In this document: positions 1 through 64,000 of the stretch, in pieces | Layout of the letters: every line of letters begins with the position of its first letter | Position numbering within the stretch: position 1 is the first letter of the stretch | Made by a program: the position numbers and the translations under genes | Notes under the pieces: model-generated | Told to the model about the DNA's origin: nothing | What the model saw: the letters and a program-made list of their open reading frames with translations, nothing else | Databases searched by the model: none | Assembly: GCF_000172555.1 (NCBI RefSeq) | Contig: NZ_ABOX02000008.1 | Coordinates: 124,001 to 188,000 of the forward strand | Length of the DNA: 64,000 nucleotides | Origin: Pedosphaera parvula Ellin514 | GTDB lineage: Bacteria; Verrucomicrobiota; Verrucomicrobiia; Limisphaerales; Pedosphaeraceae | Direction of reading: 5' to 3'

Positions 1-598
1 GTGGCGAGATCTGCAAACACAACTTCTCCCAATGGCTGGCCAGCCACCAACGGCCTTTGATGCGCACCCCGTGATAAAGCAGGAGACTGCGGCCCTGAGC
101 CTCCAGGCGCAGTTTGTGCGCCTGGAGCTGTTCGCGCTGACGGCTTTCCGCCCGGGCCAGTTCCTCCTCCGGCGTGGGTACGCGCACGATGGCCAGAGAT
201 CGCTCGTTGCCCTGCACGTAGCTGGATAGCCGCTGGGCCAGAGCGAGGGCATCGGTCTTGTCGGTTTTGACTCCCTTGCCCCGCTCGTCCCAGTTCTGGG
301 GGCAGATGACGTAGTTGGTGATGCCCAGCTCGGCAAGTTTTCGGTGGAGACCGTAGCCAAAGGGACCAGCCTCGTAACAGGTGTAAACCTTTTCAGCGAG
401 GGAGAGTTGTTTCTTCACCCAGACCAGAAAATCCTGGGGCGTGAATTTCTGGGCCGGCTGGGGCGTGGCGTGATCGACCTGCCGGACCACGCGATAACTG
501 TCGGCGTGCACATCGATGCCCAGCTTGATGCTCTTGGCTTTGGGAGCGTTTTGTGTTGAGGTTGTGGGGTGGGTATTGGTGTTGGTTTGTTTTTTCAT
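1..598 (-). CDS. IS110-family transposase, N-terminal part (runs off the window)
   Basis: The reading frame begins at an ATG ending at 598 and is open to the window edge, giving about 199 residues. It has the IS110 N-terminal DEDD catalytic layout: 'LGIDVHADSY' near residue 27 (first Asp), 'YEAGPFGYGL' near residue 80 (Glu), and 'KTDKTDALALA' near residue 116 (last Asp pair). A Glu/Arg-rich helical stretch follows, as in the family before the C-terminal Ser domain. IS110 enzymes cut and rejoin DNA with a DEDD plus serine mechanism and are guided by a bridge RNA encoded in the element's non-coding end. The C-terminal half, the stop codon and one element end lie outside the window, so intactness cannot be judged. 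No strong ribosome site is visible. Confidence 0.85.
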   Translation of the reverse strand, partial: MKKQTNTNTHPTTSTQNAPKAKSIKLGIDVHADSYRVVRQVDHATPQPAQKFTPQDFLVWVKKQLSLAEKVYTCYEAGPFGYGLHRKLAELGITNYVICPQNWDERGKGVKTDKTDALALAQRLSSYVQGNERSLAIVRVPTPEEELARAESRQREQLQAHKLRLEAQGRSLLLYHGVRIKGRWWLASHWEKLCLQISP

Positions 599-648
599 AT
601 AACCATTGGTGTAGCGCTGTTTCGCTCACCCGCCAATACCCATATCAT

Positions 649-846
649 CTATAACGCGGCGGGCTTTCAGCCCTTGGGAATTGGGGGGAAGTGGGGGAAA
701 ATATTGGTGCGATTGAATCCTTCGGTTGGGCTGGGGGGAGTGGTTGGCGTTATGAGGCCGAAGGTTTTAAAGAAGACGTTTAACCCGGGGCTTAGCGCAT
801 TCTGCGCTTCACCCCGAGCTATAACGGGGGCGGGCTTTCAGCCCTT
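649..846. repeat. Intergenic repeat family A, copy 1 plus a partial copy
   Basis: Bases 711-846 match 2541-2679 along their length, from 'gattgaatccttcggtt' to 'gcgggctttcagccctt'. The last part, including 'gcgggctttcagccctt', also occurs alone at 649-675. The unit holds short palindromes (for example 'ggctttcagcc') and no convincing reading frame, so it looks like a REP-type non-coding repeat. It fills most of the stretch between the transposase and the next gene. Its mate lies just past the 3' end of the GH79-like gene, so the two copies bracket that gene in the same orientation. Confidence 0.75.
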
Positions 847-947
847 TTCAGTTTGCGCCAGAGGCGAGGATGGAAGAGGGCGCATTCGTTACCGCCGGCG
901 TGGATGCGCAAACACGGATCGTGGCAGCCGGAGGCATTGTTAATTAA

Positions 948-2378
948 ATGAAACTGATTTCAGGATTGATAAGATTGATTTGTGTCGTTGGTCTTTGGGG
1001 CGGGGCGGCAGTGGCGCAGTCGCCGATTGACCTGACGATTGGAACGGAGACATCCGGCGCAACCATTCCGGATGATTTCGTCGGGTTGAGTTTTGGGATG
1101 AAGGCTCTTTTGCCCAAGGAAGGCGGTACACATTTTTTCAGCGCCACCAACACGTCCCTCATTACCCTCTTCCAGAACGTTGGTATTACCCATTTGCGTG
1201 TGGGAGGAACGACGGTCGAATCACCTGTCACCACGCCAATCCCTGGCGAAACGGACATCGACAACCTGTTTGCTTTTGTCCGCGCTGCCCGTGTGAAAAA
1301 GGTGATCTATTCCTTGCGCCTGCTGGAACCCGATCCCGCAATGCATTATGCCGAAACCAACGCTGTCCTTGCCAAATATATCTGGAGCCATTATCGGTCG
1401 AACCTCGACTGCTTTGCGCTTGGCAATGAGCCCGACCTCCGGCGCGTTTACAATCAGGATTGGGCCATTACCAATTTTACGACTTACATTGGTCGATGGG
1501 AGAAATTTGCTTCTGCCATTAGCAATGCTGTGCCCGAGGCGAAGTTCGCCGGACCGGATGCAAGCAGCGGCAACGTTCACTGGACGATCGATTTTGCCGA
1601 TGCGGAAAAGAATTCGGGCCTGATCAGTGCTGTTGTGGAGCATTTTTATGTTGGCGGAGCGGGGCGGGGCCTGAGTCCCGCAGAGGGAATCGAGACGATG
1701 CTGTCGCCCGATTGGATTAAGGCCAACCAAACGATCTACGACAAGGTGACAGCGGTCGTTTTGTCGAACGGGTTGCCGTTTCGATTCACCGAGGCGAACG
1801 ATCATTATACCGGCGGGGTACCGGGTGGAAGCGACACCTTCGCGGGAGCCTTGTGGGCGCTGGATTTTCTTCATTGGTGGGCGGCGCATGATGCCAAAGG
1901 TGTTGATTTTCACAACACGCAATGGGCGGTGAATGGAGCTCTCACTTTGGATGCTCAGGGGCGTGTGACGATCAATCCGAAGGCATATGGGCTTGCGGTG
2001 TTTAATCTTGGCGGGCACGGCCGGGTTCAACCGATTTCGATCTCCAATCCGGACGGGGTTAATCTGACGGCTTATGCGGTGCGTGATGGTGGGAATCTTT
2101 TTGTGACCATCATCAACAAGGATCACGGCGCTGGTGCGCGCGGGGCAGAGGTGACGATTCGGGCGGATGGAATGAGCGGGCGCGCCGAGGCGATGTTCCT
2201 GACTGCACCGGGCGGTGATGCTGCGGCGAAAACGGATGTGATGCTCGGGGGTAAGTTGATAACAAACGATGGCCCGTGGCGTGGGAAGTGGGTGAGGGTA
2301 AAGTCAGCTAAAGCGGGTGAATGGAGGGTAGGGGTGGAGAAGACGTCCGCGGTGGTGGTGAGGATTGGGGGCAGGTAA
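948..2378 (+). CDS. Secreted GH79-like glycoside hydrolase (heparanase/beta-glucuronidase type)
   Basis: This is a 476-residue protein with a signal peptide (hydrophobic 8-22, cleavage near AVAQ-SP). The TIM-barrel part carries the two clan GH-A carboxylates in expected settings: 'FALGNEPDL' with acid/base Glu161, and 'FRFTEANDHY' with nucleophile Glu282. The C-terminal 100 residues look like the beta-sandwich that follows the barrel in GH79 and related families. GH79 enzymes remove uronic-acid or related sugars from proteoglycans and plant polymers; the actual substrate cannot be told. GGAGG at 930-934 lies somewhat far (13 nt) from the ATG. The gene stands alone between two copies of repeat family A, so it may have arrived as a separate cassette. 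GH30 or GH39 relatives are alternatives. Confidence 0.65.
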   Translation: MKLISGLIRLICVVGLWGGAAVAQSPIDLTIGTETSGATIPDDFVGLSFGMKALLPKEGGTHFFSATNTSLITLFQNVGITHLRVGGTTVESPVTTPIPGETDIDNLFAFVRAARVKKVIYSLRLLEPDPAMHYAETNAVLAKYIWSHYRSNLDCFALGNEPDLRRVYNQDWAITNFTTYIGRWEKFASAISNAVPEAKFAGPDASSGNVHWTIDFADAEKNSGLISAVVEHFYVGGAGRGLSPAEGIETMLSPDWIKANQTIYDKVTAVVLSNGLPFRFTEANDHYTGGVPGGSDTFAGALWALDFLHWWAAHDAKGVDFHNTQWAVNGALTLDAQGRVTINPKAYGLAVFNLGGHGRVQPISISNPDGVNLTAYAVRDGGNLFVTIINKDHGAGARGAEVTIRADGMSGRAEAMFLTAPGGDAAAKTDVMLGGKLITNDGPWRGKWVRVKSAKAGEWRVGVEKTSAVVVRIGGR

Positions 2379-2540
2379 ATTCCATGACATTTTGGCGCAC
2401 AAAACGTGAGTGGCGAGGTGTCGCACGTTGCACGCAGAAAAGGTGCGGATGTGTGGGGATGCCAAGAATTACAAATTGTGTTTTTGAGCTTTCAATCAGT
2501 GAGAGAGCTGAGCGCGATAGGTTCGCGAGGAATTTGGCGT

Positions 2541-2679
2541 GATTGAATCCTTCGGTTGAACTCGCAAGTGCAGGCTGGCGTTATGGGTCCGAAGATTTTT
2601 AAGAGGACATTAACCCGGGGCTCAGCGCTGCTTTGCGCGCTTCACCCCGGGCTATAACGTGGGCGGGCTTTCAGCCCTT
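2541..2679. repeat. Intergenic repeat family A, copy 2
   Basis: This is a direct-orientation match to 711-846, with shared blocks 'gattgaatccttcggtt', 'taacccggggct', 'gcgcttcacccc' and 'gggcgggctttcagccctt'. It occupies most of the 390-bp gap between the GH79-like gene and pyrB. No gene is supported here. Confidence 0.75.
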
Positions 2680-2771
2680 AGGAAAGGGGCGAAGACGGAT
2701 CTGAAGTGGTCGAAGAAGAAAAAACGGAGCCACTCACGAAAATCGCCCTTTTAATGAGGAATGATTTTAAA

Positions 2772-3710
2772 TCAGCCGACTTCCTGGGGGCCTTTGCCGC
2801 CGTTAATGAGGAAGAGGACGGCCATGCGGACGGCGAGGCCGTTGGTGACTTGTTCGAGGATGACGGAGCGGCCGCAATCGGCAATCTCGCTGTCGATTTC
2901 CACGCCACGATTAATGGGGCCCGGGTGCATGATGAGGGCGTCGGGTTTGGTGATGGCGAGGCGTTTTTTGTTCAAGCCAAACAAGCTGGTGTATTCGCCC
3001 AGGCTGGGAAACATGGATTTGCGCTGACGTTCGTGCTGGATGCGCAGGAGATTAATGATGTCGGCATCGGCGATGGCTTCCTCAACATTGTGAGTGACGC
3101 GACAACCCATCTTCTCGAATACCTTGGGAACCAGGGTGGAAGGGCCGCACAGAGTGACGTGAGCACCCAGTTTCAACAACGCCCAGATGTTGGAGCGGGC
3201 TACGCGGCTGTACAGGATGTCGCCAAGAATCGTGACTTTGAGGCCGGCAATTTTGCCTTTGCGCTCGCGAATGGTGTAAGTATCCAGCAGCGCCTGGGTG
3301 GGATGTTCGTGGGCACCATCGCCGGCATTGATGACGGAGGCGTTTAGGAATCGCGATAGGAAATGCGCTGCGCCGGTGGCGCTGTGACGAATGATGATGA
3401 TGTCCGCGTTAAGTGCTTCGAGATTGCGAGCGGTGTCCTTGAGCGTCTCGCCTTTTTTGAGAGAGGAGGCTTCGGCGGTGAAATTGATGATGTCCGCGGT
3501 CAGGCGTTGCGCTGCCAGTTCGAAGCTGATGCGGGTGCGGGTGGAAGGTTCGATGAACAAGTTGATGACGGTTTTTCCGCGTAGCGCCGGGACTTTTTTG
3601 ATGGCGCGTTCGCCGACCGCCTTGAAAGCGCGGGCAGTGTCGAGAACGGTGTTAATCTCCTCGGGGCTGAGGGATTCTATGTCCAACAGGTGTTTGCGAT
3701 TCCAGCTCAT
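2772..3710 (-). CDS. pyrB: Aspartate carbamoyltransferase, catalytic subunit
   Basis: This 312-residue cytoplasmic protein has the usual family length. It shows the carbamoyl-phosphate loop '[12 protein letters not shown]' (residues 54-65), the 'LKKGET' 80s loop (84-89), '[10 protein letters not shown]' (134-143) and the aspartate-side 'MHPGPINRG' (261-269). It joins carbamoyl phosphate and aspartate to make carbamoyl aspartate, the second step of de novo pyrimidine synthesis. Its ATG overlaps the TGA of pyrR (ATGA at 3707-3710), so the two genes are translationally coupled in one operon. No pyrC or pyrI follows; the next stretch downstream is the repeat at 2541-2679. Confidence 0.97.
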
Positions 3711-4240
3711 TTTTTCTGAAGGTAAACGGCATCTTCGCCGCCGGTTTCACTGAGTTGCACCTTCACGTTTTCGTTAAGCGAGGTGGGGACATTCTTGCCG
3801 ACGAAATCGGCCTTGATGGGCAGTTCACGATGGCCGCGATCGATGAGCACAGCAAGTTGGATGCGCTGGGGACGTCCGAAATCATTGAGGGCATCCATGG
3901 CGGCGCGGATCGTGCGGCCGCTGAACAGAACATTGTCGACCAACACGACGGTTTTGGCGGTGATGTCGAAAGGGATGACGGTGGGTTGGATGTTGGGTGT
4001 GATGTGGCGATCCAGGTCGTCACGGTGCATGCTGACGTCCAGGCTGCCAGTGGAAACGGGATGATTCCAGATGCCAGCGAGGATGGTGCTGAGGCGGTGC
4101 GCCAGTTGGACTCCGCCACGCTGGATGCCGATGATGACGACATCTTTGCTGGTTTCGTTGCGCTCCGCGATTTCGTGCGCGATGCGGGTGAGGGCGCGTT
4201 GGAGGGCGGAGGTGTTCAGGATCAGGGTCGAATCGGACAT
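3707..4240 (-). CDS. pyrR: Bifunctional pyrimidine regulator / uracil phosphoribosyltransferase
   Basis: This 177-residue protein matches PyrR in length and pattern. The N-terminus '[14 protein letters not shown]' (residues 15-28), the '[10 protein letters not shown]' loop (38-47), 'DVSMHRDDL' (68-76) and the PRPP loop '[16 protein letters not shown]' (99-114) are all present. In other bacteria PyrR binds a stem-loop in pyr mRNA leaders when UMP is high and causes attenuation, and it has weak uracil phosphoribosyltransferase activity. Here it is first in a two-gene operon with pyrB. A terminator-like hairpin followed by a U-run sits immediately upstream (4241-4270), and no Shine-Dalgarno sequence is visible between it and the ATG. 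The start was kept because upstream sequence does not resemble PyrR. Confidence 0.95.
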
Positions 4241-4270
4241 AAAAAAAGTGAGCCGGTGAAGTGCCGGTTC
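4241..4270 (-). promoter_or_regulatory. Terminator-like hairpin just ahead of pyrR (candidate attenuator)
   Basis: On the minus strand, 'GAACCGG' and 'CCGGCTC' form a 7-bp stem with one A-C mismatch around the loop CACTTCA (4250-4270). Seven U residues (4247-4241) follow and touch the pyrR start codon. The shape is that of an intrinsic terminator, in the position where PyrR-controlled attenuators lie. The stem is short. No anti-terminator or PyrR-binding loop was identified, so regulation is inference. Confidence 0.4.
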
Positions 4271-4347
4271 GCGGGGAAATTTAAATTACATTTGTTCATT
4301 GGCAACCTTCGCAACCTCGCAGGATTGCTTTAAAGGACCAGAGATTC

Positions 4348-4575
4348 TCAGATATCGGTCTTACCTGGAGAATGCCGACTCCTACGCCATTTGGATCGGT
4401 GCTTTACAATCCAATCAGTCAGAGCCCGTTCAAAACCAATATCCTTGCCGGCTTTTTCTGATTCGATCCATTTATGCTTAAGAATCTCCTCGCGCTCTGC
4501 CTGGAACTCGCGATAGAGCGAAGAATTCTTCAGCAAATCACTACCAGTAGGAATGTCTTTTGTGTCGTTAGACAT
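4348..4575 (-). CDS. Small conserved-looking protein of unknown function
   Basis: This is a 75-residue, charged, soluble protein with no signal peptide. Its middle, 'HKWIESEKAGKDIGFERA', resembles a short motif I associate with various small bacterial proteins and with the end of DUF4032-type proteins ('HRW..SE..GRDVG...A..D'). That likeness is from memory and not verified. It stands alone between pyrR and the Mrp gene, in the same direction as both. The start ATG at 4575 fits, and the frame is not antisense to another gene, which favours it being real. Confidence 0.55.
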   Translation of the reverse strand: MSNDTKDIPTGSDLLKNSSLYREFQAEREEILKHKWIESEKAGKDIGFERALTDWIVKHRSKWRRSRHSPGKTDI

Positions 4576-4695
4576 ACTTGCAAAGTCGATTTGTCACGAC
4601 TATGTAACATAGTTTCCGAGAAAACAACCTTATTTCTCTCGGGGTGTGCGCCAATCTACTTACATCAAAATGTAGTGTGGACTCTGATTTGGCAA

Positions 4696-4713
4696 GTAGC
4701 CAAAATAGGCTAC
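4696..4713 (-). terminator. Hairpin just downstream of the Mrp gene
   Basis: GTAGCC-TATTTT-GGCTAC forms a 6-bp stem starting 5 bases past the mrp stop codon on the minus strand. No U-run follows, so if it ends transcription it is not a classical intrinsic terminator. Confidence 0.3.
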
Positions 4714-4717
4714 ACGA

Positions 4718-5764
4718 CTAGCCAAGTTTAGCGCGCAGGTGGTCAGCCACTTGAAGGAAGGCCTTGGCAGCAGGCTTTTCGGGGGCGGATACAACGATTG
4801 GCACGCCTGAATCACCTGCAATGCGGATTTCGGTAAAGATGGGTATCTCGCCTAGAAATGTCACCTTTTGACGCTCGGCTTCAGATTTGCCGCCACCGTG
4901 ACCGAATATTTCAACCCGCTCGCCGTTTGGGGTGGTGAAGTAACTCATATTCTCGACAATTCCCAAAATGGGGACGTTTACCTTTTCGAACATGGCGATG
5001 CCTTTACGGACAACGCCCAATGAGGCTTCCTGGGGGGTGGTAACGATCACGCCACCATCCAAAGGAACGGTTTGGCAAAGGGAAAGCTGGGCATCGCCAG
5101 TGCCGGGGGGGAGATCGACAATCATGTAGTCCAGTTCGCCCCAGGCAACCGAGGTGATGAATTGCTGGATCGTTTTCATGATCATGGGGCCGCGCCAAAT
5201 TACGGGGCTATCCCCCTCGATCAAAAGGCCCATGCTCATGACTTTCACTCCGTGGGCGACGGGAGGGATCATCATGGTTTCGTCCTCCGTGACAGTCGGC
5301 TTGCGGTGAATGCCCATCATGAGGGGAATACTGGGCCCATAGATATCGCAGTCGAGCAAGCCTACCTTGGCGCCGAGATGTTGAAGGGCGCAGGCAAGGT
5401 TGACTGAGGTGGTGGACTTGCCAACACCGCCTTTACCGCTGGCGACAGCGACGATGCGCTTGATGCCGGGAATTTTATTTTGGTTTTGCCAGGGATTTTG
5501 AGCGGCGACTGCCGGTGCGCCGGTGGGGGCCTGCAAATGCACCTGCGCGGCGGTGATGCCGGGAAGGGATTTTAAAACGCGTTCGCTTTCGGTTTTGATC
5601 TGTTGAGCGACCTCGGGTGTGCCCGAGGCGAGTTGCATCGAGACGTTGACGGAGCCGTTGCTGATGTTGACTTGTTTCACCAGACCGAACGAAACGATAT
5701 CGCGGCTGTAGCCGGGATATTTCACGGCTTTGAGTGCCTCTTTAATTTGCTCTTCAGTAATCAT
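4718..5764 (-). CDS. apbC: Mrp/ApbC-type iron-sulfur cluster carrier ATPase
   Basis: This 348-residue cytoplasmic protein has an N-terminal MIP18/DUF59 domain (about 1-80) and a MinD-like P-loop ATPase with the deviant Walker A 'SGKGGVGKST' (109-118). 'LLDCDIYGPSIPLMMG' and 'IVDLPPGTGD' follow. Family members bind and hand over Fe-S clusters in an ATP-dependent way. In many relatives a CxxC pair lies after 'ENMSYF' and bridges the cluster. Here that place reads 'ENMSYFTTPNGERVEIFGHG' and has no cysteines, as in some other cysteine-less members. It is a single-gene unit convergent with nothing close by, and the decarboxylase gene diverges from it upstream. Confidence 0.93.
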   Translation of the reverse strand: MITEEQIKEALKAVKYPGYSRDIVSFGLVKQVNISNGSVNVSMQLASGTPEVAQQIKTESERVLKSLPGITAAQVHLQAPTGAPAVAAQNPWQNQNKIPGIKRIVAVASGKGGVGKSTTSVNLACALQHLGAKVGLLDCDIYGPSIPLMMGIHRKPTVTEDETMMIPPVAHGVKVMSMGLLIEGDSPVIWRGPMIMKTIQQFITSVAWGELDYMIVDLPPGTGDAQLSLCQTVPLDGGVIVTTPQEASLGVVRKGIAMFEKVNVPILGIVENMSYFTTPNGERVEIFGHGGGKSEAERQKVTFLGEIPIFTEIRIAGDSGVPIVVSAPEKPAAKAFLQVADHLRAKLG

Positions 5765-5933
5765 GATATAAATCAGACAAAACCAAATCGGCGCTTTGGA
5801 ACCGGCGCATCGTGTTTGAGGAGTGCGGGCGGTAGGTGCTGCCGTACAAGCAATGTAGAAGGGGTGCCGTCCATGTCAAAAGAATTTCCAGAAAGGTTTA
5901 TCCATGGCATATTGCAGGCGAAGGACTGCCATT

Positions 5934-7592
5934 ATGAAAAAGGCGATTTCCATAGGGGAGTATCTCATCGAGCAACTGCATGCGCATGGGGTCGGCCATG
6001 TCTTCGGCATACCGGGAGATTATGTGTTGGGATTTTATGACCAACTGGCGAAGAGCAAGCTGGTTACGATGGTCAACACCTGTGATGAACAGGGGGCGGG
6101 CTTTGCGGCGGATGCGTATGCGCGGATGCGGGGGTTGGGGGCGGTGTGCATCACCTATTGCGTGGGTGGATTGAAAGTGGCGAATGCGACGGCGGGAGCT
6201 TATGCGGAAAAATCTCCAGTGGTGGTGATCAGCGGCGCGCCGGGGATGAATGAGCGGGAGAAAAATCCATTGTTGCATCACAAGGTCAAGGAATTTGATA
6301 CGCAGAAGAAAGTGTTTGAGCAGATCACCGTGGCCTCGACGGTGTTGAGCGACGCGCAGACAGCGTTCCAGGAAATTGACCGGGTGTTGCACGCAGCGTT
6401 GCGGTACAAGCGGCCGGTATATATCGAGCTGCCACGCGACATGGTGTTCAAGACGGGCATTCAATATTATCGACCGGAGGAGATTCATGAACAGAGCGAC
6501 ACCGAGACATTGCGGGCGGCGCTGGCAGAGGCGGAGGCGATGATCAACAAGGCGAAGAAGCCGGTGTGGCTGGCGGATGTGGAGGTGCATCGGTTTGGAT
6601 TGCAGGACGTATTGATGAAGCTGGTGCACAAGACAAACATTCCGGTGGCGACAACGGTGCTGGGAAAATCGGTGATTGGAGAACAGCATTCATTTTATCT
6701 TGGCGTTTATGAGGGGGCGTTGGGGCGGGATGATGTGCGGCGGTATGTGGAGGGGAGTGATTGCGTGGTGATGTTGGGGGCGTTCTTGACGGACATCAAT
6801 TTGGGAATTTACACGGCGCAGCTGGATCCGATGCGAACGATCTATGCGAACAGCGAGAAGCTTTCGATTCGTTACCACACGTATGAGAATGTGCGGTTCA
6901 AGGATTTCATGCGGGGATTGTTGAAGTTGCGGTTGCGCCGGAGGAAGCTTGGAAAAATTCCCACGCCGCCGCCGATTGGATCGTTCCGCGCGAAGGCAGG
7001 GAACACGCCGGTGACGGTCAAAAGATTGTATCAGCGGATCAATGATTTTCTGGGGGAGAACATGATGGTGGTTGCAGACGTGGGGGACGCGTTGTTTGGG
7101 GCGACGGATTTGTTCATACGGCATCGCACGGAGTTTTTGGCGCCGGCATATTATGCATCGATGGGATTTGCGGTGCCGGCGGGCATTGGAGCGCAGATGG
7201 CGAATCGGAAGTTGCGGCCCCTGGTGTTGGTGGGCGATGGAGCATTTCAAATGACGGGCATGGAGTTGTCTACCGCGGCGCGGTACGGCCTGAATCCGAT
7301 TGTGATCCTGTTGAACAACTTTGGTTATGGCACGGAGCGGCATATGCAGGACGGGGCTTACAATGATGTGTTGCTGTGGCACTACAGCAAGTTGCCGGAG
7401 GTGCTGGGAGCGGGGAAAGGTTTTCTCGTGAAGACGGAAGGGGAGTTGGACAAAGCGCTGGAGGAAGCGAAGAAATGTGAGCACACCTTTTGCCTTTTGG
7501 ACGTGCAGTTGGATCCGGCGGATCGGTCGCCAGCGTTGCAGCGATTGGCGGAGCGGCTGGCGTTGGGAGTTTCTTCGGCGCGAGTGGTGTAA
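5934..7592 (+). CDS. ThDP-dependent 2-oxoacid decarboxylase (pyruvate or indolepyruvate decarboxylase type)
   Basis: The protein has 552 residues from an ATG preceded by AAGGA at 5921-5925. An ATG 10 codons earlier is less likely because it lacks such a site. Domains run PYR (1-175), central (190-345) and PP (355-552). Visible landmarks are the cofactor-activating Glu52 in 'TCDEQGAGFAADAYAR', the His pair 115-116 in 'PLLHHKVKEF' that marks pyruvate/indolepyruvate decarboxylases, and the ThDP-Mg motif 'GDGAFQMTG' (434-442) with Asn461-Asn462. Such enzymes turn 2-oxo acids into aldehydes and CO2, for fermentation to ethanol or for aromatic amino acid turnover. Which substrate is used is not decidable. 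It is monocistronic and convergent with parC. Confidence 0.88.
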   Translation: MKKAISIGEYLIEQLHAHGVGHVFGIPGDYVLGFYDQLAKSKLVTMVNTCDEQGAGFAADAYARMRGLGAVCITYCVGGLKVANATAGAYAEKSPVVVISGAPGMNEREKNPLLHHKVKEFDTQKKVFEQITVASTVLSDAQTAFQEIDRVLHAALRYKRPVYIELPRDMVFKTGIQYYRPEEIHEQSDTETLRAALAEAEAMINKAKKPVWLADVEVHRFGLQDVLMKLVHKTNIPVATTVLGKSVIGEQHSFYLGVYEGALGRDDVRRYVEGSDCVVMLGAFLTDINLGIYTAQLDPMRTIYANSEKLSIRYHTYENVRFKDFMRGLLKLRLRRRKLGKIPTPPPIGSFRAKAGNTPVTVKRLYQRINDFLGENMMVVADVGDALFGATDLFIRHRTEFLAPAYYASMGFAVPAGIGAQMANRKLRPLVLVGDGAFQMTGMELSTAARYGLNPIVILLNNFGYGTERHMQDGAYNDVLLWHYSKLPEVLGAGKGFLVKTEGELDKALEEAKKCEHTFCLLDVQLDPADRSPALQRLAERLALGVSSARVV

Positions 7593-7624
7593 AAAAATCC
7601 AGCGGGTCGTTTATTCCCGCTGGA
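7591..7624 (-). terminator. Intrinsic terminator of the parE-parC operon
   Basis: A perfect 9-bp stem, TCCAGCGGG/CCCGCTGGA (7598-7606 and 7616-7624), is followed on the minus strand by seven U residues (7597-7591). The U-run overlaps the stop codon of the convergent decarboxylase gene, so the two units end back to back. On the plus strand no U-run follows the stem. Confidence 0.85.
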
Positions 7625-7650
7625 GTGTGACTTCAAATTTACTGTTTCTA

Positions 7651-9756
7651 TTAAGCGAAACTCAACTTGGTGGTTGGTGCGCTTTCGTCCCAGCCGCGCG
7701 GAGGTTTGCTATTGATGGCCGAAACGTCCTTGATGGAGATTTGGTTGCCACGGGTCTTCGCGCCCTTCACTGCAACATCGGCAGGGTTGGCGGTTTGTTG
7801 GGCGACTTTTTGGTACGCGGCGGGTTTGTATTTGATGTAAATCTGCGCCGGGGTGTCAGGTTCGAAAAACAGGATTTTCGATTTCTCAGGAATGCAGAAG
7901 TATTCCTTGTTCATGATGATGCCGCCAAACGTGAAGCGCTTGAGATAAGTCGCCTCGCGATTGGTATAGGCCAGGGTGAAGATGCGGTCGCGATCGGGAA
8001 TGCCGCAATACACCACGTCCGGGCCCACAAACAATTTCTCCTGCAATTCGGTGACCTTGTAATGGCCGTCGCGGAAGATGAGGAGGAGCTTGTCGAACTT
8101 GGTGCAATCGACGCGGAACTCTTCACCGGAGACCTTGTGGCCGACGTAACCGGATTCGCGATCGTAGGCAACCTTGAAGGCTTTGAAGGCGACATCCTTG
8201 GCCTCGACTTCGTCGTAACGGCTGCTCTTGGTGAGGCGAGGATAAATGGGACCGTACTTTTCCAGCAACGCTTCGAGACGGCCAATGGCGTACTTGGTGA
8301 GGTTCTTGAGGTGCTTCGCGGTTTCGCTGAGGTCGGCTTTGATCTTATCGATCTCTTCGCGGTGCTTGTTGATATCGAAGAGTGAAATGCGGCGGATGCG
8401 AACGCCGAGGAGCATTTCCACATCGGTGTCAACGAGGTCGCGAATCATTTCCTTGCGGAAAGGTTTGAAGCCATCATAGACCGCTTCATAAACGGCTTCG
8501 TTCGTCTTACACTGCTCGATCTTTTTGTAGATGCGATTTTCAATGAAGATGCGGACGAGGGTTTTGAAGTGGAGTTCTTCCTGAAGTTTCTTTTCCTTCA
8601 GCTCCAGTTCGCGCTTCAAGGTGTCGACGAGTTGGGCGGTGTTTTCGCGCAACACTTCGGAGACGGTCATTTCCACGGGGCGATTATTGCGGATGACAAT
8701 AATGCGGCTGGAGATGGACATCTCGCAATCGGTGAAGGCGTAGAGCGCGTCGATCAACTGGTCGGCGCTGACGCCGGAGGGCGCTTTGATTTCAATCTCG
8801 GCCTCTTCAGAGGTGAAGTCGTTGATGCTCTTGATTTTGATCTTGCCCTTGCGTGAGGCGTCCTCGATGGAACCGATCAATGAATCGGTGGTGGTCATCG
8901 GCGGGATTTCCTTGATGACAACGGTGGATTCGTCCTTCGCTTTGATTTTGGCGCGCACCTTGATGCTGCCCTTGCCGTCGGCGTATTCGCGGGCATCCAT
9001 CAAACCGCCCGTCGGGAAATCGGGCAGGACTTTGAAGGGTTGCTTCTTGAGAATGGCGATTTGCGCTTCGAGCAATTCGGGGAAGTTGTGCGGCAAGATT
9101 TTGCACGACATGCCGACCGCGATGCCTTCAGTGCCGAGCATGAGGAGCGTCGGTAGTTTGGAGGGAAGTGTGACCGGTTCCTTATTACGACCGTCGTAAC
9201 TGGGAACGAACTCGGTCAGCTCGTCGTTGAAGAGTTCGTTGCGCGCGAGCTCGGTCAGGCGGCATTCGATGTAACGCGGGGCGGCTGCGGGGTCGCCGGT
9301 GTAGATGTTGCCGAAGTTACCCTGGCCTTCGATCAAGTAACGTTTGTTCGTAATGACAACCAGGGCGTCACCAATGGCAGCTTCACCGTGGGGATGATAC
9401 TGCGCGCAATGGCCGGAGATGGTCGCGACCTTGATGAAGCGTCCGTCGTCCTTCTCATGCAGCGACCAGAGGATGCGGCGTTGCACGGGCTTCAAACCGT
9501 CGGCGAGATTGGGAATGGCGCGGTCACGAATGACGTAGGAGGCGTATTCGAGAAAGCTGAAATCCATCCGCTTGTGGAGCGGGGTTTCCACTTTGTTAAT
9601 ATCGAAGGGACGCACCGCGATTTCGGTCGCCGCGGTCTCGGCCACGACATGGTCTTTGCCGTTGCCATTGCCATTATCCTTACCATCGCCATTCCCGTTC
9701 GTGGGGAGTTCGGGTTGGGCGGGTTGTTCTTTCTTCTCTTTTTTTGATTCGCTCAT
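7651..9756 (-). CDS. parC: DNA topoisomerase IV subunit A (type IIA)
   Basis: This 701-residue protein cuts and rejoins DNA in the type IIA enzyme. It contains 'FLEYASYVIRDRAIPNLADG' (69-88), 'RRILWSLHE' (93-101), 'HCAQYHPHGEAAIGDA' (116-131) and the catalytic tyrosine Tyr162 in 'APRYIECRLTEL'. The first 45 residues are a Gly/Asn/Lys-rich low-complexity tail that looks disordered. The length is shorter than gyrase A, and the C-terminal region lacks a clear six-bladed GyrA box, so decatenation rather than supercoiling is the likely role. It lies 18 bases after parE in the same operon and ends at a strong terminator. Confidence 0.92.
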   Translation of the reverse strand: MSESKKEKKEQPAQPELPTNGNGDGKDNGNGNGKDHVVAETAATEIAVRPFDINKVETPLHKRMDFSFLEYASYVIRDRAIPNLADGLKPVQRRILWSLHEKDDGRFIKVATISGHCAQYHPHGEAAIGDALVVITNKRYLIEGQGNFGNIYTGDPAAAPRYIECRLTELARNELFNDELTEFVPSYDGRNKEPVTLPSKLPTLLMLGTEGIAVGMSCKILPHNFPELLEAQIAILKKQPFKVLPDFPTGGLMDAREYADGKGSIKVRAKIKAKDESTVVIKEIPPMTTTDSLIGSIEDASRKGKIKIKSINDFTSEEAEIEIKAPSGVSADQLIDALYAFTDCEMSISSRIIVIRNNRPVEMTVSEVLRENTAQLVDTLKRELELKEKKLQEELHFKTLVRIFIENRIYKKIEQCKTNEAVYEAVYDGFKPFRKEMIRDLVDTDVEMLLGVRIRRISLFDINKHREEIDKIKADLSETAKHLKNLTKYAIGRLEALLEKYGPIYPRLTKSSRYDEVEAKDVAFKAFKVAYDRESGYVGHKVSGEEFRVDCTKFDKLLLIFRDGHYKVTELQEKLFVGPDVVYCGIPDRDRIFTLAYTNREATYLKRFTFGGIIMNKEYFCIPEKSKILFFEPDTPAQIYIKYKPAAYQKVAQQTANPADVAVKGAKTRGNQISIKDVSAINSKPPRGWDESAPTTKLSFA

Positions 9757-9774
9757 TACTTCAAAATCCTGGGG

Positions 9775-11604
9775 TTAGTCTTCGACAGGGACGATGAGGT
9801 TTTCCATGATGTAATCCTTGCGCTCGGGTGTATTGCGGCCCATGTAGAACGAAAGGATGTTCGAGGCGTCCGGCTTGGCGGCGTATTCGACCTGGCTGAG
9901 GCGCATTTCCTTGCCGATGAATTGCTTGAACTCGGCGGGCGAGATTTCTCCCAATCCTTTGAATCGGGTGATCTCGCAACTTTTGCCCAGCGCCTGCGAC
10001 GCGGTATCGCGCTCCGCTTCGGAATAACAGTAAATGGTTTTATCCTTGTTGCGCACGCGGAAGAGGGGTGTTTCGAGCACGTAGAGATGGCCGTCCTGCA
10101 CCAACTGATCAAAGAACCGGAAAAAGTAAGTGATCAATAAATTGCGGATGTGCAGGCCGTCGACGTCGGCGTCGGTGGCGAGGATCACCTTCTCGTAACG
10201 CAAACCTTCGAGGTTGTCCTCGATGTCGAGACTGCGCATGAGATTGTACATTTCGTCGTTCTTGTAAACGATGTCGCGCTTGAGATCCCAAACGTTGAGC
10301 GGCTTGCCCTTGAGCACGAAGATGGCCTGGGTATTGACGTCGCGACAGCTCACAATGGAACCGGCGGCGGATTGACCTTCTGTGAGGAAGACCATCGAGC
10401 CCTTGCCTTTGCCCTTTTCCTTGTCGAAATGCACCTTGCAATCCTTGAGCTGCGGGATACGGAACGTTATCGCCTTCGCACGCTCTCGGGCGAGTTTCTT
10501 CACATCCTGCAATTCCTTGCGGAGCTGGCGGGTGTCTTCCACCTTCGCCATGATCTTCTCAGCGACTTCGCGATTACGATTGAAGAAGTGGAGTAATTCC
10601 TCGCGCACCGTGTTCACGAGCTCGGTGCGGATTTCGGTGTTGCCCAGTTTGTTCTTGGTTTGCGATTCGAATAACGGGTCCTTCAGGCGAATCGCGACGG
10701 CGCCGACCATGCATTCGCGCACGTCATCGCCTTCGTATTTGCCCTTGGAATGTTCGTTGACCGCCTTGAGCAAACCTTCGCGGAAGGCGCTCAAGTGCGT
10801 GCCGCCGTCGGAGGTGTATTGACCGTTGACGAAGGAGAAAAAGCTTTCGCCATAACGACTGTTGCTGTGCGTGAAGCAAAATTCCAGCGTCTTGTTCGCG
10901 AAATGGAGCGGGGGATAGATCGGCTCGCTGTTGTCGGCGCGGAGATCTTCCATGACGAGATCGAGCAATCCGTTTTTGGATTGAAACGTCTGGCCGTTGA
11001 ACTGCAGCTTGAGGCCGGTATTCAGGTAACTGTAATGGCGGAGACGTTTTTCGATGTACTCGGCGCGAAACTCGCTCTCCTTAAAAATCGTCGGATCTGG
11101 CTCGAACTCGATAAACGTGCCGTCGGGTTCCGTGGTCTTGCCAGTCTTTTCACCCTTCAACTTGCCTTGCTTGAACGAGGCTTCCGAAAATTCGCCGCCG
11201 CGATGGCTGCGGACATAAAAATCCTTGGAGAGTGCATTGACGGCCTTGGTGCCGACGCCGTTGAGGCCGACGCTGAATTGAAACACGTCGTCGTTATACT
11301 TGGCGCCGGTATTGATCTTGGAAACGCAATCGATGACCTTGCCCAGCGGGATGCCGCGGCCGAAGTCGCGCACGCTCACCTTGTTGCCCTCGACCTTGAT
11401 CTGGACTTCCTTGCCGTAGCCCATGATGTATTCATCGATGGTATTATCGATGACTTCCTTGAGCAGGACGTAGCAACCGTCGTCGTGATGGGAGCCGTCA
11501 CCGATGCGCCCGATGTACATGCCGGTGCGCAACCGGATGTGTTCGAGCGAGGAAAGCGTCTTGATTTTACTCTCGTCGTATACGTTTTTCTTGTTCTCGG
11601 CCAT
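9775..11604 (-). CDS. parE: DNA topoisomerase IV subunit B (type IIA ATPase subunit)
   Basis: The protein has 609 residues, short like chlamydial and bacteroidete ParE. The GHKL ATPase includes 'LLKEVIDNTIDEYIMG' (47-62) and 'VRDFGRGIPLGK' (78-89). 'GLNGVGTKAVNALS' is the ATP lid. The TOPRIM part has 'TEGQSAAGS' (around 407) in place of the usual EGDSAGG, keeping the catalytic Glu, and 'ATDADVDGLHIRN' (around 477) with the metal-binding Asp residues. It supplies ATP-driven strand passage for ParC, encoded 18 bases downstream. The nearby sequence shows no additional gyrase genes. Confidence 0.92.
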   Translation of the reverse strand: MAENKKNVYDESKIKTLSSLEHIRLRTGMYIGRIGDGSHHDDGCYVLLKEVIDNTIDEYIMGYGKEVQIKVEGNKVSVRDFGRGIPLGKVIDCVSKINTGAKYNDDVFQFSVGLNGVGTKAVNALSKDFYVRSHRGGEFSEASFKQGKLKGEKTGKTTEPDGTFIEFEPDPTIFKESEFRAEYIEKRLRHYSYLNTGLKLQFNGQTFQSKNGLLDLVMEDLRADNSEPIYPPLHFANKTLEFCFTHSNSRYGESFFSFVNGQYTSDGGTHLSAFREGLLKAVNEHSKGKYEGDDVRECMVGAVAIRLKDPLFESQTKNKLGNTEIRTELVNTVREELLHFFNRNREVAEKIMAKVEDTRQLRKELQDVKKLARERAKAITFRIPQLKDCKVHFDKEKGKGKGSMVFLTEGQSAAGSIVSCRDVNTQAIFVLKGKPLNVWDLKRDIVYKNDEMYNLMRSLDIEDNLEGLRYEKVILATDADVDGLHIRNLLITYFFRFFDQLVQDGHLYVLETPLFRVRNKDKTIYCYSEAERDTASQALGKSCEITRFKGLGEISPAEFKQFIGKEMRLSQVEYAAKPDASNILSFYMGRNTPERKDYIMENLIVPVED

Positions 11605-11966
11605 ATATAGAATCTATAAAATATTCAGGTTAACACCCCATTTGCCAATAGCTAAAAGTGGGTTTTTTACCCGCAAAGTTGCATATTGATGCAGAAATTT
11701 ATGGTATTCAACCTTTTCACCCAACTGACTGCCCATCAAAGCCTTATTCGTTGCCATCAGTTGCCACAGAGGGACAAATCCATCCTTTGACCGGCGCGCC
11801 CCGGGTATGTTCAGCCTCTTTTCACTTAGCATGCAGATAATATAAATGGGGGGTGGGACATGGGGTGTCCATGGCCTCAAAAAAGTTTGGAGAAAATTGT
11901 GTTGAGTGGCAAGGAGTTAGAGGAAAAGGCGGGAAATTTGCGAAAGGCGAGTTTTGAAAGGGCGTG

Positions 11967-12091
11967 GGCGTGAACGTTCCTCGTTCCGAAAGGGCCAGCG
12001 GCCCGACCCAAACCAGCCCAACGGCGAAGCCTTGGGTTATCTGCCCGAAATTCTTTTAAGTCCTGAATGGGTGCACCACCTCACACCAGCC
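11967..12091. repeat. Intergenic repeat family B, copy 1
   Basis: This copy matches 13514-13637 closely, from 'ggcgtgaacgttcc' through 'ggcgaagccttgggtta' to 'cctgaatgggtgc'. It contains nested short palindromes (for example 'gggccagcggccc') and overlaps the last codons of the antitoxin gene by about 10 bases. The rest of 11605-11966, upstream of parE, holds no gene I can support. Confidence 0.7.
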
Positions 12092-12299
12092 GGTCGCGCA
12101 GATGAGTCTTGGCGGTTTCCCAATCCACGGGAAGCTCCCCGACGGATTTCAATTTATCATCCCGCTCGCACAACTCACCCTCGTGCCAACCCGGCGATTC
12201 CACCTGTTCGTCGTGGCGACTCAAATCCGCCCGGATCGCCTCCATTAACCGCAATTTTTCCTCTCGTGTCATCTGATCCAACGGCAGGTTGATATCCAT
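12081..12299 (-). CDS. RelB/StbD-like addiction-module antitoxin
   Basis: The 72-residue protein fits the 'putative addiction module component' antitoxin family (PF09720 type). It has 'LPLDQMTREEKLRLMEAI' at 5-22, 'ESPGWHEGELCERDD' in the middle and a C-terminal 'DWETAKTHLRDRL' tail. Such proteins normally neutralise a RelE/ParE-type toxin encoded next to them. No toxin gene adjoins this one: a repeat follows on its 3' side, and a HEAT-repeat gene lies on the opposite strand at its 5' side. It may be an orphan antitoxin. A degraded second copy lies at 14592-14760. Confidence 0.75.
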   Translation of the reverse strand: MDINLPLDQMTREEKLRLMEAIRADLSRHDEQVESPGWHEGELCERDDKLKSVGELPVDWETAKTHLRDRLV

Positions 12300-12421
12300 A
12301 AGTTCTTTCCTTTCACAACGTAGGTTTTGTTGGGAGTGCCGTCAAAGGGGGTTCTTGCGGACTTGTGGAACTAACTGGTTTTGTCCTTTCTCGGCATTCC
12401 GAATCCACTATCGTTTCGCCG

Positions 12422-13459
12422 ATGATGAAGAAAAACCAGTTCCGCCTCATGCTTATAATTGTGGTGCTTGCCGCAATTTTGGGCGGATTGGCCTGGCACA
12501 GTGCCACGCCGAAGGAGCCCATTTATCACGGAAAACCTCTGGGCGACTGGCTGGAAGGGATAAGTGAGAATATGAAACCGGAGCAGGAACAGGCACTCCT
12601 GATCCTGGCCAAAATGGGAACCAACGCCACTCCCATCATAGTGCGCAAGCTGGAGCAAAATGATTCGCCCATAAGAAACAAATATCGCGACGCCTGGCCG
12701 ACGCTGCCTGCCTGGCCAAAAAAGGTTCTGCCCACGCCTGCGCCTGAAACCTTTACCGTGGAGGATGCTGAAAGAGCGTTCCGATCTGTGCTGGGCACCA
12801 ACATGGCCAGTCAATTACCCCAACTGCTCACTCATCCCAACCCCGCAGTCCGTGAAGCCGTTGCTCCAGAGATTTGGGAAGCATACAGGCTTCGTTCCAT
12901 TCCGAGCGAGCAGCTTTTATCCCTTTGTATTTTCGCCTTGAAGGACCCCGATCCTCTGGTTCGCTTTAATTCAGCTTTGGTTTTGGAACGCTTCGGTCCG
13001 GCTGCCTCAAATGCCGTTCCCAACCTTATCCACTCATTGCGGAGCAGCGAAGCGGGCCGTAGAAAAGGTTCGACAATCCATGTTCGTGCTGTTGCGCTCC
13101 GGGTATTGGGAAGCATCGGTTCGGCCGCTGCAAGTGCCGTTCCCGCGTTGACGAATCTCTTATCTTCATCTGATGTCGAATTCCGCATCCAGGTGGCCGC
13201 TGCTCTCTGGTACATCACCCAGGATGAAACCATCGCTCTTCCCGTATTCATTTCTGATGTTCCTAAACTGGACAAATCTCTAATGGGATCCGAGGCCATA
13301 CACCCCTTGAGAGCAATGGGCCCCCGGGCAAAAGCTGCAGTTCCCATGCTCCTGAATGAAATAAACAGGTATACAAATTACGGAGACAACGGCAGCAGAT
13401 TCAGCATCGCCCTCGAAGCCATTGACCCTGACGCTGCTGCAAAAATCTGGGTGAAATGA
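12422..13459 (+). CDS. Membrane-anchored HEAT-repeat protein
   Basis: The protein has 345 residues from the ATG at 12422; a longer frame reaches 12365 but adds no plausible signal. One N-terminal membrane segment (residues about 7-25) is followed by 'YHGKPLGDWLEGI', an opening I associate with verrucomicrobial HEAT proteins. Several HEAT-like helical repeats then follow, seen as 'PDPLVRFNSALVLERFGPAA', 'VRAVALRVLGSIGSAAASAV' and 'FRIQVAAALWYI'. HEAT arrays usually serve as protein-binding scaffolds; no enzymatic residues are visible. It is bracketed by the two copies of repeat family B, in the way the GH79-like gene is bracketed by family A. It diverges from the antitoxin gene. Confidence 0.8.
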   Translation: MMKKNQFRLMLIIVVLAAILGGLAWHSATPKEPIYHGKPLGDWLEGISENMKPEQEQALLILAKMGTNATPIIVRKLEQNDSPIRNKYRDAWPTLPAWPKKVLPTPAPETFTVEDAERAFRSVLGTNMASQLPQLLTHPNPAVREAVAPEIWEAYRLRSIPSEQLLSLCIFALKDPDPLVRFNSALVLERFGPAASNAVPNLIHSLRSSEAGRRKGSTIHVRAVALRVLGSIGSAAASAVPALTNLLSSSDVEFRIQVAAALWYITQDETIALPVFISDVPKLDKSLMGSEAIHPLRAMGPRAKAAVPMLLNEINRYTNYGDNGSRFSIALEAIDPDAAAKIWVK

Positions 13460-13513
13460 AAAGCAAACGCAGCAAAATGATTCTAGTGATGAATTTTGAT
13501 TATAAACCGGCAT

Positions 13514-13637
13514 GGCGTGAACGTTCCCCATTCTGAAAGGGCCAACGGCCCGGCCTAAACCAGCCTAATGGCGAAGCCTTGGGTTACTTGGTTGAGATTT
13601 AATCAAGCCCTGAATGGGCGCGCCACATCTCACGCCA
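13514..13637. repeat. Intergenic repeat family B, copy 2
   Basis: This is a direct-orientation match to 11967-12091 with scattered substitutions. With the surrounding bases it fills the 320-bp gap between the HEAT gene and the paralog pair; the rest of the gap shows only the ribosome site of the next gene. Confidence 0.7.
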
Positions 13638-13779
13638 TCCGTTTACACAATTGCGTCTTGGCCCTTTTGCAATTCATGAAGATTCTGATGTTCTTTCCAC
13701 CAATAATGCACTGGCCTTTTTCCCCTAGCTTTGTATAGATAGTTCGTCACAAGAACATCCACACATTCAAGGAGAACAA

Positions 13780-14115
13780 ATGACCCAAGATGAAGCGCGC
13801 AAACATTTCCAGGAGTTATTGAAAAACTACAACCGGGGAATTTACATGATCGGTGAAACTTTCTATCGGCTATACCTGTATGCTGCGTTCATCAAGCCGG
13901 AGGAAATCATGACGCAGGTTCCAGAGGCGCTTCGAAAAGAACTTTTAAAAGCTGCATCCCGTCCTCTCCCGACACGTGAGGAGGATCAATGGCTTATCGG
14001 CGGCACTTTCATCCACGAAGACACGGAGGAATCACGCCGCGCCGCCAGGGAAGAAGATGATAACCGGTATAAAGGTCGTTGCAGACTTTACGAGTATTTG
14101 AACCGACCGGCTTAA
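13780..14115 (+). CDS. Uncharacterised paralog 1 of a tandem pair
   Basis: This 111-residue soluble protein is preceded by a good ribosome site, AAGGAG at 13769-13774. It aligns along its length with the product of 14215-14556. Shared features are 'MT.(D/E)(E/D)ARK...L', 'GIY', a 'RLY' segment followed by 'AA.I..EEI...VPE', 'LPLP/PLP...E(E)D.W', and a conserved end 'RY+G+CRL+EYLNR'. It is rich in Glu, Arg and Lys, mostly helical, with no membrane segment. I do not recognise the family and give no function. Tandem duplication within an accessory patch suggests an immunity-like or regulatory role, but that is speculation. Confidence 0.7.
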   Translation: MTQDEARKHFQELLKNYNRGIYMIGETFYRLYLYAAFIKPEEIMTQVPEALRKELLKAASRPLPTREEDQWLIGGTFIHEDTEESRRAAREEDDNRYKGRCRLYEYLNRPA

Positions 14116-14139
14116 ACTGACTTTCAAAGGAGATTAGCC

Positions 14140-14202
14140 ATGACACCTGATGAGGTCCATAAGCAGCCTCACCATCACTGTCAACAACCTGACTACAATT
14201 AG
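14140..14202 (+). pseudogene. Vestigial third paralog start (20 codons)
   Basis: An AAGGAG (14127-14132) and ATG open a 20-codon frame beginning MTPDEVHKQ, which resembles the first residues of the flanking paralogs (MTPEDARKL and MTQDEARKH). After about nine codons the likeness ends and a TAG follows. It looks like the truncated stub of a further tandem copy. A functional leader peptide is an alternative. Confidence 0.45.
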
Positions 14203-14214
14203 AAGAATTATTTT

Positions 14215-14556
14215 ATGACACCAGAGGATGCCCGAAAACTGCTTCAAGGCCTCGTGGAGGGTTACCATAAAGGAATTTATGACGAATCCTTCGTGATCCA
14301 TCGCCTCTACTACCTTGCCGCAGTCATTGAAGCGGAGGAAATCTTGGCTGCGGTTCCAGAGGGGGTCCGGCTTGTACTGCAGAAGGACGCGGCTCTCCCG
14401 CTGCCAAAGTTTGAGGAGGATAATTGGTTTATGGCCGGGGTGTCCGTTCGCAGGGGCGAGCCAACGGAGGAGGAGATAAAGGCTTCACTTGAGGCGGACA
14501 AAGCGCGGTATAGAGGGCATTGTCGGCTGCATGAGTATTTGAATCGGCGGGGTTGA
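14215..14556 (+). CDS. Uncharacterised paralog 2 of a tandem pair
   Basis: This 113-residue protein is homologous over its length to the product of 13780-14115, with the same final 'RYRGHCRLHEYLNRRG'-type ending. The ribosome site is weak (AGAAG). It shows no signal peptide, membrane segment or known catalytic motif. It lies in the same direction as paralog 1, with only the vestigial copy between them, so the three units probably arose by repeated duplication. The conserved basic C-terminal end and the Trp-containing 'EEDNW' segment are the likeliest functional parts. Function unknown. Confidence 0.7.
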   Translation: MTPEDARKLLQGLVEGYHKGIYDESFVIHRLYYLAAVIEAEEILAAVPEGVRLVLQKDAALPLPKFEEDNWFMAGVSVRRGEPTEEEIKASLEADKARYRGHCRLHEYLNRRG

Positions 14557-14591
14557 TCTTGGAGTCAGCAGGATTGATGAAAGCAAACCCT

Positions 14592-14760
14592 TTAGCCGCC
14601 AATCTCCCCGACCGACTTCACTTTGTCATCCCGCTTGCACAACTCACGCTGGTGCCAACCCGGCGATTGCACCTGCTCCCCATTGCGACTCAAATCGGCC
14701 CAGATGGCTACCATTGCCCGCAATTTTTCGGTAAGGCGCATCCGGGCCAGAGGCAAGGTA
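14592..14760 (-). pseudogene. Decayed copy of the RelB-like antitoxin gene
   Basis: The minus strand reads 'LPLARMRLTEKLRAMVAIWA' and continues 'DLSRNGEQVQSPGWHQRELC' followed by 'KRDDKVKSVGEI', then stops. This aligns residue by residue with the antitoxin at 12081-12299 from its LPLDQM to its KSVGEL. The copy has no ATG (an in-frame TGA lies just upstream) and lacks the last 16 or so residues with the DWETAK tail. No ORF-sized gene accompanies it, so it is a relic. Confidence 0.75.
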
Positions 14761-14771
14761 AGTGTTCCAGT

Positions 14772-15773
14772 TCAAATACTCTTTAGACCCAGTTCGCGCC
14801 CCTCAGTTAAAAGCATGTTGCAGTATTGAGCTGCACCACCAAGATCTGGAAAAAGCGTCAGATAGTTTATGTTCATTTTGTTCAAACCCTTCAATATGGC
14901 TTTCCGTTCGGTTTCCGGAATGATTACTTTGGTAAGTAAAGGAATTTGATCCCAAGGTGGAGGTCTTAGCTCATTGTATGTACGTATCCATGTTTCAACG
15001 GGGACATTTCCCGGAGTATAAACTAGACTGCCTCCTTGGCTGTGGATGCGCTGATTTTCTTTTGTGCTGGGAGTATAGAATCGAAGCTGCTTCTTTTTCA
15101 GTCGCTGATATTCATTGTCACACAGCCACTCTTTAACGGCGTCCGAAATTTTCGACTCCTCTACCATTTTCCTTATCTGATCAGGAACACCTATTTCCTC
15201 TAAAATATAACGCCTAAAGTCATCAGTGTATGGTGTCTTCGAAAGCTTCTGTTTGAATGGTGCCATCCCATGGGTTTCAGTGATGTTAAAATTTAAGGAT
15301 GCAGTCTCGTGAAAATTTAATGCAAACACTGCTCTTCGACCGCATGTCGACGCCTGTGGCTCTGCAAAAGCAAAGAACAAAGCAACGTAAGGATATTTAG
15401 TCCAGTCTATGAGCGGTGTTTTTAGCCCATGGTGTTGGCCTAAAGCCCATAATTTGAGCTCTTCGCTGTCCTTGTCAGAGTTTTGTATTTCAAATTCAAC
15501 GTTCGTACATCGAGCAACCGCCTCACGATATCGAAAGATGTGAGCCCAATCTTCCGACTTCGAAACCCGAGCAAGCGAGGATGTTATTTCCCATTCCGCG
15601 CATCGCTGACCTCTCCACGAGAGAGAATGGTCTGTGCTGCCACCGAAACCAATTTGTAGAAACTGGAAGAACGCCTCAAACGTTGGTATTTCGACGATGC
15701 GAATGCCATCCAGATAAGAAACCTCAACCCATGGACCGGGCTCCCGATTTGATAAAGGAGTTTGATTTTCCAT
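14772..15773 (-). CDS. FRG-domain protein
   Basis: This 333-residue soluble protein carries the FRG domain signature. Residues 52-56 read 'SWRGQ', and residues 113-125 read 'QHHGLKTPLIDWT', close to the family's 'QHxGLPTRLLDWT', followed by 'YPYVALFFAFAEP' (127-139). The C-terminal half has 'QGGSLVYTP' and a long helical end. FRG domains are named for a conserved F/W-RG motif. They occur in proteins from phage, mobile and defence-rich regions, and their biochemical role is poorly defined. The gene stands alone, converging on the decayed antitoxin, within a patch of toxin-antitoxin relics. Its AT content is noticeably higher than that of the housekeeping genes, which is consistent with acquisition. 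Confidence 0.85.
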   Translation of the reverse strand: MENQTPLSNREPGPWVEVSYLDGIRIVEIPTFEAFFQFLQIGFGGSTDHSLSWRGQRCAEWEITSSLARVSKSEDWAHIFRYREAVARCTNVEFEIQNSDKDSEELKLWALGQHHGLKTPLIDWTKYPYVALFFAFAEPQASTCGRRAVFALNFHETASLNFNITETHGMAPFKQKLSKTPYTDDFRRYILEEIGVPDQIRKMVEESKISDAVKEWLCDNEYQRLKKKQLRFYTPSTKENQRIHSQGGSLVYTPGNVPVETWIRTYNELRPPPWDQIPLLTKVIIPETERKAILKGLNKMNINYLTLFPDLGGAAQYCNMLLTEGRELGLKSI

Positions 15774-15913
15774 TCAGGAGAAAAGTTGAGATTTACCGCT
15801 GGAGAGTGGACGATTCATATGCTTGAGTTAACAAACGTTTATATGCAATGCGAGAAAGAACTGTAGGGTTTTCATTCTGCCTACGGAGGAGCAAAGGGGA
15901 TTGGAAGTAGTAT

Positions 15914-16267
15914 TCAAAGCTGCTCCAAAAATTTAATGGCTAATGCAACGAAGCCGGTAATAGTTGCCCCTATAACCAGAGCAATAACCACCATTACCTT
16001 TTTGCTGAATCTTAGTGCTAAAGTCTGCGACTCGAATTCATTTCTAAGCTGCTCAAGGTATTGATGCCCTTTCATGGTTATGCTTATTCCCGCGACATTA
16101 GCTGGGCGCCCCATGCTGTCATTCGTCACGCATCAATTTAAATATTTCCATTTAACCAGTTCAGCGTATATAGCTACTTCTTCCATGGTTTCTTCAACGC
16201 CGATTTGTTCAGGTGTTTCTCCTCTGCTGGCACGTTTGAGTATCAGGTAGATGGCTTTGGAATTCAT
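15914..16267 (-). pseudogene. Winged-helix-like small membrane protein gene interrupted by in-frame UGA
   Basis: One continuous minus-strand frame of 117 codons runs from the ATG at 16267 to the stop at 15914. It is broken only by TGA at 16133-16135 (codon 45). Before the stop it reads 'MNSKAIYLILKRASRGETPE' and then a helix ending 'EVAIYAELVKWKYLN'. After it comes 'VAGISITMKGHQYLEQLR', and then a single membrane helix 'VMVVIALVIGATITGFVALA'. The order of helix, 'ELL..KYL' and 'I(S/T)xxGHxYLExLR' is what small winged-helix domains look like, so both parts probably belong to one protein. A GTG at 16129 could restart the second half. Nonsense mutation, readthrough or sequencing error cannot be separated here. 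No selenocysteine signal was sought by folding. Confidence 0.55.
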
Positions 16268-16391
16268 TTTGTAGACTATGCCAATCCCATTTAAGAAAGT
16301 CCATGCCTTGCCCTCGCCGCCATTCAGAATGGTTCAAATCGCCTTTGAAGATAAGTGGATCACCACGCACATGAAAAAGAGGAATGCCTCT

Positions 16392-16724
16392 TCAGCGGGC
16401 AAAGGATTTCCGGATGATGATATTTTTATCGTTGGAGATTAGATAATGGACTTCTGTTCCATACTTGGTTTTGCCGCCCCGGGTTGTCGGTTCGCCCGGC
16501 ACCTGATTGGGAATGAAAATTACTTCGCGGGAATCTTTTGATTCTGAAACTTCAACTGTGAAGTTTGTTAAATTGGCGGCATCCTTGCCTTTGGAAAAAT
16601 CCTCCAACGCAACGGCGCAAGCTTTTAATTGAGCGCCGGTAATCTTCACTGCTTCCATTTCTTTCGCCCAACAAATGTTGCTTAAGCACAAGGCGATTAA
16701 CGCCATTATCCATTTTTTATTCAT
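16392..16724 (-). CDS. Small secreted protein of unknown function
   Basis: The protein has 110 residues with a clear signal peptide (MNKK, hydrophobic 5-17, cleavage after SNICWA). The mature part, about 90 residues, starts 'KEMEAVKITGAQLKACAVAL' and contains 'YGTEVHYLI' and 'IIIRKSF', a mixed alpha/beta pattern like a small cystatin-like or NTF2-like fold, but this is only a guess. It contains one cysteine in the mature part. It stands alone, the gap behind it to 16267 carries no clear gene, and no partner is evident. Confidence 0.65.
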   Translation of the reverse strand: MNKKWIMALIALCLSNICWAKEMEAVKITGAQLKACAVALEDFSKGKDAANLTNFTVEVSESKDSREVIFIPNQVPGEPTTRGGKTKYGTEVHYLISNDKNIIIRKSFAR

Positions 16725-16941
16725 AATTTTTCGTTATGGTTTAGTGCCAACTTCTCCAACGTCGTGAAGGGTTGATCCATAGTGTGCACTTCTTGGTTTT
16801 CTTGGGTCTGGCATGGATGCTATGCCACGGTTTGTTCTCAAAGATGTGATTTCAGAGATGTTTAGGAAAACGAAGTGAGCTAAGGGATTCGGGCCTTTAA
16901 CTCACCTTGGCAAACTGCGGGTCTGTTAACTTGAGTTGCGC

Positions 16942-17289
16942 TTACTTCGCTCCTGGCATCGGTACGTGGCCATCGCCGCTGTAACTTCCTCCATGCATCT
17001 TTGTGCGGCCATTCCCCTTTCCGTTTTCATCCAGAATTACCGAAACACGACTATTGCCGCTGTAGAACCCGGCATTCATCGGCGCGAAGCCGTTGTCTCG
17101 ATAGCTTCCGGCACACAGCAGAGGGAAACCATTGCCTGTGTAACTCTCGCCATTCGCGGCCGCCGCTGCGTGGCCGTTCCCTTTTCCGTTGCATACCTCC
17201 ATGCCTGCCGCTGCATTGCTATTCGATACACCTGCGGAGGCGCCGTAGAAACAACCAAGTCCGATCGCTGCTACAATAAGTTTCGTCAT
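16942..17289 (-). CDS. Small secreted Gly/Asn-rich repeat protein
   Basis: The protein has 115 residues from an ATG with AAAGGAAA just upstream; an upstream extension to 17355 has no ribosome site. A signal peptide (MTKLIVAAIGLGCFYGASAG) is followed by an unstructured Gly/Asn/Ser-rich mature part with degenerate repeats. These include 'NGKGNGHAAA', 'GESYTGNGFP', 'GSYRDNGFAPMNAGFYSGN' and 'GGSYSGDGHVPMPGAK'. Such composition suggests a surface or matrix peptide. No known family is recognised. It diverges from the CHAP endopeptidase gene across a 400-bp gap. Confidence 0.6.
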   Translation of the reverse strand: MTKLIVAAIGLGCFYGASAGVSNSNAAAGMEVCNGKGNGHAAAAANGESYTGNGFPLLCAGSYRDNGFAPMNAGFYSGNSRVSVILDENGKGNGRTKMHGGSYSGDGHVPMPGAK

Positions 17290-17689
17290 AGTTTCCTTTC
17301 GCGTGCTGCATTCAGGTAGATTTCCAATCCTTTGGCAATCGATCTGAACCGTCACGCACCGACATATTAGACGGAGTCATTCAACTTTTACTCATATTCA
17401 ATTTGGCGGAACAGAAGGCGCTGGCATCAAACTCGCAAGTTTGTTGGCAGCACCAACTTCGCTCCATTTTGAAGCGGAGGTTTGACAGCCTCGACCTATA
17501 CGAATGGCGAGACATGAATATGTAATGGTTGGCGGCGGCAGCTTTTGCTAAACTCCGGTTAAGCGTTCCCTGATTTCTTGCCCGTGCTTCTGCAAGCACT
17601 CAGGTGGATGAAGTGCAGGCTTCATGCTTCATCCGGATATTCAAAACCGTTCATTATTCATCAATCGTCGTTCACAAAGCTTCTACCTT
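17290..17689. other. Gene-free 400-bp stretch
   Basis: This lies between the divergent small secreted protein and the CHAP-propeller gene, so it should hold promoters for both. I could not pick convincing -35/-10 pairs, and no repeat family found elsewhere in the window is present. Confidence 0.4.
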
Positions 17690-19393
17690 ATGAAACTTAA
17701 AATTCTTATTTCCACAGGTACCGGGATGCTCGGTGTCGCGGTTGCCGTGTTGCTGGCGGCTTCGGCTGCCAGTGTGTCGGCGCAATCTTACACCTGGGGG
17801 ACCACGCTCGTGTCGGGTGGCACCTGGATGACTGGTCACGGGGTCAATGTGTTTTGGAATGGAACTCCCAACTGCAATCCCAATTACGTGGGCGGTAATT
17901 CTTACACGACTTATAACGGCACCCAATACTACACGGGCGAACAATATCAGTGCGGCGAATTGCCGTTCCGCCTCTACACGACGCTGGGTTGGTATCTCGG
18001 GGCATGGCCGGATACTTATGCGTATCAGATGTACACGTCCCCACCCGCCGGTATGCAGACTCACGCAAATGGTTCCGGCTATGTGCCGGTGCCGGGCGAT
18101 TGTGTCGTGTGGAATACAGCGGCTACTACAGATACAGCGGGGCATGTGGCGGTGGTGAATTATGTGGATGGCGGGCATGTTTATATTTGCGAGCAGAACA
18201 TGTGCAATTATGGGACCGCCATCCTTAACCGCTCCGGCAGCAACGGTTCGACTTTGGCCCGGGCGGACGGCTGGGGCGCGGGGGCGTTGCTCGGTTGTGT
18301 GCATTCGCCCAACAATCCCAACACTTATATTAATACTCACATCAATCCCTGCGTCGCCCGCACTTCGGATGGCCGCCTGGAACTCTTCGCCGTCGATCTC
18401 TCCGGCAACATGACTCACAATTATCAGACCAGTCCTGGCGGATCGTGGGCTGGTTGGACCTTGCTTGGGACAGCGAGTAATCTTTTTGCCACCAACTCCT
18501 TTCCGGCTGTTGGAGTGAACGCCGATGGACGTCTGGAGCTGTTCGCCGTGGCCAGCAGTGGCGTGATTAATCACATCTGGCAAAAGGTTGCCGGCAGCAG
18601 CGCGGCCACCAATTGGTCCTCGTTCACGGCGTTCAGCTCCTCGGTCAGTCCCACGGCCAAGCTCGCGGTTGGCAATTGGGCGAATGGAGTGCAGGACCTT
18701 TTCGTGATTGGGACTGATGGTGTGCTTTATCATAATTATCAGACCGCTCCCAACAGCGGTTGGGCGGGCTTCGTCAGCCTGGGTGGTTCGTGGCAGCAGG
18801 ACGGTGATATTGCGGTGGGCCGCGAGAATGATGGTCGCGTGGAGGTATTTGTCATCGGCAACACCGGCAACCTTTATCACAACTGGGAGACTGCCGCTAA
18901 CGGCACCAGTTGGAATGGCTGGGCAAATATCGGCGGAGCCTTGGCGGAGCAGGTGCGCGTGGCGGTGGGCCGCAACTCGGATGGGCGATTGGAAGTATTC
19001 ACGCTGGGCACCGATGGTGTCTGCTATCACGAGTGGGAAACGACCGCCAACACGCCTGGCACCTGGAGCAGTTGGGGCAGCCTGGGCGGCCTGTGGAAGG
19101 TTGATGCGAAACCATTTGTCGGCACGGACTCGAACGGCGCGCTGGAAGTGTTTCTCATAGGCAGCACCGGTAATTTGTATCACAACTACCAAAGCGGTGG
19201 CGGGTGGTCCGGTTGGTTGAGCCTGACCGGGAGCTTTACCCAAAACGTCCGTCCCTGCGTGGGAATGAATCAGAGCGGAAAACTGGAGGTCTTCCTCACC
19301 GGTCCAAGTGCCGACGTACAGACCGCCACGGAAAGCGCGGCGAACAGCGCCACCTGGTCGGCCTTTAGCAGCCTGGGCGGAAGCTGGAATTAA
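17690..19393 (+). CDS. Secreted CHAP-domain peptidoglycan hydrolase with seven-bladed PLL-like propeller
   Basis: The protein has 567 residues from the ATG at 17690. It has a signal peptide (1-32, ending VSAQS) and then a CHAP amidase/endopeptidase domain with Cys88 ('QYQCGELPFR'), His152 ('TAGHVAVVNYVD') and Glu168 ('HVYICEQNM') as the likely Cys-His-Glu triad. Seven repeats of about 45 residues follow, built as 'NxDGRLEVFxxGxxGxxxHNY ... W.GW..LGG', the pattern of PLL/fucose-lectin-like beta-propellers. CHAP domains cleave peptidoglycan stem peptides or amide bonds, and the propeller should anchor the enzyme to glycans. The same propeller type is attached to a GH25 lysozyme at 45549-47435. 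A strong terminator follows at 19419. Confidence 0.85.
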   Translation: MKLKILISTGTGMLGVAVAVLLAASAASVSAQSYTWGTTLVSGGTWMTGHGVNVFWNGTPNCNPNYVGGNSYTTYNGTQYYTGEQYQCGELPFRLYTTLGWYLGAWPDTYAYQMYTSPPAGMQTHANGSGYVPVPGDCVVWNTAATTDTAGHVAVVNYVDGGHVYICEQNMCNYGTAILNRSGSNGSTLARADGWGAGALLGCVHSPNNPNTYINTHINPCVARTSDGRLELFAVDLSGNMTHNYQTSPGGSWAGWTLLGTASNLFATNSFPAVGVNADGRLELFAVASSGVINHIWQKVAGSSAATNWSSFTAFSSSVSPTAKLAVGNWANGVQDLFVIGTDGVLYHNYQTAPNSGWAGFVSLGGSWQQDGDIAVGRENDGRVEVFVIGNTGNLYHNWETAANGTSWNGWANIGGALAEQVRVAVGRNSDGRLEVFTLGTDGVCYHEWETTANTPGTWSSWGSLGGLWKVDAKPFVGTDSNGALEVFLIGSTGNLYHNYQSGGGWSGWLSLTGSFTQNVRPCVGMNQSGKLEVFLTGPSADVQTATESAANSATWSAFSSLGGSWN

Positions 19394-19418
19394 AGCCTGA
19401 ATTAAATTGTTTCACTCG

Positions 19419-19457
19419 ATTCTCCCCGCGCCTCAGTTGGTGCGGGGAGAATTTTTT
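19419..19457. terminator. Bidirectional-looking intrinsic terminator
   Basis: An 11-bp stem, ATTCTCCCCGC/GCGGGGAGAAT (19419-19429 and 19442-19452), is followed on the plus strand by TTTTTT. It lies between the convergent CHAP gene and the DUF6882-like gene. Confidence 0.85.
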
Positions 19458-19498
19458 AATGATGAAGAGTTTAAAGCTCTGGCAGCCATTGATAGCGT

Positions 19499-20017
19499 TC
19501 AGCCAGTTTTGGTCCAGCGGAAGTTGCTGAGAAGGATGTAAACGGAGATGCCGTTGGCATCGGTTTGGTAAACGCCGGCGGCGGCGATGGCGTGGATGCC
19601 AATGGCGCAGAGCAGGGCGATGTATTTCTCATCGGGCAAATCCACCTGGGCATCGCGCAGATAATCAATTCCCCAGCGTTCGCCCAGTTCCCCCACCTTG
19701 TGGCTGGCGCGGGCGACGGCTTCATCGATGTTCGGATTATGCCACGCCCATTCCCAGATCTTCTTTTGCGGCGAATAACTGCCGAGGATTTGGCCATCGG
19801 CCTGCCATTGCGAGCCGTCCTCAAAATCCATTTTAAAGATGCCGGTCTGCTGTTGGAAATTCCATTGCGTCGCGTCATCGAAGCGCCAGGTGGTTTCCAT
19901 GGCGTCCTGTTTGGGATTCAACTCCGCGCGTGCCTCCGCCAGAAACGCATCTGCTTCCGGCGACACTGTCGTCTCGAAATTGTAGGTTCGTTGCCGAAGC
20001 TTGAAGGGGTTAAACAT
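19499..20017 (-). CDS. DUF6882-like protein
   Basis: This 172-residue cytoplasmic protein has no signal or membrane segment. The segment 'QILGSYSPQKKIWEWAWHNP' (76-95) is the pattern I associate with DUF6882 proteins, in which a 'W.WAW.NP' core recurs, and it is followed by the helical 'IDEAVARASHKVGELGERWG'. The end 'GVYQTDANGISVYILLSNF' also fits. Function is unknown. It converges on the terminator at 19419 and has no same-strand neighbours. Confidence 0.6.
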   Translation of the reverse strand: MFNPFKLRQRTYNFETTVSPEADAFLAEARAELNPKQDAMETTWRFDDATQWNFQQQTGIFKMDFEDGSQWQADGQILGSYSPQKKIWEWAWHNPNIDEAVARASHKVGELGERWGIDYLRDAQVDLPDEKYIALLCAIGIHAIAAAGVYQTDANGISVYILLSNFRWTKTG

Positions 20018-20501
20018 GAAATTTGCGAAGCGGATGGCGTTATAAACTTTTACTGGAACTCAAGGCTTCAGTTTCGCCTTGTTGACGGGTGAAAGATGGA
20101 ATTGGTTGGAGAGGATGTAAAGGGAAATGGGGATTTAGAAGCCTATACTTGTCGCGTCGCGATCTGCTTGAGCTTCTTCAAGCCACTCGATTTGTGCGCC
20201 ACCTTGGCGCCTGGCATCGTCCAACTCCCAATGGCCGCCTCCGAATCATTAATGACCAATAGTTTATGGGGGCAGGCGGAAAGCAAACGTTGGCATTTTT
20301 TTAAGCAAATAAGACGGGGTGACCGTATACAAATGTGCAATGTAATTTTGATAACTTTCTCCGTTGCAGTTGTCAAAGGAATGTATTTGAACCGATCGTC
20401 ATTACGTCATCGGTATTCGCTGCGATGGTCGCCAATGCTGTGGGCATAAAACAGCAGATTATCGTTTGCTGAAATAACAAACCTGAGGAAATGTTTGTGC
20501 T
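20018..20501. other. Gene-free 480-bp stretch
   Basis: Only short frames without ribosome sites or coding character are present. I see no repeat shared with the rest of the window and no clear promoter. Confidence 0.35.
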
Positions 20502-20723
20502 ATGCGCATCCTGATACAGAACTGCAAGACATATTTATATTTGAAGGCTCCGGGAGAATGGACCGCTTCAGCAGATGAGGCGACAGATTTTAAAAGGTCC
20601 GTGGATGCCTTGACGCATTGTGCCAAAGCAAATTTGGAAGATGTGCAGATCGTATTGAAATTTCCCACCGGCTTGTATGATGTGAACATCGCGGCTACTG
20701 ATGGTTGCCGCAAAGTCGCTTGA
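20502..20723 (+). CDS. Small hypothetical protein
   Basis: This 73-residue protein starts 'MRILIQNCKTYLYLKAPGEW' and contains 'VDALTHCAKANLEDVQIVLKF' before a short C-terminal end. GAGGAAA at about 20484-20490 gives a plausible ribosome site. The alternation of strands and one helix suggests a small folded domain. I do not recognise a family with certainty. It stands alone ahead of a 380-bp gene-free stretch (20724-21105) in which I see nothing else. Confidence 0.5.
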   Translation: MRILIQNCKTYLYLKAPGEWTASADEATDFKRSVDALTHCAKANLEDVQIVLKFPTGLYDVNIAATDGCRKVA

Positions 20724-21105
20724 CGCGACAGTTGCTATTTTTCCTGCCAGACGCCTTTGCAAACCGTTGCAGCGTTTGGATAGTTAGTTCAGCAGAGTCT
20801 TCCACTGTAAATTCGAGTTTCTTCGACTAAGAGAAATCCATCATTTGCGCTGGCACGCCATCGTTATCCGGTTTGGAGACCGTCGCTCCGTCGCCCCATT
20901 GCTTTTCATGCTGATTTTCTTTGAAACCTCAATATGTGACGATTCGTTTTGGTGATTGGTCCAATCTGTAAGGAACATTCATAGCCGGTTCTTGAGTGTC
21001 GTCCGGGCCGCATATTTATCTGGCAATTCAATTTAGGACGGGTTTTAGTGGAGTCTTTGCAGGGTGTCTTCGTTCGTTCATTGCAGCAACAGCTACGTTT
21101 AGCCC

Positions 21106-23025
21106 ATGAAAAAGCTCCTAACTCCATTGATCGGAAACAAAATCTTCCTTTTGTCGCTGCTGTTGTTTGTCAGCACTCGCCCCGTCCAGGCGGGAGATGT
21201 CAATTCATACCTTGTTTTGAAAGGGCAATCTTTCTTTCAAAGTGATGCCGGTTCAGCGGCCGCATCCGGTGCTACGATTCAGGCCCAGGTTTCTCCCAAT
21301 GGCTTTAATTTCGTCACGAACGCCGCACTTTTGCCGCCTGGCGGTACCTGGGTGGTTTTGCCTGCCAAAAGCGACGGTTTTACTTTGAAGCAAAACTTCG
21401 CCTCGGTTGTCGCGCTGGATGCCGCATATCCCAACGGTACTTACGCCGTCGCGACCGCCGGGGTGAACGATGGTATGAAGACGAACTATTTGAGTCTAAC
21501 CGGCAATCTCTACCCGACGACGCCTCATTTCAGTAATTTCAACGCGGCTCAAGCGGTCGATCCAACACTGGATTTCACCTTGACCTGGGATGCGATTGCG
21601 GGAGCAACGGCTAATGATTTTTTGCAGATCCAGATCAGGGACTGCACGGGCAATAAGGTGATTGCCTCGCCAGAATTTGGCAAATCCGGCGGTTTGAATG
21701 GACTGGCCACTGCGTTCACCATTCCAGCGCAAACGTTGCGTTCGGGAATGACTTATACCGCGGAGATGCAGGTGGTCCGCATATCCACGTTTGATAATAC
21801 CAGTTATCCCGGAGCGAGCGGGGTGGCAGCGTATTTGGATGACTTGCAAATGAATTTGATTACCACCGGGACGCAGGTGGGATGTGCGCAGGGCCAATTC
21901 CAGTTGGTTTTTAATTTTGCCAGCGGCAGTTTCGGTTCGGGCACCACGGGAACCATTTCGTTTCCGCAAGCGATAAGCTATTATTTCGCATTGTATAACG
22001 TGGACAATGACACGAATTATCCCTCTACGGTGACTTTTACCGGGCCATCCAGCTCGGGGCTGAACAATACGACCAATTCAAATGTAGGCTCGGATTTCGG
22101 CACCTCAGCCTTCTACAGCAGTCCGCCCATCAACACGCCACCCTTTCCAGGAGGCGGCATCTATACAGTGGTTTACAAAGGAATGAGCAACAATTTCAAT
22201 CTGCCGAATCCGGATGCCGTCAACGAACAGGTGTTGATTGTTCCCTCAGTGGCCATCGATGCCTCGAATGTGGTGCAGCAAATCTATTGGACTTATAAAA
22301 GCAGCTCGGGCGCCACGATTGCGGCGCCGGCATTCATGGGCAACATTGAGATCCGCGTGGAAGGTTTCAATGGCAGATTGTATGACGCAGGCAACGAGCA
22401 AAATCGGATTGCTCCTTCCGTCACCAACCATTTTCCCACACAAACGATCATCTGGACAAACGTCACCAGTATCGGGATGGTGTTCAACGACCTCGTCGGA
22501 AATTCCTATGACAGTTATTGGAACCGGACGTTGCAGCCGCTTGCGATCACCACAACAAATCTGCCCATTGCAACGCAAGGTTCGTTTTATAGTTTTCTGC
22601 TGAGCGCCAGCGGCGGCAATCAGCAATATAACTGGTCGGTTGTTTCCAACTCCCTGCCAGGTGGGCTGACCTTGAATGGCATCACGGGGGAAATCAGCGG
22701 CACACCTTCCACCAGTGGCAATTTCAACTTCATCGCGCAAGTGCAGGACACGTCCGGGAGCTTCACCAATCGAGTCTTGAGTTTGTTGGTAAATGCTGGA
22801 AATACACCTGCCATAACACTTAGTTCCCCGACGGTTGCAAATGGACAATTTAGGTTTCAGGTGAATGGACACTCCGGCGTGAATTATACCATCCAGGTTT
22901 CCACCAACTTGATAAACTGGGCCGCGCTCCTCACCACCAATTCCACCAGTACCAGCTTCAAAGTGCTTGATGCCGGCGTTGGTGGCTTTTCCCGGCGCTA
23001 TTATCGTGTTCAAACCGGACCGTGA
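21106..23025 (+). CDS. Secreted protein with putative Ig-like domain and C-terminal STNLxxW module
   Basis: The 639-residue protein has a signal peptide (1-27). The bulk is beta-rich with no catalytic motif, including 'WDAIAGATANDFLQIQIRDC' early on. Around 490-570 is a putative Ig/He-PIG domain ('GGNQQYNWSVVSNSLPGGLT' with 'GEISGTPSTSGNF'). The last 60 residues, 'YTIQVSTNLINWAALL' and 'SRRYYRVQTGP', form the C-terminal module that recurs in four other secreted proteins of this window. It is probably a cell-surface or extracellular adhesin-like protein. No ribosome site is obvious before the ATG. It converges on the beta-helix gene. Confidence 0.7.
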   Translation: MKKLLTPLIGNKIFLLSLLLFVSTRPVQAGDVNSYLVLKGQSFFQSDAGSAAASGATIQAQVSPNGFNFVTNAALLPPGGTWVVLPAKSDGFTLKQNFASVVALDAAYPNGTYAVATAGVNDGMKTNYLSLTGNLYPTTPHFSNFNAAQAVDPTLDFTLTWDAIAGATANDFLQIQIRDCTGNKVIASPEFGKSGGLNGLATAFTIPAQTLRSGMTYTAEMQVVRISTFDNTSYPGASGVAAYLDDLQMNLITTGTQVGCAQGQFQLVFNFASGSFGSGTTGTISFPQAISYYFALYNVDNDTNYPSTVTFTGPSSSGLNNTTNSNVGSDFGTSAFYSSPPINTPPFPGGGIYTVVYKGMSNNFNLPNPDAVNEQVLIVPSVAIDASNVVQQIYWTYKSSSGATIAAPAFMGNIEIRVEGFNGRLYDAGNEQNRIAPSVTNHFPTQTIIWTNVTSIGMVFNDLVGNSYDSYWNRTLQPLAITTTNLPIATQGSFYSFLLSASGGNQQYNWSVVSNSLPGGLTLNGITGEISGTPSTSGNFNFIAQVQDTSGSFTNRVLSLLVNAGNTPAITLSSPTVANGQFRFQVNGHSGVNYTIQVSTNLINWAALLTTNSTSTSFKVLDAGVGGFSRRYYRVQTGP

Positions 23026-23114
23026 GCAAGGCCATTTAGCGGAACTATCATTTGCGTCTCCTGCCAGCTGGCCTCACCCTGCCTGTTGAAACTCCCACGC
23101 GATTCAGCAAGAGC

Positions 23115-25880
23115 TCAAGGCAATGTGATGCGATAGAATCTTAAATTTCTTTCCGTGTCGACGGGATCGGTGGCAGTAACCAGGCCGCTATCATCGGCCA
23201 TGACCGTCGCAATGGTTTCCCAAGTGAGCAGATCGGTCGATGCCTGAATATTGTAATAGGTTCCCGGGATGCCGATGAACCGAAGTTGCGCGGCGCCTTG
23301 ATCAACGACCAGGGAAGTCCTCGGTTGCACGTCCACCATCACGCTGGCGGAACTGGAGTCTCCCTCAGAATTGGTTGCAGCGTAGATAAAACTGTCCGTG
23401 CCAACAAAGCCGGTCGGTGGCGTGTATTCCACTGCGCCATTGATTAGAGCAATCGTGCCGCCCGCGGTGCTGTTGCCCGGGACGGAGCCGATGGCGAGTG
23501 CGCCGCCAAACAGATCACTGTCGTTGGCGAGTAGCGCGCTTTGGTCGAAAGTTGTGGAGGTGCCAGGTGTGACTGAGAGGGAATCGTTGGCCGCAACCAG
23601 ATCCTGAGGCACGAAATCGGGGTCATTGGTTACGAGAATGCGCTCAAGAGTTGAGTTTGCTTCACGACAACGAAAGCGAATCGTGTGGCTTCCAGGCGTG
23701 AGGCCAAAGAGCCTTGGGCTCACTGCGGCCGGTGTTGCGGTTCCCGCGCGACCGTTGACGACGGTCCACTGCCAGTCGCTGGACCACATCCCTTCGGCGT
23801 CGTCGTAAATATCTTCGGGCCCACCGTCCACCGATACATAAAAGGAATCGCTGGCGTATGAGGGCGAGAGCACTTTGCCCCAAATGACATAGGTATCAGC
23901 AACGGGAACGTTCACAGTTAAATCAACAGTGCCTTGCTCCGCCACCGGGGAGAAGACGTAGCGACGGGAAGGGATCCCTGCGTCACTGGCGGCTGTCGTT
24001 GGCGGAGTGAGTAATCCCGATTCCGCTTCCAACGGGAGGTAAACTTTTTGCCCGATGGAGACGGAAGGATTGACGGTCAGTGTGAATGTCCTGCTGCCGG
24101 AAGTCGCGCCATCGCTGGCGGTGATGGTGATGTTGGCAGTGCCGGATTGGTTGGGCGTTGGGGTGAGGGTCAGAGAGCGATTGGCGCCGGTGCCGCCGAT
24201 TACGATGTTCGCGTCGGGAACGAGGTTGGGGTTCGAAGAATGTGCGGAGAGCGAGAGGTTGTCGGCAGCGGTTTGTGCATCCTGTACCGTAAATAGGATG
24301 GGCACGGGTGGCGTATTGGCATTGATGGTTTGGTTGCCGATAGGGGAGATGATTGGTGCAGTGTGGGAGTTGGTAACGCTGGTGGGCAGGAGAATGAACG
24401 CACAAAAATCCGGTCCTGAAGCGGCTGGGGCATTAGCGCCGACCGGTTGGGCGACTGAGAGACCCATGGTGGGGACGATGATATAACCGCCGTTATACGT
24501 TCCAGTGGCCACAGGAGTGCCATAGAAATCCTGTGCGTTGCGGACTTCGTAAGACGTACCCGCTGGCAACACCTGGCTGACATCCACGGCCACGGAATTT
24601 AAGTGCTCCCAATTATAGATGATGATGTTGGCGCGACCGGGTTCGTATTTGTTCGGGCGAACCGACACGACATTGTTGACGGGTTTTGTGATCAGAAAAT
24701 TATTGTTGGGATAGGCGGATTGATTCAGTCCGAGGGTGCCATTGACGAAGGTATTTCCTGCCAAAGTCATGTTGGCATTGCCGCTGAACATCGCGCTGGT
24801 TTGAAAGTAATTGCCTTCACACACGGCGTTGAGTGAACCGCCGTCGTAGCCGAGATAGAAATCCGCGCTGCTGCCCATGGTGTCATAAATAAAGTTGGTA
24901 AGAACAACCGGGTTTTGTGCCTGGCCCTGGTAGGCGCCGAGCAGCAAGTTTGCCTGATGCGATGCAGCAAGTCCGCCGTTGAGGAAAAAGGCGGAACCTT
25001 CGACGTCAAAATTATCCGCAATGGGACTGGGTCCGCTACCAGTGGCCTGCATGCCAAGCGCATAATTATCGAAGATAAAACAATCGATGATGTGTTTGGT
25101 TGTGGGTGCGACGTTTTGACCATAGATGCCGTGGCCGTGGGCGCGATCGGGACCCTGCCATCCGTTGTAATAGGAGAGTGAGCCGTAAACTTCGGTATCG
25201 CCGGCGGCCGTATTCATGCCGATGCCGCCCCCGATATTATCGTGGATAACCATGTTGATCAGCTTGCAGTTGGGAGCTCGCAGATCGGCACCGCTGACGC
25301 AGAAATCGGTTTGGTTGCCGTCGTAGGTAACCCACCAGGTGGTTGGCCATGGACCGGATTGTGAGCTGCTGCGAATGGGCATCATGCCGCCGCCGAACTC
25401 CTGTGAATCCATGATTTCAAGTCCCCAGTAATTTACCCAGCCGCCAGTGGTTTGCAGAAGGTTGCCATCGATGGTGGCCCGTTCCCCGGGATAGGCGCGT
25501 AGTGTGATGGGTTGTCCGCTCGCGCCGGCCAGGCGGCTGACGAACTTGGTCGGGCGATTCGATTGCCGATGCATGCCGCCATGCACCCAGATGGTATCGC
25601 CAGGTTTAACAGTGGAGGGTTGATTCAGTGCCGTTTGCAAATCCCATGGATTGGCCGCGCTTCCATCGCCGGAAGGAGAGCCGTTGGGAGATACGTAAAA
25701 CTCGGTTGCTCCGGCTGAAGCAGCCGGAAACAGCGTGAGCAGCGCCATACACTTGAATATGGCTTTGCCATAAGAATAGACGTGAGTCGGGCAAACGAGT
25801 TGAGGCTGTAATAGTGGATACAGAATCAAACGTGGGTATAGGTGACTTATCGCTTTGAATAGAAAAGTAATGAATTTCAT
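23115..25880 (-). CDS. Large secreted right-handed beta-helix protein with carbohydrate-binding-like and cadherin-like modules
   Basis: The protein has 921 residues from an ATG with AAAGGGA upstream. A long N-terminus leads to a hydrophobic signal segment (about 41-57). 'FYVSPNGSPSGDGSAANPW' (61-79) and 'WVHGGMHRQSN' then open a parallel beta-helix domain (about 60-440), of the kind found in polysaccharide lyases and surface proteins. Later come a cadherin-like repeat ('PTPNQSGTANITITASDG'), a CBM-like jelly-roll ('LEAESGLLTPP' through 'HTIRFRCREANST'), a second cadherin-like domain ('GFVGTDSFIYAATN') and the C-terminal 'YNIQASTDLLTWETIA...RNLRFYRITLP' module. A role in binding or cleaving extracellular polysaccharide is likely. 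No catalytic site was identified. Confidence 0.75.
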   Translation of the reverse strand: MKFITFLFKAISHLYPRLILYPLLQPQLVCPTHVYSYGKAIFKCMALLTLFPAASAGATEFYVSPNGSPSGDGSAANPWDLQTALNQPSTVKPGDTIWVHGGMHRQSNRPTKFVSRLAGASGQPITLRAYPGERATIDGNLLQTTGGWVNYWGLEIMDSQEFGGGMMPIRSSSQSGPWPTTWWVTYDGNQTDFCVSGADLRAPNCKLINMVIHDNIGGGIGMNTAAGDTEVYGSLSYYNGWQGPDRAHGHGIYGQNVAPTTKHIIDCFIFDNYALGMQATGSGPSPIADNFDVEGSAFFLNGGLAASHQANLLLGAYQGQAQNPVVLTNFIYDTMGSSADFYLGYDGGSLNAVCEGNYFQTSAMFSGNANMTLAGNTFVNGTLGLNQSAYPNNNFLITKPVNNVVSVRPNKYEPGRANIIIYNWEHLNSVAVDVSQVLPAGTSYEVRNAQDFYGTPVATGTYNGGYIIVPTMGLSVAQPVGANAPAASGPDFCAFILLPTSVTNSHTAPIISPIGNQTINANTPPVPILFTVQDAQTAADNLSLSAHSSNPNLVPDANIVIGGTGANRSLTLTPTPNQSGTANITITASDGATSGSRTFTLTVNPSVSIGQKVYLPLEAESGLLTPPTTAASDAGIPSRRYVFSPVAEQGTVDLTVNVPVADTYVIWGKVLSPSYASDSFYVSVDGGPEDIYDDAEGMWSSDWQWTVVNGRAGTATPAAVSPRLFGLTPGSHTIRFRCREANSTLERILVTNDPDFVPQDLVAANDSLSVTPGTSTTFDQSALLANDSDLFGGALAIGSVPGNSTAGGTIALINGAVEYTPPTGFVGTDSFIYAATNSEGDSSSASVMVDVQPRTSLVVDQGAAQLRFIGIPGTYYNIQASTDLLTWETIATVMADDSGLVTATDPVDTERNLRFYRITLP

Positions 25881-26060
25881 AAATATTCCCTTTTGTCATG
25901 CCGCCGGTTGAAACCCCTTGAAGCTGTTGTTTATGCGGTCTGGCAGGTGGAATCAGGCGCGAACAGCGACACTTCAATCACCTGGATTTGTATTACCTGC
26001 TCGAGTGTTCAGTCGCATGGGGCGTGCCATCGCTCATTCATTAGCGCAACGGCATGGTCA

Positions 26061-26079
26061 TCATTTTCTTAGAAAATGA
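26061..26079. promoter_or_regulatory. Perfect 19-bp palindrome in a divergent intergenic region
   Basis: TCATTTTCT-T-AGAAAATGA is a perfect inverted repeat lying 180 bp upstream of the beta-helix gene and 265 bp upstream of the membrane-protein gene. It could be an operator; no regulator is assigned. Confidence 0.35.
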
Positions 26080-26253
26080 GCGGGAAAATGGAAGTTTTGT
26101 AAATAGATTAAGAGTCAGGACATTTGCGATGAAAAGTTCAGGACTGGTTGCATTTTGCGAGAAGTGCTGGAGGAGAGATTGGGAGCGGGAAGAATGGTTC
26201 CGGCTCGAATATGCTGGCCATTAGCGCTCTCACCCTGGTCTTCAAAATAAGCT

Positions 26254-26290
26254 TTGACAAAGCACGGTCGCATACTTAAACTATTTAAGT
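26254..26290 (+). promoter_or_regulatory. Sigma70-like promoter overlapped by a palindromic operator
   Basis: A perfect TTGACA (26254-26259) lies 17 bases before TAAACT (26277-26282, four of six matches to TATAAT). A perfect palindrome, ACTTAAA-CTA-TTTAAGT (26274-26290), covers the -10 element. It is 54 bp upstream of the start of the membrane-protein/HTH_34 gene pair, the usual place for autorepression by a small winged-helix regulator. The rest of the 460-bp gap from 25881 holds only the palindrome at 26061. Confidence 0.55.
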
Positions 26291-26343
26291 AATTAAGAAA
26301 GACAAGCACAGTGTTCCGAGTGAAACGACCGAAAGGATAATCA

Positions 26344-27021
26344 ATGAAACAAGAACTGGATCGGATTAAAAAGGATGTGGAGACAATTGAAAAGGCCATG
26401 GGCCTGGTTCCTTCGATGGGGCGGGAATGGATTCAATGGATGAAACGCGACCGGTGGTTCAACCTCTTGTGGTGTCTGCCGGGATTCATTCTTATTGCTG
26501 CAACGTTGTTGCCGGTTGACCATGCGAAAAGATATTTGGGGCTGGTCTCTGACCAATGGGCGGGAGTATTGGTGGTCGTCGCGCTGATCGGCATCGCCAG
26601 TGGCCACACGCGAAAGGTGACGCGCGAGGATGGGCGTCCTGAAAGCATGATTCGAGAATCCAAGCGGATTAATGGGATGACCGCCCAAGGACTCTGGTTT
26701 GGGTTGGCGCTGGTGGTGCAAGTGTTGTTGTTTTTTGTCTGGGGCAGAAGCAATCACATTGCCTTCGGACCATTCTGGTCGGGTTTGTTTATTCTCATGG
26801 GATCGACGTGTTTGGTGGCGGCGCTGGTTGCGAGAGCATGGATATTGTTGGGATATGCCATACCGTTTCTGGCCTATGGTCTCAGTCTGCCGCTGACAGG
26901 GGGGAATCACAAAGTGAACGGAGTCCTGTTTGGAGCGATGTTTATAGCCGTAGCGTTGTCGTTTGCATTCATCCAAATCTGGCAAATCCGGCGAATCGAA
27001 GGTCAACATGAAACCCATTGA
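26344..27021 (+). CDS. Polytopic membrane protein paired with an HTH_34 regulator
   Basis: The 225-residue protein has AAAGGAT as ribosome site. A short amphipathic N-terminus ('KKDVETIEKAMG') precedes about six hydrophobic segments, beginning at 'LLWCLPGFILIAATLL' and 'WAGVLVVVALIGIAS' and ending with 'VLFGAMFIAVALSFAFIQIW'. No transporter motif is visible. It overlaps the following regulator gene by 14 bp, so the two are cotranslated. Pairs of an uncharacterised membrane protein and a small winged-helix regulator recur in many bacteria, but the function is not established here. Confidence 0.75.
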   Translation: MKQELDRIKKDVETIEKAMGLVPSMGREWIQWMKRDRWFNLLWCLPGFILIAATLLPVDHAKRYLGLVSDQWAGVLVVVALIGIASGHTRKVTREDGRPESMIRESKRINGMTAQGLWFGLALVVQVLLFFVWGRSNHIAFGPFWSGLFILMGSTCLVAALVARAWILLGYAIPFLAYGLSLPLTGGNHKVNGVLFGAMFIAVALSFAFIQIWQIRRIEGQHETH

Positions 27022-27334
27022 TTTCAACGGCCTCGACACTGCTGTGCATGGCCCCATCCGACTGGGGATCATGACGGCATTGCAGGTCGATGGCCCTCTC
27101 GATTTCACCACCTTGAAGAAGCGGCTCGAAACCGTGGATGGCAGTTTGAACCTGCACCTGGGCAAACTTGAGGAGTGCGGCTACATTACCGGCACGAAAG
27201 CGTTTGTCGCTTTACGGCCCAAGACGACCTACAGAATCACTTCAGGCGGCAGGAAGGCGCTCACGAATTACCTGCAAAGTATGAAGAGCCTGATTGAATA
27301 TCTCGAGTCAGCGCCAGGGAAGGACAGGGCTTGA
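27008..27334 (+). CDS. Winged-helix transcriptional regulator (HTH_34 type)
   Basis: The 108-residue protein begins at the ATG at 27008 inside the end of the membrane-protein gene; a longer frame to 26963 would lie wholly within that gene and is less likely. It shows 'LDTAVHGPIRLGIMTALQ' (residues 6-23), 'LDFTTLKKRLETVDGSLNLH' (recognition helix region), 'LGKLEECGYITGTKAF' and the wing 'TTYRITSGGRKALTNYL'. This is the MarR/ArsR-like winged helix of the HTH_34 family. It probably represses its own operon through the palindrome at 26274-26290 (inference). Confidence 0.88.
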   Translation: MKPIDFNGLDTAVHGPIRLGIMTALQVDGPLDFTTLKKRLETVDGSLNLHLGKLEECGYITGTKAFVALRPKTTYRITSGGRKALTNYLQSMKSLIEYLESAPGKDRA

Positions 27335-27430
27335 GGGCCGTTGAAGGCGGTGAGTCCGCATCCTCCCCGATCTGCCAACAAAGAATGCAAAATCATCGAC
27401 AATCAAGGCGGAGGCGGATAATTGTTTCTG

Positions 27431-28504
27431 ATGTTGAGGAGATTTGTTTACCTGCTGGCACTACTCGCAAACGCAGGCACGCTGATGGCGGCTGGCTCAG
27501 TACCGGCTCTGGATAACCTTGGCCAGTCCTTTTACTCAAAAGGCATTCAGGTCAAGTGGGAGATCAAAACCAATCCATTTCCACAGACGGTCCGAATTTT
27601 CGAAATCGTGCCGCACGACTTTTCACAAAATGTCGTTTCTAATATGATGCGGCTCGGTGCTTTTACGGAAGCAGATCGAACCGGTGGTCAAGCCCGTGGG
27701 GTTGCAGTTCCTGCAGGCGAGCTGAATTTCCGCGGCGAGGATGCTAAAAGTTTCCTCTCGATCGCTCCAGGCCAGGGGCACATTAAGCTGTCCGTTCCCA
27801 ATGTCTCAACCGACTGGCCAACGAAAGTGCCGGACCAGTCGCGAGCGATGAAACTGGGAACCAGCCTGCTGAAGTTGCTCGAGATTCCGACGGCAGAGCT
27901 TGTGACCGGAGAGGATGATCGACCCAAGGCGTGGTTTTACCCTGGCGTCGTAAGCGGCTTTGATAAAGGGAAAAAGGAGTTCGTTGAAGTGCCTTCGACG
28001 ATGGGGATTGAGTTTCGCAGACAGCTCGATCATATCCTGTGTGGTGGTGACGGTATTCACCTGCAATTTGAAACCGGAGAAAAGCTAACTCAACTGGAGG
28101 TTAACTGGCATTCGGTAAAACCTTCGAAGCCGTGCAAGGTGGCGACAATCGCCCAAATTACTTCCTGGATAAAAGAGGGAAGAGCGCGAGTTGCGTCAGT
28201 GGAAGTCCAGGGTTCGGGTGGACGCCGGCTTCGGCCAGCCGAGATTAAGAAATTAACCATCCGCGAAGCTACGCTCAATTACTCGGACTTCACTTATCCT
28301 TCCCCATTTGGTTTTGATGAGCAGATTGCCAGCCAACTTTATCCCTATGCTGCCTTGACCGCTGTCGCTGAACTTCAACGTGGGGATTGGGAAGTCATCT
28401 ACTTGTTTGTTCCGGTCACCACGGAGGCGCTGACACAAGTCTCACGCAAGTCTGATCAATACGGTTTTGGGATCTATCCGAGCAGGCGTTATCAACGCAA
28501 CTGA
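27431..28504 (+). CDS. Secreted protein of unknown function
   Basis: The protein has 357 residues from the ATG at 27431; a TTG three codons earlier is also open. A signal peptide (MLRRFVYLLALLANAGTLMAAG) is followed by a mature part with no recognised domain. It contains 'GIQVKWEIKTNPFPQTVRIF' near the start, and the end 'QRGDWEVIYLFVPV' precedes 'YGFGIYPSRRYQRN'. The balanced composition and length argue for a real gene. It follows the HTH_34 pair by 96 bp in the same direction, so it may belong to the same transcript, but no direct link is visible. A gap of 212 bp without features separates it from the sigma factor gene. Confidence 0.65.
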   Translation: MLRRFVYLLALLANAGTLMAAGSVPALDNLGQSFYSKGIQVKWEIKTNPFPQTVRIFEIVPHDFSQNVVSNMMRLGAFTEADRTGGQARGVAVPAGELNFRGEDAKSFLSIAPGQGHIKLSVPNVSTDWPTKVPDQSRAMKLGTSLLKLLEIPTAELVTGEDDRPKAWFYPGVVSGFDKGKKEFVEVPSTMGIEFRRQLDHILCGGDGIHLQFETGEKLTQLEVNWHSVKPSKPCKVATIAQITSWIKEGRARVASVEVQGSGGRRLRPAEIKKLTIREATLNYSDFTYPSPFGFDEQIASQLYPYAALTAVAELQRGDWEVIYLFVPVTTEALTQVSRKSDQYGFGIYPSRRYQRN

Positions 28505-28716
28505 AAGCCGGAAACGAAACTCAATAGTCGGGCAGTGGATCAGACGGTGCCAAACACAGAGAACGAAGAGATCGCAAACAGAGAAGCGGGTGATCCAACG
28601 CCCAAACATGTTCATGTTCCCTCCCTCTCTAAGTTCTTTGTGCTCCTTGCGGTCAAATAAAGAATTTTGCAAATATTCCGTCCGGTTTAGTAGGTTGGCG
28701 TAAATACACCAATAAC

Positions 28717-30615
28717 ATGACGAGCGATGACATGACGTTGGTGCGTGAATTTGCCCAGAGCAATTCCGAGGAGGCATTCAACACACTCGTATCCCGGCAC
28801 ATCAATCTGGTTTACTCGGTGGCCTTGCGTCAGGTCCGCGACCCGCATCTGGCAGAGGAAATCACGCAGGCCGTTTTCATCGTCCTGGCACGCAAGGCAA
28901 ATTCGCTGGGGCCGAAGACCATCCTTTCCGGCTGGCTCTGCCGTGCCGCCCGATACGCTTCCGCCAACGCATTGAAAATGCAGCGTCGTCGCCAATTCCG
29001 CGAACAGGAGGCTTACATGCAATCAACACTGAAGGAATCGAGCCCTGGCCTTTGGGAACAACTCGCGCCGCAGCTGGACGAGGCCCTCAGTTGCTTAAGT
29101 GATAAAGAACACAACGCCGTTGTTCTCCGATTTTTCGAAGGCATGGAATTCAAACAAGTCGGTACAACAATGGGAACAGGCGAGGATGCCGCGCGAAAGC
29201 GGGTCGACCGTGGGCTGGAGAAATTGCGGAAATTCCTTGCCAAACGCGGCTTGGTGCTTTCCTCGGCAGCGATTGCCGCAACAGTGTCTGGCCACGCCAT
29301 CCAAGCTGCCCCCCTCCCGCTGGCAAAGTCTGTGACCACCGCCGCGATTGTAAAAGGAGCCACAGTTAGTGCCTCGATATCGGCTCTCGCGAGCGGAACT
29401 GCAAAGATGGTCACCTGGATGAAATTCAAGCTGGGGGCAGCCGGAGCATTCGGACTCATCACTGCGACAGCGATCGTTGTGACAGTGTCGAGCATGCACG
29501 CGGATGAATCCCATCGCCCACGGGCAGCCACGTTATCTGAAATCCAGCAGTTGTTCGCCCTTGCGACAACACCCAGACCGGAACGCAGCCAATTCGTGGC
29601 AGACATAGAACTGACCACACCAGCTTTTACCCGCGAACAGGTAAAAGCCACACTTGATGAAATTGAAAATACGCTTCAAAAGCGGCGTCCAAACTGGAGG
29701 GCGCAAGAGAGGGCGGCTTGGAGGATTGGACAGTCCAATGCGATTGTGAAGGCCAATTCCGGCAAGAGGATTCAGCATGTGCGGGAATGGTATTCTGGTG
29801 ACTATTTCAGGCTGGATATAAACGATGAGGCAATGGGCATAGAGAAATTCATGCGAGCTCATCCGGGTGAATACTACGAATCCTCTGTTAATATTCCTAA
29901 CGCACCTTTTTCCCCGTATGCGAGTTATCAGGTAAACCGCAATCTGCGCGACTTGATGCTTTTCAAGCAGGAGCGATCAGTGCAACGAAACCAGCTTTGG
30001 CAGGCTTTGCAAATTGAGGAACAAGCGGCCGGGGTATTAATTCTACCGCTCCTGGACTTCTCCAACCTCAAAACCATGGACCCGCACCACTTTGATCTCA
30101 GTAAAATGCGGATGGATGATGCAAAGGCCCAGCAACTTTCTGATCAATCAAATCCGAGCGGGAGGCTGGAAACCACCGACGAAAAGCTGGATGGGAGCAA
30201 AGTCACCCACTTTTGCTTGAAGGGAGGCTTCGCCCTGCTGCCTGGATCAAACCCCGATGTCACGTCGAATGGTTTCCAGGTAGATGTTTGGCTTGGCCAG
30301 GTGTCGGGCAAAACAGTTTGTCTGCAGGAAAGCATGACAAATCAGATGCAACATGTTGCCACCTTTTCCAAGAGGGGAAAATTTAACAAAGATGGTCAAC
30401 CAACCGTCTGGACCATCTCCACCGTGAGAGCCGATTCTTCATTCGAGACAAGGAAAGTGGTGTTCAAGAAAATCGAAGTGAATCCAACGTTTACAGATGA
30501 GGAAGCCTTTGCACCAGTCTTTGCGCCTGATTACATGATTTCTGATGTCAGTTCGGGAACCGGTGTGATATTGCAAAATCCCCATCCTAGGATTCCAATT
30601 GCAATCTCAAATTAG
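28717..30615 (+). CDS. ECF sigma factor fused to a membrane segment and large C-terminal domain
   Basis: This is a 632-residue protein. Residues 8-92 are a sigma-70 region 2 ('AFNTLVSRHINLVYSVALRQ', 'HLAEEITQAVFIVLARKA', 'GWLCRAARYASANALK'). Residues 118-175 are region 4 ('LSDKEHNAVVLRFFEGMEFK', 'DAARKRVDRGLEKLRKFLAK'). An Ala-rich linker leads to one membrane helix (about 238-259, 'GAAGAFGLITATAIVVTVSS'). The remaining 370 residues would lie outside the cytoplasm, and I recognise no domain in them. ECF fusions with C-terminal extensions occur in Planctomycetes and Verrucomicrobia. The arrangement suggests an outside-sensing sigma factor needing no separate anti-sigma protein, or one released by proteolysis (inference). 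Confidence 0.88.
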   Translation: MTSDDMTLVREFAQSNSEEAFNTLVSRHINLVYSVALRQVRDPHLAEEITQAVFIVLARKANSLGPKTILSGWLCRAARYASANALKMQRRRQFREQEAYMQSTLKESSPGLWEQLAPQLDEALSCLSDKEHNAVVLRFFEGMEFKQVGTTMGTGEDAARKRVDRGLEKLRKFLAKRGLVLSSAAIAATVSGHAIQAAPLPLAKSVTTAAIVKGATVSASISALASGTAKMVTWMKFKLGAAGAFGLITATAIVVTVSSMHADESHRPRAATLSEIQQLFALATTPRPERSQFVADIELTTPAFTREQVKATLDEIENTLQKRRPNWRAQERAAWRIGQSNAIVKANSGKRIQHVREWYSGDYFRLDINDEAMGIEKFMRAHPGEYYESSVNIPNAPFSPYASYQVNRNLRDLMLFKQERSVQRNQLWQALQIEEQAAGVLILPLLDFSNLKTMDPHHFDLSKMRMDDAKAQQLSDQSNPSGRLETTDEKLDGSKVTHFCLKGGFALLPGSNPDVTSNGFQVDVWLGQVSGKTVCLQESMTNQMQHVATFSKRGKFNKDGQPTVWTISTVRADSSFETRKVVFKKIEVNPTFTDEEAFAPVFAPDYMISDVSSGTGVILQNPHPRIPIAISN

Positions 30616-30666
30616 CGGAAGGAATCCACTTCAATGAGCGCCAGAGAAAAGCTCACTCGATGATTT

Positions 30667-31335
30667 TTATTGCACCGCCATGGAGCGCACTTCTTTCAGG
30701 CCGGCTTCGACTTCGGGTCTGGGTAAATCGCCAGCTGCCAGGGTTTGATCATCCTGACGGAGGAGGCGTTCGTAAAATGCCCTGGCTTCGGAAATAAGAT
30801 TGGGATTGGCTCGTTCGGTTTCGAGGATGGCGAAGAGGGCGTTCTCGGCTTTGCCATAGGCGCCGACGTGTTCGTAATGTCGCCACAATCCCGCCTGGGT
30901 GCGCAGGGGCAGTTCGACACCGGCGAGTTGTTCGCGGACGAGCTCAATCTTTGGCACGAGTTCGGGCGCTTCGAGATCGTAATCACGCAGTTGAAGGGTC
31001 AGGAGGAGGTTCAAGGCTTTAATGAGCGACTCGTGACTTTCTGCTTCACGACCTTGTCCTGAGTAGATGCGGCTTGCTTCCTGCAACACGTCGATGAGCA
31101 ACATCGCTTTTTGACGCAGGACCAGGGTGGAATCATCGTGCGTCAAACGCTCCAGAAGCTCCATCTCGGAGAGTTCGCTGACGGCTTCAGCCCCGCTGCC
31201 GAGCAATTTGGTGAAGGCTTCATCGAGATCGTTCTCGGCTTCGTCGTATTCTTGAGAATCGACCTTGTTGCGCATGCGCCGGAGAATGCGGCCCAGTTCC
31301 TCCACCATCCGAAGTATATAATCCTGGCGAATCAT
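30667..31335 (-). CDS. DUF6483-like helical protein
   Basis: The 222-residue, all-helical soluble protein starts 'MIRQDYILRMVEELGRILRR', an opening typical of what I know as DUF6483. TPR-like helix pairs follow, such as 'EASRIYSGQGREAESHESLI' and 'HYEHVGAYGKAENALFAIL'. Function is unknown; such proteins appear to be helical-repeat scaffolds. It converges on the ECF fusion gene, 52 bp apart. Its upstream side holds the operator-like palindromes of the hip remnant, which lie 108 bp from its start and could also influence it. Confidence 0.75.
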   Translation of the reverse strand: MIRQDYILRMVEELGRILRRMRNKVDSQEYDEAENDLDEAFTKLLGSGAEAVSELSEMELLERLTHDDSTLVLRQKAMLLIDVLQEASRIYSGQGREAESHESLIKALNLLLTLQLRDYDLEAPELVPKIELVREQLAGVELPLRTQAGLWRHYEHVGAYGKAENALFAILETERANPNLISEARAFYERLLRQDDQTLAAGDLPRPEVEAGLKEVRSMAVQ

Positions 31336-31442
31336 TGCTGATTAAAGAATCGGAGCGGTCCCAGGGTTTTGTCAACTGTAAGCTTGCTGATTTGATATTT
31401 GAGGCACTTGGAAAAATGAAAACAAGACAGTAAACAACCATA

Positions 31443-31462
31443 TTTACTGCTATGGCAGTAAA
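31443..31462. promoter_or_regulatory. Operator-like palindrome 1 ahead of the hip remnant
   Basis: TTTACTGC-TATG-GCAGTAAA is a perfect 8+8 inverted repeat. A second site at 31515 matches it at 15 of 20 positions. Two similar palindromes 72 bp apart upstream of a HipB-like reading frame fit a HipB operator pair (inference from family behaviour). Confidence 0.55.
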
Positions 31463-31514
31463 TTATATGGGACACTTCCATGCTAAAGCATTCATAGTGC
31501 TAAAATCTTGTCTT

Positions 31515-31534
31515 TATACTGTTATGACGGTAAC
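31515..31534. promoter_or_regulatory. Operator-like palindrome 2 ahead of the hip remnant
   Basis: TATACTGTTATGACGGTAAC is a diverged copy of the site at 31443-31462, conserving ACTG...TATG...GTAA. It lies just upstream of the hipB-like remains. Confidence 0.5.
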
Positions 31535-31551
31535 TGAACACCGAATTAAAA

Positions 31552-31715
31552 CATATTGCCAAAGGCCGCCAGTTGAGCGAACTCACATAAGAAGCGTTCG
31601 CGAAGCTGGTTAGAGTTTGCAGGACGCTTTTATCTCGGAAATGGGAAAGAAAATGGTCCAAGATGGTACCTTTAAGAAAATCCTGACCGCGCTAAATATC
31701 CAGCTCGTGCTTTAA
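31552..31715 (+). pseudogene. Decayed HipB-like HTH antitoxin gene
   Basis: No intact frame exists, but HipB-like pieces can be read in two frames. The first gives 'HIAKGRQLSELT', a stop (TAA at about 31588), then 'EAFAKLVRVCRT'. After a one-base shift near 31630, the second gives 'FISEMGKKMVQDGTFKKILT' and 'ALNIQLVL', ending at TAA 31715. The pieces in order match the HipB pattern 'Q..LA.LA.VSRTFISE.E.GK..VQ......L..L.I.L.L'. At least one nonsense change and one frameshift are therefore present. The gene would have been the autorepressor and antitoxin of a hip locus. Confidence 0.6.
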
Positions 31716-31754
31716 AGTTGTGTCAACGATCGCGCGCGAAACGAATTTTTATAC

Positions 31755-32063
31755 ATGAGAAAGGCAGAGGTTTTTCAACAAAACGAGTTGGCAGGCTTGC
31801 TGGAGGAATTAAGCCCGTCCGAGTATCGGTTCAGCTATGCAACCAACTATGCGGGTGAGCCCATCTCACTGACTCTCCCCGTTCGGGAAAGGCCTTATGA
31901 ATTTCAAAAGTTTCCGGCGGTGTTTGAAGGATTGTTGCCGGAAGGTCTGCTGCTCGAAGCCGTGCTCCGACGTTATAAGATTGATCGGCACGACCTGTTT
32001 ACCCAACTGCTCGTCGTTGGCGAGAATGTGGTCGGCTCGCTCACCATCAATGAGGTGAAGTGA
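31755..32063 (+). CDS. HipS-like / HipA N-terminal-domain protein
   Basis: The 102-residue protein is just the N-terminal subdomain of HipA. It opens 'MRKAEVFQQNELAGLLEELS', contains 'YRFSYATNYAGEPISLTLPV', and continues with 'FPAVFEGLLPEGLLLEAVLR' and 'QLLVVGENVVGSLTI'. In tripartite HipBST systems this small protein (HipS) is encoded between hipB and the kinase hipT and acts as the antitoxin. Here a decayed hipB lies directly upstream, but no HipT/HipA kinase follows, since the next gene is unrelated. It is either an orphan left after loss of the toxin or the stump of a truncated hipA. The frame itself is intact. Confidence 0.8.
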   Translation: MRKAEVFQQNELAGLLEELSPSEYRFSYATNYAGEPISLTLPVRERPYEFQKFPAVFEGLLPEGLLLEAVLRRYKIDRHDLFTQLLVVGENVVGSLTINEVK

Positions 32064-32203
32064 GCGCAAGTTTGGCTCTGTGCGTAAGAAAAGTGTCAAG
32101 ATGCACCCGGCGAGACTGGGAGTTAAGCCGCACCTTTGACAAGCGAGTTAATTTCGGACAGCATCGCCCGAGAGCATTTTGGAGAGAATCCGGAAAACAA
32201 ACT

Positions 32204-32746
32204 ATGGACTTCGAGGCATATCTGGTGGACTGGAAAGAGGCGACCAAGCGCGCCAAGGAAGAGCCCGCGCTGGGCGAAATGTTGGGCGAGGCAGCCTACA
32301 ACAAGGAAAAATGGATTCAGCTGTTGAATTGGTTCCCTGGTTCGGAGAACTGGTATTTTGAGTGCGCCGAGGCGTGGGAAGCCATCCGAGGCGCAGAGGG
32401 TGTTCCAGCGGAGGTCGATGCCAAAGCGCGTGAGTTTATGGACCACCTCATCACCTATTCCGACTATTGCCACGACCTGCCCGCGGAATCGGTTTTTCTA
32501 AGCATCAGTCCCGAATCCGCCGCTCGTTTCGCAGCTCTGGCCGACGATGTTGATTTCACGCTGTATCGGGATATGTTCGACTCGCAAGCCTGTGAAGACG
32601 TCCGCGAAACCCTTGCCGAGGTTTTGCAGATTGAGGATGTGGAGCGCACTTTTGAGAAAGGCTTTTTGCCCTATATAAAGCATTTCAATCGCGCCCTCGG
32701 GCTCGCCGCCAAAAAGCAGAAGGGCTTGCTGGTGCAGTTGTTTTGA
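32204..32746 (+). CDS. Hypothetical acidic helical protein
   Basis: The protein has 180 residues from the ATG at 32204; a longer frame reaches back to 32060 across the hip remnant but its translation looks non-coding. It is acidic, soluble and helical, starts 'MDFEAYLVDWKEATKRAKEE', and has many Trp residues near 'WIQLLNWFPGSENWYFECAE'. No family is recognised and no ribosome site is clear. It is not obviously part of the hip system. The 390-bp stretch after it (32747-33140) shows nothing I can support. Confidence 0.6.
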   Translation: MDFEAYLVDWKEATKRAKEEPALGEMLGEAAYNKEKWIQLLNWFPGSENWYFECAEAWEAIRGAEGVPAEVDAKAREFMDHLITYSDYCHDLPAESVFLSISPESAARFAALADDVDFTLYRDMFDSQACEDVRETLAEVLQIEDVERTFEKGFLPYIKHFNRALGLAAKKQKGLLVQLF

Positions 32747-33140
32747 GTTTGCGGCGACGCTTAAATTCAAGGCGGACAGCGGGGGAGTTGACGATCCTCT
32801 CGCACCCTATTAAACCAAGCAGTCCTGTCCCATCAGCGGACAAAGCGGAAGGCAAATCCAAAGTGCAATGCTGTACGCATCCTTCATTTCCGTGCCGGCC
32901 TGATTTTGAATTAGGAGACTACCAAAAATTTGTGCCGGAATTTTTCCATGCCTTGGAATCCACCAGGCCTTAAGCAGGATCAATTCGAGCTGGGGAGAGT
33001 TCGCCTGTGTTGTCAGAAGAGTTGTTGAATGGAGTTCCCATTGATCTGTCTGACTTTTCAGAGCCATCGCAGTGAAGAGAATTAGTTGCAATCTTTCCTT
33101 TGTGTACCATCTTCGGTCTGTTTAAATCAAGGTGATGAAT

Positions 33141-33977
33141 ATGAGCGAGAACCGACAGCCATTTACCGAATACGTGACCAAGGCAAATCGCGGTCCGGGC
33201 AATGCCAGAGCGGCTTGGATTACTGCCGGCATCCTGGGCGTGCTTTTAATCGGCGCATTGCTGTTTTGGGCGACGACTGAGGGACAGTTGCGCGGGTTGG
33301 AACCGCTCCCGGCCAAGTTGCAGGAGGCCAAGGGTAACCTCGCAAAGGCTCTCGCCGAAAATCAGAAGAACCAGGAACAGATTTCGGAGTTGCAGGCACA
33401 AGTAGCTGACTTGCAGAAGGAAAAGGAAAAAGTCGGGCAGACAGCGAAGGGGTTGGAGGATGAAATGCGTTCAGACCTGGAATCGAGGGATGTCACCATC
33501 TCCAACCTGAAGGGTAAACTGACGGTGAATATCCTCGATCGCGTGATGTTCGATTCTGGTGAAGCGGCGGTGAAACCGGATGGTGAATCTGTGTTGCGCA
33601 AGATTGCGACCATTCTCGCGGGTCATCCGGAGCTTAAAATTCAGGTGATTGGCCACACGGACAATGTGCCTATTCGCAATCGGTTTGCCAGCAATTGGGA
33701 GCTTTCCGCGGCGCGGGCCATTGCGGCAGTGCATTTTATCACGGAAAAAGCGGGAGTCGATCCTCGCCGGGTGGGAGCCGCCGGATATGGCGAATATCGT
33801 CCCATTGCGGACAATTCAACGGCTGAAGGTCGTGCGCGAAATCGCCGCATTGCCATTACCATTCTGCCGGACGAACTCGCCGTGGCTGATGCTGTGCCGG
33901 CGGTGAAGCCGGATGTCGCCAGCGATTCCAAGCCGAAGCCAGCAGCCCCGGAAGCGTCTGGATCGTCCGTCAAATAA
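33141..33977 (+). CDS. OmpA-family protein with membrane anchor and coiled coil
   Basis: The protein has 278 residues from an ATG six bases after AAGGTG (33129-33134); two nearby in-frame starts (33132, 33135) are also possible. One membrane helix ('AAWITAGILGVLLIGALLFW', residues 25-44) is followed by a coiled coil (about 55-120, 'QISELQAQVADLQKEKEKVG') and an OmpA/MotB peptidoglycan-binding domain. That domain shows 'VMFDSGEAAVKPDGESVLRK', 'IGHTDNVPI', 'NWELSAARA' and 'YGEYRPIADN' followed by 'ARNRRIAITI'. It should tether the inner membrane to peptidoglycan across the periplasm. The Pro/Ala/Lys-rich tail is probably disordered. It stands alone. Confidence 0.92.
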   Translation: MSENRQPFTEYVTKANRGPGNARAAWITAGILGVLLIGALLFWATTEGQLRGLEPLPAKLQEAKGNLAKALAENQKNQEQISELQAQVADLQKEKEKVGQTAKGLEDEMRSDLESRDVTISNLKGKLTVNILDRVMFDSGEAAVKPDGESVLRKIATILAGHPELKIQVIGHTDNVPIRNRFASNWELSAARAIAAVHFITEKAGVDPRRVGAAGYGEYRPIADNSTAEGRARNRRIAITILPDELAVADAVPAVKPDVASDSKPKPAAPEASGSSVK

Positions 33978-34128
33978 GACGGCCATCATCCCCGGCTGAT
34001 AATCCGCCTGGCGCGAGAAGGACGGAGGGAGGGTGGACTGAAAAAAGGACTTGCAAACCTTTGGAGCAGGAACAACATCACAACACCCACGCTGTTCCTG
34101 GGCAGAAAAATCGAATGGAAAACCCCGG

Positions 34129-34395
34129 TTATAACATTTCTCAAAATGAATGTCGGAAACGGAGCGAGCCATTGGCCGCCTCACCGGTTGGGGGGGGGCG
34201 TGGGAGTCACCCGAGGCGGCGCGGAGTCCGGGCGCATCTTCCCTCACCCCGCCCTCTCCCATGCGCAAAGGGAGAGGGTGACTACGTCTGGCAGCGCATG
34301 GTTGATTGGGCATGATGGCGCGGATGGCCATCACGGGTTGTTTTCCCATCAGAGCACAACCTCTTTTTTGACATTCTTTTTGGAGTACGGTCTAA
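34129..34395. mobile_element. 265-bp non-coding element C, copy 1
   Basis: It starts TTATAACATTTCTCAAAATG and ends with GACATTCTTTTTGGAGTACG followed by GTCTAA. Over the outer 26 bases the left end and the inverted right end match at 18 positions, sharing AAAA.GAATGTC, so they form imperfect terminal inverted repeats. A near-identical copy is at 48015-48279 and an interrupted one at 58935-59484. Reading frames differ between copies, so the element is non-coding and MITE-like. This copy ends exactly where the signal peptide of the next gene begins. Confidence 0.75.
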
Positions 34396-35048
34396 ACAGG
34401 AATTTCACAAAAAAGTATTGCGCGAGCTTGTTGATCCTTTTCGCCGTCCTTACCTCCAGGCCCGCGTCCGCCGCTACAAACGATTTTAAGGTGATTCAAT
34501 TCAAACAGGGTTGCAGCATCCTGTGCCCCGGGGAACTGCAGGCACTTGATTCCGCCAACATCGAGAGAATTGACAAATACATCACAGAAACAGCGGACAA
34601 ACTACGCCCGAAATTGACGTTCCGCCCCAATGCCGGAACGACCCTCCTGGCTGCGGTGGATAATAAGTCGGCTCCCACGCGCCAGCTCCTGTTGACCCTG
34701 GGTCCGCCCGAAATTTCCCAGGATGAGTTGAAGGCATTCACGCCGAAGCAAAGAAAGGGACTGGCCGACGCGATGTTCCGGCAAATGCGTCCCATTTTTG
34801 CGCAAACGGGAATAAACGTGACAAAGGAGCTGGATTCAAAGGTGCTGAATGGCGCCTATTTGAAATGCTTTTTGCTGGCATATGAGTTTACGGATGAGAC
34901 GAAGGTGCCGCAAATTTCCTTTAGAACGTGTTATTACACGAAATCCGCCACCTTCGTCATCACCTACTCGTGTGAGAAGGACTATTACTTCAAAAATAGG
35001 GAGAGTGTCAAAAAGGTCTTGGAATCCCTGAACAACAGCGGCGATTAG
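34146..35048 (+). CDS. Secreted protein of unknown function whose 5' end is supplied by element C
   Basis: The open frame is 300 codons, but the first 83 lie in element C. Native sequence starts at about 34395 with 'NRNFTKKYCASLLILFAVLT' followed by 'SRPASAA', a good signal peptide lacking its own ATG: the codon before it is CTA from the element end. The mature part (about 185 residues) contains four scattered Cys and 'QFKQGCSILCPGELQALDSA' and 'FRTCYYTKSATFVITYSCEK', suggesting a disulfide-stabilised fold; no family is recognised. Either the insertion silenced the gene, or translation starts within the element at 34146. The original coding region would be roughly 34390-35048. Confidence 0.55.
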   Translation: MNVGNGASHWPPHRLGGGVGVTRGGAESGRIFPHPALSHAQRERVTTSGSAWLIGHDGADGHHGLFSHQSTTSFLTFFLEYGLNRNFTKKYCASLLILFAVLTSRPASAATNDFKVIQFKQGCSILCPGELQALDSANIERIDKYITETADKLRPKLTFRPNAGTTLLAAVDNKSAPTRQLLLTLGPPEISQDELKAFTPKQRKGLADAMFRQMRPIFAQTGINVTKELDSKVLNGAYLKCFLLAYEFTDETKVPQISFRTCYYTKSATFVITYSCEKDYYFKNRESVKKVLESLNNSGD

Positions 35049-35109
35049 ATTAAATGGCGAAGCGGTGGAGACGACTGCCGCGACTGCCAGATAAGCAGGA
35101 AAAGGGAGG

Positions 35110-38028
35110 TCAGGGAGACTTCAGCGCGCGGTAGTAACGACGTGAAGCCGAGCCGGACTGCGGATCAGTGATGGTCAACACGCCGTTTGCCGGCAGAGCA
35201 TTTGTGGCCAATGGATTCCAGGAGACGAGATCCGCGGATGATTGGATGATATAGGTTGCCATGGGAGTTCCGGTGAGAACGAAGGTGAATCCTCCTCCGA
35301 AGACTTTTTGTAATTGGCTTAGAAATGGTGGCGCATTGGGGCTGACTGTTATTGAGTTGGTGGCGAAGGCGCGACGGCCATCTGGCCATTGCACTTCAGC
35401 CTCAATCCAATACGTCCCGGCTTGAGATCCCGGAGAGAAGGTGTAGTTCTGGCTGCCGAAAGCGGGTTCCTGGCCGCTGGCTTCCCACATAATCCTCGCT
35501 GTGCTCAGATTCGTATCGGCCACGTTGAGGGTAACGGTTACGGGTTGGTTCGGGAGACTGGCGGTTGTGGGCGCGATGATGCTGGCATTGGTTGAGCGCC
35601 AGAGCTGACTGGCGAGCGGCGTTTGTGCTGCGAGCCAGACGAGGCCGGCGAAGCTTCGCGCGGTGTCAGTGGTGGAGCCTTCCGTGGAAACATTCCAATC
35701 ATCGCACCAACGGTCGTAATAAGGATAGGGTGAAGTGTCCACGTTGTCGGAAGGATAGGTAAGCCCGCTCAATTCCCAACCATAGACCCATGTGGGTTGG
35801 AAACCGGTTTGGAGATTGCTGATGGGAATTCCATCCTTGGGCAGCGCACGACGATCATTGAGCGAGTATTGATCCACGATGTTACGCAGACGTTTCCAGC
35901 CGAGACCGGTGATGTAGGAGACGTTGACGGGGTTGCAACCGCTTTCAAAGTTCAGGTTGCGGAGAAGAGCATCCACATATTGCGGGTCAGGGTTGAACTG
36001 ATAAGCCACTACCATATCGAAAGCCTGGGCGGACGAAAAATACCAGCCGCCACCGCGATAGGCTTTCGATAAATCCGGGAAACTCGTGCCGTAAGCGTTA
36101 TCCTGCGACCAACTCAGAATGTCATTGCCGCAGTTCGTGATCACGTTGATGCACTTCTCGAGATAATCCTGCTGGATTTGCGCGTTGCTCAATCTGCCAT
36201 TTCTCACGGCAAAGGCGTAATCACGCACAGCATTGCCGTAACAGGCATACATCCGCAGCCACCCCCAGCGAAAGGTGGTAAAATCCGTGGGATTGGGAAA
36301 CCATTCGAAGAGCTTCGCCTGATATTGCGGGTCGCCGCTGGCCAAAAACATTTCGCAGGCGGCCCAGGCCAGTTCGTCATGGTGGGTGAAATCGTCATCG
36401 AAATGCTGCACCTTCTGGTACGAGCCATCGAGGCCGAAGCGCGCAATGGCGTTGGTCAGGAATTGCCAGCCGAGTTGCGCCTTCGCCCAGTAATTGCTGG
36501 CAACCTGCGGGTAAGCCTGTTTGAAGCGAGGTGAGGAAGCGCATTGCGCGAGCGCGGCCACAGCGGCGGCGGTGCAGCCGGTGTTCTTCGGCCACACGAC
36601 CTGTGGGTCGCCATTTTCAGGCAACACGTCCAGCTCGTATTCGCGGAATTGCGGATAGACCGAGTAATAGAAGCCGCCATCGGCATCCTGCATTCGCGCC
36701 AGAAAATCCGCCTCCCATTTCGCCTCCTGCAATACGTCGCTGATACCGTCACCACTTTCCGGGATGCCCAAATTGTCCAAGGCTCCCACGCCTGGCAGTG
36801 AGTCGGCCGCGAACACGAGGGTGTGAACCAATTGTGCTCCGTTATAGGTGACGCGATTGTAATCGCCCGCTTCGAAGTGGCCACCGGAAACGGACACGGT
36901 CCCTTGATTTACGAAAGGATAAAGTTGCGTGGAATAATTCGTGAGCGCAGGAGCGGTTTGAGGCGGATTGTCCGAATTCACTTCGAGGCAATAGTTCGAA
37001 ACTGTCTGCCAGGTGAAGGCGAAGGGTGCTGAGGCGTTGGTCGGCACGCTCGCGGGAGCGAGGTGATCGGCGGCATGGGTGAAGCGGGTGAACGGCATGT
37101 CCACTGCGAAGCCGCCGCGCTGATGGAACATTCCCAAGGCGTAGGTGCGTGCGAAAGCCATGGCGATGCCGTCATCGACGCGGAATGGCAGTGAAGCGCC
37201 CATGCCAGGAACGGCGAGGCGGTATTCGCCGGGCGTGGTCAAACTACTGAAATCCGCTTCGTAGACTTTTCGATATGGCGTCGGCGTATAATTGTAGCCC
37301 ACATCCGGGCGCAAGGTCAGCGTGCCCTGATAGACTGTGGTGCCACTGGATGCGTTGACGATGGAAAATTGATTGGCGGGAATCGTCATTTCGCCAAGGT
37401 CACCCAGGTAATAACCAATCGCCGCCTTTTTCGGGTACGATGGCAGGTAGCCTTCCTGGTTGACGTGAATCGCAGGATTAAATCTCAATGTGTCAGCGGC
37501 AGCTCTAAAAGCCATGTTGGTTGGCCAGAGTGTTCCATTGTTGATCACCTGAACCGCAGCGCCCGCCGCGATGGAATTGCTCAATTGCAGATAAAGCTGG
37601 TTGCCGATTCGCAAATCCCACGCGAGTAAAGGCGCATAGAGCGGACGGCGTTTGAAACCAACTCCCGTGACGAGGTTGGTTTGGCCATTGACGATTACCC
37701 TGACGCTGGACATGTCCGGCGAAACAAAAGTTTGCTGGTCGTTGACCCAATCCCAGTCATTCACGCGCGCGGGATCGGGCTGCTTGGTGTTAACGAGAAA
37801 CAGTTCCAGCAAATTAGGAGAGAGAATGCGCAGGGCATGATCGCCGGGTGCCGGTGTCTGAATATCAATGGGCAGAGGAATGGCGGCCGAGGCACAATTC
37901 AGGAATCCCGGAACCAGCAGGGCGGCTAAAAATCCCCGTCCGCATGACAGAGGTTTGAAACGGTTTTTCAGGCGGGGTCTGACGAGAGTCGAAACCAGGG
38001 AACGAAAAACGAAACACTTCTTTTGCAT
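35110..38028 (-). CDS. Secreted GH9-type glycoside hydrolase (cellulase-like)
   Basis: The 972-residue protein has an N-terminal signal (about 30-49, 'GFLAALLVPGFLNCASAA'). A cellulase-N Ig-like domain follows (about 190-280, 'NQEGYLPSYPKKAAIGYYLG'). The GH9 (alpha/alpha)6 barrel shows 'GGHFEAGDYNRV' (near 385), 'GISDVLQEAKWEADFLARMQ', 'CNPVNVSYITGLG' and a late 'TARSFAGLVWLA'. Beta-sandwich modules come last, and the protein ends with the 'YIIQSSADLVSWNPLA...RRYYRALKSP' module. GH9 enzymes cleave beta-1,4-glucans. The usual DAGD base motif reads EAGD, so the catalytic Asp is kept but its partner is Glu. The substrate may therefore differ. It is a single-gene unit. Confidence 0.82.
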   Translation of the reverse strand: MQKKCFVFRSLVSTLVRPRLKNRFKPLSCGRGFLAALLVPGFLNCASAAIPLPIDIQTPAPGDHALRILSPNLLELFLVNTKQPDPARVNDWDWVNDQQTFVSPDMSSVRVIVNGQTNLVTGVGFKRRPLYAPLLAWDLRIGNQLYLQLSNSIAAGAAVQVINNGTLWPTNMAFRAAADTLRFNPAIHVNQEGYLPSYPKKAAIGYYLGDLGEMTIPANQFSIVNASSGTTVYQGTLTLRPDVGYNYTPTPYRKVYEADFSSLTTPGEYRLAVPGMGASLPFRVDDGIAMAFARTYALGMFHQRGGFAVDMPFTRFTHAADHLAPASVPTNASAPFAFTWQTVSNYCLEVNSDNPPQTAPALTNYSTQLYPFVNQGTVSVSGGHFEAGDYNRVTYNGAQLVHTLVFAADSLPGVGALDNLGIPESGDGISDVLQEAKWEADFLARMQDADGGFYYSVYPQFREYELDVLPENGDPQVVWPKNTGCTAAAVAALAQCASSPRFKQAYPQVASNYWAKAQLGWQFLTNAIARFGLDGSYQKVQHFDDDFTHHDELAWAACEMFLASGDPQYQAKLFEWFPNPTDFTTFRWGWLRMYACYGNAVRDYAFAVRNGRLSNAQIQQDYLEKCINVITNCGNDILSWSQDNAYGTSFPDLSKAYRGGGWYFSSAQAFDMVVAYQFNPDPQYVDALLRNLNFESGCNPVNVSYITGLGWKRLRNIVDQYSLNDRRALPKDGIPISNLQTGFQPTWVYGWELSGLTYPSDNVDTSPYPYYDRWCDDWNVSTEGSTTDTARSFAGLVWLAAQTPLASQLWRSTNASIIAPTTASLPNQPVTVTLNVADTNLSTARIMWEASGQEPAFGSQNYTFSPGSQAGTYWIEAEVQWPDGRRAFATNSITVSPNAPPFLSQLQKVFGGGFTFVLTGTPMATYIIQSSADLVSWNPLATNALPANGVLTITDPQSGSASRRYYRALKSP

Positions 38029-38159
38029 CGCCGGCCATCGTCAGGCTGCGGCAGTAATCTGACAATTAGCAGTGAGTCTCAAATTCGAGGAATAAACACC
38101 CTATAGTGAAAGGATGGAAAACAGGGTGTTGCAGAGCAAAAACGTCCAATGGATGACTT

Positions 38160-39590
38160 CTATGCCTTGGAATTACCAACGCCCTTGAATGCGGGATCGT
38201 TCAATCCGGGTAGTTCGCCGGTGCTGTCGGAGAATTGATCCACGGGCGTTCCCATGCGGGTGAGCATGGAGCGATATAAATTGCAGAGCGGAGTGTTCTT
38301 CTCGTAAACGAGATGGCGGCCGGGTGAAAGTGTGCCGCCGCCTTGACCTGCGAGCAGGATGGGAAGATTGTGCGGGTTATGCTCATTGCCATCACGCATG
38401 CCGGCGCCGAACAACACCATGGAATTGTCGAGCAAGGTCCGCTCGCCTTCCTGGATGGATTGCATTTTCTCCAGCATGTAAGCGAGTTGGGTCATGTGCC
38501 AGATGTTGATTAACTTGTATTGCTCCAGCTTTTTCTCGTCGCTGTGGTGATGAGAGATTTCGTGGTGGCTGCCTTTCACGCCATCCAGGAAGGAAAAATT
38601 CTTAGTGCTAACAGCGTTGCCAAACATGAAAGTGGAGATGCGGGTCGAGTCGCTCCAGAAGGCCAGCACCATCAAGTCGAGCATCAGGCGGACATGTTCG
38701 GTATGATTGCCGGAGCGTTCACTGGCCTGGGCGGGATCAAGGTAGAAATCCTTGATGCGAGCGCCGAGCTTATCGATTTCGCGGCGGACCAGGGGATCAG
38801 CCCTGTATTCCTCGCGTGTGCGTTTGGCATCGAATTCGATCCGCTTTTCCACGGCGCGGACCGAATCAAGATATTCGTTTATCTTGGCCTGATCGGCTTG
38901 GCCCACTTTGGATTTCAAACGGCGGGCATCTTCCATCACCAGGTCCACGACGCTTTTGTCGGCGGTACTGTTCTTGCCCCCAGCATCTCCAGTGCGGAAC
39001 ATGCGGTCGAAAGCCAGTTGAGGATTGATTTCTTTGGCGACCGGAGTGGTGGGTGTGCTCCAGGCGATGTGGGAGCCGTACAGGCGGGTGTAGCCGACAG
39101 TCCTATCGACGCCAGTGGTCACCGGTTCGATGCCCAGTTCCAGGGAGGGCAGGGTGGTGAGATTGCCGATGCGCTGCGCCGCGATTTGATCCATGGACGT
39201 GCCGCCGCAACGCAGGTCGCTTCCGGTGGTGCGCGTGATGGTGGTGCCAGTGAGGAACGCGGCCGTCTTGACGTAATGCCCGTCTCCACCTTCGGTCTTC
39301 GCATTCATCAACTGAGTGAGAACCAGCAGTTCATCCTTCAGTTTGGAAAGCGGCTGGAGGATGGGAGAGAGTTCGAAATCGTGGCCGACACCCTTGGGTG
39401 TCCAGTGGTGGGGATTGACGCCATTGGCCATGTAAAGAACGGCCATGCGGACGGGAAAGCTGCGGGTGGCGGTACTTGCTGCAGAGTTGGCGAACAACGA
39501 GCGCGGGGCCATGGCCTCGAGCATGGGGAGACTCAACATGGCGCCGACGCCTTTCAACATGGTTCGGCGGGAGATTTTCCAGTTTTGCAT
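38160..39590 (-). CDS. DUF1552 protein with Tat signal
   Basis: The 476-residue protein has a twin-arginine type signal ('SRRTMLKGVGAMLSLPMLEA', residues 7-26). It shows DUF1552 traits: 'MAVLYMANGVNPHHWTPKG', 'LSKLKDELLVLTQLMNAK', 'GNHTEHVRLMLDLMVLAFWS' and 'LDNSMVLFGAGMRDGNEHNP'. These are reminiscent of the sulfatase/DUF1501-like alkaline-phosphatase fold. In Planctomycetes and Verrucomicrobia it is almost always paired with a DUF1592/DUF1588 cytochrome-type protein, as here, where the partner's stop codon is one base before this ATG. It acts outside the cytoplasm; the reaction is unknown. Confidence 0.9.
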   Translation of the reverse strand: MQNWKISRRTMLKGVGAMLSLPMLEAMAPRSLFANSAASTATRSFPVRMAVLYMANGVNPHHWTPKGVGHDFELSPILQPLSKLKDELLVLTQLMNAKTEGGDGHYVKTAAFLTGTTITRTTGSDLRCGGTSMDQIAAQRIGNLTTLPSLELGIEPVTTGVDRTVGYTRLYGSHIAWSTPTTPVAKEINPQLAFDRMFRTGDAGGKNSTADKSVVDLVMEDARRLKSKVGQADQAKINEYLDSVRAVEKRIEFDAKRTREEYRADPLVRREIDKLGARIKDFYLDPAQASERSGNHTEHVRLMLDLMVLAFWSDSTRISTFMFGNAVSTKNFSFLDGVKGSHHEISHHHSDEKKLEQYKLINIWHMTQLAYMLEKMQSIQEGERTLLDNSMVLFGAGMRDGNEHNPHNLPILLAGQGGGTLSPGRHLVYEKNTPLCNLYRSMLTRMGTPVDQFSDSTGELPGLNDPAFKGVGNSKA

Positions 39591-39591
39591 A

Positions 39592-41472
39592 TTAGTTGGA
39601 TGCCTGTTGGGTGGGTTGGTTGCGACGGTACTGAAACGGGTAACTCTTTACAATCTCAGCAATCAAAACCGAGCTGCGATAATTACTCTCTGCCAACTTT
39701 TTGGTAATCTCTTTGACCGTGGGGACGTCGTAATATTCCAATCCCCGACCCAACGCATACGCTAGCATTTTTTCGGTGAGGTTTCGAGCGAAATCGTCCT
39801 TGCGATTCAGCAGGACTTTTTTCAATTCCGCCGGACCGGTAAACTTTTCCCCGGAAGGCATTACACCGGAGGCGTCCACCGGCTTTTGCTCAATCTCTGC
39901 GCGCCAGCGGCCGATGGCATCGAAGTTTTCCAAACCGAAGCCGAGCGGGTCCATCTTGGAATGGCAACCGGCGCAGTTCGGATTGGAGCGATGTTTTTCC
40001 AATTGTTGGCGTAGGGTCAGGCCATCGACTGGATGATCGTTGGGAGGCAGGCTTTGAACGAGTGGCGGCGGCGGAGGTGGAGGAGTTCCAAGAATTTGTT
40101 CCAGCACCCATTTGCCGCGGAGCACTGGACTGGTGCGCAAGGGATAGGAAGTCATGGTAAGGACGGCGCTCATGCCGAGCACGCCGCCGCGATTGGCGTC
40201 TTTCAATTCGACCTTTTGCAATTCGCGGCCATGAACTCCATCGATGCCGTAGAGCTGCGCGAGATCTTCGTTCAGGTAGGTATAATTGGCATCGAGAATG
40301 TCCATCACACTCCGGTCTTCCTGAACAACGGAGTTAAAGAACTCAATCACCTCGGCATACATGGCATCGCGAAGTGCAGGTGTGTATTCCGGAAACTTGT
40401 TTGTGTCGGGTTGGGCGGAGGTTTTCAATTCGCGCACGCGCAGCCATTGACCGGCAAAGCTGTCAGAGAAAACTTTTGATTTGCGATCGCGCAACATCCG
40501 TTGCACCTGTTGCTCCAATACTGCCGGCTCGTGGAGCTTGTTTTTGGAGGCGAGAGCAAACAGTTCGTCATCGGGCATGGAGGACCAAAGGAAATAGGAA
40601 AGCCGGCTGGCGAGCTCGTAATCGCTGACAGGATAGGGCTGGGAGGATTCGCGATCCTGTTCCACGCGGAAAAGGAATTTGGGGGAAACCAGGATGCCTT
40701 TCAGCGCGGTTTTTACGGCAGCTTCGTAGTCTTGTCCCTGTTTTCTGGCCGTATCGTAAATGGATAAGAGGCGGTCTACTTCTTCTTTTTGCGCGGGGCG
40801 GCGAAAGCCTTGCAGCGCGAAATGCGCGATGATTTTTTTAGCCGTGGCGCGGTCGGAGTTGAAGATGTTTTTCTTTGCAAAGAAAATTTTATCGTGATGG
40901 GCGGCGTCGAGTATTTCCGTGGCGGCAGCCAAATAGCGTTCCATCAGAATGGGAGGGATGAACATGGTGTCGGCATTGTTGTCGAAGCCGCCACCACCGC
41001 CGCCTTCGGTGGGAAATTTGTCGGCGGGATTGGAATCGACGCCCAGGAGGTCGCGCACGGTGCAATTGTATTCCGTTTTGCTGAGGCGATGGATGAGCAC
41101 GCGTCCGGGGTCTTTGGGCAGACGGCCTTCTTCAAGGTCTTTTAAGGATTTTTCAATCCAGGCAACCATCTGCTTGCGCTGCTCGACGGTGGGTTGTGGC
41201 TTGCCCTCGGGCGGCATGTCCTCATCGCGGACTTTGGCGACGACCTTCTCCCAGAGTTTGATGTCGTGATAGACGGAGATTGAGTTGGTGAACGAACTGA
41301 AGTTGACTCCGGCCTTGGCTTTATCCGGGCCATGGCATTTGGCGCAATATTGGTCAAGTAATGGGCGGATTTCTTCCTTGAAGGGATCGGGATGCGCGAC
41401 AGCGTCGGCTGCCGAAGCGGGTTGGACTCCCAGCAGCAGAACACCAATTAAACTGTACAAGCTTTTTCGCAC
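39592..41472 (-). CDS. DUF1592/DUF1588/DUF1585-type secreted cytochrome c-like protein
   Basis: The 626-residue protein has a signal peptide (1-21). A cytochrome-c-like N-terminus carries 'YCAKCHGPDKAKAG' (heme motif C43-x2-C46-H47). Further on are the DUF1587 segment 'RLSKTEYNCTVRDLLGVD', the DUF1595/1592 segment 'FLFRVEQD' and 'ELASRLSYFLWSSMPDDELF', and DUF1588 'RGGVLGMSAVLTMTSYPLRT' with a second heme motif 'NPNCAGCHSKMDPLGFGLEN'. The C-terminus 'EKMLAYALGRGLEYYD' is DUF1585. The family is a hallmark of Planctomycetes and Verrucomicrobia and is presumed to act in periplasmic redox chemistry on unknown substrates. It is the first gene of a two-gene operon with the DUF1552 gene. Confidence 0.93.
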   Translation of the reverse strand: MRKSLYSLIGVLLLGVQPASAADAVAHPDPFKEEIRPLLDQYCAKCHGPDKAKAGVNFSSFTNSISVYHDIKLWEKVVAKVRDEDMPPEGKPQPTVEQRKQMVAWIEKSLKDLEEGRLPKDPGRVLIHRLSKTEYNCTVRDLLGVDSNPADKFPTEGGGGGGFDNNADTMFIPPILMERYLAAATEILDAAHHDKIFFAKKNIFNSDRATAKKIIAHFALQGFRRPAQKEEVDRLLSIYDTARKQGQDYEAAVKTALKGILVSPKFLFRVEQDRESSQPYPVSDYELASRLSYFLWSSMPDDELFALASKNKLHEPAVLEQQVQRMLRDRKSKVFSDSFAGQWLRVRELKTSAQPDTNKFPEYTPALRDAMYAEVIEFFNSVVQEDRSVMDILDANYTYLNEDLAQLYGIDGVHGRELQKVELKDANRGGVLGMSAVLTMTSYPLRTSPVLRGKWVLEQILGTPPPPPPPLVQSLPPNDHPVDGLTLRQQLEKHRSNPNCAGCHSKMDPLGFGLENFDAIGRWRAEIEQKPVDASGVMPSGEKFTGPAELKKVLLNRKDDFARNLTEKMLAYALGRGLEYYDVPTVKEITKKLAESNYRSSVLIAEIVKSYPFQYRRNQPTQQASN

Positions 41473-41631
41473 GTGCCATTAGAAGCGACGCTCGCCGCGG
41501 GTTGTTTATTCTTACAACTTATCAGACCAGCCGTCAGGCAAATGACTGAACCGGCTGATATAATAAGAAAATAGCGGTCTGAGAGAGCGTCTGCAACCGA
41601 TATACGCGGCGATGGTTGGAGAATTTAGCAA

Positions 41632-43296
41632 TTATTCTTCGAGGATGGTGCGGAAATATTTGGCAGGTTGGTCGAGCGGCTGGTGCAAAATAAAGATACC
41701 ATTGGTGTTGGTGATGGAACCGGTGACCGTCCAGTCAACCAGGTTGGTGGAGGATTCGATGCGGTAGCTGGCACTTTGATGGCCGAGTACGAGCCACTCC
41801 AGAGTAGGTGTGCCATTACTCGAAATTACCTTGGTGGAGAGGGTGAGGCAGGTGATGTTGGTTTGATTGCCAGTGTGAATGATTTCTTCGTCAGAATCGG
41901 AGAAGCTGCCCCAGTTGATAAGCGCTCCACCACAGGAATAGTTCGTTAACCCACCAGCAGCAGCGATATACTTGCTTTCGTCTTGGTAAATAATCTGGAT
42001 CGGGCCGTGAATTACTCCTGGCCCGGCGCCTCCCGGGTTTGCGTTCAAGTTGCAATTGTTGCCCCAATTCGTTGTGCCCGACCTCTGCATGATGGGGGTG
42101 AAACCCATAAAAGGATTGCCATCCCTGTCCTTCACTATACTGAAGCCAAGGTCCTTGACGCTGAAAATAAAATCGGGTTTCGCAGTCACCCGCTGAACCA
42201 TTTGGGTTGCCAGCAGCCCATTCGTGAAATAAAGATCCGCAAATTGGTTCGTCATCGGCGCAAAATTGCCGAAGGAATTGGTGCTGTGGCGAAGAAAAGT
42301 GAGCTTTTCGATGCCAGGACGCGGAGCTGTGCGGACAAGTGTGTTGGTGCTATTTAAGGCGGCAACAACCGAATCCTCCAGCGTTTCTGTATGTACATTC
42401 GTACGATTTAAAAGGAAAAGCAGGGCGCCGACATCATCTTGAGACAAGCCGATGCAGAATTGACCGCTTAGATTGGAGGAATTAAAGAGATAATCTGCAA
42501 CACTCCCATTATCCGCCGATGAAGGATCGACGGGAAAATTGCGAGTAATTGCCTTGGAGAGGTTTGGGCCATAAGCAATAAGATAAAACGAATAGCTGAT
42601 TTGGTTGATGGAGTTGGTGGGCTGCAAGATGGTAGGATCGTAATTTCGTAAAATGCCGTAATCGGGAATAAATCCGGCCTGTTCGAGATCTGTTTCCCAG
42701 AGACCGTCCAAAAACTTTGAGGGTTGATAAAAGTAATTGGCCGTAGCGGCATCCCAATGTCTGAGAGTCCAAACGTAACGTGAGGGGGATGTCAGGCCCA
42801 ATTGTTCCAGGAGCAAAGAAAGGGTGACCGTCTTGAGGTCATAAAGAGTTTGCGCTTGCGCCTGGTAATTAAAGCGGCTCGTTGCCAAAGGATAGTTGGT
42901 TAACGCGATGTTTGAAGCGGGTGGCAGATCATTAATTACCTGAATCGCCTGCTCGACGGCGTCGACGCCGGGTTGGCCGAAGTAGTCGAGAAAGGATTGG
43001 TCGAAGCCATAGGTGACGACTGGCACGTTCCAGCGATATTCTTCACCCAAGGCCATTGGGCCGCCGATGTCACCTTGATTTGGAAAGTAGCCCAGGTCGG
43101 GAGTCATCCACGGCGTAAACGGGCCAAGGAGAGAGAAAGCATGGGAAGAAATGAGGTTACAAAGATATAGGGCGGAGCAGAGGACTCCGAGAAACACCCG
43201 CCTTTTGAGAGTAGTTTTCAAGCGTGGTGAGTGTAGGAAAGTTGGATGCGAAGTAAAGTTTCCTCTTGTTTTAGGGAGAGCATTGAAGTCTGCCAT
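41632..43296 (-). CDS. Secreted verrucomicrobial family protein with C-terminal STNLxxW module
   Basis: The protein has 554 residues from the ATG at 43296; the frame extends further upstream, but that part reads as non-coding. A signal segment (about 33-52) is followed by 'PFTPWMTPDLGYFPNQGDIG' and 'GPMALGEEYRWNVPVVTYGF', a pattern I associate with a paralog-rich, uncharacterised secreted family of this phylum. 'VEQAIQVINDLPPASN' resembles the metzincin-like 'a...A...W..' opening of matrix proteases, but no HExxH motif exists. It contains 'GFSIVKDRDGNPFMGFTP' and ends with 'YRIESSTNLVDWTVTG...AKYFRTILEE'. Function unknown. It diverges from the Kelch gene across a 350-bp gap (43297-43647) in which I see nothing specific. 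Confidence 0.7.
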   Translation of the reverse strand: MADFNALPKTRGNFTSHPTFLHSPRLKTTLKRRVFLGVLCSALYLCNLISSHAFSLLGPFTPWMTPDLGYFPNQGDIGGPMALGEEYRWNVPVVTYGFDQSFLDYFGQPGVDAVEQAIQVINDLPPASNIALTNYPLATSRFNYQAQAQTLYDLKTVTLSLLLEQLGLTSPSRYVWTLRHWDAATANYFYQPSKFLDGLWETDLEQAGFIPDYGILRNYDPTILQPTNSINQISYSFYLIAYGPNLSKAITRNFPVDPSSADNGSVADYLFNSSNLSGQFCIGLSQDDVGALLFLLNRTNVHTETLEDSVVAALNSTNTLVRTAPRPGIEKLTFLRHSTNSFGNFAPMTNQFADLYFTNGLLATQMVQRVTAKPDFIFSVKDLGFSIVKDRDGNPFMGFTPIMQRSGTTNWGNNCNLNANPGGAGPGVIHGPIQIIYQDESKYIAAAGGLTNYSCGGALINWGSFSDSDEEIIHTGNQTNITCLTLSTKVISSNGTPTLEWLVLGHQSASYRIESSTNLVDWTVTGSITNTNGIFILHQPLDQPAKYFRTILEE

Positions 43297-43647
43297 TCGG
43301 CACTGATTGCTGGCGCGAGGTGTTGAGTCGTGGGGCGCATACGCGAGTTGGGGCAAGGGGTTGTATGGAATCGTGGGCCAGGTTAGTGCGGCGCTCAGGG
43401 ACTGATACGCCCTACCCACGAGCCTGGCGGCGGGGTTGGAATTCCCGGCCACGACACCGCGGCTCGTATGAGACCGGGAGCGTCCTGTCGGAGGGGAATG
43501 TTGCGAAAATGAATGGGGCGAATCTCCATGCGGTATGGATAAGGGACTCCATATACCTTTTTGCAGCCAGATCATACAACTTCACCTGTGAAATCGACGG
43601 GTTTGCCTTGGTTGCCCGCAATGAGGCGGGTGAGCAGGACGGCGGGG

Positions 43648-45447
43648 ATGAGAGTGTTTGTTTTTATGAAATACTTTATTTTCGTTCTAGCTGTAATGCT
43701 TGGCTGCGCGGTGCCGCAGGGAGCTTTGGCGCAGGTGCCGCAACTCATCCATTACCAGGGTCGCGTAGCGGTGAGCGGGAATGCGTTTACTGGTTCAGGA
43801 CAATTCAAATTCGCGCTCGTCAATGGTGATGGCTCCGTCACGTACTGGAGTAATGACGGCACCAGTAATAATGGGAGTGAGCCGAATACATCGGTGGGCA
43901 TTAGTGCGGCGAACGGACTTTTTTCAGTCCTGTTGGGCGATACTTCGCTGAACAACATGAGTTCCATTTTACCGGGGGTATTTGCTAACAGCGATGTCCG
44001 GTTGCGCATCTGGTTTAATGATGGGCAGCACGGCTTTCAGCAAATGACCCCCGACCAACGTCTCGCCTCGGTTGGCTATGCCATGACTGCGGCGAATGCC
44101 AGCGTAGCCGCCACGGTGCCGGATGGCGCGATTACATCTGCGAAACTTTCCGGCAATGCGGTGAGTTCCGGGAACCTTGCTCCCGGAGCAGCTGTGGACA
44201 ATTTGCAGGCCAGCGGCCAGAGCGCTGTTCCGAGCGGTGGCATCATTCTTTCAACATCCGCTGCAGCAGCGAATTTGCTGAATGCCGGTTATCAAATGGT
44301 CGGGCAGATCGCTGGTGCGGTCTCAAATTCGCCGCCTCCCACGTCGGGAGCAGAGGCGTGGAATCAGCGGTCGAATAATAATGCGCCGCAACCTCGTTGG
44401 GGGCATACGGTGGTTTGGACTGGCAGCGAGATGATTGTGTGGGGTGGCATCAACGCCAACTACCTAAGCGATGGAGGACGTTATAATCCTTCCACACAAA
44501 CCTGGATGCCGCTGCCCGCGAGTGGATTGGCACCGCGGCAATTTCATGTGGCGGTATGGACGGGGAGCAAAATGATTGTGTGGGGCGGCTATGATAACGG
44601 CATTTATTTGAATGATGGGGCGATGTATGATCCGGCATCGAACACCTGGTCGTCGGTCACCACGAGCGGAGCGCCGGTGATACGCGATGCGCCGGTCGCG
44701 ATTTGGACCGGCACGGAAATGATTATTTGGGGCGGATACAATAACAACGGCACCCATTACCTGGGAGATGGAGCGAAGTATAATCCGAACACCGACACCT
44801 GGACGCCGATGGCCACGGCCAATGCGCCGGTGGCACGTTATTTTCACACGGCGGTGTGGACTGGTACCGAGATGATCGTGTGGGGCGGTTCGAATGGTGA
44901 CGGGGCGTTTCTAAACTCCGGAGCGCGATACAACCCGAGCGCAAATACGTGGACGCCGATTTCAAGTTCCGGTGCGCCGGTGGGACGTTTTTACCAGGCA
45001 GCGGTATGGACGGGAACGGAGATGCTGATTTGGGGTGGATACGGTGCCAGCGGCTATTTGGGTGATGGTGCGCGATATAATCTGGCGAACAACAGTTGGA
45101 CGGCGATGAGCAGCAGCGGCGCGCCGGGGCCACGGTTCGGACACTCGTGGGCGTGGACCGGGAACGAGATGATTATCTGGGGCGGATACAACTTTGGTTC
45201 CTTGAATGATGGGGCGAGGTATAATCCGTCCAACAATTCATGGACGGCGATGATAACCACCGGTGAGCCTTCGGCGCGGAACTGGCATTCAGCCGTTTGG
45301 ACGGGCAGCGAGATGCTGATCTTTGGCGGGATTTACAATTCCACGACTTATTTCAATGACACGTTCAGCTACAGCACCGGTCAAAGTCAAAGCAGCGGGG
45401 GAGGAAGTGGCCAGACTCAGACGTTGTATCTTTACTTGAAGCCTTGA
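43648..45447 (+). CDS. Secreted seven-Kelch-repeat protein
   Basis: The protein has 599 residues from the ATG at 43648 (AGGA 11 bases upstream); the ATG at 43666 is a possible alternative. The signal peptide ends 'AVPQGALAQ'. The N-terminal 200 residues ('LIHYQGRVAVSGNAFTGSGQ', 'VPDGAITSAKLSGNAV') resemble the module seen before propellers or tail-fibre-like parts in phylum members. Seven repeats of 45-50 residues follow, of the form 'R..H.AVWTGSEMIVWGGY...YL.DGARYNPS.NTW', which should close into a seven-bladed Kelch propeller. A Ser/Gly-rich tail ends the protein. It is likely an extracellular binding protein or galactose-oxidase-like scaffold without catalytic residues. A terminator follows at 45500. 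Confidence 0.85.
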   Translation: MRVFVFMKYFIFVLAVMLGCAVPQGALAQVPQLIHYQGRVAVSGNAFTGSGQFKFALVNGDGSVTYWSNDGTSNNGSEPNTSVGISAANGLFSVLLGDTSLNNMSSILPGVFANSDVRLRIWFNDGQHGFQQMTPDQRLASVGYAMTAANASVAATVPDGAITSAKLSGNAVSSGNLAPGAAVDNLQASGQSAVPSGGIILSTSAAAANLLNAGYQMVGQIAGAVSNSPPPTSGAEAWNQRSNNNAPQPRWGHTVVWTGSEMIVWGGINANYLSDGGRYNPSTQTWMPLPASGLAPRQFHVAVWTGSKMIVWGGYDNGIYLNDGAMYDPASNTWSSVTTSGAPVIRDAPVAIWTGTEMIIWGGYNNNGTHYLGDGAKYNPNTDTWTPMATANAPVARYFHTAVWTGTEMIVWGGSNGDGAFLNSGARYNPSANTWTPISSSGAPVGRFYQAAVWTGTEMLIWGGYGASGYLGDGARYNLANNSWTAMSSSGAPGPRFGHSWAWTGNEMIIWGGYNFGSLNDGARYNPSNNSWTAMITTGEPSARNWHSAVWTGSEMLIFGGIYNSTTYFNDTFSYSTGQSQSSGGGSGQTQTLYLYLKP

Positions 45448-45499
45448 GGAGTTGGTGATTATCGATCCAAGCCAAGACCACCTGGCTGAAAAAATTTAA

Positions 45500-45529
45500 C
45501 CCGCGCAAACTCTGAGGAGCTTGCGCGGG
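45500..45529. terminator. Stem-loop between convergent genes
   Basis: CCCGCGCAA/TTGCGCGGG forms a perfect 9-bp stem (45500-45508, 45521-45529). On the plus strand it is followed by CTTTGCTC. On the minus strand it is followed by TTAAATTTTTTC, the better U-run, so it best serves the GH25 gene and perhaps both genes. Confidence 0.7.
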
Positions 45530-45548
45530 CTTTGCTCATGGTTTTGGA

Positions 45549-47435
45549 TTATGGCTGGCCGTAGTAGAATTTGGCACCCGCGTTGCCCATGCTGAACCAG
45601 CCGTTCCAGCCACCACCGGGGGTGGTTTGGTAGTTGGTCCACATGGCCAGGTCAGTGCCGCTGATGGCGAAGATCTGTAGGGCTCCGTTCGCGTTGTTGG
45701 CCACCATCAATTGGGAATCCAGGCCGCTGCCGCCCAGGCTATACCACGGGGTCCAGCTGCCACCCGCCACGTTTTGGTAGCGATGCCAGACGACGCCGGC
45801 AGTGGTGACGCCGAAAACTTCCAGGCGTCCATCCGGGTTGATGCCAACGGCCATGCCGGGCTTCGCGCCGGTTCCGAATCCGCCAATGTCACCCCAACCG
45901 TTCCACGCACCGCCGCCGCCGATGACCTGATAGTTGTGCCAGACGTTGCCATTGCTGCCGAGGCCGTAGAGTTCCAGGCGTCCGTCTGCGTTTTGGCCGA
46001 CCGACAGGCGGGGATTCATGCCCGCTCCGCCCATGTCGGCATAGCCGTTCCACGCACCGCCGGCGCTGGTTTGCCAATCGTGCCAGACATGGCCGTTGTC
46101 GCCGACGCCGAAGACTTCCAGGCGACCGTCACCATTCCTGGCTGCCGCATAGCCGGCTTTTAAGTGTGCTCCGGTATGATCCACCCAACCGTTCCAGGCG
46201 CCGCCGGGGGTGTTTTGATAATTGTGCCAGATGTCGCCATTGGAGCCGATGCCGAAGACCTCCAGACGTCCATCGGCGTTGGTGAGGGCGTTGAGATTGG
46301 TCACACCCACTGCATTCTGAGCGAACCAGCCGCTCCAGGATGAGTGCGGCGAATTCTGGTAGTTGTGATAAACCTTCTTGTCAGCACTGTTCACGCAGAA
46401 GATTTCCAGACGACCATCCGGGTTTCTGGCCACGGCCACGCCGGGTACCGCGGTGATGCCACCCATGTTGAAGAGGGCGGTCCAACTGCCGTTGGGATTG
46501 TTTTGATATTCATGAGCCGCAGTGTTGCCACTGGTGACCGCGAACATTTCCAGCGTGCCATCGGTGTTCATGGCGATGGGGCCGACAGAGTAACCGGAAG
46601 CAGGGGTGGATTGGACGCTGCCAATGACCATCGCGGAGACGAAGCTGGACATGGAGCCATTGAATACATCCACGTCACAACCGCCCGAAATTCCGCCAAT
46701 GGAGCCGGCATCGCTGTACTGCCAGGCATTCCAGCCGCCCCAGACGTTGCAGCCGCCGCAGACGGTCCAAGGAGTGCTGCTCTGCGGGTTCTGGCCATTG
46801 TAATCTGCGATCCAGTTCATCCACTTGGCCACGCTGCCGTCAAAGTTACAGGCACTGCAGGCGCTGGTGTAAAGCACGGGTTTGACCGCAATGCCAGCCG
46901 CGGAAGCGTCGTTCAAAATGTCGTTGAACCATTGGTTGGCCCAGTCCGAGTAGCTGCTGGCGCCGACCACGCCGTTGAACACTTCAAAATCGAGCACTGG
47001 CATGACCGTTTTGCCATCCGCCTTGATGTAAGGACCGGCGACGGCCCAGAAGTGAGCGGCCTCTGCGCTGGGGCTGTTCAGTTCCGGATGGGCGAAATGA
47101 TAGGCGCCCATGTAAACGCCGGCGGCCTTGCCGTTGTTTTGGTTGTAGGTGAAAGATCCATCGGTTGTGTTGGCACCCTCCGTCGCTTTGGCCCAGGCAA
47201 ACGAAATACCGGAAGCCTTGACGCTCGACCAGTTGGGCGAGCCTTGGTAGGAGGAGACGTCGATGCCAATCGGGCGTTGCGCCTGGGCAAGGCCGGCGCT
47301 GAAGGCCAGGGTCAGCCCGGTTGCCAACATCGACCTCCAAATCCTCTTTCTGCTTCCTTGGCGATTCATCGTAACAAGGTTTGTTTCAATCGAAGCGGGA
47401 GGAGGATTGTTAATGGGTTTGAATATTGTTTTCAT
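45549..47435 (-). CDS. Secreted GH25 lysozyme with seven-bladed PLL-like propeller
   Basis: The protein has 628 residues from the ATG at 47435; a TTG at 47561 gives a longer but unlikely start. The signal segment is at 36-52. The GH25 muramidase domain (55-265) has 'RPIGIDVSSYQG' (Asp59) and 'MPVLDFEVFNG' (Asp149 and Glu151), the expected catalytic carboxylates. It ends with a Cys-rich loop ('SACSACNFDGS', 'VCGGCNVWGG'). Seven repeats 'NxDGRLEVFGxGxxGxxWHNYQ...GGAWNGW..(M/I)GG' then form a lectin-like propeller. GH25 enzymes cut the MurNAc-GlcNAc bond of peptidoglycan. The catalytic half is a paralog of 48284-50188, including 5' flanks, while the binding half matches the CHAP protein at 17690. 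Confidence 0.9.
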   Translation of the reverse strand: MKTIFKPINNPPPASIETNLVTMNRQGSRKRIWRSMLATGLTLAFSAGLAQAQRPIGIDVSSYQGSPNWSSVKASGISFAWAKATEGANTTDGSFTYNQNNGKAAGVYMGAYHFAHPELNSPSAEAAHFWAVAGPYIKADGKTVMPVLDFEVFNGVVGASSYSDWANQWFNDILNDASAAGIAVKPVLYTSACSACNFDGSVAKWMNWIADYNGQNPQSSTPWTVCGGCNVWGGWNAWQYSDAGSIGGISGGCDVDVFNGSMSSFVSAMVIGSVQSTPASGYSVGPIAMNTDGTLEMFAVTSGNTAAHEYQNNPNGSWTALFNMGGITAVPGVAVARNPDGRLEIFCVNSADKKVYHNYQNSPHSSWSGWFAQNAVGVTNLNALTNADGRLEVFGIGSNGDIWHNYQNTPGGAWNGWVDHTGAHLKAGYAAARNGDGRLEVFGVGDNGHVWHDWQTSAGGAWNGYADMGGAGMNPRLSVGQNADGRLELYGLGSNGNVWHNYQVIGGGGAWNGWGDIGGFGTGAKPGMAVGINPDGRLEVFGVTTAGVVWHRYQNVAGGSWTPWYSLGGSGLDSQLMVANNANGALQIFAISGTDLAMWTNYQTTPGGGWNGWFSMGNAGAKFYYGQP

Positions 47436-47735
47436 GTGGTTTGTTTCTGCCACCGTGATTTTTGCGCGAATATGCCTGAAGGCACATCGCAAGACGGGGG
47501 AGCTAGGGCAAAATGCTAGATGGGTCCAAAGGACACGGTCAAGTAATTTTGTGCTTGACAATTGACTTTGGTAATACAGGTAACTTACTCACAATTCCGC
47601 TTTGAACTGGTCACCCACTTTTTGCAGAGCGAGGAAGTGCTGTCTACGTGCTTGAAAAAGACTCGCCAGGGTTGATGGATTTTCGGTTTCCTCTACAGCC
47701 GATTTGACGATCCCACATTCAAACACCTGGCCAGG

Positions 47736-47909
47736 TTTAAGGGGTCTAGCCAAAATAATTTTGCCCATTCTGGCTTGGTCTTTTGGCCGCTGGCTTCGTT
47801 GCTCGCTCCTTACAGACCCATGGGCAGGGTATGTTCGTCGCTCGCGCCTCGCCAGCGACCAAAATCCCTGCGCCATAAAAGACAACTTTATTTTGGCTAG
47901 ACCCCTAAA
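47736..47909. mobile_element. 174-bp MITE-like element D with near-perfect inverted termini
   Basis: The left end TTTAAGGGGTCTAGCCAAAA (47736 on, 23 bases in all) and the inverted right end TTTAGGGGTCTAGCCAAAAT (to 47909) are identical except for one A. Inside lies a second, diverged inverted pair ('tttggccgctggc' and 'gccagcgaccaaa'), so the element folds into a long hairpin. No frame of note is inside. It lies in the 5' region of the GH25-PLL gene, next to element C copy 2. Only this copy is in the window. Confidence 0.75.
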
Positions 47910-48014
47910 TTGAGATTCGTTGCAGCACGGCGGTCGCAACCTTGGCTTCGCACTTCCTGCTCGACTCACACGAACCTTGGCTGCGCCGCCGCCGCGGTTG
48001 TGTCTGTGATGATG

Positions 48015-48279
48015 TTATAACATTTCTCAAAATGAATGTCGGAAACGGAGCGAGGTATTGGCCGCCTCATCGGTTGGGGGGCGTGGAAGTCACCCGAGGC
48101 GGCGCGGAGTCCCGGGCGCATCTTCCCTCACCCCGCCCTCTCCCATGCGCAAAGGGAGAGGGTGACTACGTCTGGCAGCGCATGGTTGATTGGGCATGAT
48201 GGCGCGGATTGCCATCACGGGTTGTTTTCCCATCAGAGCACAACCCCTTTTTTGACATTCTTTTTGGAGTACGGTCTGA
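48015..48279. mobile_element. 265-bp non-coding element C, copy 2
   Basis: It is nearly identical to 34129-34395 over its whole length, including TTATAACATTTCTCAAAATG at one end and GGAGTACGGTCT at the other. It ends four bases from the stop codon of the GH25-LGFP gene. Together with element D it fills most of the 850-bp gap between the two GH25 genes. Confidence 0.8.
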
Positions 48280-48283
48280 ATGA

Positions 48284-50188
48284 TTACGGAGAGGTGACCA
48301 CGCCGGTGGTGGTATTGAGTGTTATCGTGCCATGTTGGAAATTGTTTCGCACGAGGTTGGTTGAACCGCTCACTGTAAACTGGTCGCTGGTGGGATAGCC
48401 GAGTGTGCTTTTTTCCCAGCCGGCATTGGCCCAGTAGGTGCGGATGGGGCCGTGGACTTCATAGGCTCCGGTGGAAGGTGTCCAGTAGATGGAGCCGTCC
48501 TGGTTATTCAGGTGGGGATTCTTGAAGTGGTTGTAACGACCAACGCCGTCGGGTGTGCTCGTTTCGTCGGTCACAGGATAACCCAGGACGCTCGTTTCCC
48601 AACCGAGGCTGGACCAGTGCGTGTGAATGGCGCCGTAGATGGCCCAGGCACCGTAGTTGGGTGTGAAGTAAATGGAGCCGGCAACGCCACTCACGAGGTT
48701 GGTGAAATGATTGTAGCGGCCAATGCCATCGGGCGTGCTGTTTTCATCCGTGGTGGGATAACCGAGCGGGCTGGTTTCCCAACCGAGGCTGGCCCAGTGG
48801 TCCTGTATGGCGCCGTAGATTGCCCAGGGACCGGTTTGGGGTGTCCAGTAGATGGAGCCGGCGACGCCAGTCGTCAGGTTGTGGAAGTGGTTGTAACGTC
48901 CGAGGCCATCAGGCGTGCCGGTTTCATCGGTAGTGGGATAGCCAAGCGGACTGGTTTCATAGCCCAGGCTTGCCCAGTGCGCGCGGATGTTGCCATGAAG
49001 TGACTGGGCTCCGGTTTGCGCTGTGTAGTAGATCGAGCCCGTGTCGCCGTTCGCGATGTTGTAGAAATGGTTGAAGCGTCCGAGGCCATCAGGCGTGCCG
49101 GTTTCATCCGTGGTAGGATAACCGAGCGGGCTGGTTTCCCAACCGAGGCTGGCCCAGTGATCCTGAATCAATCCATGAATGGACCAGGCACCGGTTTGCG
49201 GCGTCCAATAGATCGAGCCGTCGTTTGAGAAATGATTGTATCTGCCGACACCATCAGGCGTGCCCAGTTCCCCGGTGGTGGGGTAGCCGAGGAACGAATT
49301 GCAATCGCCCAGGGAATCGTACTTCGCTCTGATGGCGCCACCGACCAAAGACAGGTTGCAACTCGAAGTGGCGAGCATGACCGAAATCAGTTGGGAGGTG
49401 TTGCCGTTGAACGTGTCCAAATCGACGTTGCCCGAAATGCCCGGGATCGCGCCACTGGAACTGACCTGCCAACAATCCCAGACACCTGCACCCCAGCGTT
49501 CACAACTGGTGCAAGCACTCCAGGGATTGCCGGAATACAGATTTTGACCGTTGTAATTGGCGATCCATGGAATCCATTGTGACACGCTGCCGTCAAAATT
49601 GCAGGCGCTGCAGGCGCTGGTGTAGATGACGGGTCTTATCGATACGTTCTGCCCGGCGGCATCGTTTCTGACGATGTTGCACCATTGGTTGGCCCAGTCC
49701 GAGTAGCTGCCGGCACCCACGACACCGCTAAAAACTTCGAAATCGAGCGTCGGCATCAGCGTCCTACCATCGGCCTGGATGAACGCGCCCGCCACATTCC
49801 AGAAATGACCCGCCTCGGCGCCGGGACTGGCTTGATTCGGGCGGGCGAAATGGTAGGCGCCCATCAAAACGCCGGCGGCTTTGCCGTTGTTCTGGTTGAA
49901 GACGAAATCGGCATCGTTAAAAGTCGTGCCTTCGGTGGCTTTTGCCCACGCAAATACAACGCCCCCGCCCCGGACGCTCGACCAATTGGGAGCGCCCTGG
50001 TAGGAGGAGACATCGATCCCAAGCGGTCGTTGTGCCTGGGCATGCCCGGCACCAAAGGCCAGCGCCAAGCTGGCGGTGATCAGCGACATCCAAGTCGTAT
50101 TCCTGCTTCCCAGGCGATTGACCGCAATCAGGGTTGTTTCCACGTCCTTGAGGGGTGGAGTGCTGAAAGGGTGGAGTGATTTTTTCAT
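48284..50188 (-). CDS. Secreted GH25 lysozyme with LGFP-type repeats
   Basis: The protein has 634 residues from an ATG preceded by AAGGAAAA. A signal segment (36-52) and the GH25 domain (55-265) follow, with Asp59 ('GIDVSSYQG'), Asp149 and Glu151 ('PTLDFEVFSG'), at the same numbers as in the paralog at 45549-47435. Behind it come about six tandem repeats of roughly 55 residues built on 'LGYPTTDETGTPDGLGRYNH' and 'GSIYWTPQTGAW.I.G.I', which are LGFP repeats, known from cell-wall-bound proteins. The two lysozymes thus share enzyme and secretion parts but differ in the anchoring part. The repeats are visible at DNA level with a period of about 165-180 bp. Confidence 0.9.
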   Translation of the reverse strand: MKKSLHPFSTPPLKDVETTLIAVNRLGSRNTTWMSLITASLALAFGAGHAQAQRPLGIDVSSYQGAPNWSSVRGGGVVFAWAKATEGTTFNDADFVFNQNNGKAAGVLMGAYHFARPNQASPGAEAGHFWNVAGAFIQADGRTLMPTLDFEVFSGVVGAGSYSDWANQWCNIVRNDAAGQNVSIRPVIYTSACSACNFDGSVSQWIPWIANYNGQNLYSGNPWSACTSCERWGAGVWDCWQVSSSGAIPGISGNVDLDTFNGNTSQLISVMLATSSCNLSLVGGAIRAKYDSLGDCNSFLGYPTTGELGTPDGVGRYNHFSNDGSIYWTPQTGAWSIHGLIQDHWASLGWETSPLGYPTTDETGTPDGLGRFNHFYNIANGDTGSIYYTAQTGAQSLHGNIRAHWASLGYETSPLGYPTTDETGTPDGLGRYNHFHNLTTGVAGSIYWTPQTGPWAIYGAIQDHWASLGWETSPLGYPTTDENSTPDGIGRYNHFTNLVSGVAGSIYFTPNYGAWAIYGAIHTHWSSLGWETSVLGYPVTDETSTPDGVGRYNHFKNPHLNNQDGSIYWTPSTGAYEVHGPIRTYWANAGWEKSTLGYPTSDQFTVSGSTNLVRNNFQHGTITLNTTTGVVTSP

Positions 50189-50526
50189 GAGGTTTTCCTT
50201 TCCTTCTGGTTCTGTTATTATTGCGTTGTGGCGCAAGAAAACTGCGTCAAGGGCTTTTGCGAGGGTCGGAGTTAGGAGCCGAAACGGTAATGGTGGATCG
50301 AGGGCATTGTCAAGTGATTTGTACCTGAAGATGGCTTGGTTAAAGCAAGCAACCTACTCACAATTCCGCCTTGAGCTTGTTATACCGAATGCCAAAATTA
50401 ATTTCCGGAATGGGGAAAGGAACCGGAATGAAATGAGGCGATAAGCCTGATGAAAGTGGAGACTGAAAAAGCCATGGCCTTGGGGAAGAGGAACCTCGTT
50501 GGTCGTTGGGTGCAGGGTGCTTTTGA

Positions 50527-50594
50527 TTTGAGGCGGCGTTGTCGGTCTGGTCCCTATCTAGGGATAGCGCCTGCGGCCTCCGCCTTGCCTCAAA
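50527..50594. repeat. REP-like palindromic unit
   Basis: 'tttgaggcgg' and 'cgccttgcctcaaa' form an imperfect inverted pair around 'tccctatctaggga', itself palindromic. No gene is supported in 50189-50910; the 5' part (50340-50381) is homologous to the upstream region of the GH25-PLL gene. Confidence 0.45.
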
Positions 50595-50910
50595 CCAAAA
50601 TCCCTCCTGTCGTATGCAAATGCTCCCGGCATGCCATTGTTTCCCGATGTGCCGGTGTGGGTCAATGATACTGTCTTTACTTAGCCAGTGGTGGAGATTA
50701 GTAAGGCACGTTCCTCCGGCCGACGGCAAGGGAGTTCATTATCTCCTCCCCGGCGCATCCAATTTTGGATCGATACCAAGACTCCGGGTCCCCATTTGCC
50801 TTGCAATTTATTGGCGTAATTGATTCACTGAAGTTATCATCTTGTAAGGGCAGGCCTTGCATTCACGGTCGGGGCTTCGGAAATGGAATGTAATAGTAGG
50901 TCATAATTAC

Positions 50911-53900
50911 ATGAAAGGTACTCGCGCCACCACGGCCAAAAGCTCCTCCGCGAGCGTGAAAACAGCGGATCGTACCCAAAGTGATCCTGTTGTGGCTAAA
51001 ACCGAGAAACTACAGGCAGCGGAAGAAGCGAAATCCTTTCCAATTGTTGGCATCGGCGCGTCGGCGGGTGGTTTGGAGGCGTTTATCGAACTGCTTAAGG
51101 CTTTACCTGCCACCACAGGCATGGCTTTCGTTCTGGTGCAGCATTTGGACCCTTCGCATGAGAGTGCGTTGACGGAGTTGCTGGCCAAAGTGTCGTCGAT
51201 GCCGGTCAACCAGGCGGGCAACGACATGGCAGTGGAACGGAACCATGTTTATGTGATTCCACCGAACACTGACATGGGAATTTCTGAAGGGAGATTGAGG
51301 CTCCAACCGCGCGGAGGGTCTCCGGCTCCGCATCATTCCATCGATTTTTTCTTTGAATCCCTGGCGCAAGCCCAGCAAGAGCGTGCCATAGGCGTGGTGC
51401 TGTCAGGCACCGCCACGGATGGGACCATGGGTTTGGAAGCGATCAAGGCGGAAGGAGGCATTACTTTTGCGCAGGATAGTTCAGCGAAGTACGATTCCAT
51501 GCCGCGCAGTGCGATAGCGGCCCAATGTGTGGATTTTACGCTTTCAGCCCGAGGCATTGCTGAAGAACTCGTCCGGCTTGCCAAGCATCCTTATGTGGCA
51601 AACGCGCCCGGACTTAAATCGGACGGCAAAGCCAAAAAGCCAGTGCCAGCCTTTGGGAAGCGCGGTGGAAATCAACTGCTTTTGCGGACGCCTGACCAGC
51701 TATCTTCCGAGGATGATAAACATTACGAGAAGATTCTATTGCTGTTGCGCAAGGATTGCGGGGTCGATTTTTCCTTTTACAAGTCAACCACCATCTTAAG
51801 GCGGATTCATCGGCGCATGGTGCTTAACCGGCAGAACTCCCTGGAGCAGTATGTGTTATTTCTACGGGAGAATCCCAAGGAACTGAGTGCGCTTTATACC
51901 GACCTGTTAATTGGCGTAACCAGTTTCTTTCGCAATCCTGAACTGTTTGAAACGTTGAAAGAGGTGGTCTTTCCCAGGCTCTGCCAGGGCGATCGGGATC
52001 CGACGCTGCGATTTTGGGTGTTAGGCTGCTCGACGGGCCAGGAGGTTTATTCATTGGCCATGGCGTTTACTGAGTTTGCTGAGAATGCCGCCCATGCCCC
52101 GCAATTTCAAATTTTTGCCACTGATCTGAATGAAACGGCAGTGGAGTTTGCGCGGAGAGGGCTTTACGATAAAAGTTTATTGGAGAGAGTTTCGCCAGAG
52201 AGGCTAGGACGCTTCTTTGTGGAAGAGGCGAGAGGTTATCGCATCAGCAAGGCGCTGCGGGAAAGGTGTGTTTTCGCACGGCACAACGTGATCGGAGATC
52301 CGCCCTTTTCGCGGTTGGACCTCATCAGTTGCCGCAACCTGATGATTTATCTGGATCCTGAACCGCAGAAAAAAATCATCCCCACCTTCCATTATGCCTT
52401 GAAGCCGGAGGGCTTTCTGATCCTCGGAGCTTCCGAATCAGTCGGGTCTTTCCCCCATCTGTTCGAGCCGGTGGACAAAAAGCAGAAGGTGTTTGCGAGG
52501 ACTTCGGGATCACCGCCCTTATTCCACCCGCCCGCTACCCGCAACCGCCCCATCGAAAAAAGGATGTATTCCAACTTGAAAGCAGACATTCCACGCGAAG
52601 CCGCAGAGACGGAACTCAGCGCCCAGCGTGAAGCCGATCGACTCGCGGCCAGCCGTTTTGTTCCCCCCTCAGTTTTAATCGATGCCGAATTTCAAATCAT
52701 TCAATTCCGGGGGCAGACCGGAACGTACTTAAACCCGCCTACCGGCAAACCTGTCTTTGACCTGTTGAAGATGGCGCGTGAAGATTTGGTGCCGCCCTTA
52801 CGGGTAGCCGTCAACCGGGCCCGGAAGGAGAATAAAACAATGCGCCAGGAAGGGGTGCGCTTCAAGGAAAACGGCAATGACTGCACAGTGGCGATTGAAG
52901 TCATCCCGCTTAAAAACCTAAAGCGCCGGTGTTATCTGGTGTTGTTTGATGCCGGTCAGGCAGCGTCACCGAAGGCCCTCCCGGTGGAAGGAGGTTTGTC
53001 TCCCGCCAAGAGCGGTCAAAGCGGCAGAAGAGAAGCCAAAGCCGGCCAACAATCCCGGCGCCGGGCAGAACTGGAACAAGAACTGACGGAAACCCGTGAA
53101 TACCTCCAGTCACTTCAGGAGCAATACGAAGCAGCAACCGCGGATCAACAAGCCGCGGGCGAAGAGCTGCAATCCGCCAATGAAGAGTTGCAAAGCATCA
53201 ATGAGGAACTGGAAACTTCCAAGGAGGAACTCGAATCCAGCAATGAGGAACTGACGACCATCAACGAAGAGATGGTCAGTCGCAACGAGCAGCTCAACCG
53301 GCTCATCAGCGACCTGAAAAACCTGCATGTCAGCATCCACACCGCCATCCTCGTGCTCAACCGGGATTTGAACATCCGGCATTTCACGCCCGAAGCTGAA
53401 GCGATGTTTAACCTGCTGGCCACCGATGCCGGCCGTCCCCTGGGGAGCGTCCGGCACAATTTGGATTGTCCTGATCTGGAAGCCGTGGTGCGCGAGGTGA
53501 TCGACACGGTTAGCGTGCGGGAACGGGAAATCCAGGATAAGGCAGGCAGGTGGTATTCCTTGCGGATCCGGCCTTATTTAACTTTAGATAACAAAATTGA
53601 TGGCGCGGTGGTGATGCTGGTGGATGTCAATGCGCTCAAGCGCAGCGAGCAGGAGGTGAAAAAGGCGCATGAATATGTTCAAGCCATTGTGGAGAACGTG
53701 CCGCCGCTGCTGGTTCTTGATGAGGAATTGCGAGTGGAGATGGCGAACGACGCCTTCTGCAGACATTTCCAGGTATCCCCCACTGAAACCGAAGGCTCCT
53801 TGATTTATGATCTGGGCAATGGCCAGTGGAATATTCCTGAATTGCGCAGGCTGCTGGACGAGATACTGCCGGGAAACACGGCAGTCAAAAACTTTGAGGT

Positions 53901-54690
53901 AAGTCACAAATTTCCACATCTCGGGCCGCGAATCATGCTGCTCGATGCCTGCCGTCTGGATCATCTCAGAAAAATTATTTTATGCATTCAAGATGCCACC
54001 GACCAAAAGAAAACTGAGAGCCAGTTGGAATCGTTCGTTTATTCGATTGCGCATGACCTGCGCTCGCCACTGCGGGCCATGCAAGGTTTCGCGAACATGC
54101 TCGTAACCGAGCACGGCCCTGCCATGAATGAGGAAGGTCGTGAGTTTGCTGCACGCATCGAAGCCTCCGCCCGGTTCATGGACCATCTGCTATCGGATCT
54201 GCTGGCGTTCGCGAAAATTGGCAGCCAAACAATTGATTTGGGACCGGTGGACTTGCGGCAACTCGTGGAGGAGGTGGTCGCCCGCCACCAAATGGAGATT
54301 CAAGATAAGCACTCAAAGATTGAAATAGTGGGTCCCCTGCCCAAGGTGCGGGCACATGCTTCGACCCTGGGCCAGGTCATCACCAACCTGTTAAGTAATG
54401 CCCTGAAGTTTGTGGCTCCCGGCGTGTCGCCGCAGGTGCGCCTTTGGGCTGAAGTTCGTGGCGCAACCGTGATTTTATCGGTGGAGGACAATGGAATTGG
54501 AATCACCCAGGAGAATGCCAACAAACTTTTCCAGATTTTCAGACGGTTGCATACCACCTCATCATACCCTGGCACCGGCATTGGGCTGGCGATTGTTCAA
54601 AAGGGGGTGGAGCGCATGGGAGGTTCGGTGGGAGTGCAATCGACTCCTGGAAAGGGCAGCCGCTTTTGGATCGAATTGCCAACAATCTGA
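50911..54690 (+). CDS. CheB-CheR-PAS-histidine kinase fusion protein
   Basis: The protein has 1259 residues. The CheB methylesterase part (43-225) has Ser51 ('IGASAGGLEAF'), His78 ('VLVQHLDPSHE') and Asp170 ('SGTATDGTMG'). The CheR methyltransferase part (about 265-500) has 'FRNPELFETL', 'VLGCSTGQEVYSLAM' and 'DLISCRNLMIYL'. A long coiled coil (about 718-805, 'EELQSANEELQSINEELETS') and two PAS domains lead to a HisKA box with His1048 ('YSIAHDLRSPLRAM'). A HATPase has 'LSNALKFVAPG', 'VEDNGIGI' and 'GTGIGLAIVQ'. There is no membrane segment, so it acts in the cytoplasm. Such fusions link methylation-type control to a two-component output. The response regulator gene at 54732 follows directly and is its likely partner. 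Confidence 0.95.
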   Translation: MKGTRATTAKSSSASVKTADRTQSDPVVAKTEKLQAAEEAKSFPIVGIGASAGGLEAFIELLKALPATTGMAFVLVQHLDPSHESALTELLAKVSSMPVNQAGNDMAVERNHVYVIPPNTDMGISEGRLRLQPRGGSPAPHHSIDFFFESLAQAQQERAIGVVLSGTATDGTMGLEAIKAEGGITFAQDSSAKYDSMPRSAIAAQCVDFTLSARGIAEELVRLAKHPYVANAPGLKSDGKAKKPVPAFGKRGGNQLLLRTPDQLSSEDDKHYEKILLLLRKDCGVDFSFYKSTTILRRIHRRMVLNRQNSLEQYVLFLRENPKELSALYTDLLIGVTSFFRNPELFETLKEVVFPRLCQGDRDPTLRFWVLGCSTGQEVYSLAMAFTEFAENAAHAPQFQIFATDLNETAVEFARRGLYDKSLLERVSPERLGRFFVEEARGYRISKALRERCVFARHNVIGDPPFSRLDLISCRNLMIYLDPEPQKKIIPTFHYALKPEGFLILGASESVGSFPHLFEPVDKKQKVFARTSGSPPLFHPPATRNRPIEKRMYSNLKADIPREAAETELSAQREADRLAASRFVPPSVLIDAEFQIIQFRGQTGTYLNPPTGKPVFDLLKMAREDLVPPLRVAVNRARKENKTMRQEGVRFKENGNDCTVAIEVIPLKNLKRRCYLVLFDAGQAASPKALPVEGGLSPAKSGQSGRREAKAGQQSRRRAELEQELTETREYLQSLQEQYEAATADQQAAGEELQSANEELQSINEELETSKEELESSNEELTTINEEMVSRNEQLNRLISDLKNLHVSIHTAILVLNRDLNIRHFTPEAEAMFNLLATDAGRPLGSVRHNLDCPDLEAVVREVIDTVSVREREIQDKAGRWYSLRIRPYLTLDNKIDGAVVMLVDVNALKRSEQEVKKAHEYVQAIVENVPPLLVLDEELRVEMANDAFCRHFQVSPTETEGSLIYDLGNGQWNIPELRRLLDEILPGNTAVKNFEVSHKFPHLGPRIMLLDACRLDHLRKIILCIQDATDQKKTESQLESFVYSIAHDLRSPLRAMQGFANMLVTEHGPAMNEEGREFAARIEASARFMDHLLSDLLAFAKIGSQTIDLGPVDLRQLVEEVVARHQMEIQDKHSKIEIVGPLPKVRAHASTLGQVITNLLSNALKFVAPGVSPQVRLWAEVRGATVILSVEDNGIGITQENANKLFQIFRRLHTTSSYPGTGIGLAIVQKGVERMGGSVGVQSTPGKGSRFWIELPTI

Positions 54691-54731
54691 GCAATAAAAG
54701 CAATGCCATTTTGCTCCTGCACCCTTCAACC

Positions 54732-55190
54732 ATGACAACTGAGCCAACATTCCCGGCGAATCCGATCATCCTGCTGGTGGAGGATATGGATAACGATGTA
54801 AGGTTGATGCAAATTGCGTGCAAAAAAGCCGGTTATCAGAATGAGTTGCAGCGAGCAAAGAACGGGGTGGAAGCCATAGCCTACTTGAAAGGGGAAGGCC
54901 TTTATGGGAATCGCGATCGATTTCCATTTCCGACTGCCATGCTGTTGGATTTGAACATGCCACAAAAGGATGGTTTTGAAGTGCTCACCTGGCTGAAACA
55001 ACAGCCAAGATTGAAGCGGTTTCCCATTTTTGTGCTGACGGCTTCGAGCCAGGAGCGCGATATTGAACTGGCATTGGATTTGGGAGCCAATGGCTATCTG
55101 GTAAAACCGAGCACGATCACGGAACTGATTGAAATGGCGGAGTGCCTGCATCGGTGGCTTGGATTTAACCAGTTCGCCGCGTTGCCGTGA
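54732..55190 (+). CDS. Single-domain response regulator (Rcp1-like)
   Basis: The protein has 152 residues from the ATG at 54732, 42 bp after the kinase stop. The receiver domain shows Glu17-Asp18, phospho-acceptor Asp73 ('AMLLDLNMPQKDGFEVL'), Thr103 ('FVLTASS') and Lys125 ('GYLVKPS'), and there is no output domain. The inserted loop after helix 2 ('KGEGLYGNRDRFPFPTAM') is typical of Rcp1-type regulators that work with phytochrome-like or hybrid kinases. It is cotranscribed with the CheB-CheR-kinase gene and probably receives phosphate from His1048 of that protein. Confidence 0.95.
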   Translation: MTTEPTFPANPIILLVEDMDNDVRLMQIACKKAGYQNELQRAKNGVEAIAYLKGEGLYGNRDRFPFPTAMLLDLNMPQKDGFEVLTWLKQQPRLKRFPIFVLTASSQERDIELALDLGANGYLVKPSTITELIEMAECLHRWLGFNQFAALP

Positions 55191-55288
55191 GAATTCATCA
55201 AGCTGCCTCCGTTGAAAGCCAATCAAGGAATTGGGGAAACAATACGTTCTTTGAGACATCCGTCCGAAGGGAGTTATAAGTTGATCCG

Positions 55289-58168
55289 GTGGTCTGGCTT
55301 GTTACATTGGGATTTATTGCACCCTTGAGATCAATCTGCAGCCTGAGGAGCCCGGCTTTCTGCCGATTGAACAACCTTTGCAACACACCGCAGATTTTGC
55401 TGTGGCTCGGGGCGTTCCTGACATGGATGATGGCCCTGGCGGCGACGGCACAGACGGGGTCCGTCGTGGCGGTCGATGCGAACCAGGTACTGATGATCAA
55501 CGGGCGAAAGGTGTTTGCAATCGGGTTTTCACCCGGTCCGCCGACCTATGGCAAAACCTCCAGCGGGAACGACGCGCTGCAGGAACTGCGTGATGCCGGC
55601 GCGGTCCTGTTTCGCATCACGCAGACAAATAACTGGGACAGCCAGGTGATCAGCGACCAGCAGGCGGCCTTGGATTGGGCGGCGCAACACGGGATGTATT
55701 GCTGGGTAAATTTGAGAGAACTGTCCAGGTTTTCCGCCACCGATACGAATACCCCGGCGAGCCTGCGCAATGTGGTGGATACATTTAGAAATCATCCGGC
55801 GCTGGGTTTGTGGAAGAATTTCGATGAGTCCTGGTGGGCCGGGGTATCGGAGGCGGATTTGCAGCGAGGGTATGAGGTCACCAAGCAGGAGGATGCCAAT
55901 CATCCGGTGGTGCAAACGCACGCCCCGCGCGGGACTGTGCCCGACCTGCAACCATACAATGCGGCGGCGGACATCCTGGCGTTGGATATTTATCCAGTGA
56001 GCATCCCGCCCGGCGCTCATTCACTGCTCCCGAATAAGGAGATCAGCATGGTGGGGGATTGGACGGAGTTTTTGTCGCTGGTGGCGGCGGGTGGGAAGGA
56101 GTATTGGATGATTGAGCAAATCGCGTGGAGCGGGGTTACGCCGCCGAGCAAGACGCTGATCTTCCCGACTTACACGCAGGAGCGCTTCATGGCGTATCAG
56201 GCAATCATCAACGGTGCGCGCGGCCTGGTGTACTTCGGCGGAAACATCGCTGCCACGTTGAATACACAGGATGCGCCGCTTGGGTGGAACTGGACCTTTT
56301 GGAACGACGTGCTCAAGCCAGTGGTCCAGCAGTTAGGCGATCACAATGTGCTCGCACAAGCCTTGGTGGCCACGAATTCCACTTTGCCGATTACAATGAG
56401 CGGAACGACGGCGCCCGATGTGGAGTACTGTGTGCGCGAGGTGCCGCCGTACTTGTACATTCTGGCCAGCAAGCGGGAAGGAACGGTGACGAATGTTACC
56501 TTCAGCGGGCTGCCATCATGGGCCCTCAAAGGAGAGGTTCTTTACGAGTCACCCCGGGTGGTCGCGGCACAGAACGGGCAGTTTGAGGACGTATTCGCGC
56601 CGTTTGATGTGCATGTTTATCGTTTCTCCCAGACCAATCAACCGCCGACGATCCTGTTTCAGCCGCAGAGCCGGACGAACAGCGTGGGAACAACGGCCAG
56701 CTTCAGCGTGACAGCGGATGGCACCGGTCCGCTGACGTACCAATGGCGAAAGAACGGTTTCAATCTAACCGATGGTGGCAATGTTTTCGGTGCGGGCCTG
56801 CCAAGCCTGATGGTGACCAATATTTCACTCTCAGATGCCGCGGGGTACGATGTGGTGGTCACGGGGTTCGGCAGCGTGACGAGTGCTCCCACGGCAACTC
56901 TCTCTGTGCTGGCAAGTCAGAGTCCCACGATCAATGGACAACCTCAAAGCCGGGCAAACTATGCAGGAACAACGGTCAGTTTCAGCGTGACGGCGGACGG
57001 CACCAGTCCGTTGGTTTACCAATGGAGAAAGGACGGTTCGAACATCGTGGATGGCGGCGTGATTTCCGGAGCGAGCGCGCCGACGCTGACATTAACGGGA
57101 ATCAGTTCTGTCGATGCCGGGAGTTACAGCGTGGTGGTCAGCAACGTGGCGGGTAGCGTGCTCAGCATACCGGCTACATTGACGGTGATTTATCCGTTAC
57201 CGTTTTATGAACCTTTCGATTATGCGGCCGGGTTGGACCTGGGCGGGCAGATTGGTGGGAACTACCTGGGGTGGTCTGACATCGGCACGGGCACGGTCGG
57301 ACCATTCATTATCGTGCAGACCAACAGCCTGATGGTGCCGGGGTTGATGCCGGCGGCGGGCAACAGCATCCGGTTTGGCGGCCTGGGCAAGAGCGTGCGC
57401 CTTTCCATGCCAGCGGGAATGCCGGTTACGAGTGGGACACTCTACTATTCGTTTGCCTTGCAGGTGTTGGATACCAATGGCCTGTCCTCCGCGGGAACAT
57501 TCCTCGCCGGGTTTAACAACTCGATTGGTGCCCAGGCGAACCAGCCGACGGTGGTGGGAACGCGCCTTTACATGCGCGCCACCAATGATGGATTTAATCT
57601 GGGGGTTTCAAAAAATTCCTCGGTTGCCAGCGATTGGGTGTGGGACCCGCGCACTTTCACGACGAACCAGGTATTGTTTATCGTGGGCTCTTACACGTTC
57701 AACCCGGCGACAACGAGCGACGACATTTCGAAACTATGGATCAATCCGGGTGAGGCGGACTTGGCGGCGACTGCAGAACCAGCAGCTATGCTGGTGGCCA
57801 CCAACGGTTCCGACATCACAGCCAACCAGATTGCGAGCTTTGTATTCCTGCAACGCGCAACCACAGAGCCAGCTGCGATGGTGGCTGATGAATTACGCAT
57901 CGGCAGGACGTGGGCGGAGGTGACGCCGTTGCCGCCGCCGATCATGGTGTTGCTGACCGGTATGAAAAAACTGAGCAATGGCGCATTTCAGTTTGCTTAC
58001 AGCAACAGCAACAGCAGCGGGCAGAGCGGCAGCACGTATGTTTCCACGAACCTGACCGACTGGACGCCACTGGGGACGGCCACGCAAATTTCAGCCGGAC
58101 GGTTTGAGTTTACAGATCCAGCGGCGACGAATTACCTGCGGCGTTTCTATCAATTACGCACACCGTGA
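55289..58168 (+). CDS. Secreted GH-A-like glycosidase with two Ig-like domains and C-terminal module
   Basis: The protein has 959 residues from a GTG at 55289; no good ATG or ribosome site is available, so the start is uncertain. A hydrophobic segment (about 36-55) acts as the signal. A TIM-barrel-like domain (60-450) has 'GLWKNFDESWWAG' (Glu180, after strand 4) and 'EYWMIEQIAW' (Glu276, after strand 7), the layout of clan GH-A retaining enzymes. Two Ig-like domains follow ('SFSVTADGTGPLTYQWRKNG' and 'VTADGTSPLVYQWRKDGSNI'), then a lectin-like domain and the ending 'STYVSTNLTDWTPLG...LRRFYQLRTP'. The polysaccharide substrate is unknown. It lies 98 bp after the response regulator, in the same direction. 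Confidence 0.72.
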   Translation: MVWLVTLGFIAPLRSICSLRSPAFCRLNNLCNTPQILLWLGAFLTWMMALAATAQTGSVVAVDANQVLMINGRKVFAIGFSPGPPTYGKTSSGNDALQELRDAGAVLFRITQTNNWDSQVISDQQAALDWAAQHGMYCWVNLRELSRFSATDTNTPASLRNVVDTFRNHPALGLWKNFDESWWAGVSEADLQRGYEVTKQEDANHPVVQTHAPRGTVPDLQPYNAAADILALDIYPVSIPPGAHSLLPNKEISMVGDWTEFLSLVAAGGKEYWMIEQIAWSGVTPPSKTLIFPTYTQERFMAYQAIINGARGLVYFGGNIAATLNTQDAPLGWNWTFWNDVLKPVVQQLGDHNVLAQALVATNSTLPITMSGTTAPDVEYCVREVPPYLYILASKREGTVTNVTFSGLPSWALKGEVLYESPRVVAAQNGQFEDVFAPFDVHVYRFSQTNQPPTILFQPQSRTNSVGTTASFSVTADGTGPLTYQWRKNGFNLTDGGNVFGAGLPSLMVTNISLSDAAGYDVVVTGFGSVTSAPTATLSVLASQSPTINGQPQSRANYAGTTVSFSVTADGTSPLVYQWRKDGSNIVDGGVISGASAPTLTLTGISSVDAGSYSVVVSNVAGSVLSIPATLTVIYPLPFYEPFDYAAGLDLGGQIGGNYLGWSDIGTGTVGPFIIVQTNSLMVPGLMPAAGNSIRFGGLGKSVRLSMPAGMPVTSGTLYYSFALQVLDTNGLSSAGTFLAGFNNSIGAQANQPTVVGTRLYMRATNDGFNLGVSKNSSVASDWVWDPRTFTTNQVLFIVGSYTFNPATTSDDISKLWINPGEADLAATAEPAAMLVATNGSDITANQIASFVFLQRATTEPAAMVADELRIGRTWAEVTPLPPPIMVLLTGMKKLSNGAFQFAYSNSNSSGQSGSTYVSTNLTDWTPLGTATQISAGRFEFTDPAATNYLRRFYQLRTP

Positions 58169-58213
58169 CAGGAAAAGCGTGATGTGAGATAACTGTCCTG
58201 TTCGGACCATACT

Positions 58214-58885
58214 TTGAAACCACAAATAAAAATTGCAGAAACGACGACCCCTGACGGAGCACGGCTGATCCTATACGAGCATGATGGGAATTATTGCATC
58301 CGCTTGAACGGGCAGGAGCTGATGAATTCCACGATCGCGGCTTCGGAGCTCGCGCTGGGAGAGTTGGCCTGCGCGAGATTGATTGGGCAGGCGGCACCTT
58401 GCATATTGATTGGAGGGTTGGGCCTGGGGTTCACTTTGAAGAGTGTGTTGAAACAGACGGGGCCGGAAGCCGGGGTGGAAGTGGTGGAGTTGATTCCTGA
58501 AGTGGTGGAGTGGAACCGGAAATTTTTGGCGCATGTGAACGGGACTTTGTTGGATGATGTCCGGGTGAGAGTTTCGGTGGAAGATGTGTGGGAGGTGCTG
58601 GCGCGGGCAGGGCGGGAAAAGTATGACGCGCTGGTGATGGACATCGACAATGGTCCGAGCGCCATGGTGCACAAGCAGAATGCGCGGCTGTACAGCCGGA
58701 CGGGGTTGCAAAGAATCGCGGCTGCGCTTAAGCCCGGGGGACGAGCTGCGTTCTGGTCTGCCCGTGCGGACCGTATTTTTGCTGAGCATCTCGCGAGAAC
58801 GGGTTTAAGGGTTGAAGCGGTTCCGGCGAAGATGCATGCCAATGCCAAGCGGTGTGCGTATACCGTCTATGTGGCGGATAAGTAA
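58214..58885 (+). CDS. Spermidine-synthase-like SAM-binding protein
   Basis: The protein has 223 residues from a TTG at 58214; no ATG fits. It matches the polyamine-synthase fold: 'LNGQELMNSTIAASELALGE' (31-50, like the 'LMSS.. SE...LG.LAC' of the family), 'ILIGGLGLGFTLKSVL' (63-78), 'VVELIPEVVEWN' (89-100) and 'YDALVMDIDNGP' (around 137). It lacks the N-terminal beta-barrel domain of full-length spermidine synthases. It may transfer aminopropyl groups or be a related methyltransferase. It follows the glycosidase by 45 bp. Confidence 0.75.
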   Translation: MKPQIKIAETTTPDGARLILYEHDGNYCIRLNGQELMNSTIAASELALGELACARLIGQAAPCILIGGLGLGFTLKSVLKQTGPEAGVEVVELIPEVVEWNRKFLAHVNGTLLDDVRVRVSVEDVWEVLARAGREKYDALVMDIDNGPSAMVHKQNARLYSRTGLQRIAAALKPGGRAAFWSARADRIFAEHLARTGLRVEAVPAKMHANAKRCAYTVYVADK

Positions 58886-58934
58886 GCTGGTTACGAGATG
58901 ATTACACTATATTTTACAGACCACAACGTGGCAT

Positions 58935-59484
58935 TTATAACATTTCTCAAAAATGAATGTTGGAAACGGAGCGAGCTATTGGCCGCCTCATCGGTTGGGG
59001 GGCGTGGGAGTCAATCGAGGCGGCGCGGAGTCCGGGCGCATCTTCCCTCACCCCGGCCTTCTCCCATTGCCAATGGTATCTGCACAAGTCCGGCAAGTGG
59101 CTGTAGTGCGGGTCGAAGGACGCTCATGGGTTGTTGGGTTGGAGACTTGCAGGTGAGAATGCTGCGACCCGGAAAGCGGGGATTGCGCCATCCTGTTCCG
59201 CTTCGGATGGCGGGAGTTGAAAGTTGGCATCGTGGGTCGAAGCGGTTTTTTTAGGGGAACGTGTTCCCAGGCCTGCGCCTGCGGCTCCGACCTGGGCTAA
59301 GATAAAGCCGGCCCTTTGGGCCTGAAGAAATGGAGGCTCGAGCCAATCGGCACGCTTCGTGCAATTTTCCCGACTTTGGCATCCATCATGGCCCCATTTG
59401 GATGGGGAAGAAGGATAGGAAAGCGCGCCCGGAGCCTGCTGCGACGGCCTCCATAAATGACATTCTTTGTGGAGTACGGTCTAA
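58935..59484. mobile_element. Element C, copy 3, interrupted by unrelated sequence
   Basis: The first 137 bp (58935-59071) match copies 1 and 2, and the last 25-30 bp (59455-59484, 'gacattctttgtggagtacg') match their right end. About 385 bp between them is unrelated. That insert contains a family-B-like palindromic stretch ('gggaacgtgttccc', 'gccggccctttgggcc'). No gene is supported in the whole stretch from 58886 to 59562. Confidence 0.7.
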
Positions 59485-59562
59485 CCGCGCGAACTCACCT
59501 TTTTAATATCCTTCGTAGGTCCTTGTTTTTCTCTTATTGACAGCTGTATATTCGAACATTCG

Positions 59563-59997
59563 ATGAAACGAATTCTGCTGGCGGAAGATAGGGATGACGA
59601 TGTGGTTTTGCTCAAGATCGCTCTAAACGGTGTGGGGCAACCGCATGTGTTGGACGTGGCCACGGATGGAGAAGAGGCCCTAACCTATCTTAAACGCGTT
59701 CTGCCCACTGTCCTGACCAAGAATTCAGAAGCTCCTGACCTGGTGTTGCTCGACATCAAAATGCCAAAAGTGGACGGGTTGGAGGTGCTTCAGTGGATAC
59801 GCCAGCAGCCGGAGTTTTTGGATTTGCCGGTATTGATGTTCACCTCTTCGGATCGCAAGGATGATATCGCCAAAGCTTACAGCCTGGGTGCGAACTCGTA
59901 TGTCGTAAAGACCGGTGACCTGGATGAACTCTCCCGTTGCCTGAAAATTTTACTCGATTATTGGTTGGAGGTGCATCAGCGTTTGCCCAATCAATGA
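59563..59997 (+). CDS. Single-domain response regulator (Rcp1-like)
   Basis: The 144-residue receiver domain shows 'ILLAEDRDDDVVLL' (Glu8-Asp9), Asp64 ('VLLDIKMPKVDGLEVL'), Thr94-Ser95 ('MFTSSD') and Lys116 ('SYVVKTGD'). There is no output domain. It is a distant paralog of the regulator at 54732. No kinase lies next to it, so it may receive phosphate from the kinase 5 kb upstream or from elsewhere. Element C copy 3 ends 78 bp upstream and may have separated it from its former promoter or partner. Confidence 0.93.
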   Translation: MKRILLAEDRDDDVVLLKIALNGVGQPHVLDVATDGEEALTYLKRVLPTVLTKNSEAPDLVLLDIKMPKVDGLEVLQWIRQQPEFLDLPVLMFTSSDRKDDIAKAYSLGANSYVVKTGDLDELSRCLKILLDYWLEVHQRLPNQ

Positions 59998-60111
59998 GTA
60001 GGGAAAGATGTTAAGGTGGAATGGCGAGAGGCTATTCAACACGCGGCTTCCACACTCGATTTTACTGGTCGTCCGAACTCAGCACCTGTGCATGCTTGAT
60101 GAGCCAGCTGT

Positions 60112-60648
60112 TCACTGCGGCAGCTTATAGCCCATGAGTCTGCCGATGAAAGCCAGAACTCTCATCATATTGTGGGGCGGTTTTGCGGATTTGATTTCCT
60201 GCTCATGATCCACAAACAGCATCGAAACCAACACAAGCGAGCCGAAGTCCTTCGGGGGAAGTTTCAATCTTCCCGCAGACACCAGCGCGTGGAACCGGCG
60301 GAAAAAACGCTCAAAACCAAGCGCCGGTTTATGCACGTTTAGCAGTCGCACTTCTTCTGTGTGGGCGTTTTTCAGGGTGTGTGGTGTTCCTGCCGGCACA
60401 GTGATGGATTCCCCAGGCTTCAGCTCCCGCCATTGACCAGCAACGCAGACATCCAGTGTGCCAGAGAGGACCTGGTAACTTTCCTCCGCGTGTGGATGGA
60501 TATGCAGCGGCGGTCCAGCAAAACCCGGGACCAACACGTTGATTGCCTCGAAAAATCTGCCGTCCGAATCCGCCGTGGACTGGGTAATTTCCCACCACAT
60601 GCCGATGGGAGCGAAATCGAGGATGCGGTCGTGGTCTTTTGAGATCAT
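60112..60648 (-). CDS. Cupin-domain protein
   Basis: The protein has 178 residues from the ATG at 60648. Cupin motif 1 is 'PPLHIHPHAEESYQVLSG' (metal ligands His49, His51 and Glu55 or Glu56), and motif 2 is 'PGESITVPAGTPHTLKN' (His90). The C-terminal half is helical, with 'KPPHNMMRVLAFIGRLMGY'. Small single cupins of this kind act as dioxygenases, isomerases or binding proteins, and no substrate is evident. It lies two bases after the stop of a membrane-protein gene, so both form an operon. Confidence 0.85.
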   Translation of the reverse strand: MISKDHDRILDFAPIGMWWEITQSTADSDGRFFEAINVLVPGFAGPPLHIHPHAEESYQVLSGTLDVCVAGQWRELKPGESITVPAGTPHTLKNAHTEEVRLLNVHKPALGFERFFRRFHALVSAGRLKLPPKDFGSLVLVSMLFVDHEQEIKSAKPPHNMMRVLAFIGRLMGYKLPQ

Positions 60649-60649
60649 A

Positions 60650-61141
60650 TTAGTCTGGTCCTGTGTTGATGCGGCCGCCCATGCCGGGACAGCGGTTGGT
60701 TGTAGCTTCGGCATTCTTGCTTTTCCGGGCCAGGCGGCCCAGTGCGACAAAGCCAGCGGATGCGATTCCGTAAAACATCATCCAGTGGCCCGAGAAGCCT
60801 CGAAGCTCCAGGTAAAAAGGGACTCCGTGCTTTGGATACTGTTGCGTGCAATAAATAAAATAAACGAAGTGCAGTATGGCGTAAGCGAACAGAACAGCGC
60901 AAGCGACGCGCACCCACTTGGGCAATACGGCAAGCAGATGTTTCATATTGTTTCGTCCCGCTTTCGGCATCGTCCGGTTGGCAAGAATGACGAGCGGAAA
61001 CCAAACAACGAAGATCCCGACGTGGAGAATAAACACCGACTTGCCCCACGGTGGTTCAACGTGTAGCCAACCCATGAGGTGACATGCGATGCTCGCGATC
61101 AGCCCTGTCAGCGCTGTTACCATTAGTAGAATGTAACCCAT
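60650..61141 (-). CDS. Four-helix membrane protein
   Basis: The protein has 163 residues from the ATG at 61141; a TTG at 61189 would add 16 residues. Four hydrophobic segments are visible: 'YILLMVTALTGLIASIA', 'VFILHVGIFVVWFPLVILA', 'VACAVLFAYAILHFVYFIY' and 'MMFYGIASAGFVALG'. No conserved catalytic residues are recognised. It is cotranscribed with the cupin gene (TAA-T-ATG junction), so the two products probably act together. Function unknown. Confidence 0.7.
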   Translation of the reverse strand: MGYILLMVTALTGLIASIACHLMGWLHVEPPWGKSVFILHVGIFVVWFPLVILANRTMPKAGRNNMKHLLAVLPKWVRVACAVLFAYAILHFVYFIYCTQQYPKHGVPFYLELRGFSGHWMMFYGIASAGFVALGRLARKSKNAEATTNRCPGMGGRINTGPD

Positions 61142-61198
61142 AATAATATTAGGTTGGGAAGGTGTCGTGACGCATGTGTTAGTCTCCAAGATTATAAC

Positions 61199-61603
61199 TC
61201 AGATCTCCTGCCAGCCATCCATGTCCATCTGGTTGATTCGCTCGGGCTGGCCTAAAGCGCGAAGGCAGGCTAGTGCCGCTGCCGTTGCGAAACCCATGCC
61301 GCAATCAGATGGCAACTGGGCTCCACGAAACTTGGTAAACACAACACAACCGCATTGGTCACGAAAGCCTCGTGTCGCATATAAGACACCGGATTGTGCT
61401 GAGCCTTCACAACAGAGGAATAACGCCTGGCTCTTCGGATACAACGCCAAACATTCCGGGGTCGCCTCCAAAACGACGGGCTGCTCGAACTGGGATCGGA
61501 GATTGAATTCTCCTTCCTCCAGCAGAACACCGACGGTGATGATCGCCGTACCAGCATCGTAACGTTTCCTTATCGTAGCAGTGCCTCGCTGGTCAGTTTT
61601 CAT
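61199..61603 (-). CDS. Hypothetical protein
   Basis: This 134-residue soluble protein starts 'MKTDQRGTATIRKRYDAG' and contains 'AIITVGVLLEEGEFNLRSQF' and a Cys-rich middle ('LFLCCEGS', 'RDQCGC'). I do not recognise the family. It lies just upstream of the membrane-protein/cupin pair in the same direction and could be the first gene of that operon. The 196-bp stretch before it (61604-61799) is featureless. Confidence 0.55.
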   Translation of the reverse strand: MKTDQRGTATIRKRYDAGTAIITVGVLLEEGEFNLRSQFEQPVVLEATPECLALYPKSQALFLCCEGSAQSGVLYATRGFRDQCGCVVFTKFRGAQLPSDCGMGFATAAALACLRALGQPERINQMDMDGWQEI

Positions 61604-61799
61604 GAGATGTACGCATGCAGAGATTAACTTGGCATTTGGGCAGCGGTCCGTTGATTACATGAGGGGATGAGCACGGAATGTCTAGATTAACAAACTTCCT
61701 TTCCATTGGCCGAATGGACAAAAGTTGGAACATTTTTTCACCACACTTGTTGGGGATGGTGTGGCGGGAAGTAATTAAAATCAAGTTTTTGATCTCATC

Positions 61800-62039
61800 T
61801 TAGCCGATATGCAGCGCAATATACGGAACCAGGTTGAAAAGAAGGATTACTATTTTGTATACCGCCATGGCTGCGTAGTGGATGGTGTCGAATTGCTCTG
61901 TTGTAAGACAAAATAATCGACCGTGGAGTCGATACATCCAGTTGTGAGCGAAAATGAAGACAAGAAACCAGACGAGCAGCACGCAGTAGTTAATGACCGT
62001 ACACCATAGAAGGATGTGGCGTATTGAATCGATGTTCAT
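61800..62039 (-). CDS. DUF6868-like membrane protein, copy 1
   Basis: The 79-residue protein has two membrane helices ('LLWCTVINYCVLLVWFLVFI' and 'AVYKIVILLFNLVPYIALHI') joined by a loop with 'HNWMYRLHGRLFCLTTEQFD'. The pattern fits the small DUF6868 family as I remember it. It is about 70 percent identical to the product of 62394-62639, and both are in the same direction. Function unknown. Confidence 0.75.
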   Translation of the reverse strand: MNIDSIRHILLWCTVINYCVLLVWFLVFIFAHNWMYRLHGRLFCLTTEQFDTIHYAAMAVYKIVILLFNLVPYIALHIG

Positions 62040-62393
62040 GGGCGACTCTCGTTGATGCCTAAGTGAGGCGAGTAAAGTATTCGCAAATATAACGGAGGAT
62101 GCGCGGGTGGGTTCCGCTTCGGATTACGGGTGCTGAGCTGTTTAAAATCCCGGGCCGAAGCGGGGATTCTCTTTTGGGATTTACTTCTATAGACATGCCG
62201 GTCCTACGGACCTTAAGCAGGTGGCCGTTTATCCCTGGTGAGCTGGGTAAAATGTGGGCTGGAATGACGGTTTGACGAAAGCCACTCGCAAGCCACCGAA
62301 TGGCCTTTCTTGCCAAAACTTTTCCAACTTCACTTAGACTATGTCGCCTGACGCAGAAGGCAAGCTGGTGCTTGGTTTGTATGGCGCAGGTTG
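62040..62393. other. Gap between the DUF6868-like copies, with a short palindromic repeat
   Basis: The 354 bp contain 'catgccggtcctacggacctt', a palindrome-like block of the kind common between genes in this phylum, and no convincing gene. An 85-codon frame crosses it but has no ribosome site and runs through the palindrome. Confidence 0.4.
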
Positions 62394-62639
62394 TCAGTGT
62401 ATGATGATGAGAAGCACAATATATGGGACAAGGTTGAAAAGGAGGATTCCTATTTTGTATACCGCCATGGCGGTGTAGTGGATGGTGTCGAATTGTTCAG
62501 GTGTCAGGCGGAACCATTTCGTGTGGAAGCGATAAATGCAGTCGTGAGCGAACATCAAGGCGAAGAACCATACCAGCAGGATGCAGTAGTTAATGACTGT
62601 GCACCATAGTAGGAAGTGGCGGATGAAATTGATGTTCAT
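62394..62639 (-). CDS. DUF6868-like membrane protein, copy 2
   Basis: The 81-residue protein is a paralog of the product of 61800-62039, with the same two helices ('LLWCTVINYCILLVWFFALM' and 'AVYKIGILLFNLVPYIVLLI') and the intervening 'TPEQFDTIHYTAMAV'. The loop Trp of copy 1 ('NWMYRLH') reads 'DCIYRFH' here. The two copies arose by tandem duplication, with DNA likeness extending over the ribosome-site region. Function unknown. Confidence 0.75.
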   Translation of the reverse strand: MNINFIRHFLLWCTVINYCILLVWFFALMFAHDCIYRFHTKWFRLTPEQFDTIHYTAMAVYKIGILLFNLVPYIVLLIIIH

Positions 62640-62831
62640 AGGTGATTCTCTTTGTTGTGCAACAATTCAAGATACGCTTGATGTGGTGTAATGGGAAGGT
62701 GGGGGCATGGAGCGGTCAGCGGGCGATGTCGGAGAAGCGACGCTGGTTTTTCCAGAAGGGGCACAACGCGCTGCTTAGGAATGCTGGCGCATGGGATCGG
62801 GGGCCATGGGCCGCATCCGCGGGAGAAGGAT

Positions 62832-63156
62832 GCCTGGCGGGGGGAGTGAGATCGTGGGGCGCATCCGCGGGAGCGGGTAAGGGTGGAACCGGATCGCGGG
62901 CATTATTAGGGAGCGAGCAGCAGGTCTTTCCAGACGGGCACCAATCCTTACCGATTGGAACGAGCCTGGCGGGGGGAGTGGGAGCCGTGGGGCGCATTCG
63001 CGGGAGCGGGTGAGGGTTGGATTGAATCGCGGGCCTTTTTAGGGAGCGCGCGGCAACGCGTCCTTACCGATTAGAACGATGCCTGGCGGTGGGATTGGCG
63101 TTGCAGAGTGCTTTAAGAAGCCAGGGCGGTTCTGCTTCTGTCTTCGGCTAGGGAAA
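62832..63156. repeat. Tandem 120-130-bp repeats beside the RAYT gene
   Basis: Units starting 'gcctggcgg' at 62832, 62963 and 63081 share 'ggggcgcatccgcgggagcg' (or a one-base variant), 'gcgggc..tt.ttagggagcg' and 'tccttaccgatt.gaac'. A further partial unit lies around 62800. They adjoin the 3' end of the RAYT gene, where REP-like substrates of such enzymes commonly sit. No gene is supported from 62640 to 63156. Confidence 0.65.
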
Positions 63157-63639
63157 TTATTCCCAGCGGATGTCGTGGATGCGGCCTTTCCAGGGCCAGT
63201 CTTCGATACGGTCGACGAGGTTTTTGCGAATGGGGTTTTGCATCATGTAGTTCCACTTTTCTGGGTACTCGGTGCCGGAACGGATGCGGTGGTGAAAACC
63301 GCCGGATTGGAAGCGCCATGCTGGATTTTTGATCTCGGTTGAGAAACGGCTCTTCCAGAATCCAATCCATTTTTCGATGGTCACGTTAAGATCACTTGAC
63401 GCGCAGAAGAAATGCATGTGGTCGGGCATGAGGAGATAATCACTGACAAGCCACGTGGTGGCTTCGTGCAGCCATATGACTTCCAGATGCTCAAGAACGA
63501 TGTGTTGAGTCAGCCATGGCTCACGGTTTGTCGTGCACACGGTAACCCAGATCATGTTAGTAGTGGTAGGAGAAAAATGGACGCCTTTGGCTGGCGTTTT
63601 GCGACCGACGTGTGGGTGAATGGAAAAGTTGTCCCCCAT
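63157..63639 (-). CDS. REP-associated tyrosine transposase (RAYT, IS200-like Y1)
   Basis: The 160-residue Y1 transposase has the HUH pair His74 and His76 ('LLMPDHMHFFCA') and the nucleophile Tyr131 ('YPEKWNYMMQNPIRKNLV'). Typical surrounding elements are 'IWVTVCTTNREPWLT' near the N-terminus, 'EKWIGFWKSRFS' and a 'W..Q.GFHHRIR' segment. RAYTs cut single-stranded REP palindromes and are usually single-copy and domesticated. The nearby tandem repeats are candidate substrates, and the many palindromic repeats elsewhere in the window may be too. The gene appears intact. Confidence 0.9.
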   Translation of the reverse strand: MGDNFSIHPHVGRKTPAKGVHFSPTTTNMIWVTVCTTNREPWLTQHIVLEHLEVIWLHEATTWLVSDYLLMPDHMHFFCASSDLNVTIEKWIGFWKSRFSTEIKNPAWRFQSGGFHHRIRSGTEYPEKWNYMMQNPIRKNLVDRIEDWPWKGRIHDIRWE

Positions 63640-64000
63640 TTTGAGGAGGAGATTAATGGATGGGTTCTTTTTGCGGAACAGAAATAAAATGAGTAAAGGT
63701 CATGGATCTTGGGTCGCGTACGCGTATCGCGGTATGAGAGGGATTCAGATCGGTGACGAGGTTTGGGCGCCCGCAGAGAGACTGTCTCAAAAGTTTTTAG
63801 CTAGCACAGGCTTGATTCGAGTTGGAGCGGGCGAAGAAAGTAGAAGACGCTAACGGTGATCTTCGTCCTGCCATATGCCGGGTAGCGGTTGTGAGTGCGA
63901 AGCCCCACTTTTTGCGTTGCCGCATCAGCCGAGCCGCCATTTGTGCACCCACCGGCCGGGTTCCCCTTTTTGTCCGCCAGGTTTGATAGAGCACCCGCAG
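63640..64000. other. Window end without a supported gene
   Basis: A 65-codon frame on the minus strand (63797-63994) reaches the edge and starts 'LYQTWRTKRGTRPVGAQMAA', but I recognise no family and it may be repeat DNA. Nothing else is seen. Confidence 0.3.

Follow-up and report, generated by a model that had tools for sequence, protein, structure and literature searches.

Layout of the locus and its operators

The window, by which we mean the whole 64,000-base stretch of DNA that was analysed (G000:C8:124001-188000), belongs to an assembly of 7.41 Mb in 102 contigs (95.9% complete). At 155.8 kb of a 207-kb contig lies an intact hipS gene, preceded by two operators and a broken hipB gene and followed by a region in which no hipT gene was found. 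The features of the locus are as follows:

31444..31461, no strand: middle operator of the former hipBST promoter, TTACTGCTATGGCAGTAA, matrix score 27.8
31491..31520, plus strand: promoter-like hexamers TTCATA-18-TATACT, the second of which overlaps the proximal operator
31516..31533, no strand: proximal operator, immediately 5' of the former hipB start, ATACTGTTATGACGGTAA, score 21.8
31534..31715, plus strand: hipB pseudogene, located by frameshift-tolerant alignment to the HipB of relatives
31755..32063, plus strand: hipS, an intact 102-residue HipA N-terminal-domain protein (HipBST antitoxin; PF13657, TIGR03071, 7vkb_B)
32064..32203, no strand: region in which hipT starts in relatives, with no hipT trace and a low coding score
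32204..32746, plus strand: 180-residue ORF without known relatives, with coding-like codon use in frame

An alignment of four HipS sequences (window, L002, L003 and L004; L022 was not part of the alignment) served as the query against the 320 genomes of the order and gave matches at 1e-5 in 22 of them, including that of the window. Five matches were strong (177-197 bits), namely those of the window, L002, L003, L004 and L022; a close HipS was accordingly present in 4 of the 319 other genomes, in each case within a hipB-hipS-hipT locus with three operators. The sequence-only reading had proposed a comparison of gene order in related genomes, and the outcome was uniform: hipB lies before and hipT after hipS in 4/4 close relatives, one of the hipT genes being shortened. 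In these loci hipB encodes 77-81 residues and hipS 102, hipT overlaps the hipS stop, and the hipT product has 309-311 residues in three of the four. The other 18 matches in the order scored 27-36 bits. For 16 of them the open frame is 414-535 residues long, a length that would suit a full-length HipA; L030 and L032, the remaining two, have frames of 177 and 200 aa. In the shortened locus (L004:1039-1440 and L090, G089:C121), hipT is cut after residue 129 and hipB, hipS and the three operators are intact; the rest of this hipT was not found within the 6 kb fetched, and a Fic-like gene (by eye) comes next on the opposite strand. This locus is perhaps an earlier step in the same kind of loss. As for synteny, DUF6483 is present in 3 of 7 other genomes of the family, and its neighbours differ in L019, the one looked at.

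The twin palindromes described in the sequence-only reading are present (TTTACTGCTATGGCAGTAAA at 31443-31462 and TATACTGTTATGACGGTAAC at 31515-31534, alike at 15/20 positions). We scored operators with a matrix made solely from the 12 operators of the four relatives, and the two operators of the window were its two best sites (27.8 and 21.8, vs 18.3-28.9 for the relatives' own sites); a score of 21.8 was reached by no site in 20 simulated 64-kb sequences. The relatives carry three operators each in 4/4 loci, at –149 to –162, –88 to –90 and –17/–18 before hipB, and the predicted palindromic sites of the window correspond to the middle and proximal ones, so that two of the three are present. The distal operator is absent, the best matrix score in 31330-31440 being –2.8. 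The spacing between the middle and proximal operators is 72 bases in the window and 70-72 in the relatives, and all columns invariant in the relatives are kept (10/10 in the middle operator and 8/8 in the proximal one, together 18/18). The promoter-like hexamers are at chance level because one match was found vs 0.8 expected in shuffles.

The pattern TTTACTGC-N4-GCAGTAAA has one exact copy in the window, which is its sole match even at ≤3 mismatches, a tolerance at which at least one match occurred in 12 of 100 shuffles. Across the assembly, the middle operator TTACYGYNNNNRCRGTAA has a single exact match. A search of the genome for further sites of the TTTACTGC-N4-GCAGTAAA type had been suggested; the assembly holds one exact site and 7 sites with one mismatch (one of them the proximal operator), vs 52 for a reversed control pattern, and additional hip operators were rejected on these counts. 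The third-best operator-like site of the window (62459-62476, ATACCGCCATGGCGGTGT, score 15.4) scores lower than the hip operators and is probably due to chance.

Uneven decay of hipB and hipS

The hipB gene of the window is a pseudogene. Compared with the relatives, the ATG start is missing, stop codons occur at 31588-31590 and at 31713-31715, and there are two gaps, one of a single codon and one of 4 bases that puts the frame out of register. Where a functional HipBST locus would have an intact repressor gene 5' of hipS there are only these remains. The broken HipB-like frame noticed earlier is genuine, with a frameshift-tolerant alignment score of 87, vs a mean of 21.4 and a maximum of 30.5 in shuffles. 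No other close HipB, and hence no replacement, was found when the assembly was queried with HipB, which lends no support to the suggestion that another repressor now uses the operators; besides the pseudogene, the query gave a match with 38% identity (E 0.004), next to apparent restriction-modification genes, and a weaker one (E 0.08). A XRE protein of ~75 residues (L016, G000:C16 around 44100) was rejected as a replacement HipB, since its neighbours resemble, by eye, a DNA cytosine methylase and a Vsr nuclease; it is perhaps the controller of a restriction-modification system.

The 102-aa frame is a Couple_hipA protein (PF13657, 1e-20; TIGR03071, 1.4e-22), in line with the HipA N-terminal subdomain proposed in the sequence-only reading, and forms the stand-alone HipA N-terminal domain of ~100 residues that characterizes HipBST. 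Its nearest solved relative is HipS(Lp) (7vkb_B, E 2.3e-32, residues 1-102), followed by HI_0666 (7e-14) and E. coli HipS (4.7e-9). The assembly holds one copy of hipS. PADLOC gave no match for HipS or for the 180-residue protein, and the one match in a scan of the genome-contig collection was partial (residues 47-87, 46%) and came from a Chloroflexi record.

We compared how far the two genes have kept the residues that are invariant in the relatives, and found 20 of 38 kept in hipB vs 51 of 54 in HipS (Fisher p 4.9e-6), the changed HipS residues being G31N, A40T and D91N. First and second codon positions were kept at 62/89 in hipB vs 124/138 in hipS (p 1.7e-4), and the operator columns (18/18) likewise exceeded the hipB codon positions (p 0.006); these tests treat columns as independent. 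In a leave-one-out control on the four relatives, the omitted one retained 38 of 40-44 hipB columns and 54 of 59-64 hipS columns that do not vary among the other three; on these columns the window retained 21-22 and 54-56, respectively, and therefore its hipS behaves as in complete loci and its hipB does not. Taken together with the intact operator columns, these comparisons indicate that hipB has long been dead and without constraint, and that hipS has been kept. Recent decay had been offered as one reason for the intact operators; because 18 of 38 otherwise invariant residues are lost, the decay of hipB is not recent. That the operators are intact speaks for a promoter still in use, without deciding between the readings discussed below.

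The conservation of hipS has its limits. In the HipS tree, the branch leading to the window HipS has about twice the length of the relatives' branches (0.46 vs 0.17-0.25), which counts against a HipS maintained as a stand-by antitoxin, and 9 of its residues occur nowhere else in the tree set, vs 3-8 for the relatives. Some relaxation of HipS is therefore possible. Compared with nine outgroup HipS proteins, the window HipS has an identity that falls inside the span of the relatives in seven cases, exceeds it in one (L047) and falls short of it in one (L053, 44 vs 46-51). Purifying selection may have acted on hipS after the loss of the toxin; what the comparisons show is that hipS was conserved past the loss of hipB.

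Loss of hipT and the possible role left to HipS

The hipT gene is gone from the locus. A functional HipBST locus would have the HipA_C kinase directly 3' of hipS, and its absence, already remarked in the sequence-only reading, was borne out: the best hipT-like score in 32061-33131 was 34.7 vs a shuffle mean of 32.6, and was equalled or passed by 24 of 100 shuffles. No hipT remnant was detected in 32061-32210 (25.0 vs a shuffle mean of 25.0, with 47 of 100 as high), nor by aligning the two ends of HipT separately (20.3 and 25.0; 72 and 70 of 100 shuffles as high). Elsewhere in the assembly there was no match to HipA_C (PF07804) at E ≤ 1, in a search whose controls gave a signal in 5 of 14 cases and whose model matches the HipT of L003 and L002 at 1e-47. 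A HipT query of the same assembly, run without a positive control, also gave no match. The claim that an antitoxin is left after loss of repressor and toxin is thus supported by the hipB-hipS-hipT loci of the relatives, the hipB pseudogene and the lack of HipA_C matches in the assembly. The antitoxin gene is here intact and, in the genome as assembled, has no toxin gene to go with it, an absence that is not absolute because the assembly is 95.9% complete.

With 102 contigs at that completeness, a hipT or an intact hipB could lie in the missing part, in which case HipS would be no orphan. We consider this very improbable, since hipS lies inside its contig and a cognate hipT would need to be elsewhere, when in the genome loci examined the two genes are adjacent; moreover, the several lesions of hipB make sequencing slips unlikely.

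The 180-residue ORF is a separate downstream gene and at most a candidate member of the hip system. It belongs to no Pfam or NCBIfam family and has one chance-level PHROGs match (E 0.23); no relative was found in the 145 other genomes of the kin set, on plasmids or on viral contigs, and the 386 other genomes of the phylum gave two weak partial matches (E 0.004 and 0.009). Its single-sequence model has a pLDDT of 45, and the predicted fold therefore says nothing. A longer frame of 228 aa from a GTG at 32060 was rejected as a gene in the place of hipT: the pattern seen in the last 180 codons (GC at the three codon positions 0.61/0.37/0.67) is absent from the first 48 (0.48/0.56/0.48). That this frame overlaps the hipS stop is therefore apparently fortuitous.

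To what extent HipS could still meet a HipT may be judged from its contact surface. The text of PMC9325769 names S38, L39, F56, E58, G59, E63, I65, K73, Q90, N91 and V92 of HipS(Lp) as contacts; G94, which the same text assigns to HipT, is taken here as a HipS residue and as the 12th contact, and the N91 of that text reads D in the aligned chain (7vkb_B). In an ungapped alignment, the window carries S, L, V, E, G, E, L, R, E, N, V and G at these positions, and 10 of the 12 are residues found in some relative, the exceptions being R73 and N91. The alignment shows that most of the positions predicted to contact HipT are kept in the window. As reported in PMC10627512, Trp65 is required for neutralization in E. 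coli HipS; the window has Leu65 and Leu66, with Glu63 kept. For L. pneumophila HipS, PMC10653801 gives Ile and Met at positions 65 and 66, and reports that alanine at 65 had no effect and that alanine at 66 partly weakened neutralization.

These positions bear on the idea that HipS has been repurposed for a new partner, for example another kinase or the protein encoded by the 180-residue ORF. In favour of this idea, hipS stays conserved in a locus that has lost its operon partners, and a coding-like gene of unknown family does lie 3' of it. However, the kept HipT-facing positions argue for the old partner, and the 180-residue gene begins 140 bases 3' of hipS and has no relative in the 145 other kin-set genomes; we regard repurposing as highly unlikely.

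The locus is a degenerate HipBST. In our preferred reading, to which we would give about even chances, its HipS is retained as a stand-by antitoxin against incoming HipT. HipS would still be made and selected in this role. If a mobile element introduced a HipT kinase, HipS would bind it and keep its P-loop in a form unable to take ATP, so that the kinase would stay off. Such a P-loop mechanism is reported for L. pneumophila HipS, with a variant involving Trp65 for E. coli (PMC9325769, PMC10653801, PMC10627512). Several observations besides the longer branch count against a stand-by HipS: there is no partner toxin in its own genome as assembled, no clear Shine-Dalgarno sequence lies 5' of the hipS ATG, hipB translation is no longer there for HipS to couple to, and the promoter match is at chance level.

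A passive remnant would look much the same: hipB would have died long ago, hipST would have persisted, and hipT would have been deleted so recently that hipS has not yet decayed. Such a late loss of hipT gives the same picture as a stand-by antitoxin, and sequence alone cannot separate the two. hipST could have lived without hipB because in E. coli HipBST, as reported, HipS by itself is the antitoxin; the window holds no trace of hipT, as a clean recent deletion would leave it; and in G089 (L004) it was the toxin gene that was lost first, with hipB and hipS intact. However, HipB is also reported to aid the neutralization of HipT by HipS, a second, late event with its left end exactly at the hipS stop is required, and the operators are kept at 18/18 despite a dead repressor. 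We therefore hold the passive remnant to be somewhat unlikely, and prefer the stand-by antitoxin.

Wider survey and comparison with known systems

We extended the survey to the phylum, in which 55 of 387 genomes, that of the window included, have a HipS-type match at 1e-10. Neighbours were assigned with HipB, HipS and HipT models that were themselves derived iteratively from these genome loci. The 29 loci examined, out of 66 matches besides that of the window, comprise 27 stand-alone HipS and 2 full-length HipA; orphans are possible among the other 37, one of which (G378:C29:3154) is covered in part by L052. All 27 stand-alone HipS are accompanied by hipB and hipT (the hipT of L068 is cut by the contig end), and for phylum and order together, both hip neighbours are present at 31/31 examined stand-alone HipS (counting the shortened hipT of L004). 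On plasmids, 3/3 HipS matches have hip neighbours. Among viral contigs, 10 distinct records comprise 8 complete hipBST loci, one full-length HipA and one lone HipS (L075), so that 8/9 stand-alone HipS have hip neighbours; the 8 complete loci are probably fewer independent cases, since the pairs L079/L080 and L082/L083 have identical coordinates and scores. The sequence-only reading had staked its case on homologues not occurring outside hip context, and among the loci examined the phage contig L075 is the one exception.

Some loci had unusual arrangements. In L044 (NZ_CP085934.1:29036-30587, a Segatella copri plasmid), the annotation divides hipT into two ORFs that overlap, and the kinase would be either split or broken. 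In L052 (G378:C29:1809-3459), two divergent hip loci adjoin on one contig, with one TGA inside the second HipS match, and the contig G662:C360 holds two HipS. A further candidate, L089, was rejected as a chance 12-residue match inside another protein.

The lone viral HipS (L075:3001-3312, IMGVR_UViG_3300037760_000121, 34,430 bases) has 103 residues (PF13657, 3e-23). Its neighbours are small genes, and further downstream come genes for a ParB-N/DNA methylase, a DUF5681 protein and a terminase large subunit (PHROG 4758, 6e-43). No hipB or hipT was found in the 6.3 kb searched, and no HipA_C in the record, which is possibly a fragment. In the HipS tree, L075 clusters with L048, L051 and L055 (support 0.92) and does not fall within the clade of the window HipS (0.96); the two lone HipS therefore most likely arose independently. 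Other HipS queries of the viral contigs yielded no second lone HipS, L075 remaining one record, and three HipS queries of the phage collection gave no match. Phage antitoxins that disarm host toxin-antitoxin systems are known, as reported for AdfB of ICP1 against DarTG (PMC11481870), and counter-defence is therefore a natural guess for the HipS of L075. On a broader view, which we find unlikely, HipS would be a free-standing immunity gene against HipT that chromosomes keep after toxin loss and that phages such as L075 would use to disarm an anti-phage HipBST.

The interest of these results lies in the uneven decay and in the existence of a phage orphan. Within one toxin-antitoxin locus, repressor, toxin and antitoxin have met different fates, in numbers open to testing. 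If a lone HipS neutralizes HipT, this would explain a possible bacterial escape from HipBST addiction, and would give a handle on whether phages counter HipBST.

Among known systems, the HipBST of L. pneumophila (PDB 7vkb; PMC9325769, PMC10653801) is the closest, with a HipS that aligns to the 102 residues of the window over the whole length and has, as in the window, a small hydrophobic residue rather than Trp at position 65. PMC10653801 describes three evenly spaced operators with 53-base gaps, bound by HipB, at the Legionella locus; the gap in the window is 54 bases, a likeness in spacing. The window differs in its dead hipB, absent hipT and one missing operator of the three. The HipBST of E. 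coli O127:H6 (PDB 7ab3-7ab5; PMC10627512) shares the HipS family and Glu63, and differs in the Trp65 reported as needed for neutralization, in place of which the window has Leu65; the Legionella operators are reported in PMC10653801 as absent from the E. coli locus.

Orphan antitoxins in Klebsiella, as described in PMC7192599, likewise are antitoxin genes without a toxin, possibly guarding against incoming toxins (anti-addiction), and that report mentions unpaired antitoxins for HipA toxins as well. The Klebsiella cases are surveyed antitoxin groups, whereas the window has a HipS with a hipB pseudogene and operators in place. A literature search, which was not exhaustive, found no paper describing a stand-alone HipS in such a role; PMC10653801 reports homologues of individual genes of the locus in eight Legionella species, and a lone HipS may therefore already be present in its Figure 1A. 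AdfB of ICP1 resembles the HipS of L075, a putative antitoxin, in standing alone on a phage; the window gene differs in lying on the chromosome, or at any rate outside any recognised phage. The HipS of the window is a new example of an orphan antitoxin, a known kind in the terms of PMC7192599.
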